Below are positions 1 through 64,000 of a stretch of 64,000 bases of DNA, piece after piece. Source of the stretch: an uncultured Chlorobiaceae bacterium (GTDB lineage: Bacteria > Bacteroidota > Chlorobiia > Chlorobiales > Chlorobiaceae). Under the pieces are notes generated by a model. The model was not told the origin of the DNA. It did not search any database and worked only from the letters and a program-made list of their open reading frames with translations. Numbering within the stretch: the first letter of the stretch is position 1; each line of letters starts with the position of its first letter. The position numbers and the translations under genes were made by a program. Where the stretch lies: positions 62,001 through 126,000 of the forward strand of contig CAIMPI010000015.1 in assembly GCA_903843305.1 (NCBI GenBank). The letters are read 5' to 3'.

Positions 1-723
1 AAACAAGATACAGAACAGCCAAAAAATGATCACAAAGACGCATTACTCAACGAAATTTTTACATATAAATATCTTGAATTATTAATCGAAAGAGAAACAC
101 TAAAAACATTTTATGGTTCAATAAATTCTATATTGCAAATATTTTGTGAAAAATTTTCAATAGACCAAATATCAGACGACATAATTAATCCATTAATTGA
201 GAAAAAGGAAAGAAGAAATATATTAATACACAATAATTTAGTTATCAATAGAGAGTATTGTCGAAAAGTATCTTGTAGCAATAATGATTTAGGGAAAAAA
301 CTAAAAATAACAATTCAATATTTAATCGAAACAATTGGTGAGATGATTGCGATTTTACAAACAATTGAGATAATGATAAGAAATAAATATTCTACCTATA
401 CACAACTGAAAGTCGTTCGTGACATCTGGAATTATCTTTTTAATTCATCAATTTTGATTTTTGAACAGCATTGGATCATACAAAATAACAAAATAGTTGG
501 ATATAATACGAAATATGCGAAAAAATATTCAAACAACTATTCTTCAGGAGAGCAGACTCTTCTTGCATTATTTTTATTAAATTATAGTGAAAGTCTTATA
601 GGTGATGTCCTTAATATACGAAATTTAAAGATGTTTTGTGGACTTGATATGGATAAAGTTGCATATATTGTAGAGGTTTTTGACAAATATCCGTTATTAC
701 TTCAACCAATGAACAATAAATGA
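1..723 (+). CDS. Partial hypothetical protein with HEPN-like RX4H motif
   Basis: The reading frame is open from base 1, so the gene starts outside the window; about 240 residues are visible. I do not recognise the family. The visible part is Lys/Ile/Asn rich and mostly helical in character. It contains R72-N-I-L-I-H77 (numbered from base 1) after a run of charged residues. This fits the RX4H signature of HEPN ribonuclease-like domains and resembles the RRNxxxHN form of some HEPN proteins. The DNA is strikingly AT-rich compared with everything to its right, which suggests horizontal acquisition. The neighbouring HepT/MntA pair fits a small defence or mobile-gene patch. The HEPN reading is an inference from one motif. 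Confidence 0.6.
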   Translation, partial: KQDTEQPKNDHKDALLNEIFTYKYLELLIERETLKTFYGSINSILQIFCEKFSIDQISDDIINPLIEKKERRNILIHNNLVINREYCRKVSCSNNDLGKKLKITIQYLIETIGEMIAILQTIEIMIRNKYSTYTQLKVVRDIWNYLFNSSILIFEQHWIIQNNKIVGYNTKYAKKYSNNYSSGEQTLLALFLLNYSESLIGDVLNIRNLKMFCGLDMDKVAYIVEVFDKYPLLLQPMNNK

Positions 724-897
724 TTTGCTTTTATACGCATTAATGTTCAATGTATCACGCCACAAAACTTTTGATTCTTTCACTTATGTTGGTTTTTGGC
801 TTTTAGTGAACTTTTCTTTTTCCCGAATATTCATGGAAAAAGTATGCTTGCGACGACTCATTGAGCAAAAGGCAATCAACCATCATTTCAACCATCC

Positions 898-1212
898 TCA
901 TTTCCTTTCTTTCTGATACAGCGCAACGCCAAAGCGCTGGATATGATCAAGCACATGTGCGTCACTGATATTGAGCAGCAGTGAGAGGTCAATCGCATAG
1001 GGCAGCAGCAGATCATCAAGCTCGTTTATAACTTTGGTCAGAACGGCAGAGGTCAAGTCTGATCCGCCAACAAGCGTTAAGTCAATATCCGATCCTTGCC
1101 GGTAGCTGCCTTTTGCCCGCGAACCGTAGAGAACTGCTTGTTCAATCTGCGGATAATGGGAAAAAACGCCGAGAATACCTTCAATCACCGATTCGGCAAG
1201 TCCATAACTCAC
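898..1212 (-). CDS. mntA: MntA-like nucleotidyltransferase antitoxin
   Basis: About 104 residues, minimal nucleotidyltransferase (MNT) fold. The sequence has G30-S31 followed ten residues later by D42-x-D44, the GSX10DXD active-site motif, and a third acidic residue at D75. In the HepT/MntA type VII systems the MNT protein adds AMP to the HEPN toxin and neutralises it; that role is known for the family and inferred here. I chose the GTG at 1212 rather than a longer start because AAGGAGG sits just upstream and the GTG overlaps the stop codon of the toxin gene as GTGA, which implies translational coupling. The upstream extension to 1272 would run inside the toxin gene. Confidence 0.85.
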   Translation of the reverse strand: MSYGLAESVIEGILGVFSHYPQIEQAVLYGSRAKGSYRQGSDIDLTLVGGSDLTSAVLTKVINELDDLLLPYAIDLSLLLNISDAHVLDHIQRFGVALYQKERK

Positions 1213-1634
1213 AAAGCCTCCTTCTCTTTCAAGCCGTCCATCTTGCTCTGAAAAACCGTCAATGCTGCACAATAGCGGTTCAGGATAGCCTCAACAATCT
1301 CACGAGCAGTCTCTTCGTTATAGGTGTGAGAGGTTAGGTTGCGGTCACGAATCATATCCATCCAGATATCACCATCCTCAATCAGTCCAAGCTTGAAGGC
1401 GAGACGGGTAACATCTTTCGAACCATAAAGAGCCTCTGTACCGCGATGTTCAAGAAAATCCTTCAACGTCTTCCAAGCCAGCTCATGGGTATATTCAAAC
1501 GACTGTATCAATCCCTGCTGTTCGAGATCGGAAAGATCACGCTCGGCGGCAAGAGCAACCGCATTCTGCATTCGGGCAAACGCATGATTGAAATGGTTCA
1601 GCCGTTGTATCCACCGAATATCTTGTTTCATCAT
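1209..1634 (-). CDS. hepT: HepT-like HEPN toxin (HI0074-type)
   Basis: 141 residues, all-helical HEPN-domain protein of the nucleotidyltransferase substrate-binding (HI0074) family. R98-x4-H103-x-Y105 matches the RX4HXY motif of HepT, where Arg and His form the RNase active site and the Tyr is the residue AMPylated by the partner. It is translationally coupled to the downstream MNT gene. Family knowledge makes this a toxin-antitoxin pair, with the toxin probably cleaving RNA or tRNA when free. No promoter operator was identified. The closely related HI0073/HI0074 pairs are sometimes annotated only as nucleotidyltransferase partners, so toxicity is inferred. Confidence 0.83.
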   Translation of the reverse strand: MMKQDIRWIQRLNHFNHAFARMQNAVALAAERDLSDLEQQGLIQSFEYTHELAWKTLKDFLEHRGTEALYGSKDVTRLAFKLGLIEDGDIWMDMIRDRNLTSHTYNEETAREIVEAILNRYCAALTVFQSKMDGLKEKEAL

Positions 1635-1669
1635 AAGATGATATAATTGCTAAAAAATAAGAGGTTCAA

Positions 1670-2683
1670 TCATTCCTGCACCCCGTAATATTCGCGATAC
1701 CATGCCACAAAGCGTTTGATGCCCTCGGGCACGGTGGTCTCCGGTTTGTAGTGAACATCCTGCATCAGTTGATCAACGTCAGCATAGGTGTCGGGCACGT
1801 CTCCGGGCTGCAATGGCAGGAACTCTTTTATGGCCGTGCGGCCAAGCTGCTCTTCAAGCGCTTTGATGTAATCCATCAGGTCAACCGGATTGCTGTTGCC
1901 AATATTGTACACCCTCCAGGGTGCTTTGCTTGTCGCGGTATCGGGCTTGAGGCCTGACCACTCGGGATTGGGTTCAGCAACATGATTGAGCGTTCTCAGA
2001 ACCCCCTCGGTAATATCTTCGATAAAGGTAAAATCGCGCCGATGCTTGCCGTAATTGAACACCTTGATTGGTTTGTTCTTCAGAATGGCATCGGTAAAGA
2101 GAAAAAGCGCCATATCAGGCCTTCCCCACGGGCCATAAACAGTAAAAAAGCGCAGACCGGTTGTCGGCAGATTATAGAGATGGCTATATGTATGCGCCAT
2201 CAGCTCGTTGGCTTTTTTGCTTGCCGCATAGAGGGAGAGCGGATGATCGACATTGTCGTGCACCGAAAAAGGCATAGTTTCATTGGCGCCATAGACCGAA
2301 CTTGAAGAGGCGTAGACCAAGTGCTTCACGCCGTTATGGCGACACCCCTCAAGAATATTGAGAAAACCAACAATATTACTCTCAATGTAAGCGTGGGGAT
2401 TCTCAATTGAATAGCGGACACCTGCCTGGGCAGCAAGATTGACCACACGCTCAAATTCACCTGTTTTAAAAAGCTCCTCCATCGCACTCCGGTCAGCAAT
2501 ATCAACCTTCATGAACGTGAACCCCTCATAAGGCTCCAGCATAGCAAGCCGTGCATGCTTGAGTGAAACATCGTAATAGTCGTTCAGGTTATCGATTCCG
2601 GTTACCTGCTCTCCCCTTTCGAGCAGCCGCTTGCAGACATGAAACCCTATAAATCCGGCGGCGCCGGTCACAAGTATCTTCAT
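1670..2683 (-). CDS. UDP-glucuronate 4-epimerase-type NAD-dependent epimerase
   Basis: 337 residues, extended short-chain dehydrogenase. The N-terminal Rossmann motif is G7-A-A-G10-F-I-G13, the catalytic Ser cluster lies at 127-129, and Y152-x3-K156 gives the YxxxK pair. The length and the YAASKKANE context fit the UDP-glucuronate 4-epimerase / CapI group, which makes UDP-galacturonate for capsule, O-antigen or exopolysaccharide. The exact sugar cannot be fixed from sequence reading; a UDP-glucose 4-epimerase role is the main alternative. It stands alone on the minus strand, divergent from the ATP-grasp gene with about 260 bases between, so both promoters must lie there. Confidence 0.85.
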
Positions 2684-2946
2684 TGCTTTTATTCAGTAAT
2701 GGGTTACAGCCGCATTCCGGGCGGCATTGAAAAAGTTTGGGCTTTTTCTTGACCCATAATAAAAACAATTCACCGCCCTGACAAAACAAAAAACAGAAGC
2801 TTTTTACAGCAAAAACAAACAAAAAGGTAAAGAATCCTGATATTTTTTTAATTTTTTAGGTACATTTAAAAAAAATCCGAATTTATTTAAGATTTAGAGC
2901 ACAAATAAACAATGATTTTCCATTAACATCAAGAATTCTTACCCCA

Positions 2947-4395
2947 ATGAGTCGCTTCTTTGAGCGGTACGAGCCTGAAACCCGTCAGTTTTTTGATGAG
3001 GTTATTTCAACAGAGGGAGCCCCCAGGCCTCATTACGACAAGATGCTTCAACGTTTTGCCCAGTTTTCGATCGACGATATCAAAGCCCGCAGGGAAATTG
3101 TCAACATTTTTTTCCGAAACCAGGGTATCACTTTTACGGTCTATGGCGAGGAGGAGGGTGTCGAACGGCTCTTCCCATTCGATCTTATTCCGAGAGTAGT
3201 ACCTTCCCACGAATGGGAAAGAATCGAAAAAGGGCTGATCCAACGAATTACAGCACTTAATGAGTTTCTGAATGATATCTATCATGCCCAGAAAATCCTC
3301 AAGGACAAGGTCATTCCCGCCGAGCTGATTCTCGGAAGCCAGCACTTCAGACGTGAATTTGTCGGGGTCAATCCCCCGCTTGGCATCTATATTCACGTTA
3401 CAGGCAGCGATATCATCCGCGACAAGGCGGGAAACTATTTTGTGCTTGAAGACAACCTGCGCACCCCGAGCGGCGTTTCGTATATGCTTCAGAATCGGCA
3501 GGCGATGAAACGCGCCTTTCCGGTACTCTTCGACAAATACAAAATTCGGCCGATCGAAAACTATCCGCAGGAGCTGCTCCGTACCCTGCAGGAAATTGGC
3601 CCTGTTTCACGTCGCGAACCAAATGTTGTGGTTCTTACCCCTGGCATTTACAACTCGGCCTACTTTGAGCACAGTTTTCTTGCCCGCCAGATGGGCGTCG
3701 AACTGACCGAAGGCAAGGATCTTGTGGTCAACAACAACAAGGTATACACCCGAACCACCCGGGGACTTGAGCAGGTTGACGTCATTTATCGCAGGGTTGA
3801 CGACGCTTTTCTCGATCCGCTGGTGTTTCGGCCGGATTCAAAACTTGGAGTGGCAGGCCTCGTCAATGCCTACCGGAAAGGCAATGTCACGCTTGCAAAC
3901 GCCATTGGCTGTGGCGTAGCCGACGACAAGGTGATCTACAGCTTTGTCCCAAAGATTATCAAATACTATCTCGGTGAAGAGCCGATTCTGGAAAATGTAC
4001 CAACCTGGCTGGCAAGCAATCCTGCTGACCTGAAATACATTCTTGCAAATCTCGATTCTCTGGTGGTAAAAGCTGCCAATGAATCTGGAGGATACGGCAT
4101 GTTGATCGGGCCTGAATCAACCATTGAAGAACAGGAGAATTTTGCTGAAATGATTGTTGCTAATCCTCGCAACTACATCGCCCAGCCAACTATTTCTCTG
4201 TCGCGTCATCCAAGCTTTTTCAACGACACTGAGCTTTGGGGATGTCATATCGACCTCCGACCTTATGTATTGTATGGCAAAACCATCACTATTGTCCCCG
4301 GAGGCCTGACAAGAGTAGCCCTTAAACGCGGTTCACTGGTGGTCAACTCCTCACAGGGTGGGGGCAGCAAAGATACGTGGGTTGTCGATGAATAA
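2947..4395 (+). CDS. Circularly permuted ATP-grasp type 2 protein (DUF404/DUF407)
   Basis: 482 residues of the COG2308 family. The fold is a circularly permuted ATP-grasp, so the ATP-binding Lys and glycine-rich loop fall near the C-terminus (residues about 373-386, with K, ESGGYGM). Members are predicted amide-bond ligases acting on peptides or small amines, cytoplasmic, with no known substrate for this subgroup. The gene is followed at 19 bases by an alpha-E protein and then a transglutaminase-like protein, the standard three-gene context described for this family, where the ligase would build and the transglutaminase or protease-like partner would trim or exchange amide bonds. The functional statement is inference; the family call is firm. 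Confidence 0.85.
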
Positions 4396-4414
4396 ATACT
4401 AATATTTTACTATT

Positions 4415-5488
4415 ATGTTAAGTCGTGTTGCCGAATCACTCTTTTGGATGAGCCGATATTTTGAGCGAGCAGAAAATACTGCGAGGTTTCTTGACGTCAA
4501 TTTTAACCTGCTGCTTGACCTCAACAAAATTACCCACATAGAGAACCCGAACTACTGGATAGCGCTGATTCTTGTAACCAGTGACAAGGAACGCTTCAAC
4601 AGCCTCTATGAGACGTACTCGGCGCATACCGTCACCGACTATCTTGTGTTCAACAAAAACAATCCAAACTCCATCACTTCCTGTATCAGCCTGGCGAGGG
4701 AAAATGCCCGCAGCATCATTGAGAGCATCTCAAGCGAAATGTGGGAGCAGGTCAACAACCTCTACCACTACCTGCAAAGTGTTACTCCCCAGTTCGTACA
4801 CAACGACCCTTACGGTTTCTACAAGGAGATCAAGAATGCCTCTCACCTTTTCCAGGGCATTACCGACAACACTTTCTCCCATAACGAAGGGTGGGACTTC
4901 ATTCAGATCGCAAAATATCTTGAGCGTACCGACAATATTGCCCGACTGATTGACGTGAAATACCATATGCTGCTCTCTGAAGCGCAAAGCCAGCCAGAGA
5001 TTGTTGAGGGATCGGAAGATATTATTCAATGGATGGCTGTGCTCAAAAGCTGTAGCGCACTTGAAGCTTTCCGAAAGGTTTATCTTTCAAAAATTGATCC
5101 TGACAACATTCTGCGCTTTCTCATTCTTGATAGAACATTTCCGCGCAGCATAAACTTTTCTGTCTGTGCGGCTGAAGATGCACTGTGGCGTATATCAGGC
5201 AGCTCCCGCCATCGTTACGTCAACAACGCTGACCGGCTGATTGGAAAACTGGAAGCCGAGCTGAGCTATACCGCTATTGAAGACATCTATGCAAAAGGCT
5301 TGCACATTTATCTTGAAGATCTGGAACAGCGACTGGTAAAAGTTGGTGAGCAGGTTCATTTGACCTATTTTGCCTATCACACTCCGGAAATTGAGCCATT
5401 GGACATTGAAGAAGCCCTTCCTTTTACCGGAGTAGCCGGAGGACGGGCAAACTGGAGCCAGGCACAGCAGCATCAACAACAGCAATAA
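4415..5488 (+). CDS. Alpha-E domain protein (DUF403)
   Basis: 357 residues, almost wholly alpha-helical, of the COG2307 alpha-E family. It opens with the typical LSRVAESLFWMSRYFERAEN segment and repeats a similar helix near residues 165-180 (YLERTDNIARLIDVKY). No catalytic motif is known for the family. It occurs with circularly permuted ATP-grasp ligases and transglutaminase-like proteins, and is thought to be a structural or substrate-carrying partner. It starts 19 bases after the ligase and ends 23 bases before the transglutaminase gene, so the three are surely one operon. The C-terminus ends in a Gln/His-rich tail that looks like low-complexity drift. Confidence 0.88.
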   Translation: MLSRVAESLFWMSRYFERAENTARFLDVNFNLLLDLNKITHIENPNYWIALILVTSDKERFNSLYETYSAHTVTDYLVFNKNNPNSITSCISLARENARSIIESISSEMWEQVNNLYHYLQSVTPQFVHNDPYGFYKEIKNASHLFQGITDNTFSHNEGWDFIQIAKYLERTDNIARLIDVKYHMLLSEAQSQPEIVEGSEDIIQWMAVLKSCSALEAFRKVYLSKIDPDNILRFLILDRTFPRSINFSVCAAEDALWRISGSSRHRYVNNADRLIGKLEAELSYTAIEDIYAKGLHIYLEDLEQRLVKVGEQVHLTYFAYHTPEIEPLDIEEALPFTGVAGGRANWSQAQQHQQQQ

Positions 5489-5511
5489 CCAGATGTAAAA
5501 CAAAAAAGAGC

Positions 5512-6339
5512 ATGATTTTGAAAGTTGAGCACGCAACCCTGTTTGAATATGACAATCCAATCTATGAAACAGCGACCGAAGTAAGACTTCATCCCGACAA
5601 CAACCCTGCCGCTCCACAGCGTTGCGCAAGCTTTAACCTCCAGATTGATCCTCCGGCTACCATCTTCGAGTACACAGACTTCTACGGCAATCAGGTCAAC
5701 CACTTCAATCTGCTCCAGAGCCACAAACGAGTCAACATCATTGCAACTTCTGTCGTAGAAACTGGCATGGGCATTTCTTCGGCCAGTGAAGATGAGGATA
5801 TCTATCTTATGGACTTTTCGTGCCAAAGCCGCTACGTCCATTTCGACCAGGCCATCCGCAACTTTACCTCGCAATTTGCAACAGATACTGACAGCTTTCA
5901 GCTTGCCGAATCAATCTGCCGCCACATCAATGACTCATTTATCTATGAACCCGGAGTAACCGACGTTCACAGCACCAGCGCCGTTGTCATGGCTCTCGGA
6001 CGCGGAGTGTGCCAGGATTTTGCCCATATAATGCTCGCCGCCTGCCGCAACCTCGACGTTCCCGCCCGATACGTCAGCGGTTACCTCTTCGGTGGAAGCA
6101 CTCCTGATGGACGGGATGAAGCCAGCCACGCCTGGTGCGAAGTCTATTGCGGAAAAGAAAAAGGGTGGATAGGCATGGATCCGACCCATAAAACCCTTTT
6201 TGTTGACGAACGGTACATCAAAATCGGGTCCGGCAGGGACTATGACGATGTGCCACCTGTGCGGGGTACTTATAAAGGCAATGCCAAAGAAAAACTCAGT
6301 GTGTCAGTGAAGGTAAGCTCCATGGAACAGGTATATTAA
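5512..6339 (+). CDS. Transglutaminase-like cysteine protease-fold protein
   Basis: 275 residues of the COG1305 family. The N-terminal ~150 residues form the bacterial transglutaminase N domain, followed by the papain-like core with the triad visible as C167 (GRGVCQDFAH), H206 (ASHAWCEVY) and D223 (MDPTHK). There is no signal peptide, so it acts in the cytoplasm. Bacterial members may be peptidases or amidases rather than true crosslinkers. Third gene of the ATP-grasp / alpha-E operon. The next gene, a membrane-anchored hydrolase, begins 17 bases downstream and may be co-transcribed. Confidence 0.85.
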   Translation: MILKVEHATLFEYDNPIYETATEVRLHPDNNPAAPQRCASFNLQIDPPATIFEYTDFYGNQVNHFNLLQSHKRVNIIATSVVETGMGISSASEDEDIYLMDFSCQSRYVHFDQAIRNFTSQFATDTDSFQLAESICRHINDSFIYEPGVTDVHSTSAVVMALGRGVCQDFAHIMLAACRNLDVPARYVSGYLFGGSTPDGRDEASHAWCEVYCGKEKGWIGMDPTHKTLFVDERYIKIGSGRDYDDVPPVRGTYKGNAKEKLSVSVKVSSMEQVY

Positions 6340-6356
6340 GAGAGGATATATTTTCC

Positions 6357-7349
6357 ATGACACAACGGCTGCGCCTTGGTAATCGAAAATGGTGGCTATT
6401 TGTACTGATCACCGGATTGATACTATCCCTCGTTTTTTTCCTCCTGACACCATGGAACACATCTCAGTTGTCGTCTCACCCTCGACCAGCTCAAAGTTAT
6501 ACTGAAGCCTTACAACTCATCGAGATCCTTCGGAAACAGGAACCGTTGCAAATGAATCCTCTCTGCCAGCTCCAGTTGATGACCCACAGTAAAAAAACTG
6601 ATCGTGCCATCATTCTGGTTCATGGCTATACGAGCTGTCCACAACAATTTCATGATTTGGGAGAACGTTTTTATCATGCAGGTTATAACGTGCTTATTGC
6701 ACCCCTCCCGCATCACGGCCTTGCTGACCGGATGTCAGAAGCACAAGGAAAACTTACAGCACAGGAGCTGGCGGCTTATGCTGACCACACAGTAGATATT
6801 GCCCGTGGGCTCGGTAAAAAGGTTTTCATGATGGGCCTTTCCGCTGGAGGAGTAACCACCGCATGGGCAGCACAAAATCGGAGCGATATCGATCTTGCAG
6901 TCATCATCTCTCCGGCCTTTGGTTTCAAAAAAATTCCGACTTCCCTGACTGGCGCCACCATGAACATCTATTCTGTTTTGCCCGACGCATTCGAATGGTG
7001 GGATCCAATCCTTAAGGAAAAAGGGGCTTCAGCACACGCCTATCCCCAATATTCCCGTCATGCTTTGGTAGAAATTCTTCGCCTCAGTTTTGCAACCCTT
7101 GAGGAAGCAGGTCACAAGCCACCAGCGGCAAAAAAATTGATCGTGATACTCAACAACAATGACACCATGGTCAATAATGAGTTGACAAAAAACATTGCAT
7201 CAATCTGGCATGCACACAAGGCTGACCTCATCACTTACGAATTTCAGGCCAACCTGAAGCTTGCTCATGACCTGATTGATCCGTCTAAACCGAACCAACG
7301 AACCGAGATCGTTTACCCGCGCCTGATGGAATTTGTAAGCCATGAATAG
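6357..7349 (+). CDS. Membrane-anchored alpha/beta hydrolase
   Basis: 330 residues. A single N-terminal membrane segment at about 11-30 follows a basic start, so the catalytic domain probably faces the periplasm. The alpha/beta-hydrolase core has H89-G (oxyanion region) and the nucleophile elbow G160-L-S162-A-G-G. A candidate acid/base His lies near the C-terminus (AHDLID). The closest pattern is the serine aminopeptidase S33 / monoacylglycerol lipase group, so the substrate may be a lipid ester or a peptide. It lies 17 bases after the transglutaminase gene, in the same direction, and converges on the parF-parG-like operon. Confidence 0.78.
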   Translation: MTQRLRLGNRKWWLFVLITGLILSLVFFLLTPWNTSQLSSHPRPAQSYTEALQLIEILRKQEPLQMNPLCQLQLMTHSKKTDRAIILVHGYTSCPQQFHDLGERFYHAGYNVLIAPLPHHGLADRMSEAQGKLTAQELAAYADHTVDIARGLGKKVFMMGLSAGGVTTAWAAQNRSDIDLAVIISPAFGFKKIPTSLTGATMNIYSVLPDAFEWWDPILKEKGASAHAYPQYSRHALVEILRLSFATLEEAGHKPPAAKKLIVILNNNDTMVNNELTKNIASIWHAHKADLITYEFQANLKLAHDLIDPSKPNQRTEIVYPRLMEFVSHE

Positions 7350-7365
7350 CGCTATATATGATTCT

Positions 7366-7398
7366 GTTTTGAATTCAGAACAATACTGTTTTGTCATC
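7366..7398. repeat. GTTTTG-type repeats downstream of the par operon
   Basis: Two copies of an 11-base word, GTTTTGAATTC (7366-7376) and GTTTTGTCATC (7388-7398), 22 bases apart, lie just beyond the end of the RHH gene. The same word family recurs upstream of parF at 8291-8300, 8313-8322 and, inverted, 8341-8350. Sites at both ends of a two-gene partition operon could be RHH-protein binding sites (operator or centromere). The functional role is inferred only. Confidence 0.4.
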
Positions 7399-7407
7399 AA
7401 AAGAGTA

Positions 7408-7656
7408 TCACTTGAGCAGTTCTTTGGCATAATGCATCATGGCAAATCGAAGAAAATTTTTTTCACTTCTCCCCGTTGTTTTACAAGCTTCTGTCAAGCA
7501 AGAATACTCATGCTCATTCAAAGGCAACGTGATAGTTTTAAACTTCCGGGACGCATTAGGGTTTAATTCCCTGGTAACTGCTTGCTCAGGCTGCCTGATA
7601 AAATCATCAAGAGAAGGGAGTGCAGGTGCCTGATTTCGTGACCGTGGTTTAATCAT
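7408..7656 (-). CDS. ParG-like ribbon-helix-helix DNA-binding protein
   Basis: 82 residues. The N-terminal half is basic and Pro-rich, likely disordered, and the C-terminal half (about 42-80) has the strand-helix-helix pattern of RHH repressors (KTITLPLNEHEYSCL then a short helix and FLRFAMMHYAKELL). Its start overlaps the end of the parF-like gene by eight bases. Size, order and a mobile N-terminal tail fit ParG of plasmid TP228, the centromere-binding and autorepressor partner of ParF. The family cannot be proven by eye because RHH proteins are short and variable. Confidence 0.65.
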   Translation of the reverse strand: MIKPRSRNQAPALPSLDDFIRQPEQAVTRELNPNASRKFKTITLPLNEHEYSCLTEACKTTGRSEKNFLRFAMMHYAKELLK

Positions 7657-8290
7657 TTTTCACGACCTCCTTAACCAATAAACGAATTGAATCAGCAGCT
7701 TTTTTATCTTTCCATTCTATCGCGGATTGTCCTTCTGCAACTGAATCGCGATAAGCTTTCCGATCATAAATCCTTGTTTGAGCGACATCGAATTCAGAAA
7801 AATCTTTAAGATAGGCTTGTGCTTCCTCCGCCTCCCTGACGACAGGATTTGTTGGACACAAATTCAGCACCAGATACGCCTTAAGTTTCTGGTTAAAATC
7901 CTTGGCCTTGGAATACACCTCAGCCAGATGCGGTACGGTATCAAGATCATACTGCGACGGCCGGATAGGGCTGAGCAGAATATCGGCTGCAGATAATCCT
8001 GACCGCAATTCGACAGAGTCTCTGCCTGCGACATCAACAACAAGATATTGATACCTTTCCGCCAAATCCCTGAGCGTTACTCGAACATCTCCAGAAACCT
8101 GGACACAAGGAATATTCTTCAGTTCCGGATGACCTTGCCTATCCTGAACCCAGCGGGCAACAGAAGCCTGTGGATCAGAATCCACCAACAAAACATCCGC
8201 TTTTCCATCAAGCGCCAACGCACAAGCAACATTAACCGCTATCGTCGACTTACCACAACCACCTTTTTGACTACCGACAAGAATAATCAT
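7649..8290 (-). CDS. ParF-like ParA-family partition ATPase
   Basis: 213 residues, the short (type Ib) ParA form with no N-terminal DNA-binding domain. The deviant Walker A motif is K9-G-G-C-G-K-S-T16, and LLVDSDPQAS (about 35-44) and the VVDVAG segment supply switch regions. Such ATPases polymerise or form gradients on the nucleoid and move plasmids or protein cargo. Here it is paired with a ParG-like RHH gene. Neither rep gene nor other plasmid genes are visible nearby, so it is either a relic of an integrated element or a chromosomal system for cargo positioning. A promoter with an overlapping inverted repeat lies directly upstream. Confidence 0.85.
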   Translation of the reverse strand: MIILVGSQKGGCGKSTIAVNVACALALDGKADVLLVDSDPQASVARWVQDRQGHPELKNIPCVQVSGDVRVTLRDLAERYQYLVVDVAGRDSVELRSGLSAADILLSPIRPSQYDLDTVPHLAEVYSKAKDFNQKLKAYLVLNLCPTNPVVREAEEAQAYLKDFSEFDVAQTRIYDRKAYRDSVAEGQSAIEWKDKKAADSIRLLVKEVVKND

Positions 8291-8312
8291 GTTTTGAATC
8301 TGTTTAGCTACT

Positions 8313-8352
8313 GTTTTGGTTCTATAATAGCATTATTTTGGAATCAAAACAA
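8313..8352 (-). promoter_or_regulatory. parF promoter with overlapping inverted-repeat operator
   Basis: On the minus strand a -35-like TTGTTT (8347-8352) and -10 TATTAT (8324-8329) are separated by 17 bases. Inverted repeats GTTTTGATTC (8341-8350, minus strand) and GAACCAAAAC (8313-8322) overlap the -35 and follow the -10. They match at nine of ten positions when one arm is inverted. This is the layout expected of an autorepressed partition operon. A further copy, GTTTTGAATC, lies at 8291-8300 right against the start codon. Confidence 0.5.
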
Positions 8353-8354
8353 TA

Positions 8355-9659
8355 TCAAAATTTAGGAGTGAGGTTTAATCCTGATTTTGCCGCTTGCTTC
8401 ATATCCTCAATGGAGCCTTGTTCATCACCAAGCTCGCTTTTTGCAATTCCTCTCTGATAATAGGCTTTTGCATAATCAGGGTTACATTCAATCGCCTTGC
8501 TGAAGTCGGCGATAGCACCCTGTTTATCTTTTTGATTAGCTTTTACAAAACCGCGATTGAAGTATGCGTCTGCATTTTTTGAATCAATTGAAAGAGCTTT
8601 GTTATAATCATCAAGAGCACTCTTTCTGTTATCAATCCTGACTTTAGCATTCCCCCGGTTCAGGTATGCCAATGCTGATTTTGGATTGAGCTTGATTGCC
8701 TTCGTGTAATCAGCTATGGCCTTCTGATACTCACCGAATTTTGCTAGTGCAATCCCACGGCTGAAATAGAGATCGGCAGATGCTGGATTAAGTTCAATAG
8801 CTTTAGTATAGTCGAAAAGAGCACCTGCCTTGTCGCCAAGAGCAACTTTCACAAATCCACGATTACTATAGGCAAGAGTGTGCGTAGGGTTGATCTCGAT
8901 AGCTTTCGAATAATCAGCGATAGCACCCTCTCTGTCGCCAAGATCATTTTTTGCATTTCCACGATTAGTATATGCGTCAGCATTTTTGGGACTTATCATA
9001 ATTACTTTCGTGTAGTCTGCTATTGCGCCCTTTTTATCGCCTTTCTCAGCTTTGGCAAGCCCAGCCTTGAAGTAGCCATTAACAACATGAAGAAAATCTG
9101 CTATTGCCCCCTCTTTATCACCCAGAATATTTTTGATTATAGCGCGATTATTGTATGCGTCTATATTTTCAGGATTTACCTGAATTGCATTGGTATAATC
9201 TGCAAGAGCACCGTTGTTATCGCCAACACGACCTTTCGCTGCACCCCTGCGGAAATAGATGTCTGTAAAACGGGAATTACATTCCAACGCTTTATTATAG
9301 GCTACAATAGCAGAGGAGTAGTCGCCAAGTTCATTTTTTAAGACTCCATAGTTATAATAACCCTCGGCATAGTCTGGCTTGAGGATCACAGCCTTCTCAT
9401 AGTCCTCCAGCGCACCATTGCGGTCACCGAGAGCCAATTTTACAACACCACGGTTATTATAGGCTTTAGCGTCTTTCGGATCTTGATTGATCGCTTTCGT
9501 GTACTCTTCGATAGCACCGCTATAATCACCTGCGGCCATCTTGTCATTGCCTTGTTTATAGAAATTAACTATTTCCTGTGCGGCAATGAGCCCATGCTGT
9601 GTCATCAAGATGATGGCAAGAAAAGAGAACAGATATCGGATGATTTTCATGTGATTCAT
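8355..9659 (-). CDS. Secreted tetratricopeptide repeat protein
   Basis: 434 residues. A signal peptide is visible (basic start, hydrophobic 8-27, AA before the mature part). The rest is about a dozen 34-residue TPR units, each with the pattern A-Y-x-N-R-G and G-D-x-x-G-A-[IL]-x-D-[YF]-x-K-A-[IV]-x-x-[ND]-P. No catalytic domain follows. It is probably a periplasmic or outer-membrane-associated scaffold for protein complexes. One repeat in the middle (near residues 188-200) is shortened, with a truncated helix. It stands alone, with a long AT-rich space upstream. Confidence 0.85.
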   Translation of the reverse strand: MNHMKIIRYLFSFLAIILMTQHGLIAAQEIVNFYKQGNDKMAAGDYSGAIEEYTKAINQDPKDAKAYNNRGVVKLALGDRNGALEDYEKAVILKPDYAEGYYNYGVLKNELGDYSSAIVAYNKALECNSRFTDIYFRRGAAKGRVGDNNGALADYTNAIQVNPENIDAYNNRAIIKNILGDKEGAIADFLHVVNGYFKAGLAKAEKGDKKGAIADYTKVIMISPKNADAYTNRGNAKNDLGDREGAIADYSKAIEINPTHTLAYSNRGFVKVALGDKAGALFDYTKAIELNPASADLYFSRGIALAKFGEYQKAIADYTKAIKLNPKSALAYLNRGNAKVRIDNRKSALDDYNKALSIDSKNADAYFNRGFVKANQKDKQGAIADFSKAIECNPDYAKAYYQRGIAKSELGDEQGSIEDMKQAAKSGLNLTPKF

Positions 9660-10213
9660 TTATTTGTTGGTGACCTCAGCTTAAACACTGCGTAATAAAT
9701 TGATCTTGAAGAGAGAGGGCTGGTCAACTCCAGTAAAGAAGAGCGAAAACGGCAAAAGCAGATCGTGAAAAATAACATACTGTTCCAACAGGAATTGATA
9801 TAACCCAAACTAATCGATTTGCTATATAAAAGCTTCCTTGTTTACCGTTAAGATTCTATATATCAATAAGTAATAAAGAAATTACCATTGGCAATGATTA
9901 ATGTAACACAAGAAAAAAAATACTTAAAGCCGAAGTTTAAGATAAAAAAATAGGTACAAAAAAAGACCATCATCTCTCAAGAATGAGAAGATCTATGCAC
10001 CATTGCTATGCTGCATAGCCTGAATATCTGGTATCCTGCAATCATGGAGCTTGGCATAGATGTAAAAACGATGCAACTAAAATATCTGAAATATTGTTAT
10101 ATTTCACTATGAAAACCTTATTTATTTAGGATAAGATTTGTATCTACTTAAATAAAAACATAAAGGACAACTACTCTTACTGTATTATTTTTTATTGAGA
10201 AAAATTCAAGGAT
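9660..10213. other. Long intergenic region upstream of nifV
   Basis: About 550 bases without a convincing gene between divergent TPR and nifV genes. It is AT-rich. A small perfect hairpin GCTATG-CTG-CATAGC lies at 10005-10019, inside a wider inverted repeat ATCTATGC (9991-9998) and GCATAGAT (10054-10061). I looked for a GG-N10-GC sigma-54 promoter and a TGT-N10-ACA NifA site and did not find a good one. AAGGAT precedes the nifV ATG. Confidence 0.5.
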
Positions 10214-11371
10214 ATGCGAATAGAGAGCAGGACATCTTCCCCTTCGGCGATCAAGCCATGGATCATCGATACCACCCTGAGAGACGGAGAGCAGGCTCCC
10301 GGCGTTGTCTTCAGCACTGCAGAAAAAATAGAAATCGCCTCTCTGCTTGCGGATGCTGGCGTCAACGAACTTGAAATCGGTTACCCTGCCATAAGTCATG
10401 ATGAACGGAACGTTATCAGAAAAATTAACGCCATGAAGCTGCCGGTACGACTTACCAGTTGGGCCCGGGCAAAATGGGAGGACATTGAAGATGCGTGCAT
10501 CTGTGGCACCGAAGCGGTTCATATCAGTTTTCCTGTTTCCGACTTATACCTGCAGCTTATGCAAAGAGATTATGCCTGGGTACAGCAACAGTTGCAGGAA
10601 CTTGTTCCAAAGGCAAAAAAATATTTCAAGTTTGTAAGCGTTGGAGCGCAGGATGCAACACGCGCCGAGCCTGAACTGCTGAAAAGTTTTGTGCTTGATG
10701 CTACGGAATGCGGTGCAGACAGAATACGAATTGCTGATACTGTGGGAATTGCAACACCTCCATCGGTGATAAACCTTGTGGGCATGCTGAAATCAATAAC
10801 GCCTGCGGCTCTTGAATTTCACGCTCATAATGATCTTGGCATGGCAACAGCCAATGCGTTTACGGCTTTGGAGGCAGGATGTCATGCAGTCAGTGTTTCG
10901 GTAACCGGACTTGGTGAACGTGCGGGAAATGCTGCGCTTGAAGAGCTTGCCATAGCTTTGAAATTATCGGAAAAGTACAAGACAAGTATCGATACCAGGC
11001 AGCTATCGCACCTCTGCAATACTGTAAGCAAAGCAGCGGGGAGAGCCATTGAAACTCAGAAACCAGTTGTGGGCAAATCAGCATTCCAGCATGAATCGGG
11101 TATTCACTGTGCAGCACTCTTAAAACATCCGCTTTCCTATCAACCGTTTCTTCCAGATCAGGTTGGTCGTGACAAACATGAAGTGGTGATCGGAAAACAT
11201 TCAGGAAGTGCTTCATTACAGCATTTTTATTCAGGCAGAGGAATCATGATAACAAGAAACGAAGCACATCATCTCTTGGAGGTTGTGCGCACAACTGCCA
11301 CCGAAAAGAAAAGAGCATTACTCCCGGAAGAGCTTGATAGCATTTACAGCACACTCTTCGTTAAACGCTGA
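10214..11371 (+). CDS. nifV: Homocitrate synthase NifV
   Basis: 385 residues of the DRE-TIM metallolyase family. It condenses acetyl-CoA with 2-oxoglutarate to homocitrate, the organic ligand of the nitrogenase iron-molybdenum cofactor. D19-TTLRDGEQAPG30 is the substrate and metal signature, and EFHAHNDLGMA supplies the divalent-metal histidines. The length fits NifV rather than the longer 2-isopropylmalate synthases, and a nifA-type gene lies 19 bases downstream. AAGGAT precedes the ATG at a good distance. Isopropylmalate or homocitrate synthase of lysine biosynthesis is the alternative, but the neighbour argues for nitrogen fixation. Confidence 0.88.
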   Translation: MRIESRTSSPSAIKPWIIDTTLRDGEQAPGVVFSTAEKIEIASLLADAGVNELEIGYPAISHDERNVIRKINAMKLPVRLTSWARAKWEDIEDACICGTEAVHISFPVSDLYLQLMQRDYAWVQQQLQELVPKAKKYFKFVSVGAQDATRAEPELLKSFVLDATECGADRIRIADTVGIATPPSVINLVGMLKSITPAALEFHAHNDLGMATANAFTALEAGCHAVSVSVTGLGERAGNAALEELAIALKLSEKYKTSIDTRQLSHLCNTVSKAAGRAIETQKPVVGKSAFQHESGIHCAALLKHPLSYQPFLPDQVGRDKHEVVIGKHSGSASLQHFYSGRGIMITRNEAHHLLEVVRTTATEKKRALLPEELDSIYSTLFVKR

Positions 11372-11390
11372 GAATCAGACCGTATAAATC

Positions 11391-13025
11391 ATGCTTATAA
11401 CACAAAATCAGGATCATAACAGTATCAGCCTGCTTGCCGAAGTCAGCAGAACTATCACCAATGAAGATGATATCAACAAGGTATTAAGGCTTGTTCTTTT
11501 AATAATGTCTGAAAATATGAACATGCTCAGGGGAATGATCACAATTCTTAACCGTGATACCGGGGAAATTGTGATCAACGAATCCTTTGGTCTGACGGAA
11601 AAAGAGAAAGAGAGAGGCCGTTATCAGATCGGGGAAGGAGTTATAGGACATGTTGTTAAAACTGGTAAAGCTGTGATTGTCCCCTCGATTATCGACGAAC
11701 CACTTTTTCTCGACCGAACCAGGTCGCGGAGCAAGGCGAAAAAAGAGAATCTTTGTTTTATCTGTATTCCAATCAAAGCGGGTACTGAGATAATAGGCAC
11801 CCTGAGCGCAGACCGTCAGCTTGAACCGGCTTTGGTGGAGGAGAGTACAAAAAAAACAAAAGCGGGAGAAAAGCGTATCGACATGTTACAGTACTATGTT
11901 GACCAACTCTCTATTATCGCCTCCATGATTTCACAGGCTGTGCGCCTCAAGCAGCTTGCCCATGAGGAGAACACAAAAATACCTGTCGAGACAACAATCA
12001 CAGAAAAGTCTTCTTCACGACAGAATCGCCAGGCAGAAGAGTACGACGATGAAACCATCTCCATAGCCGAGCGTCCTGCAAATATTATCGGCAATACGAA
12101 ACCGATGATCGCCCTCTATAAAATGATTGACAAAATCGCGAACACAAACGCAACAACTCTGATATTGGGGGAAAGCGGTGTTGGCAAAGAGCTGGTTGCA
12201 AGTGCTATCCATTTTAAAAGCCGAAGAACGGACAAGCCGTTTATCAAGTTCAACTGTGCAGCGTTGCCGGAAAGTATTGTCGAAAGCGAGCTCTTCGGAC
12301 ATGAAAAAGGGGCCTTCACCGGAGCCTTGGCTACTCGTCAAGGCAGATTTGAACTTGCCCATAACGGCACTATCTTTCTTGATGAAATCGGTGAACTCAG
12401 CCTGCCTGTACAGGCAAAACTGCTCAGAATCATTCAGGAAAAGGAGTTTGAACGGGTCGGAGGATCAAAAACTATCAAGGTTGATGTTCGGGTCATTGCT
12501 GCAACAAACCGCAATCTTGAAGAGTTGATACGAAACGGACTTTTCAGAGAAGACCTTTATTACCGGCTCAATATCTTTCCCATAACCGTGCCACCTCTCC
12601 GTGAACGCAAAACAGATATTCTGCTGCTGGCTGATTATTTTGTAGAAAAATATAACGCCGCAAACCATAAAGGAATCCGGCGCATCTCGACAACCTCTAT
12701 AGACATGCTTATGCGCTATCACTGGCCAGGCAATGTCCGCGAACTTCAGAACTGCATGGAACGAGCGGTCATTCTGAGCGAAGATAACGTTATCCACGGC
12801 TATCACCTCCCTCCAACGCTCCAGACTGCTGAATCCAGCGGCACACCCTATACAGGCTCTCTGCTGCAGAAACTGGATTCCATTGAAAAGGAAATGATTA
12901 TGGAAGCACTCAAACGCACCAAAGGAAATATGTCCCGTGCTGCAGTACAACTAGGCCTATCCGACAGAATCATGGGTCTCCGTATCAAAAAATTCGACAT
13001 CGACTACCGAAAATTTCGCCCCTGA
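11391..13025 (+). CDS. nifA: NifA-type sigma-54-dependent activator
   Basis: 544 residues in the order GAF domain (about 25-185), AAA+ sigma-54 interaction domain and C-terminal Fis-type helix-turn-helix (about 500-540). Walker A is GESGVGKE at 260-267, the sigma-54 loop GAFTGA is at 307-312, and Walker B TIFLDE is near 327. It directly follows nifV, so activation of nif genes is the best reading. The linker between AAA+ and HTH lacks the Cys-x4-Cys pair found in redox-sensitive rhizobial NifA, which suggests that oxygen response, if any, is indirect. The structural nif genes are not in this window. Confidence 0.87.
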   Translation: MLITQNQDHNSISLLAEVSRTITNEDDINKVLRLVLLIMSENMNMLRGMITILNRDTGEIVINESFGLTEKEKERGRYQIGEGVIGHVVKTGKAVIVPSIIDEPLFLDRTRSRSKAKKENLCFICIPIKAGTEIIGTLSADRQLEPALVEESTKKTKAGEKRIDMLQYYVDQLSIIASMISQAVRLKQLAHEENTKIPVETTITEKSSSRQNRQAEEYDDETISIAERPANIIGNTKPMIALYKMIDKIANTNATTLILGESGVGKELVASAIHFKSRRTDKPFIKFNCAALPESIVESELFGHEKGAFTGALATRQGRFELAHNGTIFLDEIGELSLPVQAKLLRIIQEKEFERVGGSKTIKVDVRVIAATNRNLEELIRNGLFREDLYYRLNIFPITVPPLRERKTDILLLADYFVEKYNAANHKGIRRISTTSIDMLMRYHWPGNVRELQNCMERAVILSEDNVIHGYHLPPTLQTAESSGTPYTGSLLQKLDSIEKEMIMEALKRTKGNMSRAAVQLGLSDRIMGLRIKKFDIDYRKFRP

Positions 13026-13084
13026 CGAGAAAAAGGAACAGGGACGTGTCCATGATTGCACAATAAATTAACCATAACCCGATA

Positions 13085-14767
13085 TCAATCAAAGAACGAT
13101 AACTGCACCTTCTCCGACTCGGTACCTTTTGCGCGAAATGCTCTGTAGGCATTAATAAGAGCGTTTGTTGAACTGTCGTGAGCAGTTACAATTTCACTTC
13201 CCTGGATTTCAGGAAAAATAGCTTTTGCAAGCTGTTTGCCAAGTTCAACGCCCCACTGATCAAATGAATTTATCTGCCAGATAATGCCTTGTACAAAAAC
13301 CTTGTGCTCATAGATAGCAATAAGGCTTCCAAGAGTAAATGGGTTGATTTCATCAACAAGAATAGTATTAGTAGGACGATTGCCCGGAAAAACCTTGTGC
13401 GGAAGCAACATCTTCAGTTCTGCATCATCGCAACCGATAGCCTCCAGTTCTTTGCGTACTTCCGGCTCGTTTTTGCCTTTCATAAGCGCCTCGGTCTGCG
13501 CAAAACAGTTGGCAAGCAGAATATCATGATGCTCACCGACAGGATTTTGTGTTTTAAGCGGAACTATAAAGTCGGCGGGGATTACTTCCGTACCCTGATG
13601 CAAAAGTTGAAAAAATGCGTGCTGGGAGTTGGTACCAGGTTCACCCCAGATCACTGGTCCAGTTGCACAGGTCACAGTATTTCCTTCACAATTGACCCTT
13701 TTGCCATTGCTTTCCATGTCAAGTTGCTGAAGATAGGCAGGAAAACGATGCAAATACTGGTCGTATGGAATAACTGCATGTGATGAAAAAGCAAAAAAAT
13801 TATTGTACCAGATTCCAAGCAGTGCAAGCAAAACAGGAATGTTCCGTTCGAGCGGCTCGTTACGAAAATGCTCGTCCATAGCATTGGCTCCATTGAGCAA
13901 CTCCTGAAAATGGTCAAAACCGAGAAAGAGTGCTATGGAAAGGCCGATAGAAGACCAGAGGGAATAACGTCCGCCAACCCAGTCCCAGAACCTGAACATA
14001 TTGGCTTCATCAATACCAAACTCGACAACTTTTGTTCGATTGGTTGAAACGGCCACAAAATGTTTTGCAATATGCGATTCATCCCTGGCATGAGTTAAAA
14101 ACCACTCACGGGCCGTCATCGCGTTGGTGAGTGTCTCCTGGGTGGTAAATGTTTTGGATGCTATGATGAAGAGGGTGGTTTCAGGATTCAGTTTTTTCAG
14201 GGTCTCGCTGATATGGGTACCATCAATATTGGAGACAAAATGAACCTGAAGCCGACCATGGGCAAAGGGGCGAAGCGCCTCCGTCACCATATAAGGCCCC
14301 AAGTCGGAACCGCCAATACCAATATTTACCACATCGGTCATCCGATTTCCGGTATATCCTTTCCATGTTCCAGAAATAACCCGTTCGCAACAATCCTTCA
14401 TCTGTGCAAGCACGTCTGCGATTTCCGTTGAAAGATCAAGCCCCTCAACCTCAAGAAAGTAGCCTGAAGGCCTGCGGAGTGCGGTGTGCAATACTGCACG
14501 GTGTTCCGTAACGTTTATGGTCCCACCTTCAAACATTGCATCCCGCTTTTTTTCAAGCCCGGCATTGCGTGCCAGATTGAGCAGCAACTCCATGGTTCGG
14601 GTTGTAATCCTGTTTTTTGAATAGTCAAGCATCAAACCTTCCCATTGGATCGAAAAGCGTTCAAACCGCTTACTCTCTTCGAGAAACATCTCCCTCATCT
14701 GCAATGTCTCGATCTCAAGTTTGTGTGCCTGAAGTTCGCGCCATGCTGCGCTTTGTGACAAATCCAT
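13085..14767 (-). CDS. pgi: Glucose-6-phosphate isomerase
   Basis: 560 residues, full length for the long bacterial/eukaryotic form. It interconverts glucose-6-phosphate and fructose-6-phosphate in the cytoplasm. The phosphate-binding signature [12 protein letters not shown] and the later region [11 protein letters not shown] are clear, and the C-terminal signature [12 protein letters not shown] is intact. It is the first of a two-gene minus-strand arrangement with an anti-sigma kinase upstream (59 bases apart), though no functional link is evident. It converges on nifA with only a short spacer and no strong terminator. Confidence 0.95.
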
Positions 14768-14826
14768 GATATTGTTTTACCTGTTTACAGTTTTAAGTCT
14801 GACATGAATGGTATGGCTGAATCAAA

Positions 14827-15234
14827 TCAATAGATAATATAGCGCAACGTAAGGGTAGAACCTTCTCTATCACTCTCAATACCAATTATTTCAGCAATGC
14901 TCTGGATAATATAGATACCCCTCCCGGATAACTTGAAGAGATTCCGGGGATTCACAGGATTGGGCAGATCATCAGGATTGAACCCTTTTCCGCAATCTCT
15001 TACCGAGGCCAAAAGAGTATTTTCGGATGAAATCAGCAGACAGGATACAGGCAAATCCTCATTCCCGCAGTTACCGTGTTTGATGGCATTGACAAAAGCC
15101 TCCTTCATGGTCAACTGAAGCCCTTCAACAAACGGCTTGCTGTACCCTTCCCGCTTTGCAAATGAAGCAATAAACCTGCGCAATGACTCGTATTCCGAAT
15201 ACCTGCCCTGAAGCACAATATCAGCTCGTTTCAT
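14827..15234 (-). CDS. RsbW/SpoIIAB-like anti-sigma serine kinase
   Basis: 135 residues, a lone HATPase_c (GHKL) domain. The N-box (MKEAFVNAIKHGN), the G1 box (VRDCGKGFNP) and the G2 box (LFKLSGRGIYII) are visible. Proteins of this size bind a sigma factor or partner protein and phosphorylate an anti-anti-sigma STAS protein. The STAS protein encoded at 31071-31658 could be its antagonist, but they are 16 kb apart and other copies probably exist in the genome. Cytoplasmic; no partner gene adjoins it. Confidence 0.83.
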   Translation of the reverse strand: MKRADIVLQGRYSEYESLRRFIASFAKREGYSKPFVEGLQLTMKEAFVNAIKHGNCGNEDLPVSCLLISSENTLLASVRDCGKGFNPDDLPNPVNPRNLFKLSGRGIYIIQSIAEIIGIESDREGSTLTLRYIIY

Positions 15235-15459
15235 TTGACAAATCAGATTTTATAATGACCTGATGATTTAAGCTTATAATTTACGATGCAGCTACGGTTC
15301 AGTCAAACTCTACAAAAAGCAACGACCTTATTTTATTAGAAGTAAAGTGAGCAATTATTAACTATTTTAGGTATAGGATAAAATTATCAATTATTTATAT
15401 TAACCACGTGATGTTTTTCAAAAAAAATGGTCAATACAACACAACAACAACGAAAGCCA

Positions 15460-16152
15460 ATGAAAAAAACAGCAAAAATTTTAAGCCTCGCTGTAGCTCT
15501 TTTTGCAGGATTGAGCGGTACCGCCCAGGCTGAAGGATTTAAAATCGGTGCGGATGTCGTCAGCAGCTATGTATGGAGAGGAAGCGATATTAGCTATTTT
15601 AATAATGGTCGCGGTGATTCTCCGGCAATTCAACCTGCACTTTCCTATACTTGCCCTGATACTGGCCTCATTTTAGGTGCCTGGGGCTCGTATGCCTTTA
15701 GTGAAAGTAATGGAAAGAGCAGGTACCATGAAACCGATCTCTATCTGACAGTACCAGCAGGACCGTTCAGCCTGAGTGTAACTGATTATTATGTACCGGT
15801 ACCAGACAACAATAGAACGTTTGATTTCACCAGCGATGGACCAAACACCGTTGAGATCAGCGCAGGATATGCAAAAGATAATCTCAGTCTGCTTGCGGCT
15901 ATTAATGTTGCTGGAAATGATTATGATAATGCGAAATATTTTGAAGCAGGCTACAAGGTCTACGATAAGGATAAATTCACAGCAAAAGCATTTATCGGCG
16001 CAGGTAATGAAAAACAATATGCCCCTGATAAAGGAACGGGATTTAATGTCGTTAATGTGGGCGTGACAGTTACCAAAGAGAGCTATAGTGCCTCTTACGT
16101 CTACAACCCCGACACTGAAAAATCTAACCTTGTCTTTATGGCATCGTTCTGA
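15460..16152 (+). CDS. TorF/Gcw_chp-family outer-membrane protein
   Basis: About 230 residues from the chosen start. A typical signal peptide begins at MKKTAK and ends at AQA-E. The mature part shows alternating aromatic strands, SSYVWRGSD near the start and a terminal VFMASF, the final Phe of an outer-membrane beta-barrel. The opening after the signal (GADVVSSYVWRG) fits the TIGR02001 Gcw_chp group of unknown function. The upstream ATG at 15427 would add eleven polar residues before the signal peptide, which is why I prefer 15460. Probably an outer-membrane channel; substrate unknown. Confidence 0.75.
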   Translation: MKKTAKILSLAVALFAGLSGTAQAEGFKIGADVVSSYVWRGSDISYFNNGRGDSPAIQPALSYTCPDTGLILGAWGSYAFSESNGKSRYHETDLYLTVPAGPFSLSVTDYYVPVPDNNRTFDFTSDGPNTVEISAGYAKDNLSLLAAINVAGNDYDNAKYFEAGYKVYDKDKFTAKAFIGAGNEKQYAPDKGTGFNVVNVGVTVTKESYSASYVYNPDTEKSNLVFMASF

Positions 16153-16161
16153 ACGTGCAGA

Positions 16162-16218
16162 ATATCTTGATGTCCCAGGGCTTCGCCCTGAGCTACCAAG
16201 ATATCGCCCCTACGGGGC
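16162..16218. repeat. Structured intergenic repeat-like element
   Basis: Nested inverted repeats follow the porin gene: outer arms ATATCTTG (16162-16169) and CAAGATAT (16197-16204), inner CAGGGC-TTC-GCCCTG (16176-16190), then GCCCC-TAC-GGGGC (16206-16218). This compact multi-hairpin layout is typical of dispersed intergenic repeats. Only one copy occurs in the window, so multi-copy status is unproven. Confidence 0.45.
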
Positions 16219-16279
16219 TTTTGCTCCAGACAAATAAGTCTGCAATCTTTCACAATACAGAAAAGAGGTGCCTGACAAC

Positions 16280-16318
16280 AAAAAAAGGAGACTGCTGGAA
16301 AAACAGTCTCCTTTTTTT
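16280..16318. terminator. Intrinsic terminator between convergent genes
   Basis: GGAGACTG (16287-16294) and CAGTCTCC (16304-16311) form an eight-base-pair stem with a short loop, followed by seven T and preceded by an A run. It can stop transcription from both sides, serving the porin gene on the plus strand and the acyltransferase-like gene on the minus strand. Confidence 0.85.
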
Positions 16319-16389
16319 GTTAACCCATTCGCTTACAAGAGCTTCTATATCAGCCTCAGACCTCAGCACCCCCCTCCCAGTCTCGGATC

Positions 16390-17523
16390 CTAAAGATCAG
16401 CCTCGTAAATAACATATTCTTTGTAAGGCTTTCCCCCGATTACTTTAGCCAACTTGCTCATGGCTTCATTTGCTTTAAGCACCCAGCTCATTTCAGAGGC
16501 AAAAAGCCCGTGCTTGCCTCCATAATCAGCAATTTCTGTATTGAGAATACTGTCGACACCCTTGTTGCGATATTCAGGAAGCACTCCCATAGTTATAGTA
16601 CGTACCATTGAAATTTTGCGGCTGTACCAGAGATATTTCAGCAGACCAATGGGCGAAAAGGGGTTACCATTGACATGTTTCAGTGCTTGATTAACATCCG
16701 GAAGTGATAGTGAAAAACCTACCGTGCGCTTGTTTCGATCCTCGACAAAGTAGATATAATGTGGATTTGCAAGAGGCTTCAGGCTTTTTGCAAGAAAATC
16801 AAACTCCTTGTTGGTCATGGGAACAAAACCCCAGTTTTTTTCCCATGCCTTGTTGTAAATTTCCCGTATACGCTCAATTTCTCCATTAAAATCCTTCATG
16901 TTCATAATCCGTACCGTCAGTCCCTCCCTTTTCTTGACATGCTCTGAAATACGGCGCAGACGCTTGATATCGATAATTTTCTGGTCAATGTACCATGCAA
17001 GCAGTTCCTGACCAATATGGTGACCGTAGTTCAAGACAAGGTCATTATAGTACGGAGGGTTATAAAGCATGAGAAAAACCGGCGGGCTGTCATATCCTTT
17101 GGTAAGCATACCGCACTGATCGTTCATGGAGGGACTGATCGGGCCGCGCATGGCATTCAGCCCTTTCTTTTTCAGCCATCCTCCGGCGGCATCAAACAAG
17201 GCATTGGCAACGCTCTGGTCATTGATACACTCAAAAAAGCCCCAGAATCCTACTTTATCAGAGTGCACCTCGTTGTGACGACGATTTTCTATTGCCGCGA
17301 TAGTACCAGCCATAACCCCGTCTTTCCATGCTGTAAAAAGGGCAAGATCCGCATGATCATACAAGGGAAACACTTTCGTATCAAGTGTTTTCATATAATC
17401 GTCAATAACCGGAGGTACCCAGTACTTATTGAGTTCAGGATCCTTGCGGTAGATCTGCCACGCAAAAGTGATAAACTGCTTTTTTTCTTTTTTATTCCGG
17501 ACTTGCCGAATCTCTATAGCCAT
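16390..17523 (-). CDS. GNAT-like N-acyltransferase family protein
   Basis: 377 residues. The fold is consistent with a duplicated GNAT acyltransferase of the YghO-like group: an N-terminal strand-helix unit with VMAGTIAAIENRRHN near residue 70-85, and a second one with TVGFSLSLPD and TMGVLPEYRNKGVDSILN, the latter being the acetyl-CoA pyrophosphate-binding R/Q-x-x-G-x-G/A-like loop. The substrate is unknown. No signal peptide or membrane segment, so cytoplasmic. It lies 69 bases downstream of the DAHP synthase gene in the same direction and may share its transcript. Confidence 0.7.
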   Translation of the reverse strand: MAIEIRQVRNKKEKKQFITFAWQIYRKDPELNKYWVPPVIDDYMKTLDTKVFPLYDHADLALFTAWKDGVMAGTIAAIENRRHNEVHSDKVGFWGFFECINDQSVANALFDAAGGWLKKKGLNAMRGPISPSMNDQCGMLTKGYDSPPVFLMLYNPPYYNDLVLNYGHHIGQELLAWYIDQKIIDIKRLRRISEHVKKREGLTVRIMNMKDFNGEIERIREIYNKAWEKNWGFVPMTNKEFDFLAKSLKPLANPHYIYFVEDRNKRTVGFSLSLPDVNQALKHVNGNPFSPIGLLKYLWYSRKISMVRTITMGVLPEYRNKGVDSILNTEIADYGGKHGLFASEMSWVLKANEAMSKLAKVIGGKPYKEYVIYEADL

Positions 17524-17592
17524 ACGTCCCTCCTCCAGTCAAAACATTATTAATCAAACATGCACAGTACAATGTTCGATATAAAGATTTTA

Positions 17593-18642
17593 TCAAACCT
17601 GCTTATGCAAGACTTCTGCACCTTCACGAAGTATGCGTTCGGTCTCATCCCATGAAAGACACTCATCGGTTATCGAAACCCCATACCTGAGCTTCTCGGG
17701 ATCCTCGGGAAAAGGTTGATTGCCGCAAAAGAGATTACTTTCTATCATGACACCAACAATGCTTTTATTTCCCTCAATTTTTTGCTTCAAAATGTTTTCC
17801 CAGACGGTCAACTGACGTTCGTGTTTTTTCCCTGAATTGGCATGACTGCAGTCGACCAGAAGCGACTGTTCCAGACCCGCCTTGCCAATCCATGATTCAG
17901 CATGTGCAATACTTACGGCATCATAATTCGGTTTTTCGCCGCCACGCAGCACGAGATGTCCGAATGGATTACCTTTTGTAGTAATCACGCTGCTGTGCCC
18001 TTCCTGATCGATACCGAGAAAACTGTGAGGATGCATTGCCGAACGGATAGCATCGACTGCGACATTGAGGCGCCCATCAGTTGAGTTCTTAAACCCGACA
18101 GGCATTGAAAGACCGCTTGCCATCTGCCGGTGAGTCTGCGACTCAATAGTCCTTGCACCAATTGCTGCCCAGCTAACAACATCGGCTACATACTGGGGCG
18201 TTATGGGATCAAGAAATTCGGTCGCCGCTGGTAACCCCATCTCATTTATTTCCAGCAGAAGCTTTCGTGCATGAAAAAGACCATGCTCAATATCATAAGT
18301 ATCATCAAGATGAGGATCATTGATAAACCCTTTCCATCCGATGGTTGTGCGTGGTTTTTCAAAGTAGACCCGCATCATGATGCAGAGGTCTTGCTGAAGC
18401 TCAATGCGAAGCCCAGCAAGTTTTTCGGCATACTCTCGAGCCGCATCAACATCGTGAATCGAACAGGGTCCGACAATCACCAGCAGTCTTACATCCTTGC
18501 CAGTCAATATACGCTCAACTTCACGACGTCCCACAGTAACGGTATTGGCAACTCCATCACTCACTGGCAGCATCTCCTTGAGAGCCCTCGGTGAGGGAAG
18601 ACGGATAATTCGTGAAACTCTTAAATCATGTAACTGTTCCAT
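17593..18642 (-). CDS. 3-deoxy-7-phosphoheptulonate synthase (class I, AroFGH type)
   Basis: 349 residues, the usual length of the E. coli AroG-type enzyme. It condenses phosphoenolpyruvate and erythrose-4-phosphate, the first step of the shikimate pathway. Visible signatures are VGPCSIHD (substrate and metal), [12 protein letters not shown] with the PEP-binding Arg/Lys, [11 protein letters not shown], and the C-terminal DCSHANSGK metal region. An N-terminal extension of about 50 residues matches the regulatory segment of feedback-controlled forms. Which aromatic acid inhibits it cannot be told by eye. Confidence 0.93.
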
Positions 18643-18934
18643 CCGTTTTTAAACTAACTAAGGACTTATATAAAGGCTCCCCACAGCAAAGCTTTGAGGT
18701 ATTGAATTTCATTTTCACTTCTTTTCCAAGAAGCAGGGCTCAAGATAATTTTCCCTGATATACTTCTAATTTTAAACGACGCAAGATAAAAAACTAACTT
18801 ATAATATAATGAGCATCAGCAATTATAAATTCCTGAATGACGATTCATAGGTTCAAAAGATATGGAGCGACAAAATTTCTTTATATTCCAATCGATTTAT
18901 AAAATTCGTGGTAATAAATAATAACGAAAGCAAC

Positions 18935-20515
18935 ATGAAAGTACTGATCACTGACGGTATTGATTCTCAATGCGGTCAAATCCTCGCACAAAACGGTTTT
19001 GATGTAACCGAAAAACCGAAAATCAGCAAAGAGGAACTCAAAGAGATCGTAGGAGGCTTTGACACGCTGATCGTCAGAAGCGCAACCAAGGTTACCGCTG
19101 AAATTCTTGAATGCGGCATCAACCTTGAGCTTATCGGAAGGGCTGGCGCCGGAGTCGACAACATCGACATTGAAGCCGCTACACGTAACGGTATTATCGT
19201 AATGAACACGCCGGGCGGCAATACGGTTTCTGCTGCAGAACATGCCTGTGCCATGATACTGGCCGCTGCACGTCGGATTCCCCAAGCAACCGCCGATCTG
19301 AAAAAAGGGAATTGGAACAAGAAAAAATTTACCGGAGTAGAGCTTGAAGGTAAAACCCTCTCGATTATCGGCCTTGGAAAAATTGGACGTGAGGTGGCGT
19401 CACGTATGCAGGCATTCGGGATGAAAACAATTGCTTATGATCCGATGATTCCTGACGAGTATGCCGCCCAGCTCAACATTGAGCTGCTCCCCCTGCATGA
19501 GAACTTCATTCGCGCTGATTTTATTACCGTACACTCATCACTCAATGAATCGACTCGTAATCTTATTGCAAAAGATACGCTTGACCTGATGAAACAGGGC
19601 GTTATCATTGTGAATTGCGCAAGAGGAGGAATCATAAACGAAATTGACCTTGCTGAAGCTATAACATCGGGCAAAGTTGCGGCCGCAGCGCTTGATGTTT
19701 TTGAAACTGAGCCGGTCAATCCCGACAATCCACTGCTGAAACTCGAACAGGTTATTGCCACACCGCATATTGCCGCTTCCACCAACGAAGCCCAGGAAAA
19801 GGTTGCGATTCAGATCGCTGAACAGATTGTGGAGTGGAAACGGACAGGCAAACTTGAGGGCGCCGTCAATGCCTCGGCTGTCGAACTTGCACAGGCTCCC
19901 GGAGTGCGATCATATCTTAACCTTGCTGAAAAACTCGGTGCCACACTGGCACAGATGTCTCCGCTTGATGCAAACAAAATGACAGTCAGGACCTCCGGTG
20001 AATTCCTTCATAAATTTAATGAAGTGATTACAGCCGCAGCTCTTAAAGGATTTCTTGATATCCGGCAATCAAAAGATACAAACTATATCAATGCATTCAC
20101 GATGGCTAAGGAGTGCGGTATAAGCCTGAACCAGAAATTTGAAAAGGAAAATCTGGACTATACCAACCTGATTCGCATAGAACTTGAAAGTGAAACAACA
20201 AAACGCATGATTGGCGGAACAGTCTTCGGTGACAAAGAGATACGTATTGTGATGATAGACCAGTTTCTCGTTGAATTCAAGCCGGAAGGCAATATCATTG
20301 TATACAATAATATTGATAAACCCGGTGTTATCGCCAATGTCACCCAGCTCTTGCTGCAGCATAACCTGAATGTGGCCTACGTCGCGCTCTCCAGAGATGA
20401 AGAAAAAAAGGTCGCAATGACAGCAATAGTTGTTGATGGAGATGTAACGAATCTCCTACTTGAGGAAATAAGAAATGTTAATGGCGTTGATGTTGCAAAT
20501 CTTGTTTCGCTCTGA
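18935..20515 (+). CDS. serA: D-3-phosphoglycerate dehydrogenase
   Basis: 526 residues, the long form with an intervening domain and a C-terminal ACT domain. It oxidises 3-phosphoglycerate to 3-phosphohydroxypyruvate, opening serine synthesis. GLGKIG at 146-151 is the NAD loop; NCARGG and ATPHIAAS carry the catalytic Arg and His. The ACT domain (about 450-526, with NNIDKPGVIANVTQLL) suggests serine feedback. I chose the ATG at 18935 over a GTG at 18908 because the family starts with MKVLITD. A strong terminator follows the gene. Confidence 0.94.
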   Translation: MKVLITDGIDSQCGQILAQNGFDVTEKPKISKEELKEIVGGFDTLIVRSATKVTAEILECGINLELIGRAGAGVDNIDIEAATRNGIIVMNTPGGNTVSAAEHACAMILAAARRIPQATADLKKGNWNKKKFTGVELEGKTLSIIGLGKIGREVASRMQAFGMKTIAYDPMIPDEYAAQLNIELLPLHENFIRADFITVHSSLNESTRNLIAKDTLDLMKQGVIIVNCARGGIINEIDLAEAITSGKVAAAALDVFETEPVNPDNPLLKLEQVIATPHIAASTNEAQEKVAIQIAEQIVEWKRTGKLEGAVNASAVELAQAPGVRSYLNLAEKLGATLAQMSPLDANKMTVRTSGEFLHKFNEVITAAALKGFLDIRQSKDTNYINAFTMAKECGISLNQKFEKENLDYTNLIRIELESETTKRMIGGTVFGDKEIRIVMIDQFLVEFKPEGNIIVYNNIDKPGVIANVTQLLLQHNLNVAYVALSRDEEKKVAMTAIVVDGDVTNLLLEEIRNVNGVDVANLVSL

Positions 20516-20540
20516 ACAGAAAATGAAAGGTTAAAAAAAA

Positions 20541-20566
20541 ACCTGCCTTACTGGCAGGTTTTTTTG
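20541..20566. terminator. Bidirectional terminator between serA and the ArsA-type gene
   Basis: ACCTGCC (20541-20547) and GGCAGGT (20553-20559) form a seven-base-pair stem with a five-base loop, flanked by an A run and a T run on the two sides. It can stop both convergent transcripts. Confidence 0.88.
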
Positions 20567-20596
20567 TTTCAAGCTGAATAAGCCGCAAACACAGCA

Positions 20597-21784
20597 TTAT
20601 TTAACCTTCGCGAAATCAATGCTGAGCCACTTGTCTTCATAAGAGGCACCTGTAGACTCCATGCCTGCAAGGAAAATCGGCAGGGCAACAATCTTCTGGT
20701 AATCACCGATACGAATCGTCAGATCATCGCCTAATTTGAGAATTTTGGGTTCAAGCCCCATGTGCTCCATAAAGGGCAATCTGACGCGAACCTTGTAATG
20801 TCCATCGGAAACCTTTTTGATATCAATCGGATTTTCGTTGAAAAATACATCAAGAGGATTCTTTTCTTCGTAGACTCTCTGACCTACTCTGCGAAGCATG
20901 GCCAAGCCGACAACTTCATCATCGAACAAAGGAACTTCGGCAATAGGAATCGGAGCAAATGCTTCCTGGATCTGCTCAATATACTTCTGCTGAATAGCAC
21001 GCCACTTCTGGAAATAAGGATCGGGGCTCTGATCAGGCATGACACGGTTAATGGTAATCCTGTCAACGGTAATACCGTAAAGATTAAGATAGGTCAGGGC
21101 GCGCATGGATTCCTTGATAACCATCTTTTCTGGATTCATAACCAGACGCATTGTTGTTTTGGAGCTGTCTGCAAGCAGATCAATAATTCCTTCAGTTGAA
21201 GAGAAGAGGTTATCAACCTTGTCATAAACCTCCACAGGAGCTACAAAATCATTTATCTTGTTGACTTTTTTTGCAAGAGGCCTGATAACAGGCTTTACCA
21301 TGAATTTTTCGACATTACGGATCATCTTGATAAACCATCCGAATGTTTCAGGCAGAGAAAGCAGTCGGAGAGTTTCGCCGGTTGGAGCACAGTCAACAAC
21401 AAGAAGATCGTATTCGTTTTGTTCATTATAGCGTTTGATATAGGAAAGAGAAAAAAGCTCTTCCATACCCGGCAATACTCCCATCTCCTCAGCATATACA
21501 CCTTCAATACCACGGGCTTCCATCAAATGAGCAAAATGCTCCCTGACAACATCCCAGTTCAGATTGAGATCACCAAAAACACTGACTTCCTGACCCCAAA
21601 GATTTTCAGCAATTTTCACAGGTGAAGGCCCTAACTGAACATCAAGCGAGTCACCCAGACTGTGCGCCGGATCAGTAGACATTATAAGGGTTTTATACCC
21701 CATATCTGCAGCCCTGAGCGCTGTTGCCGCAGCAATAGAGGTTTTCCCAACTCCGCCCTTTCCGGTAAAAATGATATTACGCAT
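20597..21784 (-). CDS. ArsA/Get3-family ATPase
   Basis: 395 residues with a single ATPase half. The P-loop GKGGVGKT lies at 8-15, and [15 protein letters not shown] and [12 protein letters not shown] are the switch regions of the ArsA/Get3 family. The C-terminal ~80 residues ([10 protein letters not shown] to the end) look like the HSP20-like domain that some bacterial ArsA homologues carry. Green sulfur bacteria have several such paralogues whose task is not arsenite export; membrane-protein or chlorosome-related targeting has been discussed. No arsR, arsB or arsenate reductase is nearby, so the arsenic role is not supported. Confidence 0.85.
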
Positions 21785-21944
21785 ACTTTTTAATGATTCT
21801 CATTTAAAGAATTATTGAATTAAAGTGGTTTCTACCAACAAATTATTCGCCGTCAGTTGACCAACCTGTATAAACCTCAAGATAATAAAATTATCATTTA
21901 ATTGAATATGATGAAATAACAATTACCGTTTCGGTTTTGAAAGT

Positions 21945-23696
21945 TTACGGTCCTGTCGAAACATCAACCTTTTCAGGCAAGGCCTTAGAGGAAGCACCAG
22001 TACGTCCACCGGAAACAATAAGCTTCTGACCTATAGCAAGCTGAGAATTCTTAAGGTTGTTCCATCCAATAAGCTGACTGACCGTGGCGTGATACATTGT
22101 GGCAATGGATCTGAGGGTATCGCCCTTCTCCACAACATGAATTATCTGTCCTCTATATTCGGGCGATGCGGGCATTGCAGTCTCAACATTAGCACCAACA
22201 TTCAGACGTTCAACAAGAGCAAATAATTCATCACGTTCAACAGTTTTTGTCGACCTGTCTGAAATGATGTCTTGATCCAGTGTACGAGCCTGATTGATAT
22301 ATTTTTTCGGGAACATACCCCCTTTTAAACTCAGAAGTCCTTTTGCTTTCTTTCCATGTACATTTGCAACATCTGCCGATGAAGAAATACCATGGTCACT
22401 TCCACCGAAAACAATGAGTTTCTGACCGGGAGCAAGATCAGGATCCTTGAGACTGTTCCATGCGATAAGCTGGCTTATATAGGTACGGTACATCCTTGCA
22501 ATAGAGCCCAAGGTTTCACCTTGTTCTACGATATGAATCTTTTGCGTTTTACCTTCAGCACCAGAGTCCACATACCGACGGCTGGCCCCGGAACGAAGAC
22601 TTTCAAGACGAGCATACAGTGCTTCCCGCTCAACGGTTTTCGCTGACTTGTATGCATAAATTTCCTGTTCCCGCCTCTGAAACTGAGGGATATATTTTTT
22701 TGGAAGCCTGATAACATTTCCTGAATTCCCGGCCGCAGGAATAATGCCGAGTTTATACTGAGGGTTCAGAAATTGAAGATCGGTCATCGGAACTCCAATA
22801 GTCTCACTAACCTGCTCGAACGACAGAAGACGCGAAGTTCTCAAGGTATCAATATCCTGATACAAAAAACCAGGCTCAACCGGTCGGATGTTATGCTCAT
22901 TATAATAGCTCATAATATAGTTCACAGCAATAAATGCAGGAACATAGCCTCTCGTTTCAGTTGGCAGGTAATCCCATATTGCCCAGTAATCCTTTACCCC
23001 GCCAGCCCTCCTGATCGCCTTGTTAACAGTTCCCGGACCTGAATTATATGCGGCAAGCGCAAGGAACCAGTCGCCGTAAATATTGTAAAGATCCCTCAAA
23101 TATCTGCCTGCCGAAACCGAAGCTTTGTAGGGGTCATACCGTTCATCAATAAAAGAGGAAGACTGCAGGCCATACATTTTACCAGTTCCATACATAAACT
23201 GCCATAGCCCTTTTGCTCCTGCAGGAGATACTGCTGTCGGATTAAGAGCAGACTCAACAATAGCAAGATACTTCATCTCAAGAGGAACATTGCAGGCATC
23301 AAGTTTTTCCTCAAAAAGAGGAAAGTAGATTTTGGTCAATCCGAGAATTTTTGCGGTCATGCTTCTCCTTTCGACAGCATAAATTCTTATAAATCCCCTG
23401 ACTTGAGCATTGTAGACAAGATGGAGCGGTGTTTTGCGGTTCAACGTGGCAATTCTTGCGGCATAGACCGAATCGCTGTACTGCGGCACAAACGTTGATG
23501 GAAAGCCGAACTTTTCAGACTCTTTGGGAGGCGCAAAGTGTTCATCCTTAAAGTAAATGGCATTCACAAGACTATCAAGAATATCGGAAACAGAGGACTT
23601 GGTAAACACCTCCCGATTATTTGCCATTGGGTCCACTGCAAGAACAGGCAGAGCAAATAACTGGAAAATAAGTGCCGACAACAACACCCTGAACAT
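21945..23696 (-). CDS. mltD: MltD-like lytic transglycosylase with two LysM domains
   Basis: About 583 residues. The start at 23696 gives a clean signal peptide (MFRVLLSAL to LAVD); the longer form would put 21 odd residues before it. The SLT domain has the catalytic Glu in KYLAIVESALNP, then GLWQFM and ALAAYNSGPG motifs. Two LysM units follow (IHVVEQGETLGSIARMY-like, one near residue 395-440 and one at 520-565), which bind peptidoglycan. It cleaves murein glycan strands in the periplasm. The gene stands between arsA-type and truA genes with a 160-base gap downstream; no operon partner is clear. Confidence 0.9.
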   Translation of the reverse strand: MFRVLLSALIFQLFALPVLAVDPMANNREVFTKSSVSDILDSLVNAIYFKDEHFAPPKESEKFGFPSTFVPQYSDSVYAARIATLNRKTPLHLVYNAQVRGFIRIYAVERRSMTAKILGLTKIYFPLFEEKLDACNVPLEMKYLAIVESALNPTAVSPAGAKGLWQFMYGTGKMYGLQSSSFIDERYDPYKASVSAGRYLRDLYNIYGDWFLALAAYNSGPGTVNKAIRRAGGVKDYWAIWDYLPTETRGYVPAFIAVNYIMSYYNEHNIRPVEPGFLYQDIDTLRTSRLLSFEQVSETIGVPMTDLQFLNPQYKLGIIPAAGNSGNVIRLPKKYIPQFQRREQEIYAYKSAKTVEREALYARLESLRSGASRRYVDSGAEGKTQKIHIVEQGETLGSIARMYRTYISQLIAWNSLKDPDLAPGQKLIVFGGSDHGISSSADVANVHGKKAKGLLSLKGGMFPKKYINQARTLDQDIISDRSTKTVERDELFALVERLNVGANVETAMPASPEYRGQIIHVVEKGDTLRSIATMYHATVSQLIGWNNLKNSQLAIGQKLIVSGGRTGASSKALPEKVDVSTGP

Positions 23697-23850
23697 CGAA
23701 TAAAAGAAGCTGATTTTCACAAGCGGCAGTTTGATTATAGAGAAATGGTAGCAATGCAATGCACGTCGCTACAGCAAAACCCCCTGTTGCATTGTTGCAT
23801 AAACAACATAAAAACAGTTCCTCACTATTACAATAACACTTTCCGTTTAA

Positions 23851-24582
23851 TCAGTATCGAACCTTCCAGAGAAAAAGTCCCGCTGGTGATGCTGGATTCA
23901 GTTGACCTGTAATAACTCCGGTGTCAAGCATCCGACTGAAGGCTTCGATTGAAAGTCTCCCCTTTCCTGCACTTATCATGGCATCAACAAGGTAGCGTAC
24001 CATACTCCTTAAAAACCTGTTCGCTGCAATCTGAAACACCAGAAAACGATCATTACGGTGCCATTCGCAGGCGCTCACATGACATATACGACCAAGATTA
24101 TCAGGATCTTCCTTTGAAAAAGCCGAAAAATCGTGGGTACCCTTCAGCAAACCGGCAATCTCCTGCATAACAGCAAAATCAAGCTTTCCAAATGAACAAC
24201 CCGCAAACCGGCCATAAATCGCTGAAGGCTCCTCAATGAGAAAATAACGATAACACCTCGCTTTGGCACTATGCCTGGCATGAAAATCCTCAGGGACTTC
24301 AGTTGGATTACTAATCCTGATAGTATCGGGAAGCAGACAATTCAGCGAATGCACAATTCTGGCAGGTTCCATTGATGAAACCGTAACAAAGTTTGCCGTC
24401 TGCTCTCTTGCATGAACACCTTTATCAGTTCTTCCTGCAGCAGCAAGGGAGATCTTTTCCTGCAAAATCCTGCCAAGCGCCACCTCAATCTCTCCCTGGA
24501 TGGTTATAATCCCACCAGACTGCCGCTGCCATCCAGCAAAAGATGTCCCATCATATTCTATAGTAATTCGAATATTTTTCAT
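23851..24582 (-). CDS. truA: tRNA pseudouridine synthase A
   Basis: 243 residues, typical length. It converts uridines 38-40 of the tRNA anticodon arm to pseudouridine. The catalytic Asp is D53 in AAGRTDKGVHA; the FLVFQIAANRFLRSMVRYLV segment is the conserved C-terminal helix with its RNA-binding Arg. It is divergent from the GH13-like gene, with about 120 bases between them. Confidence 0.95.
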   Translation of the reverse strand: MKNIRITIEYDGTSFAGWQRQSGGIITIQGEIEVALGRILQEKISLAAAGRTDKGVHAREQTANFVTVSSMEPARIVHSLNCLLPDTIRISNPTEVPEDFHARHSAKARCYRYFLIEEPSAIYGRFAGCSFGKLDFAVMQEIAGLLKGTHDFSAFSKEDPDNLGRICHVSACEWHRNDRFLVFQIAANRFLRSMVRYLVDAMISAGKGRLSIEAFSRMLDTGVITGQLNPASPAGLFLWKVRY

Positions 24583-24704
24583 GCAGGGACGTTATTGATT
24601 CTCGACAGTTGTCTTTGCCTTGAAAGAGAATTTAGTACATTGCATTCCATATAATAATTATCTTCGTCGTTATCTTCCATCTTCCTGAAAAACACAGCAT
24701 CATA

Positions 24705-26609
24705 GTGCAGACAACTCATCTTGAATCGCTTCTTCTGGCGCTGAAAGGCCTGCCTGAGCGCCTAACCGCAAGTTCTTACCGAGTACCCGGCATCTGGAGC
24801 GGCAAAACTAACAGCACCGAACTGGTTAACCCCGCTACATACTTCGGTGATATCATCGAAAATATTCTGAACAACAGAAACAACAGCAGAACGACAGCAA
24901 AAAATGTTGACTGGAAAACCACTGCTGTGGTCTATAACCTCTTTATACGCCTCACTACTGCTTTTGATCATGACGGTGACGGAATTATCAGCGCCGAACC
25001 ACTAGAAAACGGGTTCAGGGAAACAGGCACACTGGTAAAAGCCATTGCTCTCTTGCCTTATATAAAAAATCTTGGGGCCAATACCCTTTATCTTCTGCCT
25101 GTAACAGAAATAGGCGCCCAAAGCAGAAAAGGCAATCTCGGTTCGCCTTACGCTATTAAAAATCCCCGAAAGCTTGATCCACTGCTCAACGAACCTGCGC
25201 TTGGACTTTCATCGGAATTTTTGCTCAAGGCGTTTGTTGAGGCTGCACATCTTTTTGACATGCACGTTGTTCTTGAATTCGTATTCAGGACAACAGCCAT
25301 TGACAGCGACTGGATAAAGGATCATCCCGAATGGTTTTACTGGCTGAAAAACAATGAGCATACACGTAATTACGGCCCACCCCATTTTGATCCTGATACG
25401 CTCAACAGGATTTATGAGGTTGTTGACCGCCATGAGTTGCAAAACCTTCCTGCACCTTCAGTGGATTACCGAGAGCAGTTTGTTACAAAAGCAGTAATTG
25501 CACAGGAAAAGAACGGTATTATTTCTGGTACGGCAGAAGATGGAACATCTTGCCATATCGCAAGCGCATTCTCTGATTGGCCACCTGATGACCAGCAGCC
25601 AGCCTGGAGTGATGTCACTTACCTGAAAATGCACTCTCATAACGCGTTCAACTACATTGCCTACAACACCATCAGAATGTATGACAGTGCCCTTGACAAT
25701 CCAGAAACCTTCAATACCAGCCTTTGGAACGAAATTTCCGATATTATACCGAGTTATCAGAAGGATTATCAGATTGATGGCGCAATGATTGATATGGGCC
25801 ATGCCTTGCCTCTCCTGCTGAAACGAACCATTGTGCTCAAGGCTCGCGAACAAAAAGCGGACTTTGCTTTCTGGGATGAAAATTTCAATCCGACTTCCGA
25901 AATACGTGATGAAGGGTTCAATGCGGTATTGGGCTCACTTCCGTTTGTAATCCATGACATTGTCTTTATCCGTGGATTACTGAACCATCTGAACAGAACT
26001 GGCGTTGCATTGCCATTTTTTGGGACTGGAGAAAATCACAACACCCCCCGAGTCTGTTTCCGTTATCCTCGCCAGGAAGCAGGCCGAAACTTTTCTGCTT
26101 TTATTTTTACGCTCAGTGCCATATTGCCAGCCATACCATTTTTGCAGTCAGGCATGGAACTCTGTGAATGGTATCCGGTCAACCTCGGCCTCAATTTCAG
26201 GGATGAAGACCGGGATCTCTATCCACCTGAAAAGCTGCCGCTTTTCAGCGCGTTCACCTACGACTGGGAAAACAGCAACGGTTTGGCGCCTCTTAACGGT
26301 TATATCAGAAAAATTCTGGATATACGGGCACGCTATCTCGACTTGGTACTTTGCGGAGAAACGGGCTCAATCAACATCTCTTACACCAGCGAACCGGAGC
26401 TGTTTGCCGTAAAGCGAACCTTGAAAGAACGATCACTTCTTTTTATCGGGAACAGCAACTTATATGATACAAGAAACGGCTTTCTTGAATTCAGCATGAA
26501 AAATGGTACCATGGTAGACCTGATAAGCGAACAATCCTTCCAAATCACGGAACACCGACTTGGAGTAAGCTGCAAACCTGGACAATGCATGCTTTTTGAA
26601 CTTTCCTGA
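24705..26609 (+). CDS. GH13-like alpha-amylase family protein with altered active site
   Basis: 634 residues. The TIM barrel of glycoside hydrolase family 13 can be followed from [17 protein letters not shown] through DGAMID (region II), FWDENF (region III) and GENHNTPR (region IV). Two canonical residues differ: the Arg two positions before the nucleophile (D363) is Met361, and the region IV Asp that stabilises the transition state is Asn446. The general acid E392 is in place. Either the specificity is unusual or activity is reduced. The start is a GTG without a clear ribosome site. A PfkB kinase and a sodium symporter follow, suggesting carbohydrate or glycogen metabolism. Confidence 0.78.
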
Positions 26610-26638
26610 GTTTTCATTAACCAAACATTATTACATCC

Positions 26639-27550
26639 ATGTCTATTCTCATTGTCGGCTCTCTTGCCTTTGATGATATCGAAACGCCCTTTGGGCATTC
26701 CGACAACACTCTTGGCGGATCATCAACCTATATTGCCCTGTCAGCCAGTTATTTTACGGACAATATACAGATGGTTGGCGTCGTGGGTTATGATTTCGAG
26801 GATGAACACTTCTCACTGTTGCATTCCAGAAACATTGACACAAAAGGTATCCAGAAAGTCGAGTACGGAAAAACGTTCCGCTGGGCTGGGCGATATCATT
26901 ATGACATGAACACCCGCGACACACTCGACACCCAGTTGAACGTTTTTGCGGATTTTGATCCAATTGTACCCGATCAGTACCACAATGCAGAATTTGTCTG
27001 CCTCGGCAATATCGACCCTGTACTGCAACTCAAGGTGCTTGACCAGATCAATAAGCCAAAACTTGTTATCTGTGACACCATGAACTTCTGGATTGAGGGA
27101 AAACTGGAGGCGCTCAAAAAAACTCTTGAACGCGTTGATATCTTCATCATCAACGACGGTGAAGCAAGACTCCTGAGCGGCGATCCAAACCTTGTCAAAT
27201 CAGCAAGAATCATCCGCCAAATGGGTCCAAAAACCCTTATCATCAAAAAAGGTGAACATGGAGCCCTGCTGTTTACCGACAATGGTATTTTTGCCGCTCC
27301 GGCCTTCCCTCTCGAAAACATTTTCGACCCGACCGGTGCAGGCGATACCTTTGCTGGCGGATTTATCGGCCACCTTTCGAGATGTGAAACCATCAACGAT
27401 GTTGAACTGCGCAGAGCTGTTCTCTACGGCAGTACTATGGCAAGCTTCTGTGTTGAAAAGTTCGGTACAGAAAAAATTGCATCTCTTGATCAGCTTGAAA
27501 TCGAAGACCGTTTCCAGAGCTTCCGTGAACTTTCCAGAATCGACGTATAA
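26639..27550 (+). CDS. PfkB-family carbohydrate kinase
   Basis: 303 residues of the ribokinase fold. The C-terminal signature DPTGAGDTFAGGF holds the catalytic base D236 and the anion hole; the N-terminal GGSSTYIALSAS region is the substrate lid. Specificity is unclear: ribokinase, adenosine kinase or fructokinase families all share these motifs. It begins 29 bases after the GH13-like gene and ends 38 bases before the symporter gene, so the three probably form an operon. Confidence 0.83.
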   Translation: MSILIVGSLAFDDIETPFGHSDNTLGGSSTYIALSASYFTDNIQMVGVVGYDFEDEHFSLLHSRNIDTKGIQKVEYGKTFRWAGRYHYDMNTRDTLDTQLNVFADFDPIVPDQYHNAEFVCLGNIDPVLQLKVLDQINKPKLVICDTMNFWIEGKLEALKKTLERVDIFIINDGEARLLSGDPNLVKSARIIRQMGPKTLIIKKGEHGALLFTDNGIFAAPAFPLENIFDPTGAGDTFAGGFIGHLSRCETINDVELRRAVLYGSTMASFCVEKFGTEKIASLDQLEIEDRFQSFRELSRIDV

Positions 27551-27588
27551 GGAAGTGGGGAGAGACAACATTTCAGGAAAAAAAAGAT

Positions 27589-29349
27589 ATGCAGCTCAAC
27601 ATCCTTGATTACAGTTTCATCGTTGGCTACCTTCTGCTGACGCTTGTTATTGGCCTGTGGTTCTCCTCGCGCGCCTCAGAAAATGTTGGAGAATTTTTTC
27701 TTTCGGGGCGCCAGTTACCATGGTGGATTGCCGGTACCGGAATGGTAGCAACAACCTTTGCTGCCGATACGCCACTGGCAGTCGCAGGATTTGTGGCTAA
27801 AAATGGTATCGCCGGTAACTGGGTGTGGTGGACCTTTGTTTCAGGTGGAATGTTGACCGTCTTCTTTTTTGCCCGTCTCTGGCGCCGAGCAGAAATCCTT
27901 ACTGACCTTGAGTTCATTGAGCTGCGCTACAGCGGCGCAGCAGCCCGTTTTCTGCGCGGGTTCAAGGCTATCTATTTTGGCCTCTTCATCAACGCCGTCA
28001 TTATCGGATGGGTCAACCTCGCCATGTTCAAGATCATCAGAATCATGGTGCCAGAGCTGAATCCGGAAATTGCTATTGTCATCCTCGTCCTGCTAACCAC
28101 CTTTTATTCGGGTCTATCAGGGCTATGGGGGGTATCCATTACCGATGCCGTGCAGTTTGTCATTGCCATGGCAGGCTGTATCATTCTTGCCGTCCTCGCG
28201 GTTCAGTCACCTGCCGTGGTCTCAGCAGGGGGGCTAACCAAAGCCCTTCCGGCATGGATGTTCGACTTTTTCCCCACTTTCACCTCATCCTCATCAGGCA
28301 AAAGTATCACAGGAACAGTTGCTCTTCCCTTCATCTCGTTCGCTGCTATGGCATTTGTCCAGTGGTGGTCATCATGGTACCCAGGCTCTGAACCGGGTGG
28401 AGGCGGCTATATCGCCCAACGCATGATGAGTGCCAAAAACGAGAAACACTCGCTTCTTGCTACCCTCTGGTTTACGGTAGCCCATTATTGCCTGAGACCG
28501 TGGCCATGGATCATTGTCGGTCTGGTAAGCCTTGTGATGTTTCCAGACCTTCCGATAAACCAGAAAGAGGATGGCTTCGTCTACGTCATGAAAGCCGTGC
28601 TGCCCCCCGGACTGAAAGGGCTGCTTATTGCCGCTTTTCTGGCAGCCTACATGTCAACCCTCTCAACCCACCTGAACTGGGGCACAAGCTATCTGATCAA
28701 CGACTTCTACAAACGGTTCCTGAAAAAAGATGAGAATGAAAAGCACTATGTCGCCGTTTCAAAAATCACCACATTCCTGACCGCAGCCTTTGCCCTTTAC
28801 ATTACCTTCTTTGTGCTTGACACCATCACCGGAGCATGGGAGTTTATTATCCAGTGCGGAGCAGGTACTGGCTTTGTCCTCATTCTCCGCTGGTTCTGGT
28901 GGAGACTGAATGCCTGGTCGGAAATCACTTCCATGATTGCCCCGTTTATCGCTTTCACCTGGATCAAACTTTTTACCTCCATTACCTTTCCATTCTCGAT
29001 TTTTGTTATTGTCGCCTTTACCATTGCAGCAACCCTTATTGTTACTTTTCTGACACCTCCAACCGAAACCGCACAATTAGAGACATTCTACCGAACCACA
29101 CGAGTGGGCGGTGTGCTCTGGAAAAAGGTCTCCATAAATCTGCCTGATGTTGTATCCGACACTGGCTTTGTCATGCTCTTTGTTGACTGGGCACTCGGAA
29201 TTATCATGATTTATGCTATCCTTTTCGGTACGGGAAAATTCATCTTTGGCGACATCCTCCAGGGATCACTTTACCTTGGTGCTGGAGTAATTGCCGGATC
29301 GCTTATTTTTGCAGACCTGAACCGACGGGGCTGGAATAACCTGAACTGA
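27589..29349 (+). CDS. Sodium:solute symporter (SSS family)
   Basis: 586 residues with about thirteen hydrophobic segments, the usual count for the sodium:solute symporter family. GEFFLSGRQLPWW near residue 35 and the GTGMVATTFAADTPLAVAG region match the first two transmembrane segments of SSS proteins. The cargo cannot be told; glucose, proline and acetate transporters share this pattern. Inner membrane, sodium driven. It is co-oriented with PfkB and GH13-like genes, which favours a sugar or nucleoside, and is only 9 bases upstream of maf. Confidence 0.87.
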   Translation: MQLNILDYSFIVGYLLLTLVIGLWFSSRASENVGEFFLSGRQLPWWIAGTGMVATTFAADTPLAVAGFVAKNGIAGNWVWWTFVSGGMLTVFFFARLWRRAEILTDLEFIELRYSGAAARFLRGFKAIYFGLFINAVIIGWVNLAMFKIIRIMVPELNPEIAIVILVLLTTFYSGLSGLWGVSITDAVQFVIAMAGCIILAVLAVQSPAVVSAGGLTKALPAWMFDFFPTFTSSSSGKSITGTVALPFISFAAMAFVQWWSSWYPGSEPGGGGYIAQRMMSAKNEKHSLLATLWFTVAHYCLRPWPWIIVGLVSLVMFPDLPINQKEDGFVYVMKAVLPPGLKGLLIAAFLAAYMSTLSTHLNWGTSYLINDFYKRFLKKDENEKHYVAVSKITTFLTAAFALYITFFVLDTITGAWEFIIQCGAGTGFVLILRWFWWRLNAWSEITSMIAPFIAFTWIKLFTSITFPFSIFVIVAFTIAATLIVTFLTPPTETAQLETFYRTTRVGGVLWKKVSINLPDVVSDTGFVMLFVDWALGIIMIYAILFGTGKFIFGDILQGSLYLGAGVIAGSLIFADLNRRGWNNLN

Positions 29350-29358
29350 AGAACAACC

Positions 29359-29937
29359 ATGGGTAAACCAGCGCTGATTCTTGCATCGCAGTCACCAAGA
29401 CGACGCGATATTCTCTCCTTGATGCTCATTCCTTTTGAAACTGTGGCGGTTGTCACCAAAGAGACACTTGACCCGTCAGTGTCGATTGAAGAGAACGTAA
29501 CCAGAATTGCCCTTGAAAAAGCCGAAGCAACAAAGGTATTGCTGCCCGATCAAGGTCGCAACACTATTATTCTTGCTGCTGACACAGTCGTGGCAAAAGG
29601 GAACCGCATTCTTGGAAAACCGGCAGGATTCGATGAGGCATTCAGCATGCTCAAAAGTCTCCAGAACCGCTCCCACAGGGTATATACCGGCTTTGTGCTT
29701 CTTTACGGTAACAAAACCCACACCGAATGCGTGAGCACCACTGTAGAGTTTGAGCCAATGTCTGACAATGAAATCAAACGCTATATTCTTTCAGAAAAAC
29801 CTTACGATAAGGCTGGAGCCTACGGAATTCAGGATCCCCTTATAGCCTGTCATGTGAGGCGCATTGAGGGATGCTACTATAATGTAGTCGGTCTCCCGAT
29901 CTCCCGGGTCTGTAAATCTCTGAAAACCTTTTTTTAA
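29359..29937 (+). CDS. maf: Maf-family nucleoside triphosphate pyrophosphatase
   Basis: 192 residues. ASQSPRRRDIL at the N-terminus and the ILAADTVV segment are the two Maf signatures (nucleotide binding and catalytic Asp). Members hydrolyse dTTP, UTP and modified pyrimidine nucleotides such as m5UTP, acting as house-cleaning enzymes; an older view made them septum inhibitors. It follows the symporter gene closely and is followed by miaA, 42 bases downstream, a common housekeeping pair. Confidence 0.92.
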   Translation: MGKPALILASQSPRRRDILSLMLIPFETVAVVTKETLDPSVSIEENVTRIALEKAEATKVLLPDQGRNTIILAADTVVAKGNRILGKPAGFDEAFSMLKSLQNRSHRVYTGFVLLYGNKTHTECVSTTVEFEPMSDNEIKRYILSEKPYDKAGAYGIQDPLIACHVRRIEGCYYNVVGLPISRVCKSLKTFF

Positions 29938-29979
29938 GCCATCAGGAAAGAATTCAGAATCATTTGCACTCAAAAGCGC

Positions 29980-30906
29980 ATGCACTCAAAAGCACAACCT
30001 CCAGTCATTGTCATTCTCGGCCCTACGGCTTCCGGTAAATCCGCTCTTGCACTCGCTGTGGCAAAAAAAATCGGGGCTGAAATCATTTCTGCCGATTCAC
30101 GGCAGATATATCGGGAACTCGACATCGGAGCGGCAAAACCTTTAAAGGAAGCACTTCAGGAAGTGAGACATCATTTTGTTAATGAGAAAGATATCGGAGA
30201 TCCATTCACTGCTGGCGATTTTGCTACTGAAACCATCGAACGAATCCATGACATTCACCGACGGGGGAAGCGTTCCATTATTACTGGAGGCTCCACACTC
30301 TATCTCGAAGGAGTTCTCAAGGGCTTTACAGATTTACCGCCAGCAAACCCCGAAATACGAGCAAGGTTATTGCTCGAACTGCAAACAATTGGAAAAGAAC
30401 GCCTCTATGAAAAGCTGCTCAAGAGAGATCCCGATCAGGCAGCAACTCTTGACCCCACAAAAACCCAGCGTCTTATCCGAAGCCTTGAAATCATTGAAAT
30501 AACAGGAATGAGCGTTACCGAGCTGCATGCAAAAGCAAAACAGCGACAAGTCGGCCTGCACTTTTTCACTACAGGGCTTTCAATGCCCCGTGAAATGCTC
30601 TATCAGCGCATCATCCAGCGGACAGATGAAATGATTGAAGCAGGCCTCTGCAATGAAGCTGAACTGCTGTATCACAAATATGGCAAGCTTATTGCCGAAA
30701 GAAAAACTTCAGCCTTACAATCTGTAGGATATCAGGAGTTGTTTCAATATTTCGACCAAAAAATTGACTTTGACGAAGCTGTCAGACTTATAAAACAGCA
30801 TACACGCAACTATGCCAAACGCCAGTTGACTTTCTTCAACAACCGACTTCGCGTTAACTGGGTAAATACCGATATTCTCTGGAAAGAGATTGAAAAAATC
30901 TTCTAA
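29980..30906 (+). CDS. miaA: tRNA dimethylallyltransferase
   Basis: 308 residues. The P-loop GPTASGKS lies at 14-21 and SADSRQIYRELDIGAAKP is the MiaA fingerprint. It adds dimethylallyl from DMAPP to A37 of tRNAs reading U-starting codons. MHSKA at 29980 is the likely start; a downstream start would cut the P-loop strand. The stop is followed by a short stem and T run. Confidence 0.94.
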   Translation: MHSKAQPPVIVILGPTASGKSALALAVAKKIGAEIISADSRQIYRELDIGAAKPLKEALQEVRHHFVNEKDIGDPFTAGDFATETIERIHDIHRRGKRSIITGGSTLYLEGVLKGFTDLPPANPEIRARLLLELQTIGKERLYEKLLKRDPDQAATLDPTKTQRLIRSLEIIEITGMSVTELHAKAKQRQVGLHFFTTGLSMPREMLYQRIIQRTDEMIEAGLCNEAELLYHKYGKLIAERKTSALQSVGYQELFQYFDQKIDFDEAVRLIKQHTRNYAKRQLTFFNNRLRVNWVNTDILWKEIEKIF

Positions 30907-30962
30907 AAAAAATATTAACAATGAGCTTTTTTTTTACCTTAGGTATTGAATAATGTTTTACC

Positions 30963-30983
30963 CTGACAGGCTGTCAGCTTTTT
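30963..30983 (+). terminator. Probable weak terminator after miaA
   Basis: CTGACA (30963-30968) pairs with TGTCAG (30972-30977) across a GGC loop, followed by CTTTTT. The stem is only six base pairs, so termination may be partial. Confidence 0.5.
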
Positions 30984-31070
30984 ATCAACAAGCCTCACAA
31001 CCCACCGACAAAAAAATCCTCTACAAGTTTTAAAAGCAATATTTCACAGGTTTTATCGCAGAAATTTACC

Positions 31071-31658
31071 ATGAAACACTCAATATCAAGCAGGAAAGAG
31101 TTAACTATTCTGAAAATTGAGGAAGAGGTATTCGATTTTCGTCATAGTGAATCATTCAAGCAGTCAATTGACGGTATGGTTAACAAGGAAAGCACAAAGA
31201 ACCTGATTATTGATTTCTCCCAGGTAAAAGCCATTGATTCCTGCGGCATCAGCTCTATGCTGCTTGCTCACCAGCTTGCAAATCGCTCAACAGGATTGGC
31301 AATTTTTGTTTCCCTCTGCAAGCAGATTAAGGATTTGCTGAAGCTGACCAATCTCGACAAACAACTTTACATTTTTTCGTCTATCAATGAGGTTATGACG
31401 CTCATTGAACCGGCAATGAAAAGCAAACGGGGTGCTCGGGGAAAATCACTGACGCAGGCAGATGAAATTATTGATGAACTTCTATGCGATGACCTTGACC
31501 TCATTGTAGAGCCGGATCTCCATGACGAACATCTTGATGAACATCTTGACGAACATCTTGTAGAATCCGATGAAATATCCAATGAAACGGAAACAGCAGA
31601 TCCCCGAGCCGGGAAAGAATCTGGCATAAAAAAAAGAGGACGCCCAAAAAAAACTTGA
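31071..31658 (+). CDS. STAS-domain anti-anti-sigma protein with acidic repeats and AT-hook-like tail
   Basis: 195 residues. The N-terminal ~115 residues are a STAS domain with the phosphorylatable Ser57 in AIDSCGISSM, as in SpoIIAA and RsbV. The family is normally about 110 residues. Here an extra ~80 residues follow: an acidic linker with three tandem DEHL units (D152, D156, D160) and a basic end KKRGRPKK at 187-194, whose GRP core resembles an AT-hook. The tail could hold the protein to DNA, a novel idea that is only an inference. A kinase partner is not adjacent; the RsbW-like gene at 14827 is a candidate. Confidence 0.8.
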   Translation: MKHSISSRKELTILKIEEEVFDFRHSESFKQSIDGMVNKESTKNLIIDFSQVKAIDSCGISSMLLAHQLANRSTGLAIFVSLCKQIKDLLKLTNLDKQLYIFSSINEVMTLIEPAMKSKRGARGKSLTQADEIIDELLCDDLDLIVEPDLHDEHLDEHLDEHLVESDEISNETETADPRAGKESGIKKRGRPKKT

Positions 31659-31766
31659 CAAACACAGGCATATTACTTACAATAAAATAAGTAGCCGTTT
31701 GCTCGCACCTTTAATTCCAGCACAGAGATAATCACATCGCCCTTTTTTAAAACATAATATCGGGGA

Positions 31767-32885
31767 ATGGTTGACAGCTTTTGCAAAAAACAGCTTGAAC
31801 GCCTCTTCAAATCAGCCGATATCAGAATAGGAGGCAACCGTCCGTGGGACATTCAAATCCACCATCCACTTGTTTTCAGGCGTGCCATAACCGAAGGAAA
31901 CCTTGGCCTCGGAGAATCCTACATGGACGGTTGGTGGGACAGTAATGACCTTGATGAGTTCTTTTTCCGACTGATCAGTTCTAAAGCTGACGAAAAGATA
32001 GTTACCCCATCAATGCTGACCGGAAAATTAATTGGTAAAATATACAACCTGCAATCTCCTTCAAGGGCCTTTGTTGTCGGTGAAAAACATTACAATACCG
32101 GCAACGACCTCTTTGAAACCATGCTCGATAAACGCATGATCTACAGTTGCGGATACTGGAAAGAAGCCAACAACCTTGATGAAGCCCAAGAACATAAACT
32201 CCGCTTAATATTCGACAAACTGAAGCTTCAGCCCGGCATGTCGTTGCTTGATGTCGGCTGCGGCTGGGGGGGCGCAGCCAGATTTGCTGCTGAGCACTAT
32301 CACGTCAAGGTAAAAGGAATAACTGTTTCCTCCGAGCAGGCTAAAATTGCAAGGGAAAAATCCTCAGGCCTGCCAGTAACCATAGAACTAACAGACTACC
32401 GCAACATCCAGGATTCTTTCGACAGAATTTATTCGATAGGTATGTTCGAACATGTCGGGTATAAAAATTATCGAAATTATTTCGAAATGATCAACAGGTG
32501 CTTGAAACCGGACGGATTAACCCTTCTGCATACCATAGGCAGCAACATACCCTGCCCAAATGGCGATCCATGGAGTTGCAAATATATATTTCCTAACTCC
32601 ATGCTTCCGTCCGCAAGCCAGATCACGAAAAACTACGAAAGATTTTTTATGCTCGAAGACTGGCATGTCTTTACCCATGACTATTCTCTGACGCTCAAAG
32701 CTTGGCATAAAAACTTCGAAAAAGAGTGGCCCTCTCTGAAATCCCGGTACAGTGAAAAGTTTCACCGTATGTGGCGCTACTACCTTTTAAGCTTCTCCGG
32801 AGCCTTTCGAGCCCGTTCTATTCAGCTTTGGCAGATACTGCTTTCAAAAAACGGTCTGCGAGGCAGTGTAACCATTCCCCGGTAA
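31767..32885 (+). CDS. cfa: Cyclopropane-fatty-acyl-phospholipid synthase family
   Basis: 372 residues. The SAM-binding motif LLDVGCGWGG lies near 160-169, preceded by the YSCGYW region and followed by GMFEHVGYKNY, which belongs to the CFA synthase fold. It adds a methylene group from SAM to unsaturated fatty acids in membrane phospholipids. It is the short class without a large N-terminal domain beyond ~100 residues. A convergent NamZ-like gene ends five bases away. Other methyltransferases of the same superfamily are less likely. Confidence 0.9.
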   Translation: MVDSFCKKQLERLFKSADIRIGGNRPWDIQIHHPLVFRRAITEGNLGLGESYMDGWWDSNDLDEFFFRLISSKADEKIVTPSMLTGKLIGKIYNLQSPSRAFVVGEKHYNTGNDLFETMLDKRMIYSCGYWKEANNLDEAQEHKLRLIFDKLKLQPGMSLLDVGCGWGGAARFAAEHYHVKVKGITVSSEQAKIAREKSSGLPVTIELTDYRNIQDSFDRIYSIGMFEHVGYKNYRNYFEMINRCLKPDGLTLLHTIGSNIPCPNGDPWSCKYIFPNSMLPSASQITKNYERFFMLEDWHVFTHDYSLTLKAWHKNFEKEWPSLKSRYSEKFHRMWRYYLLSFSGAFRARSIQLWQILLSKNGLRGSVTIPR

Positions 32886-32889
32886 CGGA

Positions 32890-34152
32890 TCAATGGTATA
32901 GGAAAAAACGCGCAGGATTACTCCGGTTAAACTCTTCTACCTGACAGCGACTCTTTTCAATAATTTTGTCAAGCGATAGTTGTTTTTTAATCATATTCCT
33001 GAAAAGAGGTGTTCCTGCTAACCTGTCAAAAAATTCTCCACGCTTGTCAATAGCAAGGTTATCCGGGTAAAGACGCTGAAGCTCAAGCAGAAGCGCCACT
33101 GCCGTTCTAAAGGGACTGAATGCTTTTCTGTCAGTCAAAAAGAGCTTCAGACCCCGACAGTTCTCGCCTCTGAACTTGCCTGAGTCTGGCTGAAAAACGA
33201 CACTCTCGAACAATACTCCGGGAAGCTCGTAGTTCCTGAGAGCAACCGCAAGTTCCTCGCTTTTGATAAAAGGGGCGCCAAACTGCATGAAAGGAGCATC
33301 GGTACCCCGTCCTTCACTAACCATTGTCGCTTCAAGAAAGACCGTTGATGGATATATAATAGCCGTGTCAACATTTCTGATATTAGGCGAAGGGTTTTTG
33401 AAGCTGAATCCTGAATACTCATCGGCAAACCTGTCCCGCCGATATCCCTGCATCGGTATTACCCTGAGATCAAGCGTCCTGTAACTCTGCTCCTTCAACA
33501 AGATGGCAATCTCACCAACCGTCATTGAATGAACAAAGGGAATATTAACTGCTCCTACAAACGACTCATATCCGGATGTCACCATGAACCCCTCTTGATG
33601 CAATGGAATAACAGGATTCGGACGATCCAGAACCATAAAAGCAATCCCCGCCTCCTCGCAAGCCTCCATGGCACTCTTCATCGTGGAAATGTAGGTATAA
33701 CAGCGGGTGCCAACGTCCTGAAGATCAAAGACAAGCACATCAATCTGCAGCAACTGGTGGATATCAGGTTTTATTTTGGTTCCATAGAGTGAAAAAACAG
33801 GGATAGTGTCTGCAACAATGGTACTGCCAACCTTTTGACCTGCGTCAATATCAGCCGAAAAACCGTGCTCGGGTGCCATGAGAAACTTCACTCTTACACC
33901 ATTTCTTAGCATTACGACATAATCCGGCTCTCCTCGCCGAGTGGCGCCTGCCGTATTGGTAATAAGGCCAACTCTCAAGCCTGAAAGCTCCCGGCATCCA
34001 GAGGCTTCAAGCCGATCAATGCCATAGAGCAATTGTTCAGCAAAAACAGGATGCGGAACAAGGAAAAGAGCTGCAAGAGTTAGACAGAGCATGAAAAAGC
34101 TCTTTTTTCCAATATCGAAAAGCATCGAAAACGAGCGGGTATCAAGAGTCAT
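32890..34152 (-). CDS. NamZ-like exo-beta-N-acetylmuramidase (DUF1343)
   Basis: About 420 residues of the DUF1343 family. Members such as Bacillus NamZ remove terminal N-acetylmuramic acid from peptidoglycan fragments. LRVGLITNTAGATRRG and LMAPEHGFSADI hold conserved family residues, and VFDLQDVGTRCYTYISTM is typical. I set the start at 34152: GGAGG lies just upstream, and the longer reading frame runs through a terminator and a tRNA gene, so the extra N-terminus is not real. The N-terminal hydrophobic segment (about 16-38) followed by VFA-E makes a signal peptide, so the enzyme acts outside the cytoplasm. Confidence 0.85.
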   Translation of the reverse strand: MTLDTRSFSMLFDIGKKSFFMLCLTLAALFLVPHPVFAEQLLYGIDRLEASGCRELSGLRVGLITNTAGATRRGEPDYVVMLRNGVRVKFLMAPEHGFSADIDAGQKVGSTIVADTIPVFSLYGTKIKPDIHQLLQIDVLVFDLQDVGTRCYTYISTMKSAMEACEEAGIAFMVLDRPNPVIPLHQEGFMVTSGYESFVGAVNIPFVHSMTVGEIAILLKEQSYRTLDLRVIPMQGYRRDRFADEYSGFSFKNPSPNIRNVDTAIIYPSTVFLEATMVSEGRGTDAPFMQFGAPFIKSEELAVALRNYELPGVLFESVVFQPDSGKFRGENCRGLKLFLTDRKAFSPFRTAVALLLELQRLYPDNLAIDKRGEFFDRLAGTPLFRNMIKKQLSLDKIIEKSRCQVEEFNRSNPARFFLYH

Positions 34153-34180
34153 TACGTGCCTCCGAAAAAATATGCACAAA

Positions 34181-34209
34181 AAAAGCCGCCTCAAAACTGG
34201 GCGGCTTTT
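34181..34209 (-). terminator. Terminator after the initiator tRNA
   Basis: On the minus strand AAAGCCGCC and GGCGGCTTT form a long stem around a nine-base loop, then run into T residues. It lies three bases past the tRNA 3' end and separates the metG/tRNA transcript from the NamZ-like gene. Confidence 0.85.
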
Positions 34210-34211
34210 AC

Positions 34212-34287
<76 letters not shown>

Positions 34288-34332
34288 ATGTTTGTATTTC
34301 AATGTAAGCAATAAAATCTCTTTTCCAAACAA

Positions 34333-36450
34333 TTATTGTATCTGTTTACCGTTTATTTTATCTCCTGAAGGTTCTATGACAAAAAGCTTACCATCATCTC
34401 CCTCAACAGCAAGAATCATACCCTCTGAAACCTCATCTCGAATGGAACGTTCAGCAAGATTTGCCACAAGCACTACATTTTTGCCAATCATCTCTTCAGG
34501 AGTGTAATGCTTTGCAATACCAGCAAGCACCTGTTTTGTGACAGAGCCGACCTGCAGTTGCAGTTTCAGCAATTTGCCTGCTTTCTTGACCGCTTCAGCA
34601 GCAATAACTTTAGCAACCCGCAAGTCAACTTTAAGAAAATCGTCAAAACTTATTACTGGCTTGAACTCCATGCGGCTCTCGGTAACTCCCGCCTCCCGTT
34701 TTTCGGCTTCAGCAAGTAACAGTGCAATCTTTTCAAGCTCCGGCGCAATGGCACTATCCTCAATTTTGGTAAAGAGAATTTCAGATTTCTCCCTGAGCTT
34801 GTGACCTTGCTTCAGCGTCGGAAATAGCAGTTCTGAAAACTGAGATTTGCCGTAAACGATCAGATCCTCAATGCACCCATCAAAGCCGAGCATGGCATGA
34901 ATGCGGTTGCAGGTTTCAGGGATAACCGGAAAAAGTGCAATAGAGAGCGCATGACAGAGATTGAGCGAGAGCGCCATCGTTCTTGCCGCTGCGTCACGAT
35001 CGACCTTGATCATTTTCCACGGTTCAGAGAGCGTCAGAAAGCGATTCGCAGCTCTCGCAATATCCATGCCAAACGAAGCCGTATCCCGGAAATGGAAGCC
35101 TTCATAAGCGAGGTCAAGCTGTTCGAGAGTATCCTGCCAGTCAATCCCGAGAGTATTCCACTCTTCAGCGGTAGAATCGCAAGGCACCTCTCCATCAAAA
35201 CGGGCATTGGTAAAATCAACCGAGCGCTTGATAAAATTGCCAAGTGTATCGGCCAGCTCACCATTGGTCCGGTTCTGAAAATCCTGCCAACTGAAATCAG
35301 TATCCTTGTTTTCGGGATAGTTCATCGCAATGCTATAGCGAAGAGTATCCGCAGGAAATTTTTCAAGGAATTCACCAAGATAGACCGCATAGTTCCTTGA
35401 TTTTGAAAACTTTCTCCCTTCAAAATTCATAAACTCCGATGCAGGGACATTATCGGCAAGATTATAGAGCTCACTTTTACGCCCTTGGTTCCATGCCATC
35501 AGAATAGCCGGAAACATCAGTGTATGAAAAACAATATTATCCTTGCCAATAAAGTGAACAAGGCGACACTGAGGATCCTGCCAGTATGATTTCCACAGAT
35601 CGCTCTCTCCTTGCTGTGCCGCCCACTCCTTGGTGAATGAGATATAGCCCAGCACCGCATCAAACCAGACATAGAGCACCTTTCCAACGGACTCTTCGTT
35701 CTCAAGGGGCACCTTTATTCCCCATGACAGGTCACGGGTAATCGCTCGATCATTCAGACCCTGTTTAAGCCAGGTCTGAGTATAGTTAACCACATTTGAG
35801 CGCCAATCATCCACATGGGTATGAACATAGGCCTCAAGCTGCTCCTGAAAGCGTCCAAGTGGGAAATACCAGTGCATGGTGTCTCGGAGTTCCGGCGTTG
35901 CATCCGAGAGTTTGCTCTTCGGGTTGATCAGTTCAAGTGGGCTTAAATGGGTACCGCACTGTTCGCACTGATCACCATTGGCCTCTGGATTGTTGCAGAT
36001 TGGACAAGTTCCGGTCACATATCGGTCAGAAAGAAAGCGGTTTGCTTTCCGGTCAAAAAACAGCTTTTCATTTTTTTGTTGAAAAATTCCCTTTCCCTCT
36101 ATCTCAAGAAAGAACTCCTGTGCGGTGTTATGATGAACCGCTGAGGTGGTTCTACCATAGTAATCAAAAGAGATACCGCACTTTGAGAATGCGTCATAGT
36201 TCATCCGATGATAGCGATCAACAACATCCTGCGGTGAAATCCCCTCCTTTTCAGCAGTAATGGTAATGGGAACTCCATGTTCATCTGATCCGCCAATATG
36301 GATGATATTCTCACCCTTAAGCCTTTTATACCGGACATAAATGTCGGCAGGAAGATAAACACCGGCAAGATGGCCAAGATGAACCGGGCCATTGGCATAA
36401 GGAAGGGCTGACGTGACAAACGTTCTTGTAAACTGAGGCATAGATGACAA
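34333..36450 (-). CDS. metG: Methionyl-tRNA synthetase with C-terminal tRNA-binding domain
   Basis: 705 residues. HLGH at 24-27 is the HIGH motif and KFSKS near 345 is the KMSKS equivalent. The zinc knuckle has C149, C152, C162 and C165. The C-terminal ~110 residues (DFLKVDLRVAKVI) are the EMAPII/Trbp111 tRNA-binding domain. It charges initiator and elongator tRNA-Met. The PSP1-domain gene upstream ends three bases before its start, and the initiator tRNA gene lies just downstream, so charging enzyme and one of its substrates may share a transcript. Confidence 0.96.
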   Translation of the reverse strand: MSSMPQFTRTFVTSALPYANGPVHLGHLAGVYLPADIYVRYKRLKGENIIHIGGSDEHGVPITITAEKEGISPQDVVDRYHRMNYDAFSKCGISFDYYGRTTSAVHHNTAQEFFLEIEGKGIFQQKNEKLFFDRKANRFLSDRYVTGTCPICNNPEANGDQCEQCGTHLSPLELINPKSKLSDATPELRDTMHWYFPLGRFQEQLEAYVHTHVDDWRSNVVNYTQTWLKQGLNDRAITRDLSWGIKVPLENEESVGKVLYVWFDAVLGYISFTKEWAAQQGESDLWKSYWQDPQCRLVHFIGKDNIVFHTLMFPAILMAWNQGRKSELYNLADNVPASEFMNFEGRKFSKSRNYAVYLGEFLEKFPADTLRYSIAMNYPENKDTDFSWQDFQNRTNGELADTLGNFIKRSVDFTNARFDGEVPCDSTAEEWNTLGIDWQDTLEQLDLAYEGFHFRDTASFGMDIARAANRFLTLSEPWKMIKVDRDAAARTMALSLNLCHALSIALFPVIPETCNRIHAMLGFDGCIEDLIVYGKSQFSELLFPTLKQGHKLREKSEILFTKIEDSAIAPELEKIALLLAEAEKREAGVTESRMEFKPVISFDDFLKVDLRVAKVIAAEAVKKAGKLLKLQLQVGSVTKQVLAGIAKHYTPEEMIGKNVVLVANLAERSIRDEVSEGMILAVEGDDGKLFVIEPSGDKINGKQIQ

Positions 36451-36453
36451 CCG

Positions 36454-37431
36454 TTATTTTTTGACAAACAGGGCATTAAACTTGTCGACAGGAACCCTGC
36501 GTATCTGATCGCTTTGCTGGTAACGAAGGCAAACAAGTTTTTTCTGGGCATCAATACTTTCAACCACAGCAGGCCCCTCAGGAGTTAAGACTCTGGATCC
36601 TAAAGAAGGAACCTGTGACTGACTGACAGAGTGAGAACGACATCCCTTCTCATGTTTCGAAAAACCAAGACAACATTTAGGGCGATTACATATCCCTGTG
36701 ATATTGAATGCGTGGCTCTCATTGCCGGCGGCTTCGGAATATTGAGATTTTTCAGCAAACGGATTGGCATGAATTTTCTGCAGCCAGCTCGAACAACACA
36801 AAAGGCAACCACACGGACCAAAAGCATTAGCTCTTCTGGCCTCTTCACGTGTCGTAATCTGCACCATCTGAATTCTTGCCTTGAACTCTCCGGCAAGATC
36901 ACGGACAAGCGTTCTGAAGTCTACCCGATGTGACGAGGTATAGTAAACCGAAAGTTTTTGCTGATCCATACGCAATTCAACATCAACCAGCTTCAGATCA
37001 AGTTCGTGCTTTTTAATCTTGCTCAGGCAGATCTCCCGAACATCCGACTGCCGTTTTTTCAGCTCAATAATTGCCTGGCAGTCATTCTCATCAGCAATCC
37101 GCAACACTGCTGTCCACTCCTGACCATTCTTATCCAAACCTTTAAGCTGAAGTTTTTTTCGGGCAATCTGGCCTGTCGAATAAACAACACCAAAATCGTA
37201 TCCTCCATCCGATTCAATAATAACCTGCTGCCCGATACTGAAAGGGATTCCTGTATTATTGACAAAAAAATCCCGCCTGCAGCCCTGCAACTCAACTTCA
37301 CAGATATCATCAGAGACACTTTCAGAAGAAGCCCCGTAAATCGATTCCATCTCACTGTGCAACAGTTGTGAAAGCCGCAACCTTATCCTTGCATTATCAC
37401 CCAGAAGACAACTACATATAACATTACTCAT
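36454..37431 (-). CDS. RicT/YaaT-like PSP1-domain protein
   Basis: 325 residues. The C-terminal half of the PSP1 domain has the family pattern GPCGCLLCC and CNRPKCCLGFSKHE, matching GPCGRxLCC and CGRLLCCL of Bacillus YaaT/RicT, with small substitutions. RicT with RicA and RicF binds iron-sulfur clusters and affects RNA processing. Bacteroidetes and Chlorobi homologues often accompany metG. The N-terminal ~60 residues are variable. It ends three bases before metG, indicating a translationally linked pair. Confidence 0.8.
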   Translation of the reverse strand: MSNVICSCLLGDNARIRLRLSQLLHSEMESIYGASSESVSDDICEVELQGCRRDFFVNNTGIPFSIGQQVIIESDGGYDFGVVYSTGQIARKKLQLKGLDKNGQEWTAVLRIADENDCQAIIELKKRQSDVREICLSKIKKHELDLKLVDVELRMDQQKLSVYYTSSHRVDFRTLVRDLAGEFKARIQMVQITTREEARRANAFGPCGCLLCCSSWLQKIHANPFAEKSQYSEAAGNESHAFNITGICNRPKCCLGFSKHEKGCRSHSVSQSQVPSLGSRVLTPEGPAVVESIDAQKKLVCLRYQQSDQIRRVPVDKFNALFVKK

Positions 37432-37511
37432 GAATAGGGGGACGTTGTTGATTTTATGTACTTACATCAGTCATTAAAGAATAATCCTGCGATCAAGCAA
37501 CAAGATACTGT

Positions 37512-38294
37512 TCATGATTCGGTAAACTCCTTACCTCTATCAAGACGCATGAAACGCCTGAATGCTTCACTCCTTCGGTTAACGGATGCAATCCCTTTGA
37601 CAAGAGACACTGCTTCATCAAGCTTTCGGCTCTTTATCTTCTCACTTAGCTCATCAAGATGACTCTCCGTCATCCTCTGCATATATGCGGTGAGATCATC
37701 TGCGCCAGCATATTCTTCCCGGGAAACGATAAACGGCTCCCTGAAAGATAAAAACAGCTCTGGTTTTTGTTCATCAAGATATTCAATCCGACTGACAATT
37801 GAAACAAGGTAAACCTGCGGGATCTTTTCAAGCACCCGGGAAACAATCGATGCGGTCCCTTTAAAAAAAACAAGCGGCCGCTTATCGACATGCTCTATCT
37901 TTCCCTGCGGAAAAATCCACAGGGCATTCTGACGCTCATTGTCGTCGGTCAGCAATTCAGCAGCATAACGAAGCGTGGCAGGCCAAGTTTTCGGACGGTA
38001 ACGGTCAAGAGAAAAAGCTCCTATACGGGTAAAAAAGCGGTGCTTCCGTAACTGCTTAAACTCAATAATAATATGCAGGCGCTGGTGAAAAAACTTTTTG
38101 GTGCAGAGTGGCGACCAAAAACCGTCCCACCAGTAAGCATGATTAGCATAAAAAATAACCGGAATACGAAGATCCATCTCCTGCACTCCGGACTCCATAA
38201 AAACGCGTACAGAGTTAAAATATTTTTTGAACTGGCGGCGGGAATACCAGTTAAACCACAACGTATACAATCGGCTGCGACGAACTTTCAGCAT
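37512..38294 (-). CDS. PlsC-like lysophospholipid acyltransferase
   Basis: 260 residues. The HX4D acyltransferase motif is H52-AYWW-D57, followed about 70-80 residues later by a FPQGKIEHVD-type motif (block III) for the glycerol-phosphate group. It is a membrane-associated acyl-transfer enzyme; the exact lipid, possibly a carotenoid- or glycolipid-linked acceptor, cannot be told. It ends close to an aspartate aminotransferase gene that begins 8 bases upstream of its start on the same strand. Confidence 0.82.
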   Translation of the reverse strand: MLKVRRSRLYTLWFNWYSRRQFKKYFNSVRVFMESGVQEMDLRIPVIFYANHAYWWDGFWSPLCTKKFFHQRLHIIIEFKQLRKHRFFTRIGAFSLDRYRPKTWPATLRYAAELLTDDNERQNALWIFPQGKIEHVDKRPLVFFKGTASIVSRVLEKIPQVYLVSIVSRIEYLDEQKPELFLSFREPFIVSREEYAGADDLTAYMQRMTESHLDELSEKIKSRKLDEAVSLVKGIASVNRRSEAFRRFMRLDRGKEFTES

Positions 38295-38301
38295 TGACGC
38301 C

Positions 38302-39510
38302 CTATTGAAAAGCTCTCCTGATACGATTTACCGCTTCCTCAAGTGCGGCTATTGATGCTGCATAAGAGAGACGGAGGTTTTCCGGCGCCCCGAAAGCATC
38401 TCCCGGGACAGTAGCAACATGATGCACCTTCAGAAGATATTCGGCAACATCTGCGGAGTCTTTCATCACAACACCATTAAAGGTTTGACCAAGCACACCA
38501 CTGATATCAGGAAAAATATAAAACGCACCCTGAGGCAAAGCAGTTTTAAAGCCTGGAATGCTATTTAGAGCCTGGTACATGTAATCACGCCTCTTTTCAA
38601 ATTCAGCACGACGCTCTTCAACAATTCCCTGATCACCATTCAGGGCTGCAACAGCGGCTTTCTGGGCTATGGCGTTAGGATTTGAAGTGGTCTGTGACTG
38701 TATCTTGTCGCAGGCATCGATCAGCCATTTCGGACCAGCAAGGTATCCTATTCTCCATCCCGTCATGGCATAAGATTTCGAAACTCCATTACTGACAATA
38801 ACCCACTCCTTCATTTCAGGAATCCTTGCCGGAGAAAAAGGACGAACGCCACCATAGACAATCATGTCGTACATTTCATCAGAGACCACAAAAATACCGC
38901 GACCTTCGACAACTGCCATCAATGCACGCACTTCAACTTCACTATAAACAGCACCGGTAGGATTAGAGGGCGAATTCAGAACAAATATTTTTGTTTTTGG
39001 AGTAATGGCAGCCCCAAGCTGAGCGGGTGTTATCTTATATTCAGTTTCCAGAGTGGTATGAACAATAACCGGTGTGCCACCCGCAAGACGAACCATTTCA
39101 GGAAAGCTAACCCAGTAAGGAGCAGGAACAATCACCTCATCGCCCTCTTCGCAAAGCGCAAGGAAGGTATTGGCAAGTGTCTGTTTACCACCATTGCTGA
39201 CAATGATCTGGTTTTCCTGAAACTCAAGACCATTATCACGTCGGAACTTTTCCATAATAGCTTTCTTGAGATCCGCAATACCTGAATTTGTCGTATAACG
39301 GGTAAATCCAGCATTAATTGCGTCTATACCTGCCTGATTGACATGGGCCGGAGTGGGAAAATCCGGCTCTCCTGCTGAAAGGCTGACAATATCCATGCCT
39401 TCAGCTTTCATTTTAGCAGCAAGATTGCTGATTCGCATGGTCTGCGATTCCTGCATACTGAGTACCCTGCGGGTGAGATATTGTTCTTCTGGCAAAGGTG
39501 TTATCGACAT
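38302..39510 (-). CDS. aspC: Class I aspartate aminotransferase
   Basis: 402 residues of the PLP-dependent aminotransferase fold I, group I-gamma. The Schiff-base lysine is K245 in [27 protein letters not shown] and SDEMYD are further signature regions. It interconverts aspartate and oxaloacetate; in Chlorobi and many thermophiles such enzymes can also accept prephenate. The coaD gene is 15 bases upstream on the same strand. Confidence 0.92.
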
Positions 39511-39525
39511 ATCAAAAATAGTTTG

Positions 39526-40029
39526 TTAAAATTGTTTATGGTTCAGTTCTTCACGTTTTTGATGCATCATATCCAAGACACAAGGGTGTACAAACTTACT
39601 GACATCGCCACCAAGCATAGCTACCTCTTTAATTATAGATGATGCCACATAGGTATACTTCACATTCGGCATCAGAAACACGGTGGTTACATCGGGATAA
39701 AGTTGACGGTTGAGCAGCGACATCTGAAATTCATACTCAAAATCCTTGACTTGCCGTACCCCTCTGACAATAGCTCTTGCGCCAACCTGTCGGGCATAAT
39801 CAGCAAGCAATCCTTTATGAAGCACCTCAACACGGACACAGGGATAATCCCCTGTTACTTTTTTCGTCATCACCTGTCGTTCCTCAATGGTAAACAGTGC
39901 ATGTTTCTGACTGTTCTCTGCGATAACAACAATAACTTCCTCAAAAATATTCAAAGCACGCTCAAGTACATCAAGATGACCGTTTGTAAAGGGATCGAAC
40001 GTTCCGGGATAAATGGCTTTGGATTTCAT
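39526..40029 (-). CDS. coaD: Phosphopantetheine adenylyltransferase
   Basis: About 167 residues. The nucleotidyl-transferase motif T15-x-G17-H18 in PFTNGHLD and the C-terminal [20 protein letters not shown] are clear. It transfers AMP to 4'-phosphopantetheine in CoA synthesis. I chose the ATG at 40029 because it overlaps the rsmD stop as ATGA and gives the usual family start [13 protein letters not shown]. The rsmD-coaD order is conserved in many bacteria. Confidence 0.94.
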
Positions 40030-40577
40030 GATCTGCAAAGGTTATTGCTGAAAAAAGTAACTCTTGTCATACCGTAATCCTTGTGAAAAGAGTAATTCGG
40101 CGACGGACTGAAATCGAGATGTGTACTATGTTCGACAAGAAGCATACCCTCTTCGGTAAGAAGAGCACTTCCAAAAATCCTTTCAATCAACCGATCGTAA
40201 TCAGACCAGGAATAAGGCGGATCACAAAAAAGAAGGTCAAACGGCCCAGTCGCATGCGCAAGAAATGCTGAAACATCTGCGTTGACAATCCTGACACCTT
40301 CCTGCACGCCGAGCTGAAGAGCTGTTGCTTTCATGGCTTTCAACGCCTCAACATGCTGATCGACAAAACAAACTGAGCTGGCACCACGACTCAGCGCCTC
40401 GAAACCAAGAGAACCAAACCCCGCAAACAAATCAAGAACGGAAATACCTTCAAAGTCAATTCTTGCTGCAAGCGTATCAAAAATGGATTTTTTCACTCTG
40501 CTGCTACAAGGACGAATAGCTTGAGAAGATGAGCTCCTTATTTTTCGCCCTTTATATATACCTGTCAGAATCTGCAC
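40026..40577 (-). CDS. rsmD: 16S rRNA (guanine-966 N2)-methyltransferase
   Basis: 183 residues. The SAM-binding segment is [15 protein letters not shown] (about 48-62) and the catalytic motif is D119-PPY122 in [10 protein letters not shown]. It methylates G966 of 16S rRNA. The translational coupling to coaD is a frequent bacterial arrangement. Confidence 0.92.
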
Positions 40578-40591
40578 GAAACCAATGCTGC

Positions 40592-41503
40592 CTAAAAATC
40601 ACCGAATTCGGTCTCTCCAAGAATGGCAAGTGCCTTAACTGCCTCATCTTTTGATGGGGGTTTTCCATGCCAATTGCTGTTGTCTGGCATTGAACCTTCA
40701 AAAAATGGAACCCCTTTTCCCATAATCGTTCTTGCAAGAACAACCGTTGGCCTTTTACGATTTTTACACGATTTGATTTTTTCGATGGTACTGACAAAAT
40801 CCTCCATATCGTTGCCATCACATTGATAGACATCCCACCCGAATGCGCGCCATTTATCAGCAAACGGCTCCACACCCATGATAGAGGAAACCTCACCGTC
40901 AATCTGCAGATTATTGTAATCGACAATACCGATAATTTTATCGAGCTTATAATGGGATGCACTCATCGCCGCTTCCCATATCTGTCCTTCCTGACATTCG
41001 CCATCACCCATCAGGCAGAAGACATCGTTCTCCTTGCCATCCATACGAAGACCAAGGGCCGCACCTACTGCAGCAGAAAGACCCTGACCAAGAGAGCCGG
41101 ATGCGATTCTGATACCCGGAAGCCTCGATTCAGAAGTAGGATGACCCTGCAAGTAGGAGTTAATCTGCCGCAGAGAGTTCAGTTCGCTAAGTGGAAAATA
41201 ACCAGAACGGGCAAGAACACTGTACCAGACCGGAGCAATATGACCATTGGAGAGAAAAACCATATCCTCGTCATGATCACTCCAGAACTCATGCGGCTTG
41301 TGCTGAAGTACCCGAAAGTAGAGCGCAGTAAAAATATCTGCCATACCAAGAGAACCACCCGTATGGCCAGAATTGGCCATAACAAGCATTCTGATAATAT
41401 CCCGACGGACCTGGCGGGCCATTTCCTTGAGATCCGCAATTGCTGCAAGCTTAAGCAACACACCTTTTTTTTCAGCAGGATACAGTTTTACGTCTTTTGC
41501 CAT
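40592..41503 (-). CDS. Transketolase, N-terminal (thiamin-binding) subunit
   Basis: 303 residues, only the N-terminal thiamin diphosphate domain. SGHTGGSLGMAD holds the TPP-contacting His47, and the GDG(X)27N metal-TPP motif is G166-DG168 to N197-N198. Split transketolases need a separate C-terminal subunit, which is normally adjacent; here the next genes are a DedA protein and rsmD, so the partner must be elsewhere. The reaction exchanges two-carbon units between sugar phosphates, serving the pentose phosphate and carbon pathways. A truncated pseudogene is unlikely because the start, length and stop fit the known subunit. Confidence 0.87.
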   Translation of the reverse strand: MAKDVKLYPAEKKGVLLKLAAIADLKEMARQVRRDIIRMLVMANSGHTGGSLGMADIFTALYFRVLQHKPHEFWSDHDEDMVFLSNGHIAPVWYSVLARSGYFPLSELNSLRQINSYLQGHPTSESRLPGIRIASGSLGQGLSAAVGAALGLRMDGKENDVFCLMGDGECQEGQIWEAAMSASHYKLDKIIGIVDYNNLQIDGEVSSIMGVEPFADKWRAFGWDVYQCDGNDMEDFVSTIEKIKSCKNRKRPTVVLARTIMGKGVPFFEGSMPDNSNWHGKPPSKDEAVKALAILGETEFGDF

Positions 41504-41541
41504 AATGATATGTCAACAAAATTCTTGTGAATTAATAAAAA

Positions 41542-42186
41542 TTATTCATGCTTCAATTTTCTTTCCCTGAAAAACTTCCATACAGAAAAAAAAAGCAGCA
41601 AAATAAAAAAAATCGAGACAGGAATACTGTACACGGCAACATAACCACCGATATTCTGCCAATTGCTTCCCAAGAAAAAACCGCCGTAAAGCAAAAGGGC
41701 ATTCCATGCAAAAGCGCTGGCCATGGCTGCAAGAAGTACAAATGACATCCTGAGGTGCATCAAACCTGCCATCACAGAAATAACCGCCCTGGAACCAAAA
41801 AGAAACCTGTTCACCAGTACCGCAAGGTAGCCGTGAGTTGCAAATTTCTGCCGAAGCAACTCCATATCAGAGGGCGGAAAAAACCGATGAATGCTTTTCG
41901 AAAACCGGTGCTGTACCGTAGTATCTCCCTCAGCATATAATTTCAAGCCGAGATATTTGCTGAGCATATAGATCAGCATAAACCCAACCGTAGAACCAAG
42001 CGAAGCCGAAAACAGAGCGCCTGCAAACGTTAGCTGACTGTTATAAATCAGATACCCTATAAATGCTACAGGGACATCCCCGGGTATCGGCGGCACAACA
42101 TTTTCAAGAAAAGCAATCAGAAAAAGGAAAACATAGACCGCAAAAGGGTCAGCATGCTGCAGCCATGAAATCGCAGATTCAAGCAT
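41542..42186 (-). CDS. DedA-family membrane protein
   Basis: 214 residues with about five hydrophobic segments. The FLENVVPPIPGD and FGSRAVISVMAGLMHLR motifs are the DedA/VTT signatures (E/R residues facing the membrane core). Family members are phospholipid scramblases or flippases, some for undecaprenyl phosphate. No clear functional partner; purC lies 29 bases upstream on the same strand. Confidence 0.85.
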   Translation of the reverse strand: MLESAISWLQHADPFAVYVFLFLIAFLENVVPPIPGDVPVAFIGYLIYNSQLTFAGALFSASLGSTVGFMLIYMLSKYLGLKLYAEGDTTVQHRFSKSIHRFFPPSDMELLRQKFATHGYLAVLVNRFLFGSRAVISVMAGLMHLRMSFVLLAAMASAFAWNALLLYGGFFLGSNWQNIGGYVAVYSIPVSIFFILLLFFSVWKFFRERKLKHE

Positions 42187-42215
42187 TGCAAACCCATTCT
42201 ATCGTTACAGGAGTT

Positions 42216-42926
42216 TCAGTTAAGATCAAGAACCCTTCTCTGCACCTCACTATAGGCATCCTCAACACTCCCAAGATCAAAACGAAAACGATCCTTATCC
42301 ATTTTTTCGTTCGTGTCAAGATCCCAGAACCGACAGGTATCAGGACTTATCTCATCACCAAGCAGTATCTCATTGTTATTACGGCCAAATTCGAGTTTGA
42401 AGTCAACAAGCTTCAGTTTTCTTTCAGCAAAAAACTTGCGGAGCACCTCATTAACCGCTTCCGCACGCTGTTTCAGAACGGCAAGCTCATCAGGAGAAGC
42501 AACACCAAGCGCCACAGCATGAGATTCATTCATCAGCGGATCATCAAGATCGTCATCTTTCAAATAGAACTCAACAATAGGTCTTTCAAGCACTGTTCCT
42601 TCAACAAACCCATACCGCTTAACCAGCGAACCAGCAGCAATATTACGCACCACAACCTCAACCTTGATGATATCGAGACGCCGACAAAGCATGTCGCGAT
42701 CTGACAGTTTTTCAACAAGATGGGTACGTATCCCTTTCTCCTCAAGCATAGCAAAAAGCTTGCAGGAAACAGCATTGTTCACAATACCTTTTTCAGCAAT
42801 AGTTCCCTTTTTCTTGTTATTGAACGCAGTCGCATCGTCCTTGAACTCCTGTATCACCAAGTTGCTATCCTCCGTCAAGAAAACCTTTTTAGCCTTGCCT
42901 TCGTATAGCAGTGTCGTCTTTTTCAT
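42216..42926 (-). CDS. purC: Phosphoribosylaminoimidazole-succinocarboxamide synthase
   Basis: 236 residues, full-length for the SAICAR synthetase. It joins aspartate to CAIR using ATP in purine synthesis. LYEGKAKKVF, the metal and ATP region at the N-terminus, and LVDFKLEFG and DEISPDTCRFWD further along are signature sequences. Cytoplasmic. The gene is unlinked to other pur genes here. Confidence 0.95.
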   Translation of the reverse strand: MKKTTLLYEGKAKKVFLTEDSNLVIQEFKDDATAFNNKKKGTIAEKGIVNNAVSCKLFAMLEEKGIRTHLVEKLSDRDMLCRRLDIIKVEVVVRNIAAGSLVKRYGFVEGTVLERPIVEFYLKDDDLDDPLMNESHAVALGVASPDELAVLKQRAEAVNEVLRKFFAERKLKLVDFKLEFGRNNNEILLGDEISPDTCRFWDLDTNEKMDKDRFRFDLGSVEDAYSEVQRRVLDLN

Positions 42927-42986
42927 ATTGAGCGTTTTTATATTTGATCAGCCATCATAACCGATAGCCGTTTATACCCTTAAATA

Positions 42987-43397
42987 TCACACTTCTGACT
43001 CTCCCTGACGATCAGATGCGGCCTGCTGAACCGCCCCGGTAAGCACAATAGTAATTTGATCGTCAGTCAGACCCTTATCTTTCAAAAAATTCATAAATCT
43101 GAACACACCAAGATCAGACAGCATGGCTTTCGGCTGATCCTGCTCACTTAGCCCTCTGGTACGGCTATACTCTTCAGAAGTTTTAATCCAGTCATCAATG
43201 AACTCTTCCGACCTCCCGTTCTCAAGAAAAAAACCGGTCACAATCTCTTTAACCTTATCCCTTTCCGGTTCAGGATGAGCCAGAAAAATCAACTGCATCT
43301 CTTCGGAAATCCTTGCCAGCACAATAACCGCCTCCCTGTCCAGGGTCTCATCGAGGATATCTTTCGCCCGCTCTTTGACATCACTCTTGTGGGTCAT
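42987..43397 (-). CDS. Hypothetical acidic helical protein
   Basis: 136 residues, family not recognised. The sequence is charged, predicted helical throughout, without signal peptide or cysteine. Segments DILDETLDREAVIVLARISEE and the LTDDQITIVLTGAV end look like packed helices. No catalytic motif was seen. It is divergent from the EEP-family gene and lies 61 bases upstream of purC on the same strand, so it may be carried on one transcript. A cytosolic small regulatory or structural role is possible but unsupported. Confidence 0.65.
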   Translation of the reverse strand: MTHKSDVKERAKDILDETLDREAVIVLARISEEMQLIFLAHPEPERDKVKEIVTGFFLENGRSEEFIDDWIKTSEEYSRTRGLSEQDQPKAMLSDLGVFRFMNFLKDKGLTDDQITIVLTGAVQQAASDRQGESEV

Positions 43398-43502
43398 AAT
43401 GCATTCCGGATCGTTTGAAAATAAAAATATTAATAGCTTATAAATCCAGATTAAGTTACATAATCATTATGGTAAAGAAAAAAAATTACATAGAAAGAGG
43501 TT

Positions 43503-44528
43503 ATGCGAATATTACTCTGTTGTTTTTTTCTCCTTTTCAGCGCAATGTTATTGATTTCCAGACCTGCTACAGGAAATCAAAAACCAGAAAAAACAGTACT
43601 CTTACTGTGGTGGAACGTTGAAAACCTTTTTGACCCGCATAATGACCCTTTGACTGAAGATGATGACTTCACCCCGGAAGGAAAGTTGCAGTGGACAGAG
43701 AAAAAACTCATTCTCAAAGAAATGCGCATCCGCCATCTTCTCACGGCAATAAAGGCACACCCTGACTACCGAAAATATCCTGACATTGTAGCGTTTGCAG
43801 AAGTTGAAAACCGAAACGTCTTTGAAGAAACGCTCTCCCGAATCCAGGGAGTCAGTTACAAAACCATTTATTATGAATCCCCCGACCCGAGAGGCATCGA
43901 TATAGGCCTTGGCTACAACCCCCAAACGCTCTGCCCTGAAATATCGAAAGCTTATTCCGTTCCTCTTGGCAGAGCGACAAGAAAAATTATTGTCGCCGGA
44001 TTTTCCGCCGCAGGCCACCCTTTTCATGTTATTCTGAACCACTGGCCATCGCGTTCTTTCGACACCGGATGGAGCGAACCAAAACGACTGGCCGCAGCAA
44101 AGGTCACACGACACATTCTTGACAGTCTGCTCGTCGGCAACCCGAACGCGGATATTATCGTCATGGGAGACTTCAACGATGAACCAGAAAACAAATCGCT
44201 AAAACAGGTGGTTGGTTCGTCATTCGATGCTGCAAAAGTCAAGGCAAACAGCAATGCCTTTCTCTACAACTGCTGGAACGGCTACAAAGGAATAGGCAGT
44301 TATTACTTTAACAAACACTGGCAGCACATCGACCAAATCCTACTTACTGCCGGCATGCTTGATAACAGAGGGCTCAGTGCAACAGAAAACGCATTCCGCT
44401 GTTTCTCCTTTTCCCGACTACTTGATAAATATGGTAAAAAGCCATACGCGACATACGAAAAAAGAAAATATACTGGCGGCTACTCCGATCACCTGCCTCT
44501 TCTGCTGAAGGCAAGTATTACACCTTAA
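43503..44528 (+). CDS. Secreted endonuclease/exonuclease/phosphatase-family protein
   Basis: 341 residues. An N-terminal signal peptide (hydrophobic 3-18) is followed by an EEP fold. VENLFDP opens the catalytic core, FAEVENR gives the metal-binding Glu, VMGDFNDEPE the Asp/Asn pair, and GGYSDHLPLLL the C-terminal Asp-His. These residues are those of DNase I-like nucleases and phosphoesterases. Outside the cytoplasm it could process nucleic acid or phosphoesters for nutrient recovery. Substrate unknown. Confidence 0.83.
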   Translation: MRILLCCFFLLFSAMLLISRPATGNQKPEKTVLLLWWNVENLFDPHNDPLTEDDDFTPEGKLQWTEKKLILKEMRIRHLLTAIKAHPDYRKYPDIVAFAEVENRNVFEETLSRIQGVSYKTIYYESPDPRGIDIGLGYNPQTLCPEISKAYSVPLGRATRKIIVAGFSAAGHPFHVILNHWPSRSFDTGWSEPKRLAAAKVTRHILDSLLVGNPNADIIVMGDFNDEPENKSLKQVVGSSFDAAKVKANSNAFLYNCWNGYKGIGSYYFNKHWQHIDQILLTAGMLDNRGLSATENAFRCFSFSRLLDKYGKKPYATYEKRKYTGGYSDHLPLLLKASITP

Positions 44529-44541
44529 ACCCGGTTTTCTG

Positions 44542-47121
44542 CTATTTTCCTGGAGACTCTACTTGCCTTCTACTGAAGAGCCTGTACACACCAAACCTCT
44601 TCAACCCTTCAAACCAGAGAACACTCCCAAGCCCTGCAGAAAGACAAAGCAGAACTTCAAAGAGATGCAATGCAGAAAATCTGAAAAGATGAACAAAAAA
44701 AGGAACATACAGCACAATTCCCAGAAAAAGTATTGCCCCGGCAACTACCGGCAACAATGCTGTATTTGTAGATCGAAAAGAAGCTGCTGAGGTACTACTC
44801 CATGAACGATTGGTAAGAATTAACCCGAGATTGGAAATCATCAGGGTGGTAAAGGTCAATGCACGAATTTCCTGCTCGTCTACTCCTCTTGAGCAGGCAA
44901 ACCAGAAGACGCCCAGTACAACAACAAGAACAATAACACCCTGAATCAAGCTGAGAAACACCGTATTGCGGCAGAATAACGGTTCACTTGAGTTCCGGGG
45001 CGGACGATTCATGACATCTGTTTCTTCCCCTTCAGCTTCAAAAACAATTGAGCAAGCTGGGTCAATAATGAGTTGCAAAAAAGCAATATGAGCTGGCAGC
45101 AAGAGAAGCGGCCAATGAAAAAGCACTGGCAAAAGCGACATCCCTGCAATAGGCACATGAATCGCAAAGATATAAGCAATGGCTTTCCTGATATTGTCAA
45201 AAATCCTTCGCCCAAGCCTGATTGCCTGCACAATCGAGGAAAAGTCATCATCAAGCAAAACCAGTGAAGCCGACTCACGAGCAACATCCGTTCCTCGCCC
45301 GCCCATAGCAATACCAATGCTGGCCGCTTTCAGAGCCGGGGCATCATTCACCCCATCACCTGTCATGGCAACAATTTCCCCGTTGGCCTTGAAGGCATTA
45401 ACCAGCCGCAACTTCTGTTCCGGCACAACCCGCGCAAAAATATTCACCTCATTGATCCTCTCCTGAAGCTCACTGTCGGTCATACCCCGCAGTTCCTGGC
45501 CAGTAATACACGCATCAGCATTTTTCAGCCCGATTTGCCGCGCGATATTGCGAGCGGTACCGGGAAAGTCACCAGTTATCATCACCACACGAATCCCCGC
45601 GCTGTAACATTCCGCAATTGCTGATGACACGGTCAGACGCACCGGGTCAGCAAGCCCTATCAGCCCAAGAAATTCGAAAGCAAAGTCACCCTGTGCATAA
45701 GGCAACAATGGTTGAGGAAAAAATGCCCTCGCCACCCCCAATACCCGCAATCCCTGGTCAGCCATTTCAGTAATATGAGTGAACTGTTCCGCTTTTGCTG
45801 ACTCATCAAAATGACAAAGTCCAATGATGGCTTCAGGAGCACCTTTGGCTGCAATGGTATAATGTTCATGTTCCGCCGACTTCCAAACACGAGAAATTGA
45901 GAGCAGCTCCCTCGATAATGCGTATTCATGAACAAGCTCCCAATCTTTATGCAAATGCTCTGTCTCCGTCAGATAATCATCTCCGCTCTCCTTGATGGCT
46001 TTTTCCATCGGATCAAAAGGATCAAGCTGACTGGCCAGAATACTGAACTCAAGCAGTTCATGAAATTCTTCCGGCATGGAGTTCCGTGAAACCTTGCCGA
46101 CATCAAGAAGCTCTCCACCCGCAAAGAGCTTGCTGACCGACATACGATTCATGGTAAGCGTACCAGTCTTGTCCACACAGAGAACCGTTGAAGAGCCCAG
46201 TGTCTCGATAGCTGGCATACGACGGGTAAGAACTTGCTTTTTTGAAATGCGCCAGGCTCCCATGGCAAGAAAAATAGTCAGAACAACTGGCAGCTCTTCA
46301 GGGAGTGTTGCCATGGCAAGAGTTACACCGGCAAGCAGTCCGTTGAGCCAGTCTCCACGGGTAAGGCTGTAATAAATAATCACCAAAACACATAATGACA
46401 GGCCAAAAACAGCCAGAGTACGCACCCAGCGGTCTGTCTCTTTCTGCAAAAGCGTCTCTTCCGGCTTTACGGACTGCAATACTTTACCAATTTTACCAAT
46501 TTCGGTCTTTTCTCCGGTTGCAATCACCCGAGCAATACCTTGCCCCTGAACTACCATGGTTCCCGAATAGATAAAAGGCAGATCATCTCCACCGGGGGAA
46601 ACCTCTTTTCTCTCCTGTTCATCATCAGATTTTCTGACTGGAACAGATTCACCCGTCAAAAGAGATTCATCAACCGAAAGATTCAGACACGAAAGAAGTC
46701 GCGCATCCGCCGGGACTCGATCACCCTCATTGACGACAAGAAGATCACCCCGCACCACCTCGCGCCCCGCAATACGCTGTTCTTTGCCATCTCTGACAAC
46801 CTGAGCACGCGGACTGGAAAGATCCCTCAACGCATCGAGTGCATTCTCTGTTTTTCGCTCCTCGTAGAGGGTCAGACCCATCACAAAAAAGACAAATCCA
46901 AGAAGCATCAAAGCCTCCTGGACATCACCAAGCACCAGATAAACCACTCCACAGGCAACCAGCAACAGAAACATCGGTTCGCGGACAACACCAAACGCTA
47001 AAGAAAAAAGCCCTCGTTGTCCTGATGAAGGCAATTCATTGTAACCTTCCGAAAGCAGTCTTTCTGCGGCTTCAGCCTCTGAAAGACCCGTAACTTCTTC
47101 GGTGATAATGGCGTTTTTCAT
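44542..47121 (-). CDS. P2-type cation-transporting ATPase
   Basis: 859 residues. The phosphorylation site is D317 in DKTGTLTMNR; TGES lies in the actuator domain, and TGDGVNDAPALK is the hinge. The membrane motif PEELP (M4) and LQLIIDPACSIVFEAE (M6) match P2-type calcium or related cation pumps; the N-terminal cation ATPase domain is short. It is probably a calcium or manganese exporter; the ion is unproven. No regulatory gene is adjacent. The downstream murB gene starts 11 bases upstream on the same strand. Confidence 0.87.
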   Translation of the reverse strand: MKNAIITEEVTGLSEAEAAERLLSEGYNELPSSGQRGLFSLAFGVVREPMFLLLVACGVVYLVLGDVQEALMLLGFVFFVMGLTLYEERKTENALDALRDLSSPRAQVVRDGKEQRIAGREVVRGDLLVVNEGDRVPADARLLSCLNLSVDESLLTGESVPVRKSDDEQERKEVSPGGDDLPFIYSGTMVVQGQGIARVIATGEKTEIGKIGKVLQSVKPEETLLQKETDRWVRTLAVFGLSLCVLVIIYYSLTRGDWLNGLLAGVTLAMATLPEELPVVLTIFLAMGAWRISKKQVLTRRMPAIETLGSSTVLCVDKTGTLTMNRMSVSKLFAGGELLDVGKVSRNSMPEEFHELLEFSILASQLDPFDPMEKAIKESGDDYLTETEHLHKDWELVHEYALSRELLSISRVWKSAEHEHYTIAAKGAPEAIIGLCHFDESAKAEQFTHITEMADQGLRVLGVARAFFPQPLLPYAQGDFAFEFLGLIGLADPVRLTVSSAIAECYSAGIRVVMITGDFPGTARNIARQIGLKNADACITGQELRGMTDSELQERINEVNIFARVVPEQKLRLVNAFKANGEIVAMTGDGVNDAPALKAASIGIAMGGRGTDVARESASLVLLDDDFSSIVQAIRLGRRIFDNIRKAIAYIFAIHVPIAGMSLLPVLFHWPLLLLPAHIAFLQLIIDPACSIVFEAEGEETDVMNRPPRNSSEPLFCRNTVFLSLIQGVIVLVVVLGVFWFACSRGVDEQEIRALTFTTLMISNLGLILTNRSWSSTSAASFRSTNTALLPVVAGAILFLGIVLYVPFFVHLFRFSALHLFEVLLCLSAGLGSVLWFEGLKRFGVYRLFSRRQVESPGK

Positions 47122-47132
47122 GTTCAGTGCTA

Positions 47133-48740
47133 TCAGAAAAGACAGATCCGGAAAAACTGATCCGGTTGATGAAAATCAGTCGGTAAAGAAGGAGTCTGCC
47201 ACCAGGGAAACAACCCAAACTCTCCTCTTCCGGAAGAGACGCAGCACTGCAAGGCAATAACCTGTTCTTCACTGACGAAAGGCTTGAGCAATTTCCAGCA
47301 GAATTCCATACCAAAACACGTCTCATCCTGCACCAGATGCACCTGCTTTCTCCATGGATCAACGGCAAGAAGCTCATAACCTTTCGACCGTTTTCGCCGA
47401 GATTCAAAACGCAGCGCAACCCAGTGACCATCAGGAGTCATTTCAAACTCAAGATATCCCTTACCCTGAACCCCGGCAATAAAAAGTTCAGAAACACTGT
47501 ACTGCCATAATCCGTCAGTAAATCCTCCAGGGGAAGGAGCTTTCAATGAAAAAAGTGCAGGATTATTACTCAGGGTTGTCCAGCGAAGAAAAGAAGCTTC
47601 AGGGGCCGCCGCTGCAGCAGCAATCGAACATAACTGCTCAACTTTTACAACAACACCGGAAGGCAACTCCCTGTTAAGACCCGAATACCCCACAAGTGGC
47701 CCCTGCATGAGAATACGGGGAAAAAAAGGGGCCTGAATGCTATTTTCCTTTTGCGCTTGCGGCCACAAAAGCCCGACCCATCCTTTTGAAGGATCCCGTT
47801 GATCGGCGACAAACCCAACACCACACGAGGCAAGAAGTTCAGCATCAAACAATCCGATACACTGCACTTCAAGATCAAGTTCAGCCCCGGCCTGCTCAAA
47901 AGCTGCCGCCCTCATCCGTGCAGCAAGCTTGAGCACATCTTCTGCCGTTGCCCCTCCTTTATTATAGATGAAGTTGGCATGGTACTCACTGACCATGGCG
48001 CCACCTTCCGACTGCCCCTTGAATCCAAGTTCTTCAAAAATCATGCCGCTCGAACGACCAGCAGCATAGTTGTTCTTGAAGGTCGAACCACAACTCGGAA
48101 AATCGAAATGATGCTTTCTGGAACGCTCCTCCTCATACCCGCACATCACCCTCCTGATCTCCTCAGAAGGGCAAGCTTCAGAAAAACGCAAAACAACAGC
48201 AACAACAATTTCCGGATTGTCCATCAGTGATGTATGCTTGTAACCATGAAAAACTTCTTCAGGCAACCGCCACTGCAACTGACCATCCACCGACAGTGTC
48301 AGAATACCTGAGGTAATACCAGATATCTCACCCCCGAAACAACGGGCATTCATCCTCACCGTTGCCCCTATCTGACCCGGAAGTTTGTAAAGCCACTCGC
48401 CCCCTCCTTTGCCACAAGATAATAGCTCTTCCGCAATCAGAGTATTCTCCACACCCGCCTCGCAGAAAAGCTCATCATCCGAAAGCCAAAAGTGACGCTG
48501 CATCCCTTCCAACGAAATCACAATGCCGGAAAACTCACTATCAGCAAAAAGAATATTGCTCCCGCTCCCCATAAGAGCAAGTGGGAAACGATACGTACGA
48601 TTCCAGATCAGAAGATTGGAGAATTCTGAAACAGATGCTGGAAAAGCAAGAAAACGGGTAGTACCGCCAATTCCGTAATAAGTTTTGGCAGCAAGCGAAA
48701 CTTCAGACTGAAAATAACAGGGCAAGGTAACATCGGACAT
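47133..48740 (-). CDS. murB: MurB fused to a DOMON-like C-terminal domain
   Basis: About 535 residues. Residues 1-~298 are UDP-N-acetylenolpyruvoylglucosamine reductase: GSGSNILF (58-65), CGSTFKNN with Ser219, and E291 in LELEVQ-type context supply FAD, substrate and acid residues. The loop pattern SEYHANFIYN indicates type II. MurB proteins are normally about 300-340 residues; here ~237 more follow. The end (FLRWTTLSNNPALFSL, TDGLWQYSVSELFI, LEFEMTPDGHWVALRF) resembles a CBM9/DOMON-like fold. The start at 48740 has AAGGA upstream; a longer reading adds an unlikely 24 residues. The fusion may be lineage-wide; I cannot check. Confidence 0.85.
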   Translation of the reverse strand: MSDVTLPCYFQSEVSLAAKTYYGIGGTTRFLAFPASVSEFSNLLIWNRTYRFPLALMGSGSNILFADSEFSGIVISLEGMQRHFWLSDDELFCEAGVENTLIAEELLSCGKGGGEWLYKLPGQIGATVRMNARCFGGEISGITSGILTLSVDGQLQWRLPEEVFHGYKHTSLMDNPEIVVAVVLRFSEACPSEEIRRVMCGYEEERSRKHHFDFPSCGSTFKNNYAAGRSSGMIFEELGFKGQSEGGAMVSEYHANFIYNKGGATAEDVLKLAARMRAAAFEQAGAELDLEVQCIGLFDAELLASCGVGFVADQRDPSKGWVGLLWPQAQKENSIQAPFFPRILMQGPLVGYSGLNRELPSGVVVKVEQLCSIAAAAAAPEASFLRWTTLSNNPALFSLKAPSPGGFTDGLWQYSVSELFIAGVQGKGYLEFEMTPDGHWVALRFESRRKRSKGYELLAVDPWRKQVHLVQDETCFGMEFCWKLLKPFVSEEQVIALQCCVSSGRGEFGLFPWWQTPSLPTDFHQPDQFFRICLF

Positions 48741-49135
48741 AAGAGTCCTTTTCTGATTAACAATCAAGGAATGAGTATTACATCGACAGAATAAAAAAGG
48801 ATAGCAACACAACCATAATAGAAAACTACAGAAAAATAGTGATTTGTATCACTCATTTTTCCGTATTGGACAAGTTCATAAGTTTCGGTTTTCTTATAAA
48901 AATTTACTTGCTTTTATGCAATTCAATTTTTAAATTTTATAAATTGCTCTAGTTTCCTCCACGTCAATTAGTAATTCGGACACCATAGTTCTCTGTATTT
49001 TTTGAACTATACAACGGTTATTCGATAAGTGCTCTGAAAGATCTCCAGATCGCCTCAGTCACCATTAAGAATTTGCGAATACATCACAAGTTATAAGTAT
49101 TTATCATCTCGCTCATACTAAAATGCGAGGCCCCG
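48741..49135. other. Divergent intergenic region between murB and the radical SAM gene
   Basis: About 395 bases, AT-rich, holding the promoters of both divergent genes. I saw no small gene in it. A perfect inverted repeat, AGTGAT-TTGT-ATCACT, is at 48838-48853 and is listed separately. The ribosome site for the radical SAM gene is a GCGAGG just before its ATG. Confidence 0.6.
48838..48853. promoter_or_regulatory. Candidate CRP/FNR-family operator
   Basis: AGTGATTTGTATCACT is a perfect 6+4+6 palindrome. GTGA-N6-TCAC matches the CRP half-sites, and TGAT-N4-ATCA also fits FNR-like sites. It lies about 98 bases upstream of the murB start and 283 bases upstream of the radical SAM gene. The regulated gene is uncertain. 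Confidence 0.45.
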
Positions 49136-51367
49136 ATGAGATCGAATAACGCCGATATTCTTTTTGTTTTTCCACCAGCCCATGGAAACATAGGCGCATT
49201 CAAAACACATCTTGGAGTTGCTTACCTGCGTGCAGCCCTCAGCAAAGAGAGCATCTCGACGGCCCAATACCTGAACGAATACTCAGGAAACATCACAGCT
49301 ATTGCAACTGATATCCTTAAGTATCGACCACGTATTGTTGGTTTTACCGTCTACGATGCTAATTTTCTGCTCGCCCTTTCACTAACAAGGGCCATCAAAA
49401 AACTGCAACCCGATGTCAAGGTACTCTTCGGTGGACCCACTGCAACTTTTGGTGCTGCCAGGATACTGGAACATCATAGCGAAGTCGACATCTGCGTAAC
49501 AGGGGAAGCTGAGGAGACTGGCGCGAGGATTTTCAGTACATTACTTAACGACCATTCACTGACTGATACACAACCGGGCGTTACTTTTCGCCAAGGAAGC
49601 ACGATCGTCAGTAACAGTTTGCCGCCTTTGGTTGGCTGTGACTGTCCCGCTCAATCTGCACTGGATACAACCCCCTCGCCCTACCTTTCAGGTATTCTGA
49701 CTGACGGTCGCGCTGGTATCCTCACAGGACGAGGCTGTACGCACCATTGCCAGTATTGCGTCTTTGCATCTTTGGGAAGAAAAAAACTGCGTGTTCACTC
49801 AATCGAAAGGGTAATATCTGAACTTGAATATATCGCCGAACAGCAAAAACGGGCAGGCGAACACTCGATCGTTGCCATTCACGACGATGCCTTCACACTC
49901 TTACCAAAAAGAGCCAAGGAGTTGTGTCAGGCCATTGCCGACAAAAACCTTGGTCTTGTACTTTCATGTATAACCCGAGCCGATGCACTTGACGATGAAC
50001 TGCTGCGTCTCATGCGGGAAGCCGGTTTTATCAGCCTGGCTTTTGGATTAGAGAGCGCAGTACCATCCGTGTTGCGCGCTACTGGAAAAGTGAGAGATCC
50101 CGATTGGCCGGACACTGATCTTGAACCTGAACGACACTTCGTCGAGCAGGTTAGAACAAGTGTCATTGGAGCTAAAAAGCACGGATTTAATGTTGGCGTA
50201 AGCATCATTCTCGGACTGCCCACTGAAACTGCTGAAGACGGAGCAACAACACTCCGATTCGTCAAAGATATGCCCGTCGATTTCTACATGCACAACTTCC
50301 TGTGGGTTTTTCCGGGCACCCCATTATGGAAAACCCAGGATCGCTTCGGCATCAAGAGTACCCTCAATGACATGGGATTACCTACAACTTATGAATATGC
50401 CTACGATATCACAAAGCTCAGACCGCGCCCAAAGTGCTCACTGGAGCAGGAAGCGCATAGTATCAGATTATTGACTGCCAATGCTCTCTTTGCATGCAGT
50501 GCTGGTTCCACGAACAAAAATGAAAGTATCCACGATATCGTGATTCATGCTCCGGAACTCTCCATCGAAACAGCGGCATGGCTGTCAAAGATTTTAAGCA
50601 TCGGCGGTATGGTCATTCAGGTCTACCCGCCAATGAAACAAAGCGAAAAAGCACTAAGGCTTTACAATGACCGATACACATTCAATGATCAGATGGTACC
50701 GGCTCGTCACCATGTGCAACTGCTCACTAAAAAAACTGTTAACGAAGGTGATGAACGCTGGAGCATTGCCTGTTCTGGTGTCGACCTCTATACCCGACAC
50801 AAACCAGCTTTACTGTCTTTCATTTCATCCGAAAGCCCGGCACCACTGCTTGATTGGCTGGAAGGAACAGCTACTGCAAGCACATTCTACGACATTTCCG
50901 ACTACCTCAAGCAGCCCGATGAGTTGATTCAATTCCTCGACGAATCAGATGAAGAAAATATCGGACGGCGTCTTCGCAAGATGCGTATCCCACCAGATCT
51001 GAAATATCCGGGACGATGGATACAGGAAAAGGCTCCGTGCAGAATGCTTACACGTATTGAAATAGATGAAGAAGGAATTGTGCGGTGCTGCCGTCACGGA
51101 GAACCCCTCGGCAAGGCAGGAGACTCACGTGAAAATCTTCTACAACGCTATAAGGATTTAACCCGCGAAATCGCAGAACGACGCGGGTGCGATCATTGTG
51201 CAAACAAACACTGTTCCCGTTGTCCTTTTCCAGGAGTGGACGACCAGACCTATTGCTCAATCATGACAAAACAGGCACGCGTTTTGCGGTTACTCCAAGC
51301 AATTCGTATCTATGCACGGTTACCGTTAATGCTTGATCATCAGCGTGAACGAATGGGAAGCGATTAA
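49136..51367 (+). CDS. Cobalamin-binding-like radical SAM protein with C-terminal Cys cluster (candidate RiPP maturase)
   Basis: 743 residues. The N-terminal ~135 residues look like a B12-binding domain: DILFVFPPAHG, GVAYLRAAL, VGFTVYD and VLFGGPTATFG follow its strand-helix order, though the canonical His motif is absent. The radical SAM cluster is C201-x3-C205-x2-C208. After residue 480 comes a long region of unknown fold. The end has C635, C651-C652, C685-x2-C688, C693-x2-C696 and C707, arranged like a SPASM/auxiliary-cluster domain. Such enzymes modify peptides or methylate unactivated carbon. The next gene encodes a precursor-like protein, so I infer a peptide maturase; an unrelated B12-dependent methylase is the alternative. 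Confidence 0.75.
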   Translation: MRSNNADILFVFPPAHGNIGAFKTHLGVAYLRAALSKESISTAQYLNEYSGNITAIATDILKYRPRIVGFTVYDANFLLALSLTRAIKKLQPDVKVLFGGPTATFGAARILEHHSEVDICVTGEAEETGARIFSTLLNDHSLTDTQPGVTFRQGSTIVSNSLPPLVGCDCPAQSALDTTPSPYLSGILTDGRAGILTGRGCTHHCQYCVFASLGRKKLRVHSIERVISELEYIAEQQKRAGEHSIVAIHDDAFTLLPKRAKELCQAIADKNLGLVLSCITRADALDDELLRLMREAGFISLAFGLESAVPSVLRATGKVRDPDWPDTDLEPERHFVEQVRTSVIGAKKHGFNVGVSIILGLPTETAEDGATTLRFVKDMPVDFYMHNFLWVFPGTPLWKTQDRFGIKSTLNDMGLPTTYEYAYDITKLRPRPKCSLEQEAHSIRLLTANALFACSAGSTNKNESIHDIVIHAPELSIETAAWLSKILSIGGMVIQVYPPMKQSEKALRLYNDRYTFNDQMVPARHHVQLLTKKTVNEGDERWSIACSGVDLYTRHKPALLSFISSESPAPLLDWLEGTATASTFYDISDYLKQPDELIQFLDESDEENIGRRLRKMRIPPDLKYPGRWIQEKAPCRMLTRIEIDEEGIVRCCRHGEPLGKAGDSRENLLQRYKDLTREIAERRGCDHCANKHCSRCPFPGVDDQTYCSIMTKQARVLRLLQAIRIYARLPLMLDHQRERMGSD

Positions 51368-51525
51368 ACCTGAGAAGCCAAAAACCGAAGTAACTATACT
51401 GTATGAAGGAAAGAAAAGAGTTGATTGCCGAAAACGTGCAGGCAAAACCACGTCAGCTTTTTTAGCTGTTGCCACATGGTTAATAAAAAGAGAGCTGCCG
51501 AAAAAAACGCACGTCTTTAATAACC

Positions 51526-51535
51526 AGAGAGGAGG
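51526..51535 (+). promoter_or_regulatory. Strong ribosome binding site of the small protein gene
   Basis: AGAGAGGAGG lies six bases before the ATG at 51542. It is far stronger than most starts in this window and supports the small reading frame as a real gene expressed at high level. Confidence 0.7.
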
Positions 51536-51541
51536 ATAATT

Positions 51542-51871
51542 ATGCCAACGAAAGAAACACCCGAAACTTTGCTCAACAAACACTTAGGCCCAGAAGCGGC
51601 CAGTTCGTTGCTCAGCAAGATTGACAAGATGAGTGCTGCAGGTGAGCATGCTGACAAAATTGAAGAAGCAGCATCTAATGAAATTGCCTCCCATATCGAG
51701 AAGCAGGTAATCACAGCCCTCTCGGTCAAGATCGGACCTTTGGAGCCGATCAAGATCAAACCGATCCAGGTATCCATCAAGCCTGCCATTAAACCAACAC
51801 CGGCGATCAAGATCAATACCGGAGTTTCGGTGAAAGTTGGGCCCGCTTCTTTTGTCCGAGGCACGAAATAG
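51542..51871 (+). CDS. Candidate RiPP precursor peptide with a repetitive Lys/Ile/Val/Pro core
   Basis: 109 residues, no recognised family. Residues 1-~60 are helical, charged and leader-like. Residues 61-109 carry VKIGP (62-66), IKIKP (70-74), VSIKP (77-81), IKP (83-85), IKI (89-91) and VKVGP (97-101), so seven lysines each follow Ile or Val. There are no Cys and no Trp, and Ser/Thr are few, which excludes lanthipeptide-type rings; C-methylation, epimerisation or lysine crosslinking are compatible. It follows the radical SAM gene by 174 bases on the same strand. The radical SAM partner and strong ribosome site are the support; the RiPP reading is inference. Confidence 0.65.
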   Translation: MPTKETPETLLNKHLGPEAASSLLSKIDKMSAAGEHADKIEEAASNEIASHIEKQVITALSVKIGPLEPIKIKPIQVSIKPAIKPTPAIKINTGVSVKVGPASFVRGTK

Positions 51872-51915
51872 GTGAATGTCGAAAACGTTAAACGCTCACT
51901 TTGAGCAACTCTCCA

Positions 51916-51959
51916 CCGTCGACTGCGGCATCTGGCTCTCCTTTTGCCAGAGTCGGCGG
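51916..51959. other. Imperfect hairpin downstream of the candidate precursor gene
   Basis: An outer stem CCGTCGACT (51916-51924) with AGTCGGCGG (51951-51959; one G-T wobble) surrounds an inner stem TCTGGC (51931-51936) and GCCAGA (51946-51951), sharing the base at 51951. The outer and inner stems compete slightly, leaving a bulge. It lies between the precursor gene and the convergent nitroreductase gene. No T run follows, so it is not a classical terminator. Confidence 0.35.
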
Positions 51960-51978
51960 GAGAATTAATGTCAGTCCA

Positions 51979-52833
51979 TCAAACAGGATCCTCCGGAGGA
52001 CTCCCCTCAAGCGCCCGATAAATCTGCGCCGGGCCATGCTGTACCGTGCGGACATAGTGCATCGCCGGCTTGCCGAACACCATGGCATAACCAAACAGAT
52101 GATCATCCGGAATACCAAGGCGGTAACGTGTCTCCGGGAGAATATCGTTCATCGCACACTTTGCCAGACCGTTCCAGAGAGTTCCGACACCATTAGCCTG
52201 AGCAAAAAGGTCAAAGCTGGAAAGCGCAATCACACAATCCTGCATGGGCGAGGCAACATGCTGTGGCGCCGAGACAATGAGCAGATGGGGGGCATCACGG
52301 AAAATAATGTCCACACGATGCTTATTCCAGATCGACACAAAGTTTGCAAAGAAGCCCATCCCCTCCGGCAAAGCATTGTTGTTAATCATCCGTGTCAAGC
52401 CAGCCATCACCTCATCGCGCAGTTGTACGACTTTGTCGTGACTGTCGAGCACCGTAAAACGAACCTGGCGGGAGTTCTCACCTGTCGGAGCCTGCCATGC
52501 GACATCAAGTAACCTCTGAAGGAGTGCTGGCTCAAGGCTGTCGGACTTAAAACGGCGCACTGAACGACGCCCCCTGATAAGCGTCTCAAGGGCATCCGGA
52601 TCAGGAAATGCATCCTTCAGCAGACGGCTGCCGGAAGCGTGCTGACCGAGAATGGAGACCGATCCTGTCGGGCAGATGGCAAGGCAATGCTCGCAGCGAT
52701 AACAGTTACTCTCCTTTTCCGAAGCAATGGCAGGATAACCATCCTCCCCCAAGCTGATAATCCGTGCCGGGCAGTCGATCAGACACGCACCGCAATGGGT
52801 GCATGTCTGCCGGTTGAGCATAAAATCTATCAT
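51979..52833 (-). CDS. Nitroreductase-family protein with N-terminal ferredoxin domain
   Basis: 284 residues. The first ~60 residues hold two [4Fe-4S] motifs: C11-x2-C14-x2-C17-x3-C21 and C44-x2-C47-x2-C50-x3-C54. The rest is an FMN-dependent nitroreductase fold with RRSVRRFKSDSLEP and WQAPTGENSRQVRF near the start. It probably accepts electrons from ferredoxin-type donors to reduce quinones, nitro compounds or flavins. An FMN-reductase gene lies 69 bases upstream on the same strand, a plausible redox pair. The convergent candidate precursor gene is separated by about 100 bases. Confidence 0.85.
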   Translation of the reverse strand: MIDFMLNRQTCTHCGACLIDCPARIISLGEDGYPAIASEKESNCYRCEHCLAICPTGSVSILGQHASGSRLLKDAFPDPDALETLIRGRRSVRRFKSDSLEPALLQRLLDVAWQAPTGENSRQVRFTVLDSHDKVVQLRDEVMAGLTRMINNNALPEGMGFFANFVSIWNKHRVDIIFRDAPHLLIVSAPQHVASPMQDCVIALSSFDLFAQANGVGTLWNGLAKCAMNDILPETRYRLGIPDDHLFGYAMVFGKPAMHYVRTVQHGPAQIYRALEGSPPEDPV

Positions 52834-52902
52834 TCTTTTTTCCTCACGTAAATGTTTTCGGCGTTGATATATCCGGTTTTCTTACAATAAGGCAAAATGA
52901 TA

Positions 52903-53463
52903 TTATTTCGATGAAAGGGCGAGCTTTTTTACCCATGCGACATACCGATCCATCCATTGCTGAAGGAATTGTTTGCTTCCAAGACCAATACCGCCATCCT
53001 CGTCGAACAAGCCCTCCTTTGCCTGAATGAAGGCTTCGGGCTGACCAAGCGTCGGAACATCCAGAAATGCAAGGATATTGCGCAGATGCTGTTGCGCCAT
53101 GGCTGTGCCAGTGGCACCAGGTGAAACACCCAGAATTCCGGCAGGCTTGCCCCCCCAAACACTTTCCCCATAAGGACGCGAAGCATGATCAAGGACGTTC
53201 TTGAGTACACCGGGAATTGATCGGTTGTATTCAGGTGTAAAAAACAAGAGTCCCTGTGCGGCCTTGATTTCATTTTTCAACCGTTTGACAGATTCAGCCT
53301 GGTTTGAATCGTCATCCTGATTGTACAGCGGCAAATCGCCTATCTGCACCTGCCTGAAAATGAACTCTGGAGGCGCAAGTTTAACAAGGGCATTGGCTAA
53401 TTGGCGATTCAGTGAATCCTTTCTCAGGCTTCCGACAATAACGGCAATCTCATAATGCTTCAT
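52903..53463 (-). CDS. NADPH-dependent FMN/quinone reductase (ChrR-like)
   Basis: About 186 residues. The flavodoxin-like fold opens with VIVGSLRKDSLNRQLA, and TPEYNRSIPGVLKNVLDHASRP is the FMN-binding signature of the NADPH-dependent FMN reductase family; GKPAGILGVSPG and GTAMAQQHLRNIL follow. I chose the ATG at 53463 because AAAGG lies about nine bases upstream. Reduces FMN or quinones, possibly chromate. It is co-oriented with the ferredoxin-nitroreductase gene. Confidence 0.85.
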   Translation of the reverse strand: MKHYEIAVIVGSLRKDSLNRQLANALVKLAPPEFIFRQVQIGDLPLYNQDDDSNQAESVKRLKNEIKAAQGLLFFTPEYNRSIPGVLKNVLDHASRPYGESVWGGKPAGILGVSPGATGTAMAQQHLRNILAFLDVPTLGQPEAFIQAKEGLFDEDGGIGLGSKQFLQQWMDRYVAWVKKLALSSK

Positions 53464-53523
53464 AATGCTCATCCTTTAAAGATTATACTGTCTATACAAT
53501 ATCATCACTAATCCCTTGTCAGC

Positions 53524-54303
53524 TCAACCCATACAAACTGAGAGCATGGAAAGCGACCCGCCCTCGATCCCCTCGACAGGGAAGCTGACCCGATCATTTT
53601 CTCTTCGCAAACCCAGTATATACAGCAGTGGTAAAAAGTGGTCGGGTGTAGGAACAGAAAGCCGGGCATCATCACCCATCATCCTGTAATCGAAAAGCTT
53701 GCGATCCTGGCCTTCGAGTATAAGTTTCCTTATCTCTCCTTCGAATCGAACCGCCCAGTCGAATGGCTCCGCCTTCTCGTGTCCCCATGCATAGGTATGC
53801 AGATTATGAACAAGATTACCACTTCCGACAATCAGGACTCCTTCATCCCGAAGCGGCTGAAGACGTCGTCCGATTTCATAATGAAATTCAGCATTCCTGC
53901 TCTCATCGATACTAAGCTGTACAACAGGAATATCAGCGTCAGGAAAAACATGGCAAAGGACAGACCATACTCCATGATCCAGACCACGATGCTCATCAAA
54001 ACAAACATCAAGAGGAGAGAGAAGCTTCTGAATCTGCCGAGCAAGTTCCGGACTTCCCGGAGCCGGATAAGTTACCTCGTAGAGCTGTCGGGGAAATCCT
54101 CCAAAATCATGAATAGTTTCAGGAAGAGTAGTTCCCGTCACCGCACTACCATGAATATACCAGTGAGCCGACAGAGCAAGTATGGCTTTCGGGCATGGTA
54201 TGCTTTGCCCGAAGCGGCGCCAGCTTTCAGTGTAGGCGTTTGTCTGAAGGGCATTCATCGGGTTGCCATGCCCGAAAAAAACAGCAGGCATTACCATACC
54301 CAT
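53524..54303 (-). CDS. DODA/YgiD-type extradiol dioxygenase
   Basis: About 259 residues. MPAVFFGHGNPMNAL, LSAHWYIHG, DHGVWSVLCHVFPDADIP and GSGNLVHNLH hold the metal-binding His residues of the LigB/DODA family, which usually uses zinc or iron. Plant-type and E. coli YgiD members open 3,4-DOPA or related catechols. In an anaerobe without oxygen, the usual chemistry may not occur, so a different use is possible. The start at 54303 has CAGGGG nearby; a GTG at 54315 overlaps the yceI stop, and later starts are also possible. Confidence 0.8.
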   Translation of the reverse strand: MGMVMPAVFFGHGNPMNALQTNAYTESWRRFGQSIPCPKAILALSAHWYIHGSAVTGTTLPETIHDFGGFPRQLYEVTYPAPGSPELARQIQKLLSPLDVCFDEHRGLDHGVWSVLCHVFPDADIPVVQLSIDESRNAEFHYEIGRRLQPLRDEGVLIVGSGNLVHNLHTYAWGHEKAEPFDWAVRFEGEIRKLILEGQDRKLFDYRMMGDDARLSVPTPDHFLPLLYILGLRRENDRVSFPVEGIEGGSLSMLSVCMG

Positions 54304-54311
54304 TGTATTTA

Positions 54312-54923
54312 TCACCCCTGTTTATCATTCGGCTGCAACTTGATCATTTCAACATCAAGCTGTATAGTAATATCTTCACCCACCATTACCCCGCCTGTTT
54401 CGAGTGATTTATTCCAGACAAGACCGAAATCCTTACGGTTTATTTGTGTGGTTGCAGAGGTTCCGCGTCTGAAGTTACCCCAGGGATCTTTACTTTCTTT
54501 TGAGAACGGCTCTACATTCAGGACTACCTGTCTGGTAATACCATGGATCATCAAATCTCCCGTAACTTTCAGTGCTCCCTTACCGGTATTAGACCATTTT
54601 TTAGAGACAAATGTCATAAGCGGGTATTTAGCAACATCAAAAAAATCGGCGCTCCGGAGATGTTCATCCCGTTTCTCTACATTTGTATTAATGGAATTTG
54701 GATCGATGGAAACAGTAACCTTCGATTTAGTAATGTCCTTGTCGTTAATCTCAACGACTCCGCTGTATTTAAGAAAATTGCCATTGACGTTCGACACCAT
54801 AAGGTGTTTAACCCTGAATCCCACATTTGAATGTTCCGGATCAATGTTCCAAGTAGAAGCCGATACAAGCGTCGGAATCAACAGTGTCAGACCGACGACG
54901 AATGCTTTGATAACGTTTGTCAT
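54312..54923 (-). CDS. yceI: YceI-family periplasmic protein
   Basis: 203 residues. A signal peptide (about 1-23) precedes a lipocalin-like YceI barrel. WNIDPEHSNVGFRVKHLM, ADFFDVAKYPLMTFVSKK and GDLMIHGITRQVVL are the family signatures. YceI proteins bind polyisoprenoid lipids in the periplasm. It ends next to the DODA-type gene, whose stop-start overlap suggests co-translation. AAAGGAAT precedes its start. Confidence 0.9.
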   Translation of the reverse strand: MTNVIKAFVVGLTLLIPTLVSASTWNIDPEHSNVGFRVKHLMVSNVNGNFLKYSGVVEINDKDITKSKVTVSIDPNSINTNVEKRDEHLRSADFFDVAKYPLMTFVSKKWSNTGKGALKVTGDLMIHGITRQVVLNVEPFSKESKDPWGNFRRGTSATTQINRKDFGLVWNKSLETGGVMVGEDITIQLDVEMIKLQPNDKQG

Positions 54924-55324
54924 GTTTTTTTTATTCCTTTCTTTGGTTTTGTATTTAGCCCTTCAAGGTTGGAATAGATTCGGCTGCAATAATTCGAGAC
55001 AAATGAGGATAAATTTAATCATCATAAGTCACCTTATCCAGTACCACTAATTTATAAACACGAAAAGAGAGATATTAATTTCTTTATGAAAAAAGCCTTA
55101 CAACTATCCGAAACCTGAAAACAGGTTATCCCTTTAATTTTATGTAGTTACAGCTTTTCTGGCTTAAAATAAGGAATAAATTTTGCTGCTTTCAGTAATT
55201 TTTTTTATATAAAAAAAGCGTATGATTTTAACAATAGTTAAATACATAGACAATGCACCTTATCGGAACTACCCAATAACCCGGTGAAAGTGCCTGAATC
55301 TAATCCACATAAACTGTAAAAATT
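54924..55324. other. AT-rich region between yceI and the cytochrome c gene
   Basis: About 400 bases without a convincing gene. A small hairpin AACCTG-AAAA-CAGGTT lies at 55112-55127. Both divergent promoters must lie here. A run of T residues and ATATAAAAAAAG near 55200 is the most promoter-like stretch, but no clear -35/-10 pair was chosen. Confidence 0.5.
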
Positions 55325-55687
55325 ATGCAACCTTCAGTTAAGGTATGTACTTTGGTTGTTGCCTTTTTTTGTTCAACCCCGCAACTTGTAAATGCTGCGC
55401 CAGAGCTTGCAAGTGCTGAGCTTCGAGCAAAGTACAACCTGGGTCAGGGAAAACAGATTTACGAACGGGTATGCGCAGACTGCCATAGCAGCGGGGTTAT
55501 GGAAGCACCGGTATTTTGCGATATTTCCGCATGGAAACCCAGGATTGCCAAAGGTATGGAGGTGCTTGTGCAACATACTCTTCAGGGCTTCAATAATATG
55601 CCTTCAAAGGGAGGCCTGGCGACTCTGACGGTGGAAGAAAGTGCCAACGCAGTGGCCTATATGGTTGATCAGTGCCTTACACATTAA
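55325..55687 (+). CDS. Small periplasmic cytochrome c (class I, c5-like)
   Basis: 120 residues. A signal peptide (to about residue 24) is followed by one heme site, C50-A-D-C53-H54, and a likely Met axial ligand at M92 in NNMPSKG. Two further Cys at 65 and 117 resemble the extra disulphide of c5-type proteins. It is an electron carrier in the periplasm. It lies 378 bases upstream of the Cyc2-like gene, and a soluble cytochrome beside cyc2 is a reported arrangement, so it may receive electrons from it. The gene is monocistronic by eye. Confidence 0.87.
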   Translation: MQPSVKVCTLVVAFFCSTPQLVNAAPELASAELRAKYNLGQGKQIYERVCADCHSSGVMEAPVFCDISAWKPRIAKGMEVLVQHTLQGFNNMPSKGGLATLTVEESANAVAYMVDQCLTH

Positions 55688-56065
55688 TCTGTTTATTTTT
55701 ACTTGATATCAGAAGATCTCAACAGTGTGCTTAAGACTTCTGCACGAGGATTTCATAATCCTCGATAGTTACCGATAAGAATCCTTTCCTACTGTGACAA
55801 ACTTGATATAAGCATATCATTGTAGTGGTGTAATTTCAAACATTTGTTTCTATTCAATCGCCCTTAATTGAGCGAAGGGGAATTTAATTTTATAAATTAA
55901 ATCCCTAATAACCATGTTTTTTTAAGGGAAATTAAGGAATTCATTAAGGATTCATTAAGGAAAGAAGTTGTAATATTTAATTGAGATAAAATGAATATGA
56001 AGACCTTTCGAAAAGTCAACGTATTCAACTCTATGTTTTCTCAATAATAAAACCGGAACATTATT
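55688..56065. other. Regulatory-looking region upstream of the cyc2-like gene
   Basis: About 380 bases. It has CGAGGATT-TCAT-AATCCTCG (55745-55764), a perfect hairpin downstream of the cytochrome gene, lacking a T run. An inverted repeat ATTTAATTT-TAT-AAATTAAAT is at 55882-55902. A cluster of ATTAAGGA direct repeats is listed separately. No gene was seen. Confidence 0.55.
55921..55964. promoter_or_regulatory. Direct repeats ATTAAGGA upstream of cyc2-like gene
   Basis: Three close copies, at 55931, 55943 and 55954, share ATTAAGGA and are spaced 12 and 11 bases apart; a weaker TTTAAGGGAA precedes them at 55921 and a reverse CCCTTAAT lies near 55861. They sit about 100 bases before the start codon. 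The near-helical spacing suggests a cooperative response-regulator or similar site. The protein is unknown. Confidence 0.5.
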
Positions 56066-57346
56066 ATGTCAGCAAACAAAATACGTGCTTTTTTGATTTC
56101 CATCGGAGCCTTTGCTCCTTTTTTATGTTCGGTGCCGCAGGCATCAGCAACACCTGCATTTTCCAGGCAGACTGGACAGTCATGCGCTGCCTGCCATTTC
56201 CAGAGATATCCGTTACTCAATGCCTACGGACGTTCGTTCAAGGCAAACGGATATACGCAAACAGGCAAACAAGAGACTATTGAAGATAACTCCCTCTCTC
56301 TTCCCGTAACACTTAATGCGGCAGTTGTTACCAAGCTCAGGTATGTGAAAACCAATGGTTCATCATCAGATGGAACAAATGGTGGAGAGTTTAATATGCC
56401 TGATGAAGCCAGTCTTTTTCTTGCCGGCAGAATTGCAAAAAACATCGGATATCAGGCTGACATAAGTTTGGGCAGAGACAAGGCTCTCTTGGCTGGCTTC
56501 AAGATGCCCTTTGTTTTTCCCCAGAATGACTTTATCCTCAGCGCCATTCCGTTTTTTACAGATAGTCAAGGGCCAGCGTACGGCTATGAACTCTTGAACA
56601 CGGGTGCTGTAGAGTTTTCCCGACCGTTTGAAAATGCAGCAGAGACTTCCGCACAACAATATCTTGTTCAAACAGCGAATGAGGATAACGGCGGCACAAC
56701 GGGTGTAGCCCTGGTTTTCCATCACAAGTATGGTTATTTAAGCTATACACCCTACATCACTAGTTATAAAGATTTTCCAGGAGACTTTACAAACACGACA
56801 CCACACCAGTTCATGAGCTATGTGAGAGGTGTTGTTACTCCTGAAAAAGTTGGAAACTTTGAGCTTGCTGCGGGATTCCAGCTCTGGAAAGGCAGCTCAA
56901 GTATGCACGTTAACGATTCTAATGGTGTCCCAGTTCCGACGACTACTCACAAGGCTGATGCATGGGCAGTTGATGGCCAGGCGCAGGGGAAGGTCGGCAA
57001 CTATCCTCTTGGCGTTTATGTCGCTTATGGCTGTGCTGCTAAAACAGCAGAGGGTGCCACCACACCGAACGACTTTAATGGAGCACACGCCAACAAGAAG
57101 GCATTTACCATCGCCGCCGATATGGGAGTTGTCCCATCAAAGCTTGGTCTTGGACTGGCTTACAGAATAGCCAATAATGGAACTGGAGGCAGTGATGGCG
57201 AAAATGCCGTGACTCTTGCAGCAAACTATAATATTGCCAAAAATGTCCTTCTGCAAGTAAACCACAGCTTCTATTCTTATGGTGCAGATGTACTAACACC
57301 GGATGGAAACCAGAAGACATCGCTTGTGCTGTTCAGTGCATTCTGA
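56066..57346 (+). CDS. cyc2: Cyc2-like outer-membrane cytochrome-porin
   Basis: 426 residues. A signal peptide ends near residue 28, then PAFSRQTGQSCAACHF holds one heme-c site, C40-A-A-C43-H44. RYPLLNAYGRSFKANGYT follows, matching the Cyc2 opening. The remainder reads as a beta-barrel with alternating aromatic strands, ending in Phe. Cyc2 proteins oxidise Fe(II) at the cell surface and pass electrons inward. The cytochrome c gene upstream and the FetAB-like genes downstream support an iron theme. The family call is by motif; it could also be a related porin-cytochrome of unknown donor. Confidence 0.82.
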   Translation: MSANKIRAFLISIGAFAPFLCSVPQASATPAFSRQTGQSCAACHFQRYPLLNAYGRSFKANGYTQTGKQETIEDNSLSLPVTLNAAVVTKLRYVKTNGSSSDGTNGGEFNMPDEASLFLAGRIAKNIGYQADISLGRDKALLAGFKMPFVFPQNDFILSAIPFFTDSQGPAYGYELLNTGAVEFSRPFENAAETSAQQYLVQTANEDNGGTTGVALVFHHKYGYLSYTPYITSYKDFPGDFTNTTPHQFMSYVRGVVTPEKVGNFELAAGFQLWKGSSSMHVNDSNGVPVPTTTHKADAWAVDGQAQGKVGNYPLGVYVAYGCAAKTAEGATTPNDFNGAHANKKAFTIAADMGVVPSKLGLGLAYRIANNGTGGSDGENAVTLAANYNIAKNVLLQVNHSFYSYGADVLTPDGNQKTSLVLFSAF

Positions 57347-57370
57347 TTGAATAACTCCCTTGTTTCGATT

Positions 57371-57411
57371 AAAAAAGCTGGTTTAACCTGTGATTGGCTG
57401 CCAGCTTTTTT
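57371..57411 (+). terminator. Terminator after the cyc2-like gene
   Basis: AAAAGCTGG (57373-57381) pairs with CCAGCTTTT (57401-57409) around a loop of about 19 bases, followed by T residues. It separates cyc2 from the FetA-like gene. Confidence 0.8.
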
Positions 57412-57464
57412 ATGATTCAAGTCTCTATTCGAGATACTTTATTTACTCTGTTCAATGGGTGAAC

Positions 57465-58253
57465 ATGAATCAGCAACAAAAATCCGGCAACGACCCAATT
57501 GTTGAACTCATTGATGTCGGGGTAACCAAGCTGAGCCCAACGGGTCAGAATGTTGTGATTCTTGACCGAATATCTTTTGCCGCCCGCCCGGGAGAGATAA
57601 CCGGAATAATCGGACCATCCGGAAGCGGCAAGAGCACCCTGATTCGACTCATCAACCGTCTCGATGAACCCTCAGAGGGGAGAATTTTGCTGAATGATGA
57701 AAACATTTCAGCGATTGACCCGCTGCTCCTGCGGCAGAAAGTTGCCATGGTTCTGCAGAAGCCTTTCATGTTTGAAGGAACACTCCTTGATAACCTGCAA
57801 AGGCCTTTCCTTTTCCGGAACTTGACTCCGCCTTCAGACGAAAGCATTGAAATTACCCGTGTTCTGGAACTCGTTCAACTTTCAACAGAAATGCTGGTGC
57901 GGGATGCCCGCTCACTTTCCGGTGGTGAACAACAGAGGGTCAATCTGGCCCGAGCCCTTATCAGCCACCCGCAAGTTCTTTTGCTCGACGAACCGACAAG
58001 CTCTCTCGATCGTCCTGCCACTGCACGTCTGGCCACCACCCTGCACAACATCTGCAGTTCCGAACATCTGGCCATTATCGTGGTGACCCATGATCTCTAT
58101 CTTGCCGAACATATTGTCGATCACCTGATCTACCTGGAGCAGGGCAAAATTATGGAAGAGGGTGCTGGCACACAAATTCTGGCAAAACCGCAAACGGCTG
58201 CGTTCAGAAGTTTTCTGACAGAACCTGACAGAAACAAGGAACCCTCATCATGA
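57465..58253 (+). CDS. fetA: FetA-like ABC transporter ATP-binding protein
   Basis: About 262 residues. Walker A GPSGSGKST, the signature LSGGEQQRVNLARAL and Walker B VLLLDEPTSSLD are intact. The start at 57465 gives MNQQQKSGN; an upstream start would add a hydrophobic stretch untypical of these ATPases. The next gene overlaps it by four bases and encodes a FetB-like permease, so the pair resembles FetAB, which exports iron and relieves iron stress. Its location after cyc2 fits iron handling. Confidence 0.84.
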   Translation: MNQQQKSGNDPIVELIDVGVTKLSPTGQNVVILDRISFAARPGEITGIIGPSGSGKSTLIRLINRLDEPSEGRILLNDENISAIDPLLLRQKVAMVLQKPFMFEGTLLDNLQRPFLFRNLTPPSDESIEITRVLELVQLSTEMLVRDARSLSGGEQQRVNLARALISHPQVLLLDEPTSSLDRPATARLATTLHNICSSEHLAIIVVTHDLYLAEHIVDHLIYLEQGKIMEEGAGTQILAKPQTAAFRSFLTEPDRNKEPSS

Positions 58254-59038
58254 GTAACCCACACATCATTCCGCTGGATGTGATCCAGTTGGTCTATGCT
58301 TACGGGCTGATTCTGCTCTCGCTGGCCCTTGCACGTTTGCAGCAGATTGGCCATGAAAAACAGCTTCTCTGGGCCTCAATCCGTATGCTTTTTCAATTAG
58401 TTGCTGTTGGATACCTGCTGCATCTCGTGTTTGCTGTCAATTCTCCTTTTCCGGTAATCCTCATGCTTCTGGCAATGGCTGGTTTCTCACTCCAAGTGGC
58501 GGGATCGCGCATCAAAAAACGGATACCAAACTTCTACCGTGTGATGGGGAGTTCCATTTTCATTGGCTGTGGAGGTGTAACCTTCTATTTCTGCCTCGTT
58601 GTGGTCGGATACACTCCGTGGTTCGATCCCCGCTATCTGATCCCGCTGGCAGGAATGATTGTTGGCAACGCCATGAACGGTGCCAGCCTTGCCGCTGAAC
58701 GGCTCTCTGCCGAAATGCATGAACGCCGCGAAGAGATTGAGACAGCTCTTTGCCTTGGAGCCACTTCCAGACAATCCGCAGACCAGGCAGTACGCAACGC
58801 CTATAGTGCCTCCCTGAGACCAACCATCAACACCATGGCCGCCACAGGGATTGTCGCCCTGCCCGGCATGATGACCGGCCAGATTCTTTCCGGGACAGAA
58901 CCAATCGTCGCCGTCAGGTACCAGATAGCCATCATGTGCGCCATCACCGGCGCTGTAGCTATAACTTCGTTTTTGATTGTGCAGCAAGGCTACCGGTGCT
59001 TCTTTACCGATGCCCATCAACTGAAAGGGGAAGGATAG
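58250..59038 (+). CDS. fetB: FetB-like ABC transporter permease (UPF0014)
   Basis: 262 residues of the UPF0014/YbbM family with about seven membrane segments. PLAGMIVGNAMNGASLAAERL and TGIVALPGMMTGQILSGTEP are the family signatures; the latter is the cytoplasmic coupling loop. Its start overlaps the fetA-like stop as ATGA. In E. coli the pair exports iron. The iron direction is inferred from homology. It converges with an unknown minus-strand gene 38 bases away. Confidence 0.86.
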   Translation: MSNPHIIPLDVIQLVYAYGLILLSLALARLQQIGHEKQLLWASIRMLFQLVAVGYLLHLVFAVNSPFPVILMLLAMAGFSLQVAGSRIKKRIPNFYRVMGSSIFIGCGGVTFYFCLVVVGYTPWFDPRYLIPLAGMIVGNAMNGASLAAERLSAEMHERREEIETALCLGATSRQSADQAVRNAYSASLRPTINTMAATGIVALPGMMTGQILSGTEPIVAVRYQIAIMCAITGAVAITSFLIVQQGYRCFFTDAHQLKGEG

Positions 59039-59076
59039 GCCTTGCGGCTATTGGGCACATCTCCAAAGCTTCTTGT

Positions 59077-59814
59077 CTACTTGTTGATCAGTCTGAAATC
59101 GTGAATATCAAGGTGAATTAATACCGGGCCACCGAGTGGCTTTCCTTTCGGCCCCTTCGGGGTTACCCGCCTTATCGAAGGATAAACAAGTCCTGAACTG
59201 TTTTGGGCATGCCGCAGAACAACATTGGATGCGGCTGCAAGCGGGCTGATGATATCGGCAGTATAGTCGTGCTGAATCAGGAGACCAGTCTCACGGTCAA
59301 ACCTGAATCGCTGCACCTTGCTGTGGGTCGGAATCTCATCAGGGAACCGTGCCTCCAGCCAACCTGGTTCGAGTTCCGTCCAAAAAATATCCTCACGCAT
59401 CAACAGCGCTGGCAGGGTAAAATAATTCCAGGAAGCATAGTTGGCGAAATAAGACATATCAAGGTCATCCCAGTAGAATAACCTTCTGCCTATTTTGAAA
59501 TAATCCCGCGCATTCCTGCGCTCAGAAATGATCTGCCCCTTTTCATTTTCGAGACGAACATCAAGACCGTCAAGAATTCCCGTAATAGTCGGATTGAGAC
59601 CAATCGGGGTCAATGTGGAAAATGGTCTGTGAATAGCTAAAACCATTTTGGCATGGCGAAAAAACGGCCGACGTTTCAGTGTAAACGCCAATCCAGAAGC
59701 ACTTATCCCGGTTTCCAGAGTTTTTGCGTTTTGCCAGAGCACACGTCCACCATACGCGGCAATTGCTTTTTCTGCTGTTTCTGTCAGGTTCATAGGAGTA
59801 TTTGGTTTTATCAT
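59077..59814 (-). CDS. Conserved hypothetical protein
   Basis: 245 residues. No family is recognised with confidence. There is no signal peptide, heme site or known nucleotide motif. The central region has a run of Tyr/Trp and Phe residues (FYWDDLDMSYFANYASWNYF) and the C-terminal half has alternating strands (FRFDRETGLLIQHDY), so it may fold as a beta-rich sheet that binds a hydrophobic ligand. It is co-oriented with nothing nearby and converges on fetB. Confidence 0.65.
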   Translation of the reverse strand: MIKPNTPMNLTETAEKAIAAYGGRVLWQNAKTLETGISASGLAFTLKRRPFFRHAKMVLAIHRPFSTLTPIGLNPTITGILDGLDVRLENEKGQIISERRNARDYFKIGRRLFYWDDLDMSYFANYASWNYFTLPALLMREDIFWTELEPGWLEARFPDEIPTHSKVQRFRFDRETGLLIQHDYTADIISPLAAASNVVLRHAQNSSGLVYPSIRRVTPKGPKGKPLGGPVLIHLDIHDFRLINK

Positions 59815-60240
59815 GCAATGCCCCTCATATCCGCCCCTTGTATGTATCGCATCCGTTCACCGTGTGCCATTCATTAAAGTGTGTGTGCAAGAATTATCTT
59901 CAGAAATACTCCAGAGAGAAATTGCATTACGCCTTTATATATCAACGAATAGCCGACACAAAGAACTCATTGTAAACCAGCATTTATAAGATAACAAAAT
60001 GGCAGCCAAGAGAATTCCTTCCGAATTGGTGGGTTAATGGACTTTCTGTAATTTTTTTTGTTTCGCCTCAGAGTTTGTCACACAGAAAATCTTCTCTTTT
60101 AAATGGGTAGTGGGGGGGGCACAAAAAAGGCATCGTCAACCTCTTATCCTACCGTCATTCAAAACCCTTTTTTCAACAGGAAGTGCCCAGCTTATCTTTC
60201 AATACGTAATGACTTACCACCCATTTGGCAAGACTTCTTT

Positions 60241-60341
60241 TCTGTATCGCGGAATGATTCCGGGACGTTGTCGCCTTGGCGATTCATGGCCAAAAGTCGT
60301 TACAAGAATTGCTCAAGAAACAGTACGAGTTATAAATTTTT
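60241..60341 (+). pseudogene. Decayed fragment of a DUF1828-type gene
   Basis: The DNA and the translated piece LYRGMIPGRCRLGDS match residues LYRGMILGRCRPGDS of the intact protein encoded at 61138-61911; similarity runs about 95 bases, then VVTRIAQETVRV against VVTRVAQAAVRV. The rest of the gene is absent. It is a remnant of a duplicated or replaced copy, with another gene between the two copies. Confidence 0.75.
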
Positions 60342-60384
60342 AGCGATTCACCAAAAATATTTGTAGTTTTTATGGCTTGAAGCT

Positions 60385-60409
60385 TTGTTAGTTTTGTTAG
60401 AATTGTTAG
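60385..60409. repeat. Short tandem repeat TTGTTAG, period nine
   Basis: Three copies of TTGTTAG start at 60385, 60394 and 60403 with two-base spacers. They lie upstream of the secreted small protein gene. No function can be assigned. Confidence 0.4.
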
Positions 60410-60496
60410 TAGCCTTACAAGTGTTGTTAATGATCATTTTCCATTATTGTTGTTTTTCACGACTTCTAAGGTTTATTCACTTTTTACCGGATACTA

Positions 60497-60979
60497 ATGG
60501 AAAGTATTACCTTAATAATGAAAAATATTTTCACTATCCTCCTTGTAAGTACTCTTATTATACTTCGAAACGTACCAGCTTACGCTGAGCTTCTTAATGG
60601 GTATATTGGATCAAGCGGGGGTAACATCTCACTTGCCGGGAACCTGTGGTATTCCAGCTTTATGAACTTGAAGGCACCTCGTGACTTGAAGAAGGGAGAG
60701 GAAATAAGGATTAAACTGTTGGGCTGTGCCCAGTGCGTTTATGTCAGATTGCTTCCCAAAGGTGTAGCTTCTACCGGTTCAACGGGCATCATAGATAATA
60801 AAATTTATGTTCCTCAAGGAGGAGTGATCACTATAAGGCTTCATCGTGATTACCCGCACATCCAGCAAATATCTGTCCACTCCGGGTACGAAGTGTTTGA
60901 TAAACTCCTGAGTATTTTCAATGGCCATGCCGATATTGCCAGCATAGATGTTTCTATGGGAAAAACAGGGCAACCCTGA
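60497..60979 (+). CDS. Small secreted hypothetical protein
   Basis: 160 residues. A signal peptide (hydrophobic about 8-25, ending PAYA-E) directs export. The mature protein is small, with two Cys at about 76 and 79 (GCAQCV) that may pair, a GSSGGN start and a beta-rich C-terminus. I do not recognise the family. It lies between a decayed DUF1828-type fragment and an intact copy. Confidence 0.65.
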   Translation: MESITLIMKNIFTILLVSTLIILRNVPAYAELLNGYIGSSGGNISLAGNLWYSSFMNLKAPRDLKKGEEIRIKLLGCAQCVYVRLLPKGVASTGSTGIIDNKIYVPQGGVITIRLHRDYPHIQQISVHSGYEVFDKLLSIFNGHADIASIDVSMGKTGQP

Positions 60980-61137
60980 AGCAGGCCAATTTTACTTCGA
61001 TGCCTGAGGACAAGTCAAAATAAATTGTTGGGGGTATCGAACATTTCTTGAAAACTTTTTGCATTTCAGCAGATTGTTGAGAACTACATCTCCAGGAACC
61101 GCCTTAACCCTTCCAGAACGCAACTTGAGGGCACTCT

Positions 61138-61911
61138 GTGACACGACTCTCTTCCTTAAAATCCGGTATTGGTGAATTGTTTTCCTGTACCGAACATGGA
61201 GATTTTCAGCGCATCCGTACGCCTTTTCTTTATCCGGATGGAGACACTATTGACCTTTTCTGCAAAACTGATGGGGATACCGTCACTATAACCGATCTTG
61301 CGGAAACGGTGCGGTGGCTCCATGCACAGTCAGCATCATCTTCCAAACGATCAACAAAGCAGCGGCAGCTTATTGAAGATACTTGCCTTACTCACGGTGT
61401 TGAGCTCTATCGGGGGATGATTCTGGGACGTTGTCGCCCTGGCGATTCATTGGCCATGGTCGTTACACGGGTTGCTCAGGCAGCCGTCAGAGTTTCCGAT
61501 CTTTGGTTCACTTTTAAAACACGAACGGTCGAATCAATCACTGATGAGGTTGCAGATTGCCTCGCTGACAAAAAGCTCCCCTTTACCCGTTTTGAAAAAC
61601 TTGCAGGGAGATCTGGCAGGGCATGGGCTATTGATTTTCACGTAAGATCTCCATTGCGCAGCTCCCTTGTATCTGTCTTAAAAACATCAAACCGTTCTTC
61701 AGCTCGTCCTATTGTGGAGCATACCGTTGCAGCATGGTATGATCTGAATCATTTAGCCGCAGGCCCGGAGGGATTAAATTTTATATCACTGTTTGACGAC
61801 ACGTCTGATGTCTGGAGTGATGAAGACTTCAAGCTGGTAGAGCCATTGTCAACAATTTCGCGTTGGTCACGCCCGGATGAGTTTGTCAATATTTTGTCTG
61901 AGGTGGCGTGA
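61138..61911 (+). CDS. DUF1828/DUF1829-like protein
   Basis: 257 residues. The opening IGELFSCTEHGDFQRIRTPFLYPDGDTIDLFC and ITDLAETVRWL match the DUF1828 pattern, and the C-terminal part resembles DUF1829. No molecular function is known; the family often sits in phage, restriction or other defence neighbourhoods. The start is a GTG. The TGA is followed at once by a second TGA in the same frame, after which another ~60 codons are open. Confidence 0.75.
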   Translation: MTRLSSLKSGIGELFSCTEHGDFQRIRTPFLYPDGDTIDLFCKTDGDTVTITDLAETVRWLHAQSASSSKRSTKQRQLIEDTCLTHGVELYRGMILGRCRPGDSLAMVVTRVAQAAVRVSDLWFTFKTRTVESITDEVADCLADKKLPFTRFEKLAGRSGRAWAIDFHVRSPLRSSLVSVLKTSNRSSARPIVEHTVAAWYDLNHLAAGPEGLNFISLFDDTSDVWSDEDFKLVEPLSTISRWSRPDEFVNILSEVA

Positions 61912-61914
61912 TGA

Positions 61915-62248
61915 GTTGCAACCATTTACGATCGGCATTGCTTTTTGGCAGAGTCTTGCGACTATGCAGCCATTGCCCAAAAGAACTCCAAAGCACCGCC
62001 ACCGCCCGCAACACAGAGAATTTTACACAACCGGCTGGCCGCTGAAAAGAATATTGATCGCTATCGTTCTACTCTAATCATATTTAAAGTGGAATACCTG
62101 TGAGCCAAGAGGCCCGGCTTCACTGGTATGAAGGGCAAGTATTTCCATGTTATTATGATATAGTATTTTACCCGTCTATTACTTATCACTTCCTTCTATC
62201 AGGTTAAGCCATCCATACTTAATCAAGTAGATTTATTGTGTGGATGTA
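61915..62248. other. Intergenic region with open-frame remnant
   Basis: About 330 bases before the convergent HEPN-type gene. In the frame of the upstream DUF1828 gene, the stretch 61915-62101 is open and reads YAAIAQKNSKAPPPPATQ and NRLAAEKNIDRYRS. It has no start codon and no recognised domain, so it is a possible remnant. A short ATG frame (61911-62045, 44 codons), overlapping the DUF1828 stop, is also possible but unsupported. Confidence 0.4.
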
Positions 62249-63484
62249 TTAGCCGGAAATAAATTTTTTAGCATAACGTAACCTGCTTATTTGTTTATCG
62301 ATAGCTTCCTTTTCGTTAGGAGAGTCAAGAAATTTTGCTGCTTCAGTAATAGAAGAAAAGCAAAATTTATTTGCGACATGAAATTCAATCAACCTTTCGA
62401 CATAGTGCTTCAGTTGATACATTAGTGACTCTATATCACCTGATTCTGAATCTTCATGAACAGACTTATTTCGATAATCTCGAAGATGAGACAGCACTTG
62501 ATTTACGTACTCTCTATCCGAAAATATGTAAGAAGTTCTGCGAATGGTTACTTTATAACCATCTGATTGTGTCCCTGTCAAGAACTCTAAAACTCCCCAT
62601 AACCGAAGAAATGAATCATCCCAATCGCTTGTATCAAGAGCACGAACATATCGTAATACAGCATGTACTATATCCTGCTTATATGCTGATTTTCGTAAAA
62701 GACCAAAAAAATTGAGCATAAACTTGCGCATACTTTCAATTTCACTACCCTCATTATACAAATCCATTACACCTCTATATTGAGATTCATACCACCATGA
62801 TTCTGTAGCAAGAGTACCATTTTTATGATGAAGTGTATGTAATGGCCCAAGGATAATACGATTAACTGGCTTTCGAGATCCGCCAAATGAAATCCTAAAT
62901 GCTTGCCCACGATTCTTCCAAAAATTCCAAACACCTCTAATAAAATCTAACCTATCAAGTGCTTTGTCTGCTGCCTCGGCAGTGGACCGTGCTTTCACAC
63001 TCACACTGACAGCGGCGTAATCTGTTGGAAGATCATTGCTGAAAGAGTAGCGGGAAGTTTTGATTAGCTTATTTCGGCTGGTTTTTGAAGTTGTATTTAA
63101 ACGTGCATGAACGATAATCCAAGAACCTTCAAAGTAAACCTTTGGAATCTGGCATAAATTTGAGATTGAAATTTCTGTCAGCAACCGATATTTCTGCTCC
63201 GGAGTTGATAAATAATTGCATTCCAGTTTATTTATCTCGTCGAGTAAAGATTTTGGCGTAATCGCACCTTTAGCTCCGGCCGCAAATGTTGCCTGGTTTA
63301 TTATTCTCCGTTTCTCTATTTCCGGTATTTCTTTGTTGAAAGAAATCATGCTGTTCAGAAGAACAACATGTTCTGAATGTTCAAAGCCACTGAACGAGAC
63401 CGCTCCATCATCAGAAACAATCTTTACTTTCTCCATCCGTTGAGAAATAAGTTCAGGTTTGTATTCTTTAACCCAGGTAGACAT
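62249..63484 (-). CDS. HEPN-motif protein encoded beside a type I restriction gene
   Basis: 411 residues. The C-terminal third contains R338-N-K-S-V-H343 in a segment RDYRNKSVHEDSE, fitting the RX4H motif of Apea-like HEPN ribonucleases. The N-terminal part is not recognised. The gene follows hsdS by 25 bases on the same strand, so it is embedded in a type I restriction-modification operon. It may be a nuclease that backs up restriction, or an independent defence gene. The evidence is the motif and location only. Confidence 0.7.
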   Translation of the reverse strand: MSTWVKEYKPELISQRMEKVKIVSDDGAVSFSGFEHSEHVVLLNSMISFNKEIPEIEKRRIINQATFAAGAKGAITPKSLLDEINKLECNYLSTPEQKYRLLTEISISNLCQIPKVYFEGSWIIVHARLNTTSKTSRNKLIKTSRYSFSNDLPTDYAAVSVSVKARSTAEAADKALDRLDFIRGVWNFWKNRGQAFRISFGGSRKPVNRIILGPLHTLHHKNGTLATESWWYESQYRGVMDLYNEGSEIESMRKFMLNFFGLLRKSAYKQDIVHAVLRYVRALDTSDWDDSFLRLWGVLEFLTGTQSDGYKVTIRRTSYIFSDREYVNQVLSHLRDYRNKSVHEDSESGDIESLMYQLKHYVERLIEFHVANKFCFSSITEAAKFLDSPNEKEAIDKQISRLRYAKKFISG

Positions 63485-63509
63485 ATATTACTTCACTTAT
63501 ACGAATCAG

Positions 63510-64000
63510 TTATAAAAACGGTTCACCCCACACGCGGGCAATGGTAACCTGAATCTTCGTTTCTTCTTCAGCAATTGCATTCTTAAACCTTTCTATATTT
63601 GCCTGGTAAACTTCAATCTCTGCAACAATCTCTTTCTGCACTTCCAGCGGCGGCAGAGGAATTTTGATCCTTTCCAGATTCCCTTTTGTAATATGAACAA
63701 GACCAACCCCTCCATGCAGATTTTCTTCAATCTCGGCAACGGCATTATTCAATGCGTGGAACAAATACATTTTTGTGGCCTGAGCTTCATTGAAGCCTAC
63801 TTTAAAAATATGTTGGTTAAGAACAGCTTTACCTCCATACCAAATGTGAGCACCAAAGGACGTGCCACGTGAGCCTGACCATGAAAACAACAATTCCCTT
63901 GGATTAATGATATGCTGGGCGCTCACATCACCAGTGTAGTAATTAAACTGACTATCGGGAGTGTTGAGATTCTGAATTCGAACGATGGGAAGACCTCCGC
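63510..64000 (-). CDS. hsdS: Type I restriction specificity subunit HsdS, partial
   Basis: The frame is open to the right edge of the window, so the N-terminal part is missing; about 163 residues are visible. GGLPIVRIQNLN, FSWSGSRGTSFGAHIW, then HITKGNLERIKIPLPPLEVQK and EIVAEIEVYQANIERFK are the target-recognition-domain end, the conserved linker and the coiled-coil spacer of HsdS. Its job is to recognise the DNA target for HsdM and HsdR; those genes are not in the window. An HEPN-motif gene follows directly. Confidence 0.88.
   Translation of the reverse strand, partial: GGLPIVRIQNLNTPDSQFNYYTGDVSAQHIINPRELLFSWSGSRGTSFGAHIWYGGKAVLNQHIFKVGFNEAQATKMYLFHALNNAVAEIEENLHGGVGLVHITKGNLERIKIPLPPLEVQKEIVAEIEVYQANIERFKNAIAEEETKIQVTIARVWGEPFL

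Follow-up and report, generated by a model that had tools for sequence, protein, structure and literature searches.

Cobalamin-dependent (B12-binding) radical SAM enzymes perform methylations and couplings that are otherwise hard, and ribosomal peptides are known substrates of only a few of them. One of these is ApyD (NF050148, aminopyruvatide) from the Apy cluster of B. thailandensis, a B12-binding radical SAM enzyme working on a ribosomal precursor. Its target is the penultimate Tyr of ApyA, which is methylated at the beta position. The enzyme has an RRE, and its partners are a P450, an MNIO and a methyltransferase (PMC10635010). PoyC from the polytheonamide pathway of the proteusins is a B12-binding radical SAM enzyme that methylates Val in a peptide (PMC5682303), and it has the unusual motif CX7CX2C. 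Proteusins have leaders of the nitrile-hydratase type. The B12-binding radical SAM enzymes covered by TIGR03975 (rSAM_ocin_1) are described as RiPP maturation radical SAM C-methyltransferases. A SPASM domain is present in many peptide-modifying radical SAM enzymes, including maturases of the AlbA, anSME and PqqE type, which show a C-terminal pattern of seven Cys and have peptide substrates (PMC5682303). None of the latter is known to contain a B12-binding domain.

In the window analysed here (the whole stretch of 64,000 nucleotides), a gene for a 743-aa B12-binding, radical SAM and SPASM-like protein (49136..51367) is followed after 174 nt by a gene for a 109-aa protein (51542..51871); both genes, with the domains and regions assigned to them below, are located on the forward strand. 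We interpret the pair as what is likely a minimal two-gene RiPP system, with the larger protein as proposed peptide maturase and the smaller one as proposed precursor, although the action of the enzyme on the small protein is inferred. This interpretation is based on the conserved pairing of the two genes, the separate evolution of leader and core, the contrast between an acidic, helical leader and a basic, disordered core, the matches of the enzyme to ApyD and TIGR03975, and its SPASM-like C-terminus. Of three features considered for a RiPP system, two are present, namely the conserved pairing and the leader/core organisation, while core modification together with leader removal is inferred.

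The enzyme carries a B12-binding domain (residues 24-130, 49205..49525; Pfam PF02310, E 1.2e-15) and a radical SAM core (residues 196-376, 49721..50263; Pfam PF04055, E 9.6e-19), both above the Pfam cut-off. The core contains a CX3CX2C motif with invariant cysteines at positions 201, 205 and 208, and the protein thereby meets the criteria for a cobalamin-dependent radical SAM enzyme. A middle domain (about residues 422-632, 50399..51031) has no Pfam match and is conserved in the close family; it is an inferred candidate for leader binding. Pfam gave no PqqD match that would indicate a PqqD-like RRE domain in the enzyme. Models for daptide RREs produced weak matches below cut-off in two related enzymes (L022 and L024, see below), and these were located on the SPASM-like part. 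A full-length AlphaFold model of the enzyme based on six sequences was discarded due to a pLDDT of 45.

The best-scoring curated model for the enzyme was that of ApyD (137 bits, residues 55-378). As the cut-off is 750 bits and only the B12-binding and radical SAM part was matched, membership is not met, and ApyD also differs in its accompanying enzymes mentioned above and in its RRE, a domain that was not recognised in the enzyme of the window. Likewise, the score for TIGR03975 (66.5 bits, residues 43-317) is below the cut-off of 281.85, and the C-terminal third of the protein remained unmatched. The CX3CX2C motif distinguishes the enzyme from PoyC, and the nitrile-hydratase-type leader model of proteusins was not matched by the window proteins in NCBIfam and Pfam.

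The C-terminal part of the enzyme contains eight cysteines (635, 651, 652, 685, 688, 693, 696 and 707). Between residues 635 and 707 (51038..51256), they form the pattern C-X11-G-X4-C ... C-X2-C-X4-C-X2-C-X10-C, which corresponds to the SPASM reference pattern (C-X9-15-G-X4-C ... C-X2-C-X5-C-X3-C ... C at the C-terminus) with slightly shorter spacings. A comparison of nine members, which included distant enzymes, revealed the spacing C-X2-C-X4/5-C-X2-C, and the last six of the seven pattern cysteines were invariant in all nine. In a profile-profile comparison, this region matched a set of 26 SPASM domains taken from sister genomes (92.8%, E 4e-7) with a score of 39.5, while the maximum was 20.2 in 60 column shuffles and 23.6 in 60 shuffles with fixed cysteines. 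The comparison set had been gathered with TIGR04085 and trimmed by a Cys-pattern expression, and hence the match is not evidence independent of the cysteine pattern. TIGR04085 itself stayed below its cut-off of 27 bits for the family (best value 16.3, in the distant member G642), Pfam detected no SPASM domain in the C-terminus, and the sequence of the SPASM-like region had no match in PDB. We regard the cysteine cluster as likely, but not certainly, a divergent SPASM domain. Besides this divergence, the enzyme differs from the AlbA, anSME and PqqE type in that the domain is joined to a B12-binding radical SAM part. In the open-access literature, to which our search was restricted, we did not come across any B12-radical-SAM enzyme described as having a SPASM domain; cobalamin and SPASM-cluster modules were found described only apart, and the words SPASM and auxiliary are absent from a 2025 review of the structures of Cbl-dependent radical SAM enzymes.

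The gene for the 109-aa protein is preceded by a ribosome-binding site with spacer (51525..51541); together with the start codon, this part reads AGAGAGGAGG-ATAATT-ATG. Residues 1-62 (51542..51727) form the proposed leader, which is acidic (+6/-10) and conserved in six loci, and residues 63-109 (51728..51868) the proposed core, which is basic (+9/-1), rich in Lys, Ile, Val and Pro and free of Cys. The border was drawn from conservation and not from a known cleavage site, and neither a double-glycine motif nor another recognisable cleavage site was found there. AlphaFold, run with six sequences, predicted three helices (residues 7-15, 17-32 and 37-64) with a pLDDT of about 80 and a disordered tail. 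Lys, Ile, Val and Pro account for 28 of the last 47 residues, whereas segments of this length from 42 other long ORFs of the window reach at most 23. The protein showed no family match in Pfam, NCBIfam, PADLOC or PDB. Known RiPP precursor and leader models were matched neither by the window protein (NCBIfam and Pfam) nor by any of the six members (NCBIfam). A fold search with the predicted model returned nothing meaningful (best E 3.2), and a search of the leader profile against PDB gave chance-level matches only. A Pfam match of the leader to FliG_N was rejected, as it was below cut-off (E 0.004) and covered 26 residues only.

A previous sequence-only reading of this locus had described most of these properties. 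The coordinates and lengths of both ORFs and the 174-nt gap held exactly, and the same is true for the strong ribosome site, the B12-binding-like N-terminus, the CX3CX2C motif at C201, C205 and C208, the eight C-terminal cysteines, the helical first half (about 64 residues by prediction), the Lys/Ile/Val/Pro core without Cys and the absence of an adjoining exporter or protease. It had stated that the core fits no nameable class, and no known RiPP class was matched here. The description of the core as a repeat held only in part, since the segment is of low complexity with alternating Ile and Val but contains no exact repeat.

Using the enzyme as query against 84,980 species genomes, we identified five close relatives with 57-62% identity. 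Three originate from Bryobacterales MAGs (L022, L023 and L026), one from a Terriglobia MAG (L025) and one from a Desulfobacterales MAG (L024). With the relatives belonging to Acidobacteriota and Desulfobacterota, the close family, window included, spans three phyla. In all five relatives, a small ORF starts 27-60 nt downstream of the enzyme gene, in most cases behind a clear Shine-Dalgarno sequence, and all five encoded proteins are homologous to that of the window (BLASTP E 9e-32 to 1e-7). The small gene occurs in one copy per genome. The arrangement of precursor beside maturase is thus conserved in 6/6 loci, and no enzyme of the close family (57% identity or more) without the small gene was seen in the genomes searched. 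The gene surroundings differ among the loci, except for L022 and L023, which represent one locus in two related genomes. The sequence-only reading had proposed to look for the two genes side by side in related genomes and to align the small proteins for a conserved leader and a variable core, and both were found. It had named two observations that would refute it, namely enzyme homologues occurring widely without the small gene and membership of the small protein in a known non-peptide family; the first was not seen in the close family, and no family match was obtained for the second. Its interpretation as a maturase with its peptide substrate is supported, while production and modification of a peptide remain unproven.

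The pairing bears on the possibility that the two genes are chance neighbours and that the small ORF is unrelated or non-coding. The only point in favour of this is the lack of a family for the small protein in the databases named above. It is refuted by the comparative data, as homologous ORFs are found at the equivalent position in the five other loci, with three phyla represented altogether, and the core regions of window and L024 show codon-position identities of 0.74/0.87/0.47, a coding substitution pattern. We consider this explanation all but excluded.

Within the genomes searched, the distribution of the pair is sporadic and rare. By profile, the close family was detected in 1/65 genomes of the genus of the window, 1/394 of its phylum and 3/257 Bryobacterales. 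Other B12-radical-SAM matches in the genus (mostly 22-33% identity) were not counted, as the family-specific C-terminal profile finds none. Plasmids contained only generic B12-radical-SAM enzymes with 30% identity or less, and viral contigs and plasmids contained no relatives of the small protein. In L025 (6928-9638), the 5' part of the enzyme gene is missing and a nitroreductase gene is joined to the remainder in another frame, either through a true deletion or through an artefactual join in the assembly. Next to the pair in L022, L023 and L026 and also in L037, there is a gene for a Ser/Thr kinase or of the TolB type, in differing orientations. This proximity is possibly due to chance, because such kinases are common in Acidobacteriota.

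The alignment of the six small proteins shows that leader and core evolve separately. While the first ~62 residues can be aligned in all of them, the remainder cannot. The enzymes of L022 and L023 are 86% identical and their leaders share 28/62 residues, and yet their cores are unalignable; conversely, window and L024 have enzymes with only 58% identity and leaders with 21/62 identical residues, but 33/47 core residues are identical. These contrasts indicate that selection acts on the tail as a module of its own, as on a RiPP core, and the criterion of a RiPP precursor with conserved leader and variable core is met. Three of the six cores are short and have no residue pattern in common with the Lys/Ile/Pro cores, and hence no common modification site is visible.

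An alternative explanation is that the 109-aa protein stays intact, is modified in its tail by the enzyme and works in the cell, for example with a basic tail binding metal, membrane or nucleic acid, instead of giving rise to a secreted peptide. This would be in line with the absence of an exporter or protease from the available contig sequence at any of the six loci, with the lack of a recognisable cleavage site and with the 70% identity of the window and L024 tails across phyla, which is expected of a conserved working segment. It is opposed by the complete change of the tail between L022 and L023 next to highly similar enzymes, as in diversifying RiPP cores, and by the lack of any common feature among the tails of L022, L023 and L025. 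Overall, we regard it as unlikely. Even less probable is that small molecules or lipids are the substrates of the enzyme, which would be a PhpK, HpnJ or BchE-like B12-radical-SAM methyltransferase or cyclase, and that the small gene encodes a partner or chaperone subunit. Its radical SAM core does match the PhpK, HpnJ and BchE models with 78-102 bits, and distant members have no obvious homologous small gene. However, a freely evolving C-terminal half beside an 86%-identical enzyme is not expected of a partner subunit, the SPASM-like domain points to a peptide substrate, and no other biosynthetic genes are linked. The RiPP reading itself is weakened by the lack of a linked exporter, protease or immunity gene, of a recognised RRE and of a common modification site, by the short MAG contigs on which most relatives are located, by the 5'-disrupted enzyme gene of L025, and by the distant enzymes of G642 and G986, which have no recognisable small partner.

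The pair is inserted in the window genome relative to a sister genome (G003). There, murB and the FMN reductase gene (74% and 83% identical to those of the window) are about 830 nt apart, whereas about 4 kb separate them in the window, containing the pair and a gene for a ferredoxin-nitroreductase. Other neighbours in the window encode a P-type ATPase and a LigB-type dioxygenase. As both genes flanking the pair are located on the opposite strand, it forms an isolated unit. Neither an exporter nor a protease gene adjoins it, and as far as the contigs reach, no linked exporter, protease or immunity gene was seen in the loci of the relatives. With a G+C content of 0.48-0.49, the pair does not stand out from the region. 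No Rfam element was detected near the pair, and promoter and terminator scans around it gave results not above chance. The ferredoxin-nitroreductase gene (51979-52833) within the same insert has a higher G+C content of 0.54, and its homologues are located elsewhere in the three sister genomes that were checked (G003, G006 and G019).

In the RiPP system proposed here, the enzyme would recognise a helical leader comprising residues 1 to ~62 of the precursor, and residues ~63-109 would be the core. The enzyme would be a cobalamin-dependent radical SAM maturase, the SPASM domain of which may carry one or two extra iron-sulfur clusters. It would bind the helical leader and then generate a 5'-deoxyadenosyl radical, and methylcobalamin would donate methyl groups to unactivated carbons in the side chains of core residues (Ile, Val, Pro or Lys). 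Given a RiPP system, we lean towards this methylation chemistry, which is inferred by analogy with ApyD and PoyC; the next option would be a cross-link or other radical modification, as the SPASM clusters leave an oxidative step open. Housekeeping proteins with genes elsewhere could take care of trimming and export, or the product may be kept on its leader in the cell. Leader binding, trimming, export and biological role are all inferred.

A bolder reading would be a new RiPP class, comprising an undescribed leader family and the first B12-radical-SAM maturase with SPASM, in which a complete two-gene island has moved between phyla and encodes a multiply modified Lys/Ile/Val/Pro peptide. Taken as a whole, we consider it slightly more probable that this reading fails than that it holds. 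What is new is the leader family together with the unusual architecture of the enzyme, and both remain within the known kind of radical SAM RiPPs; the claim of novelty in the sequence-only reading holds to this extent but not for B12-radical-SAM RiPP maturases as such. The L022 and L023 core variants beside near-identical enzymes suggest that the enzyme tolerates unrelated cores, and the pair is small enough to be expressed as a whole. If true, this would be a RiPP in what, as inferred from gene content, appears to be the genome of a green sulfur bacterium, for which we found no paper in the open-access literature searched.

Distant enzymes with the same layout were detected in G432 and G642 (Acidobacteriota search) and in G986 (Desulfobacterota search). 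Beside those of G642, where the contig is cut, and G986, no small gene homologous to that of the window could be recognised. In G986 (L039, 4209-8620), a second, distinct B12-radical-SAM-like gene immediately precedes that of the distant family enzyme. In G432 (L037, 5651-5794), the enzyme gene is closely preceded by an ORF of 47 aa, which has a strong ribosome site. This ORF shows no recognisable relatedness to the leader and is possibly a precursor with another leader type. Two sister genomes contain further related elements. In G020 (L040, 1004-1441), a related B12-radical-SAM gene persists as a decayed fragment, by eye nearest to the G986 type. In G013 (L042, 2910-6117), a 93-aa small ORF, a probable radical SAM gene and a B12-radical-SAM gene are arranged in a row, which may represent a different, RiPP-like cluster.
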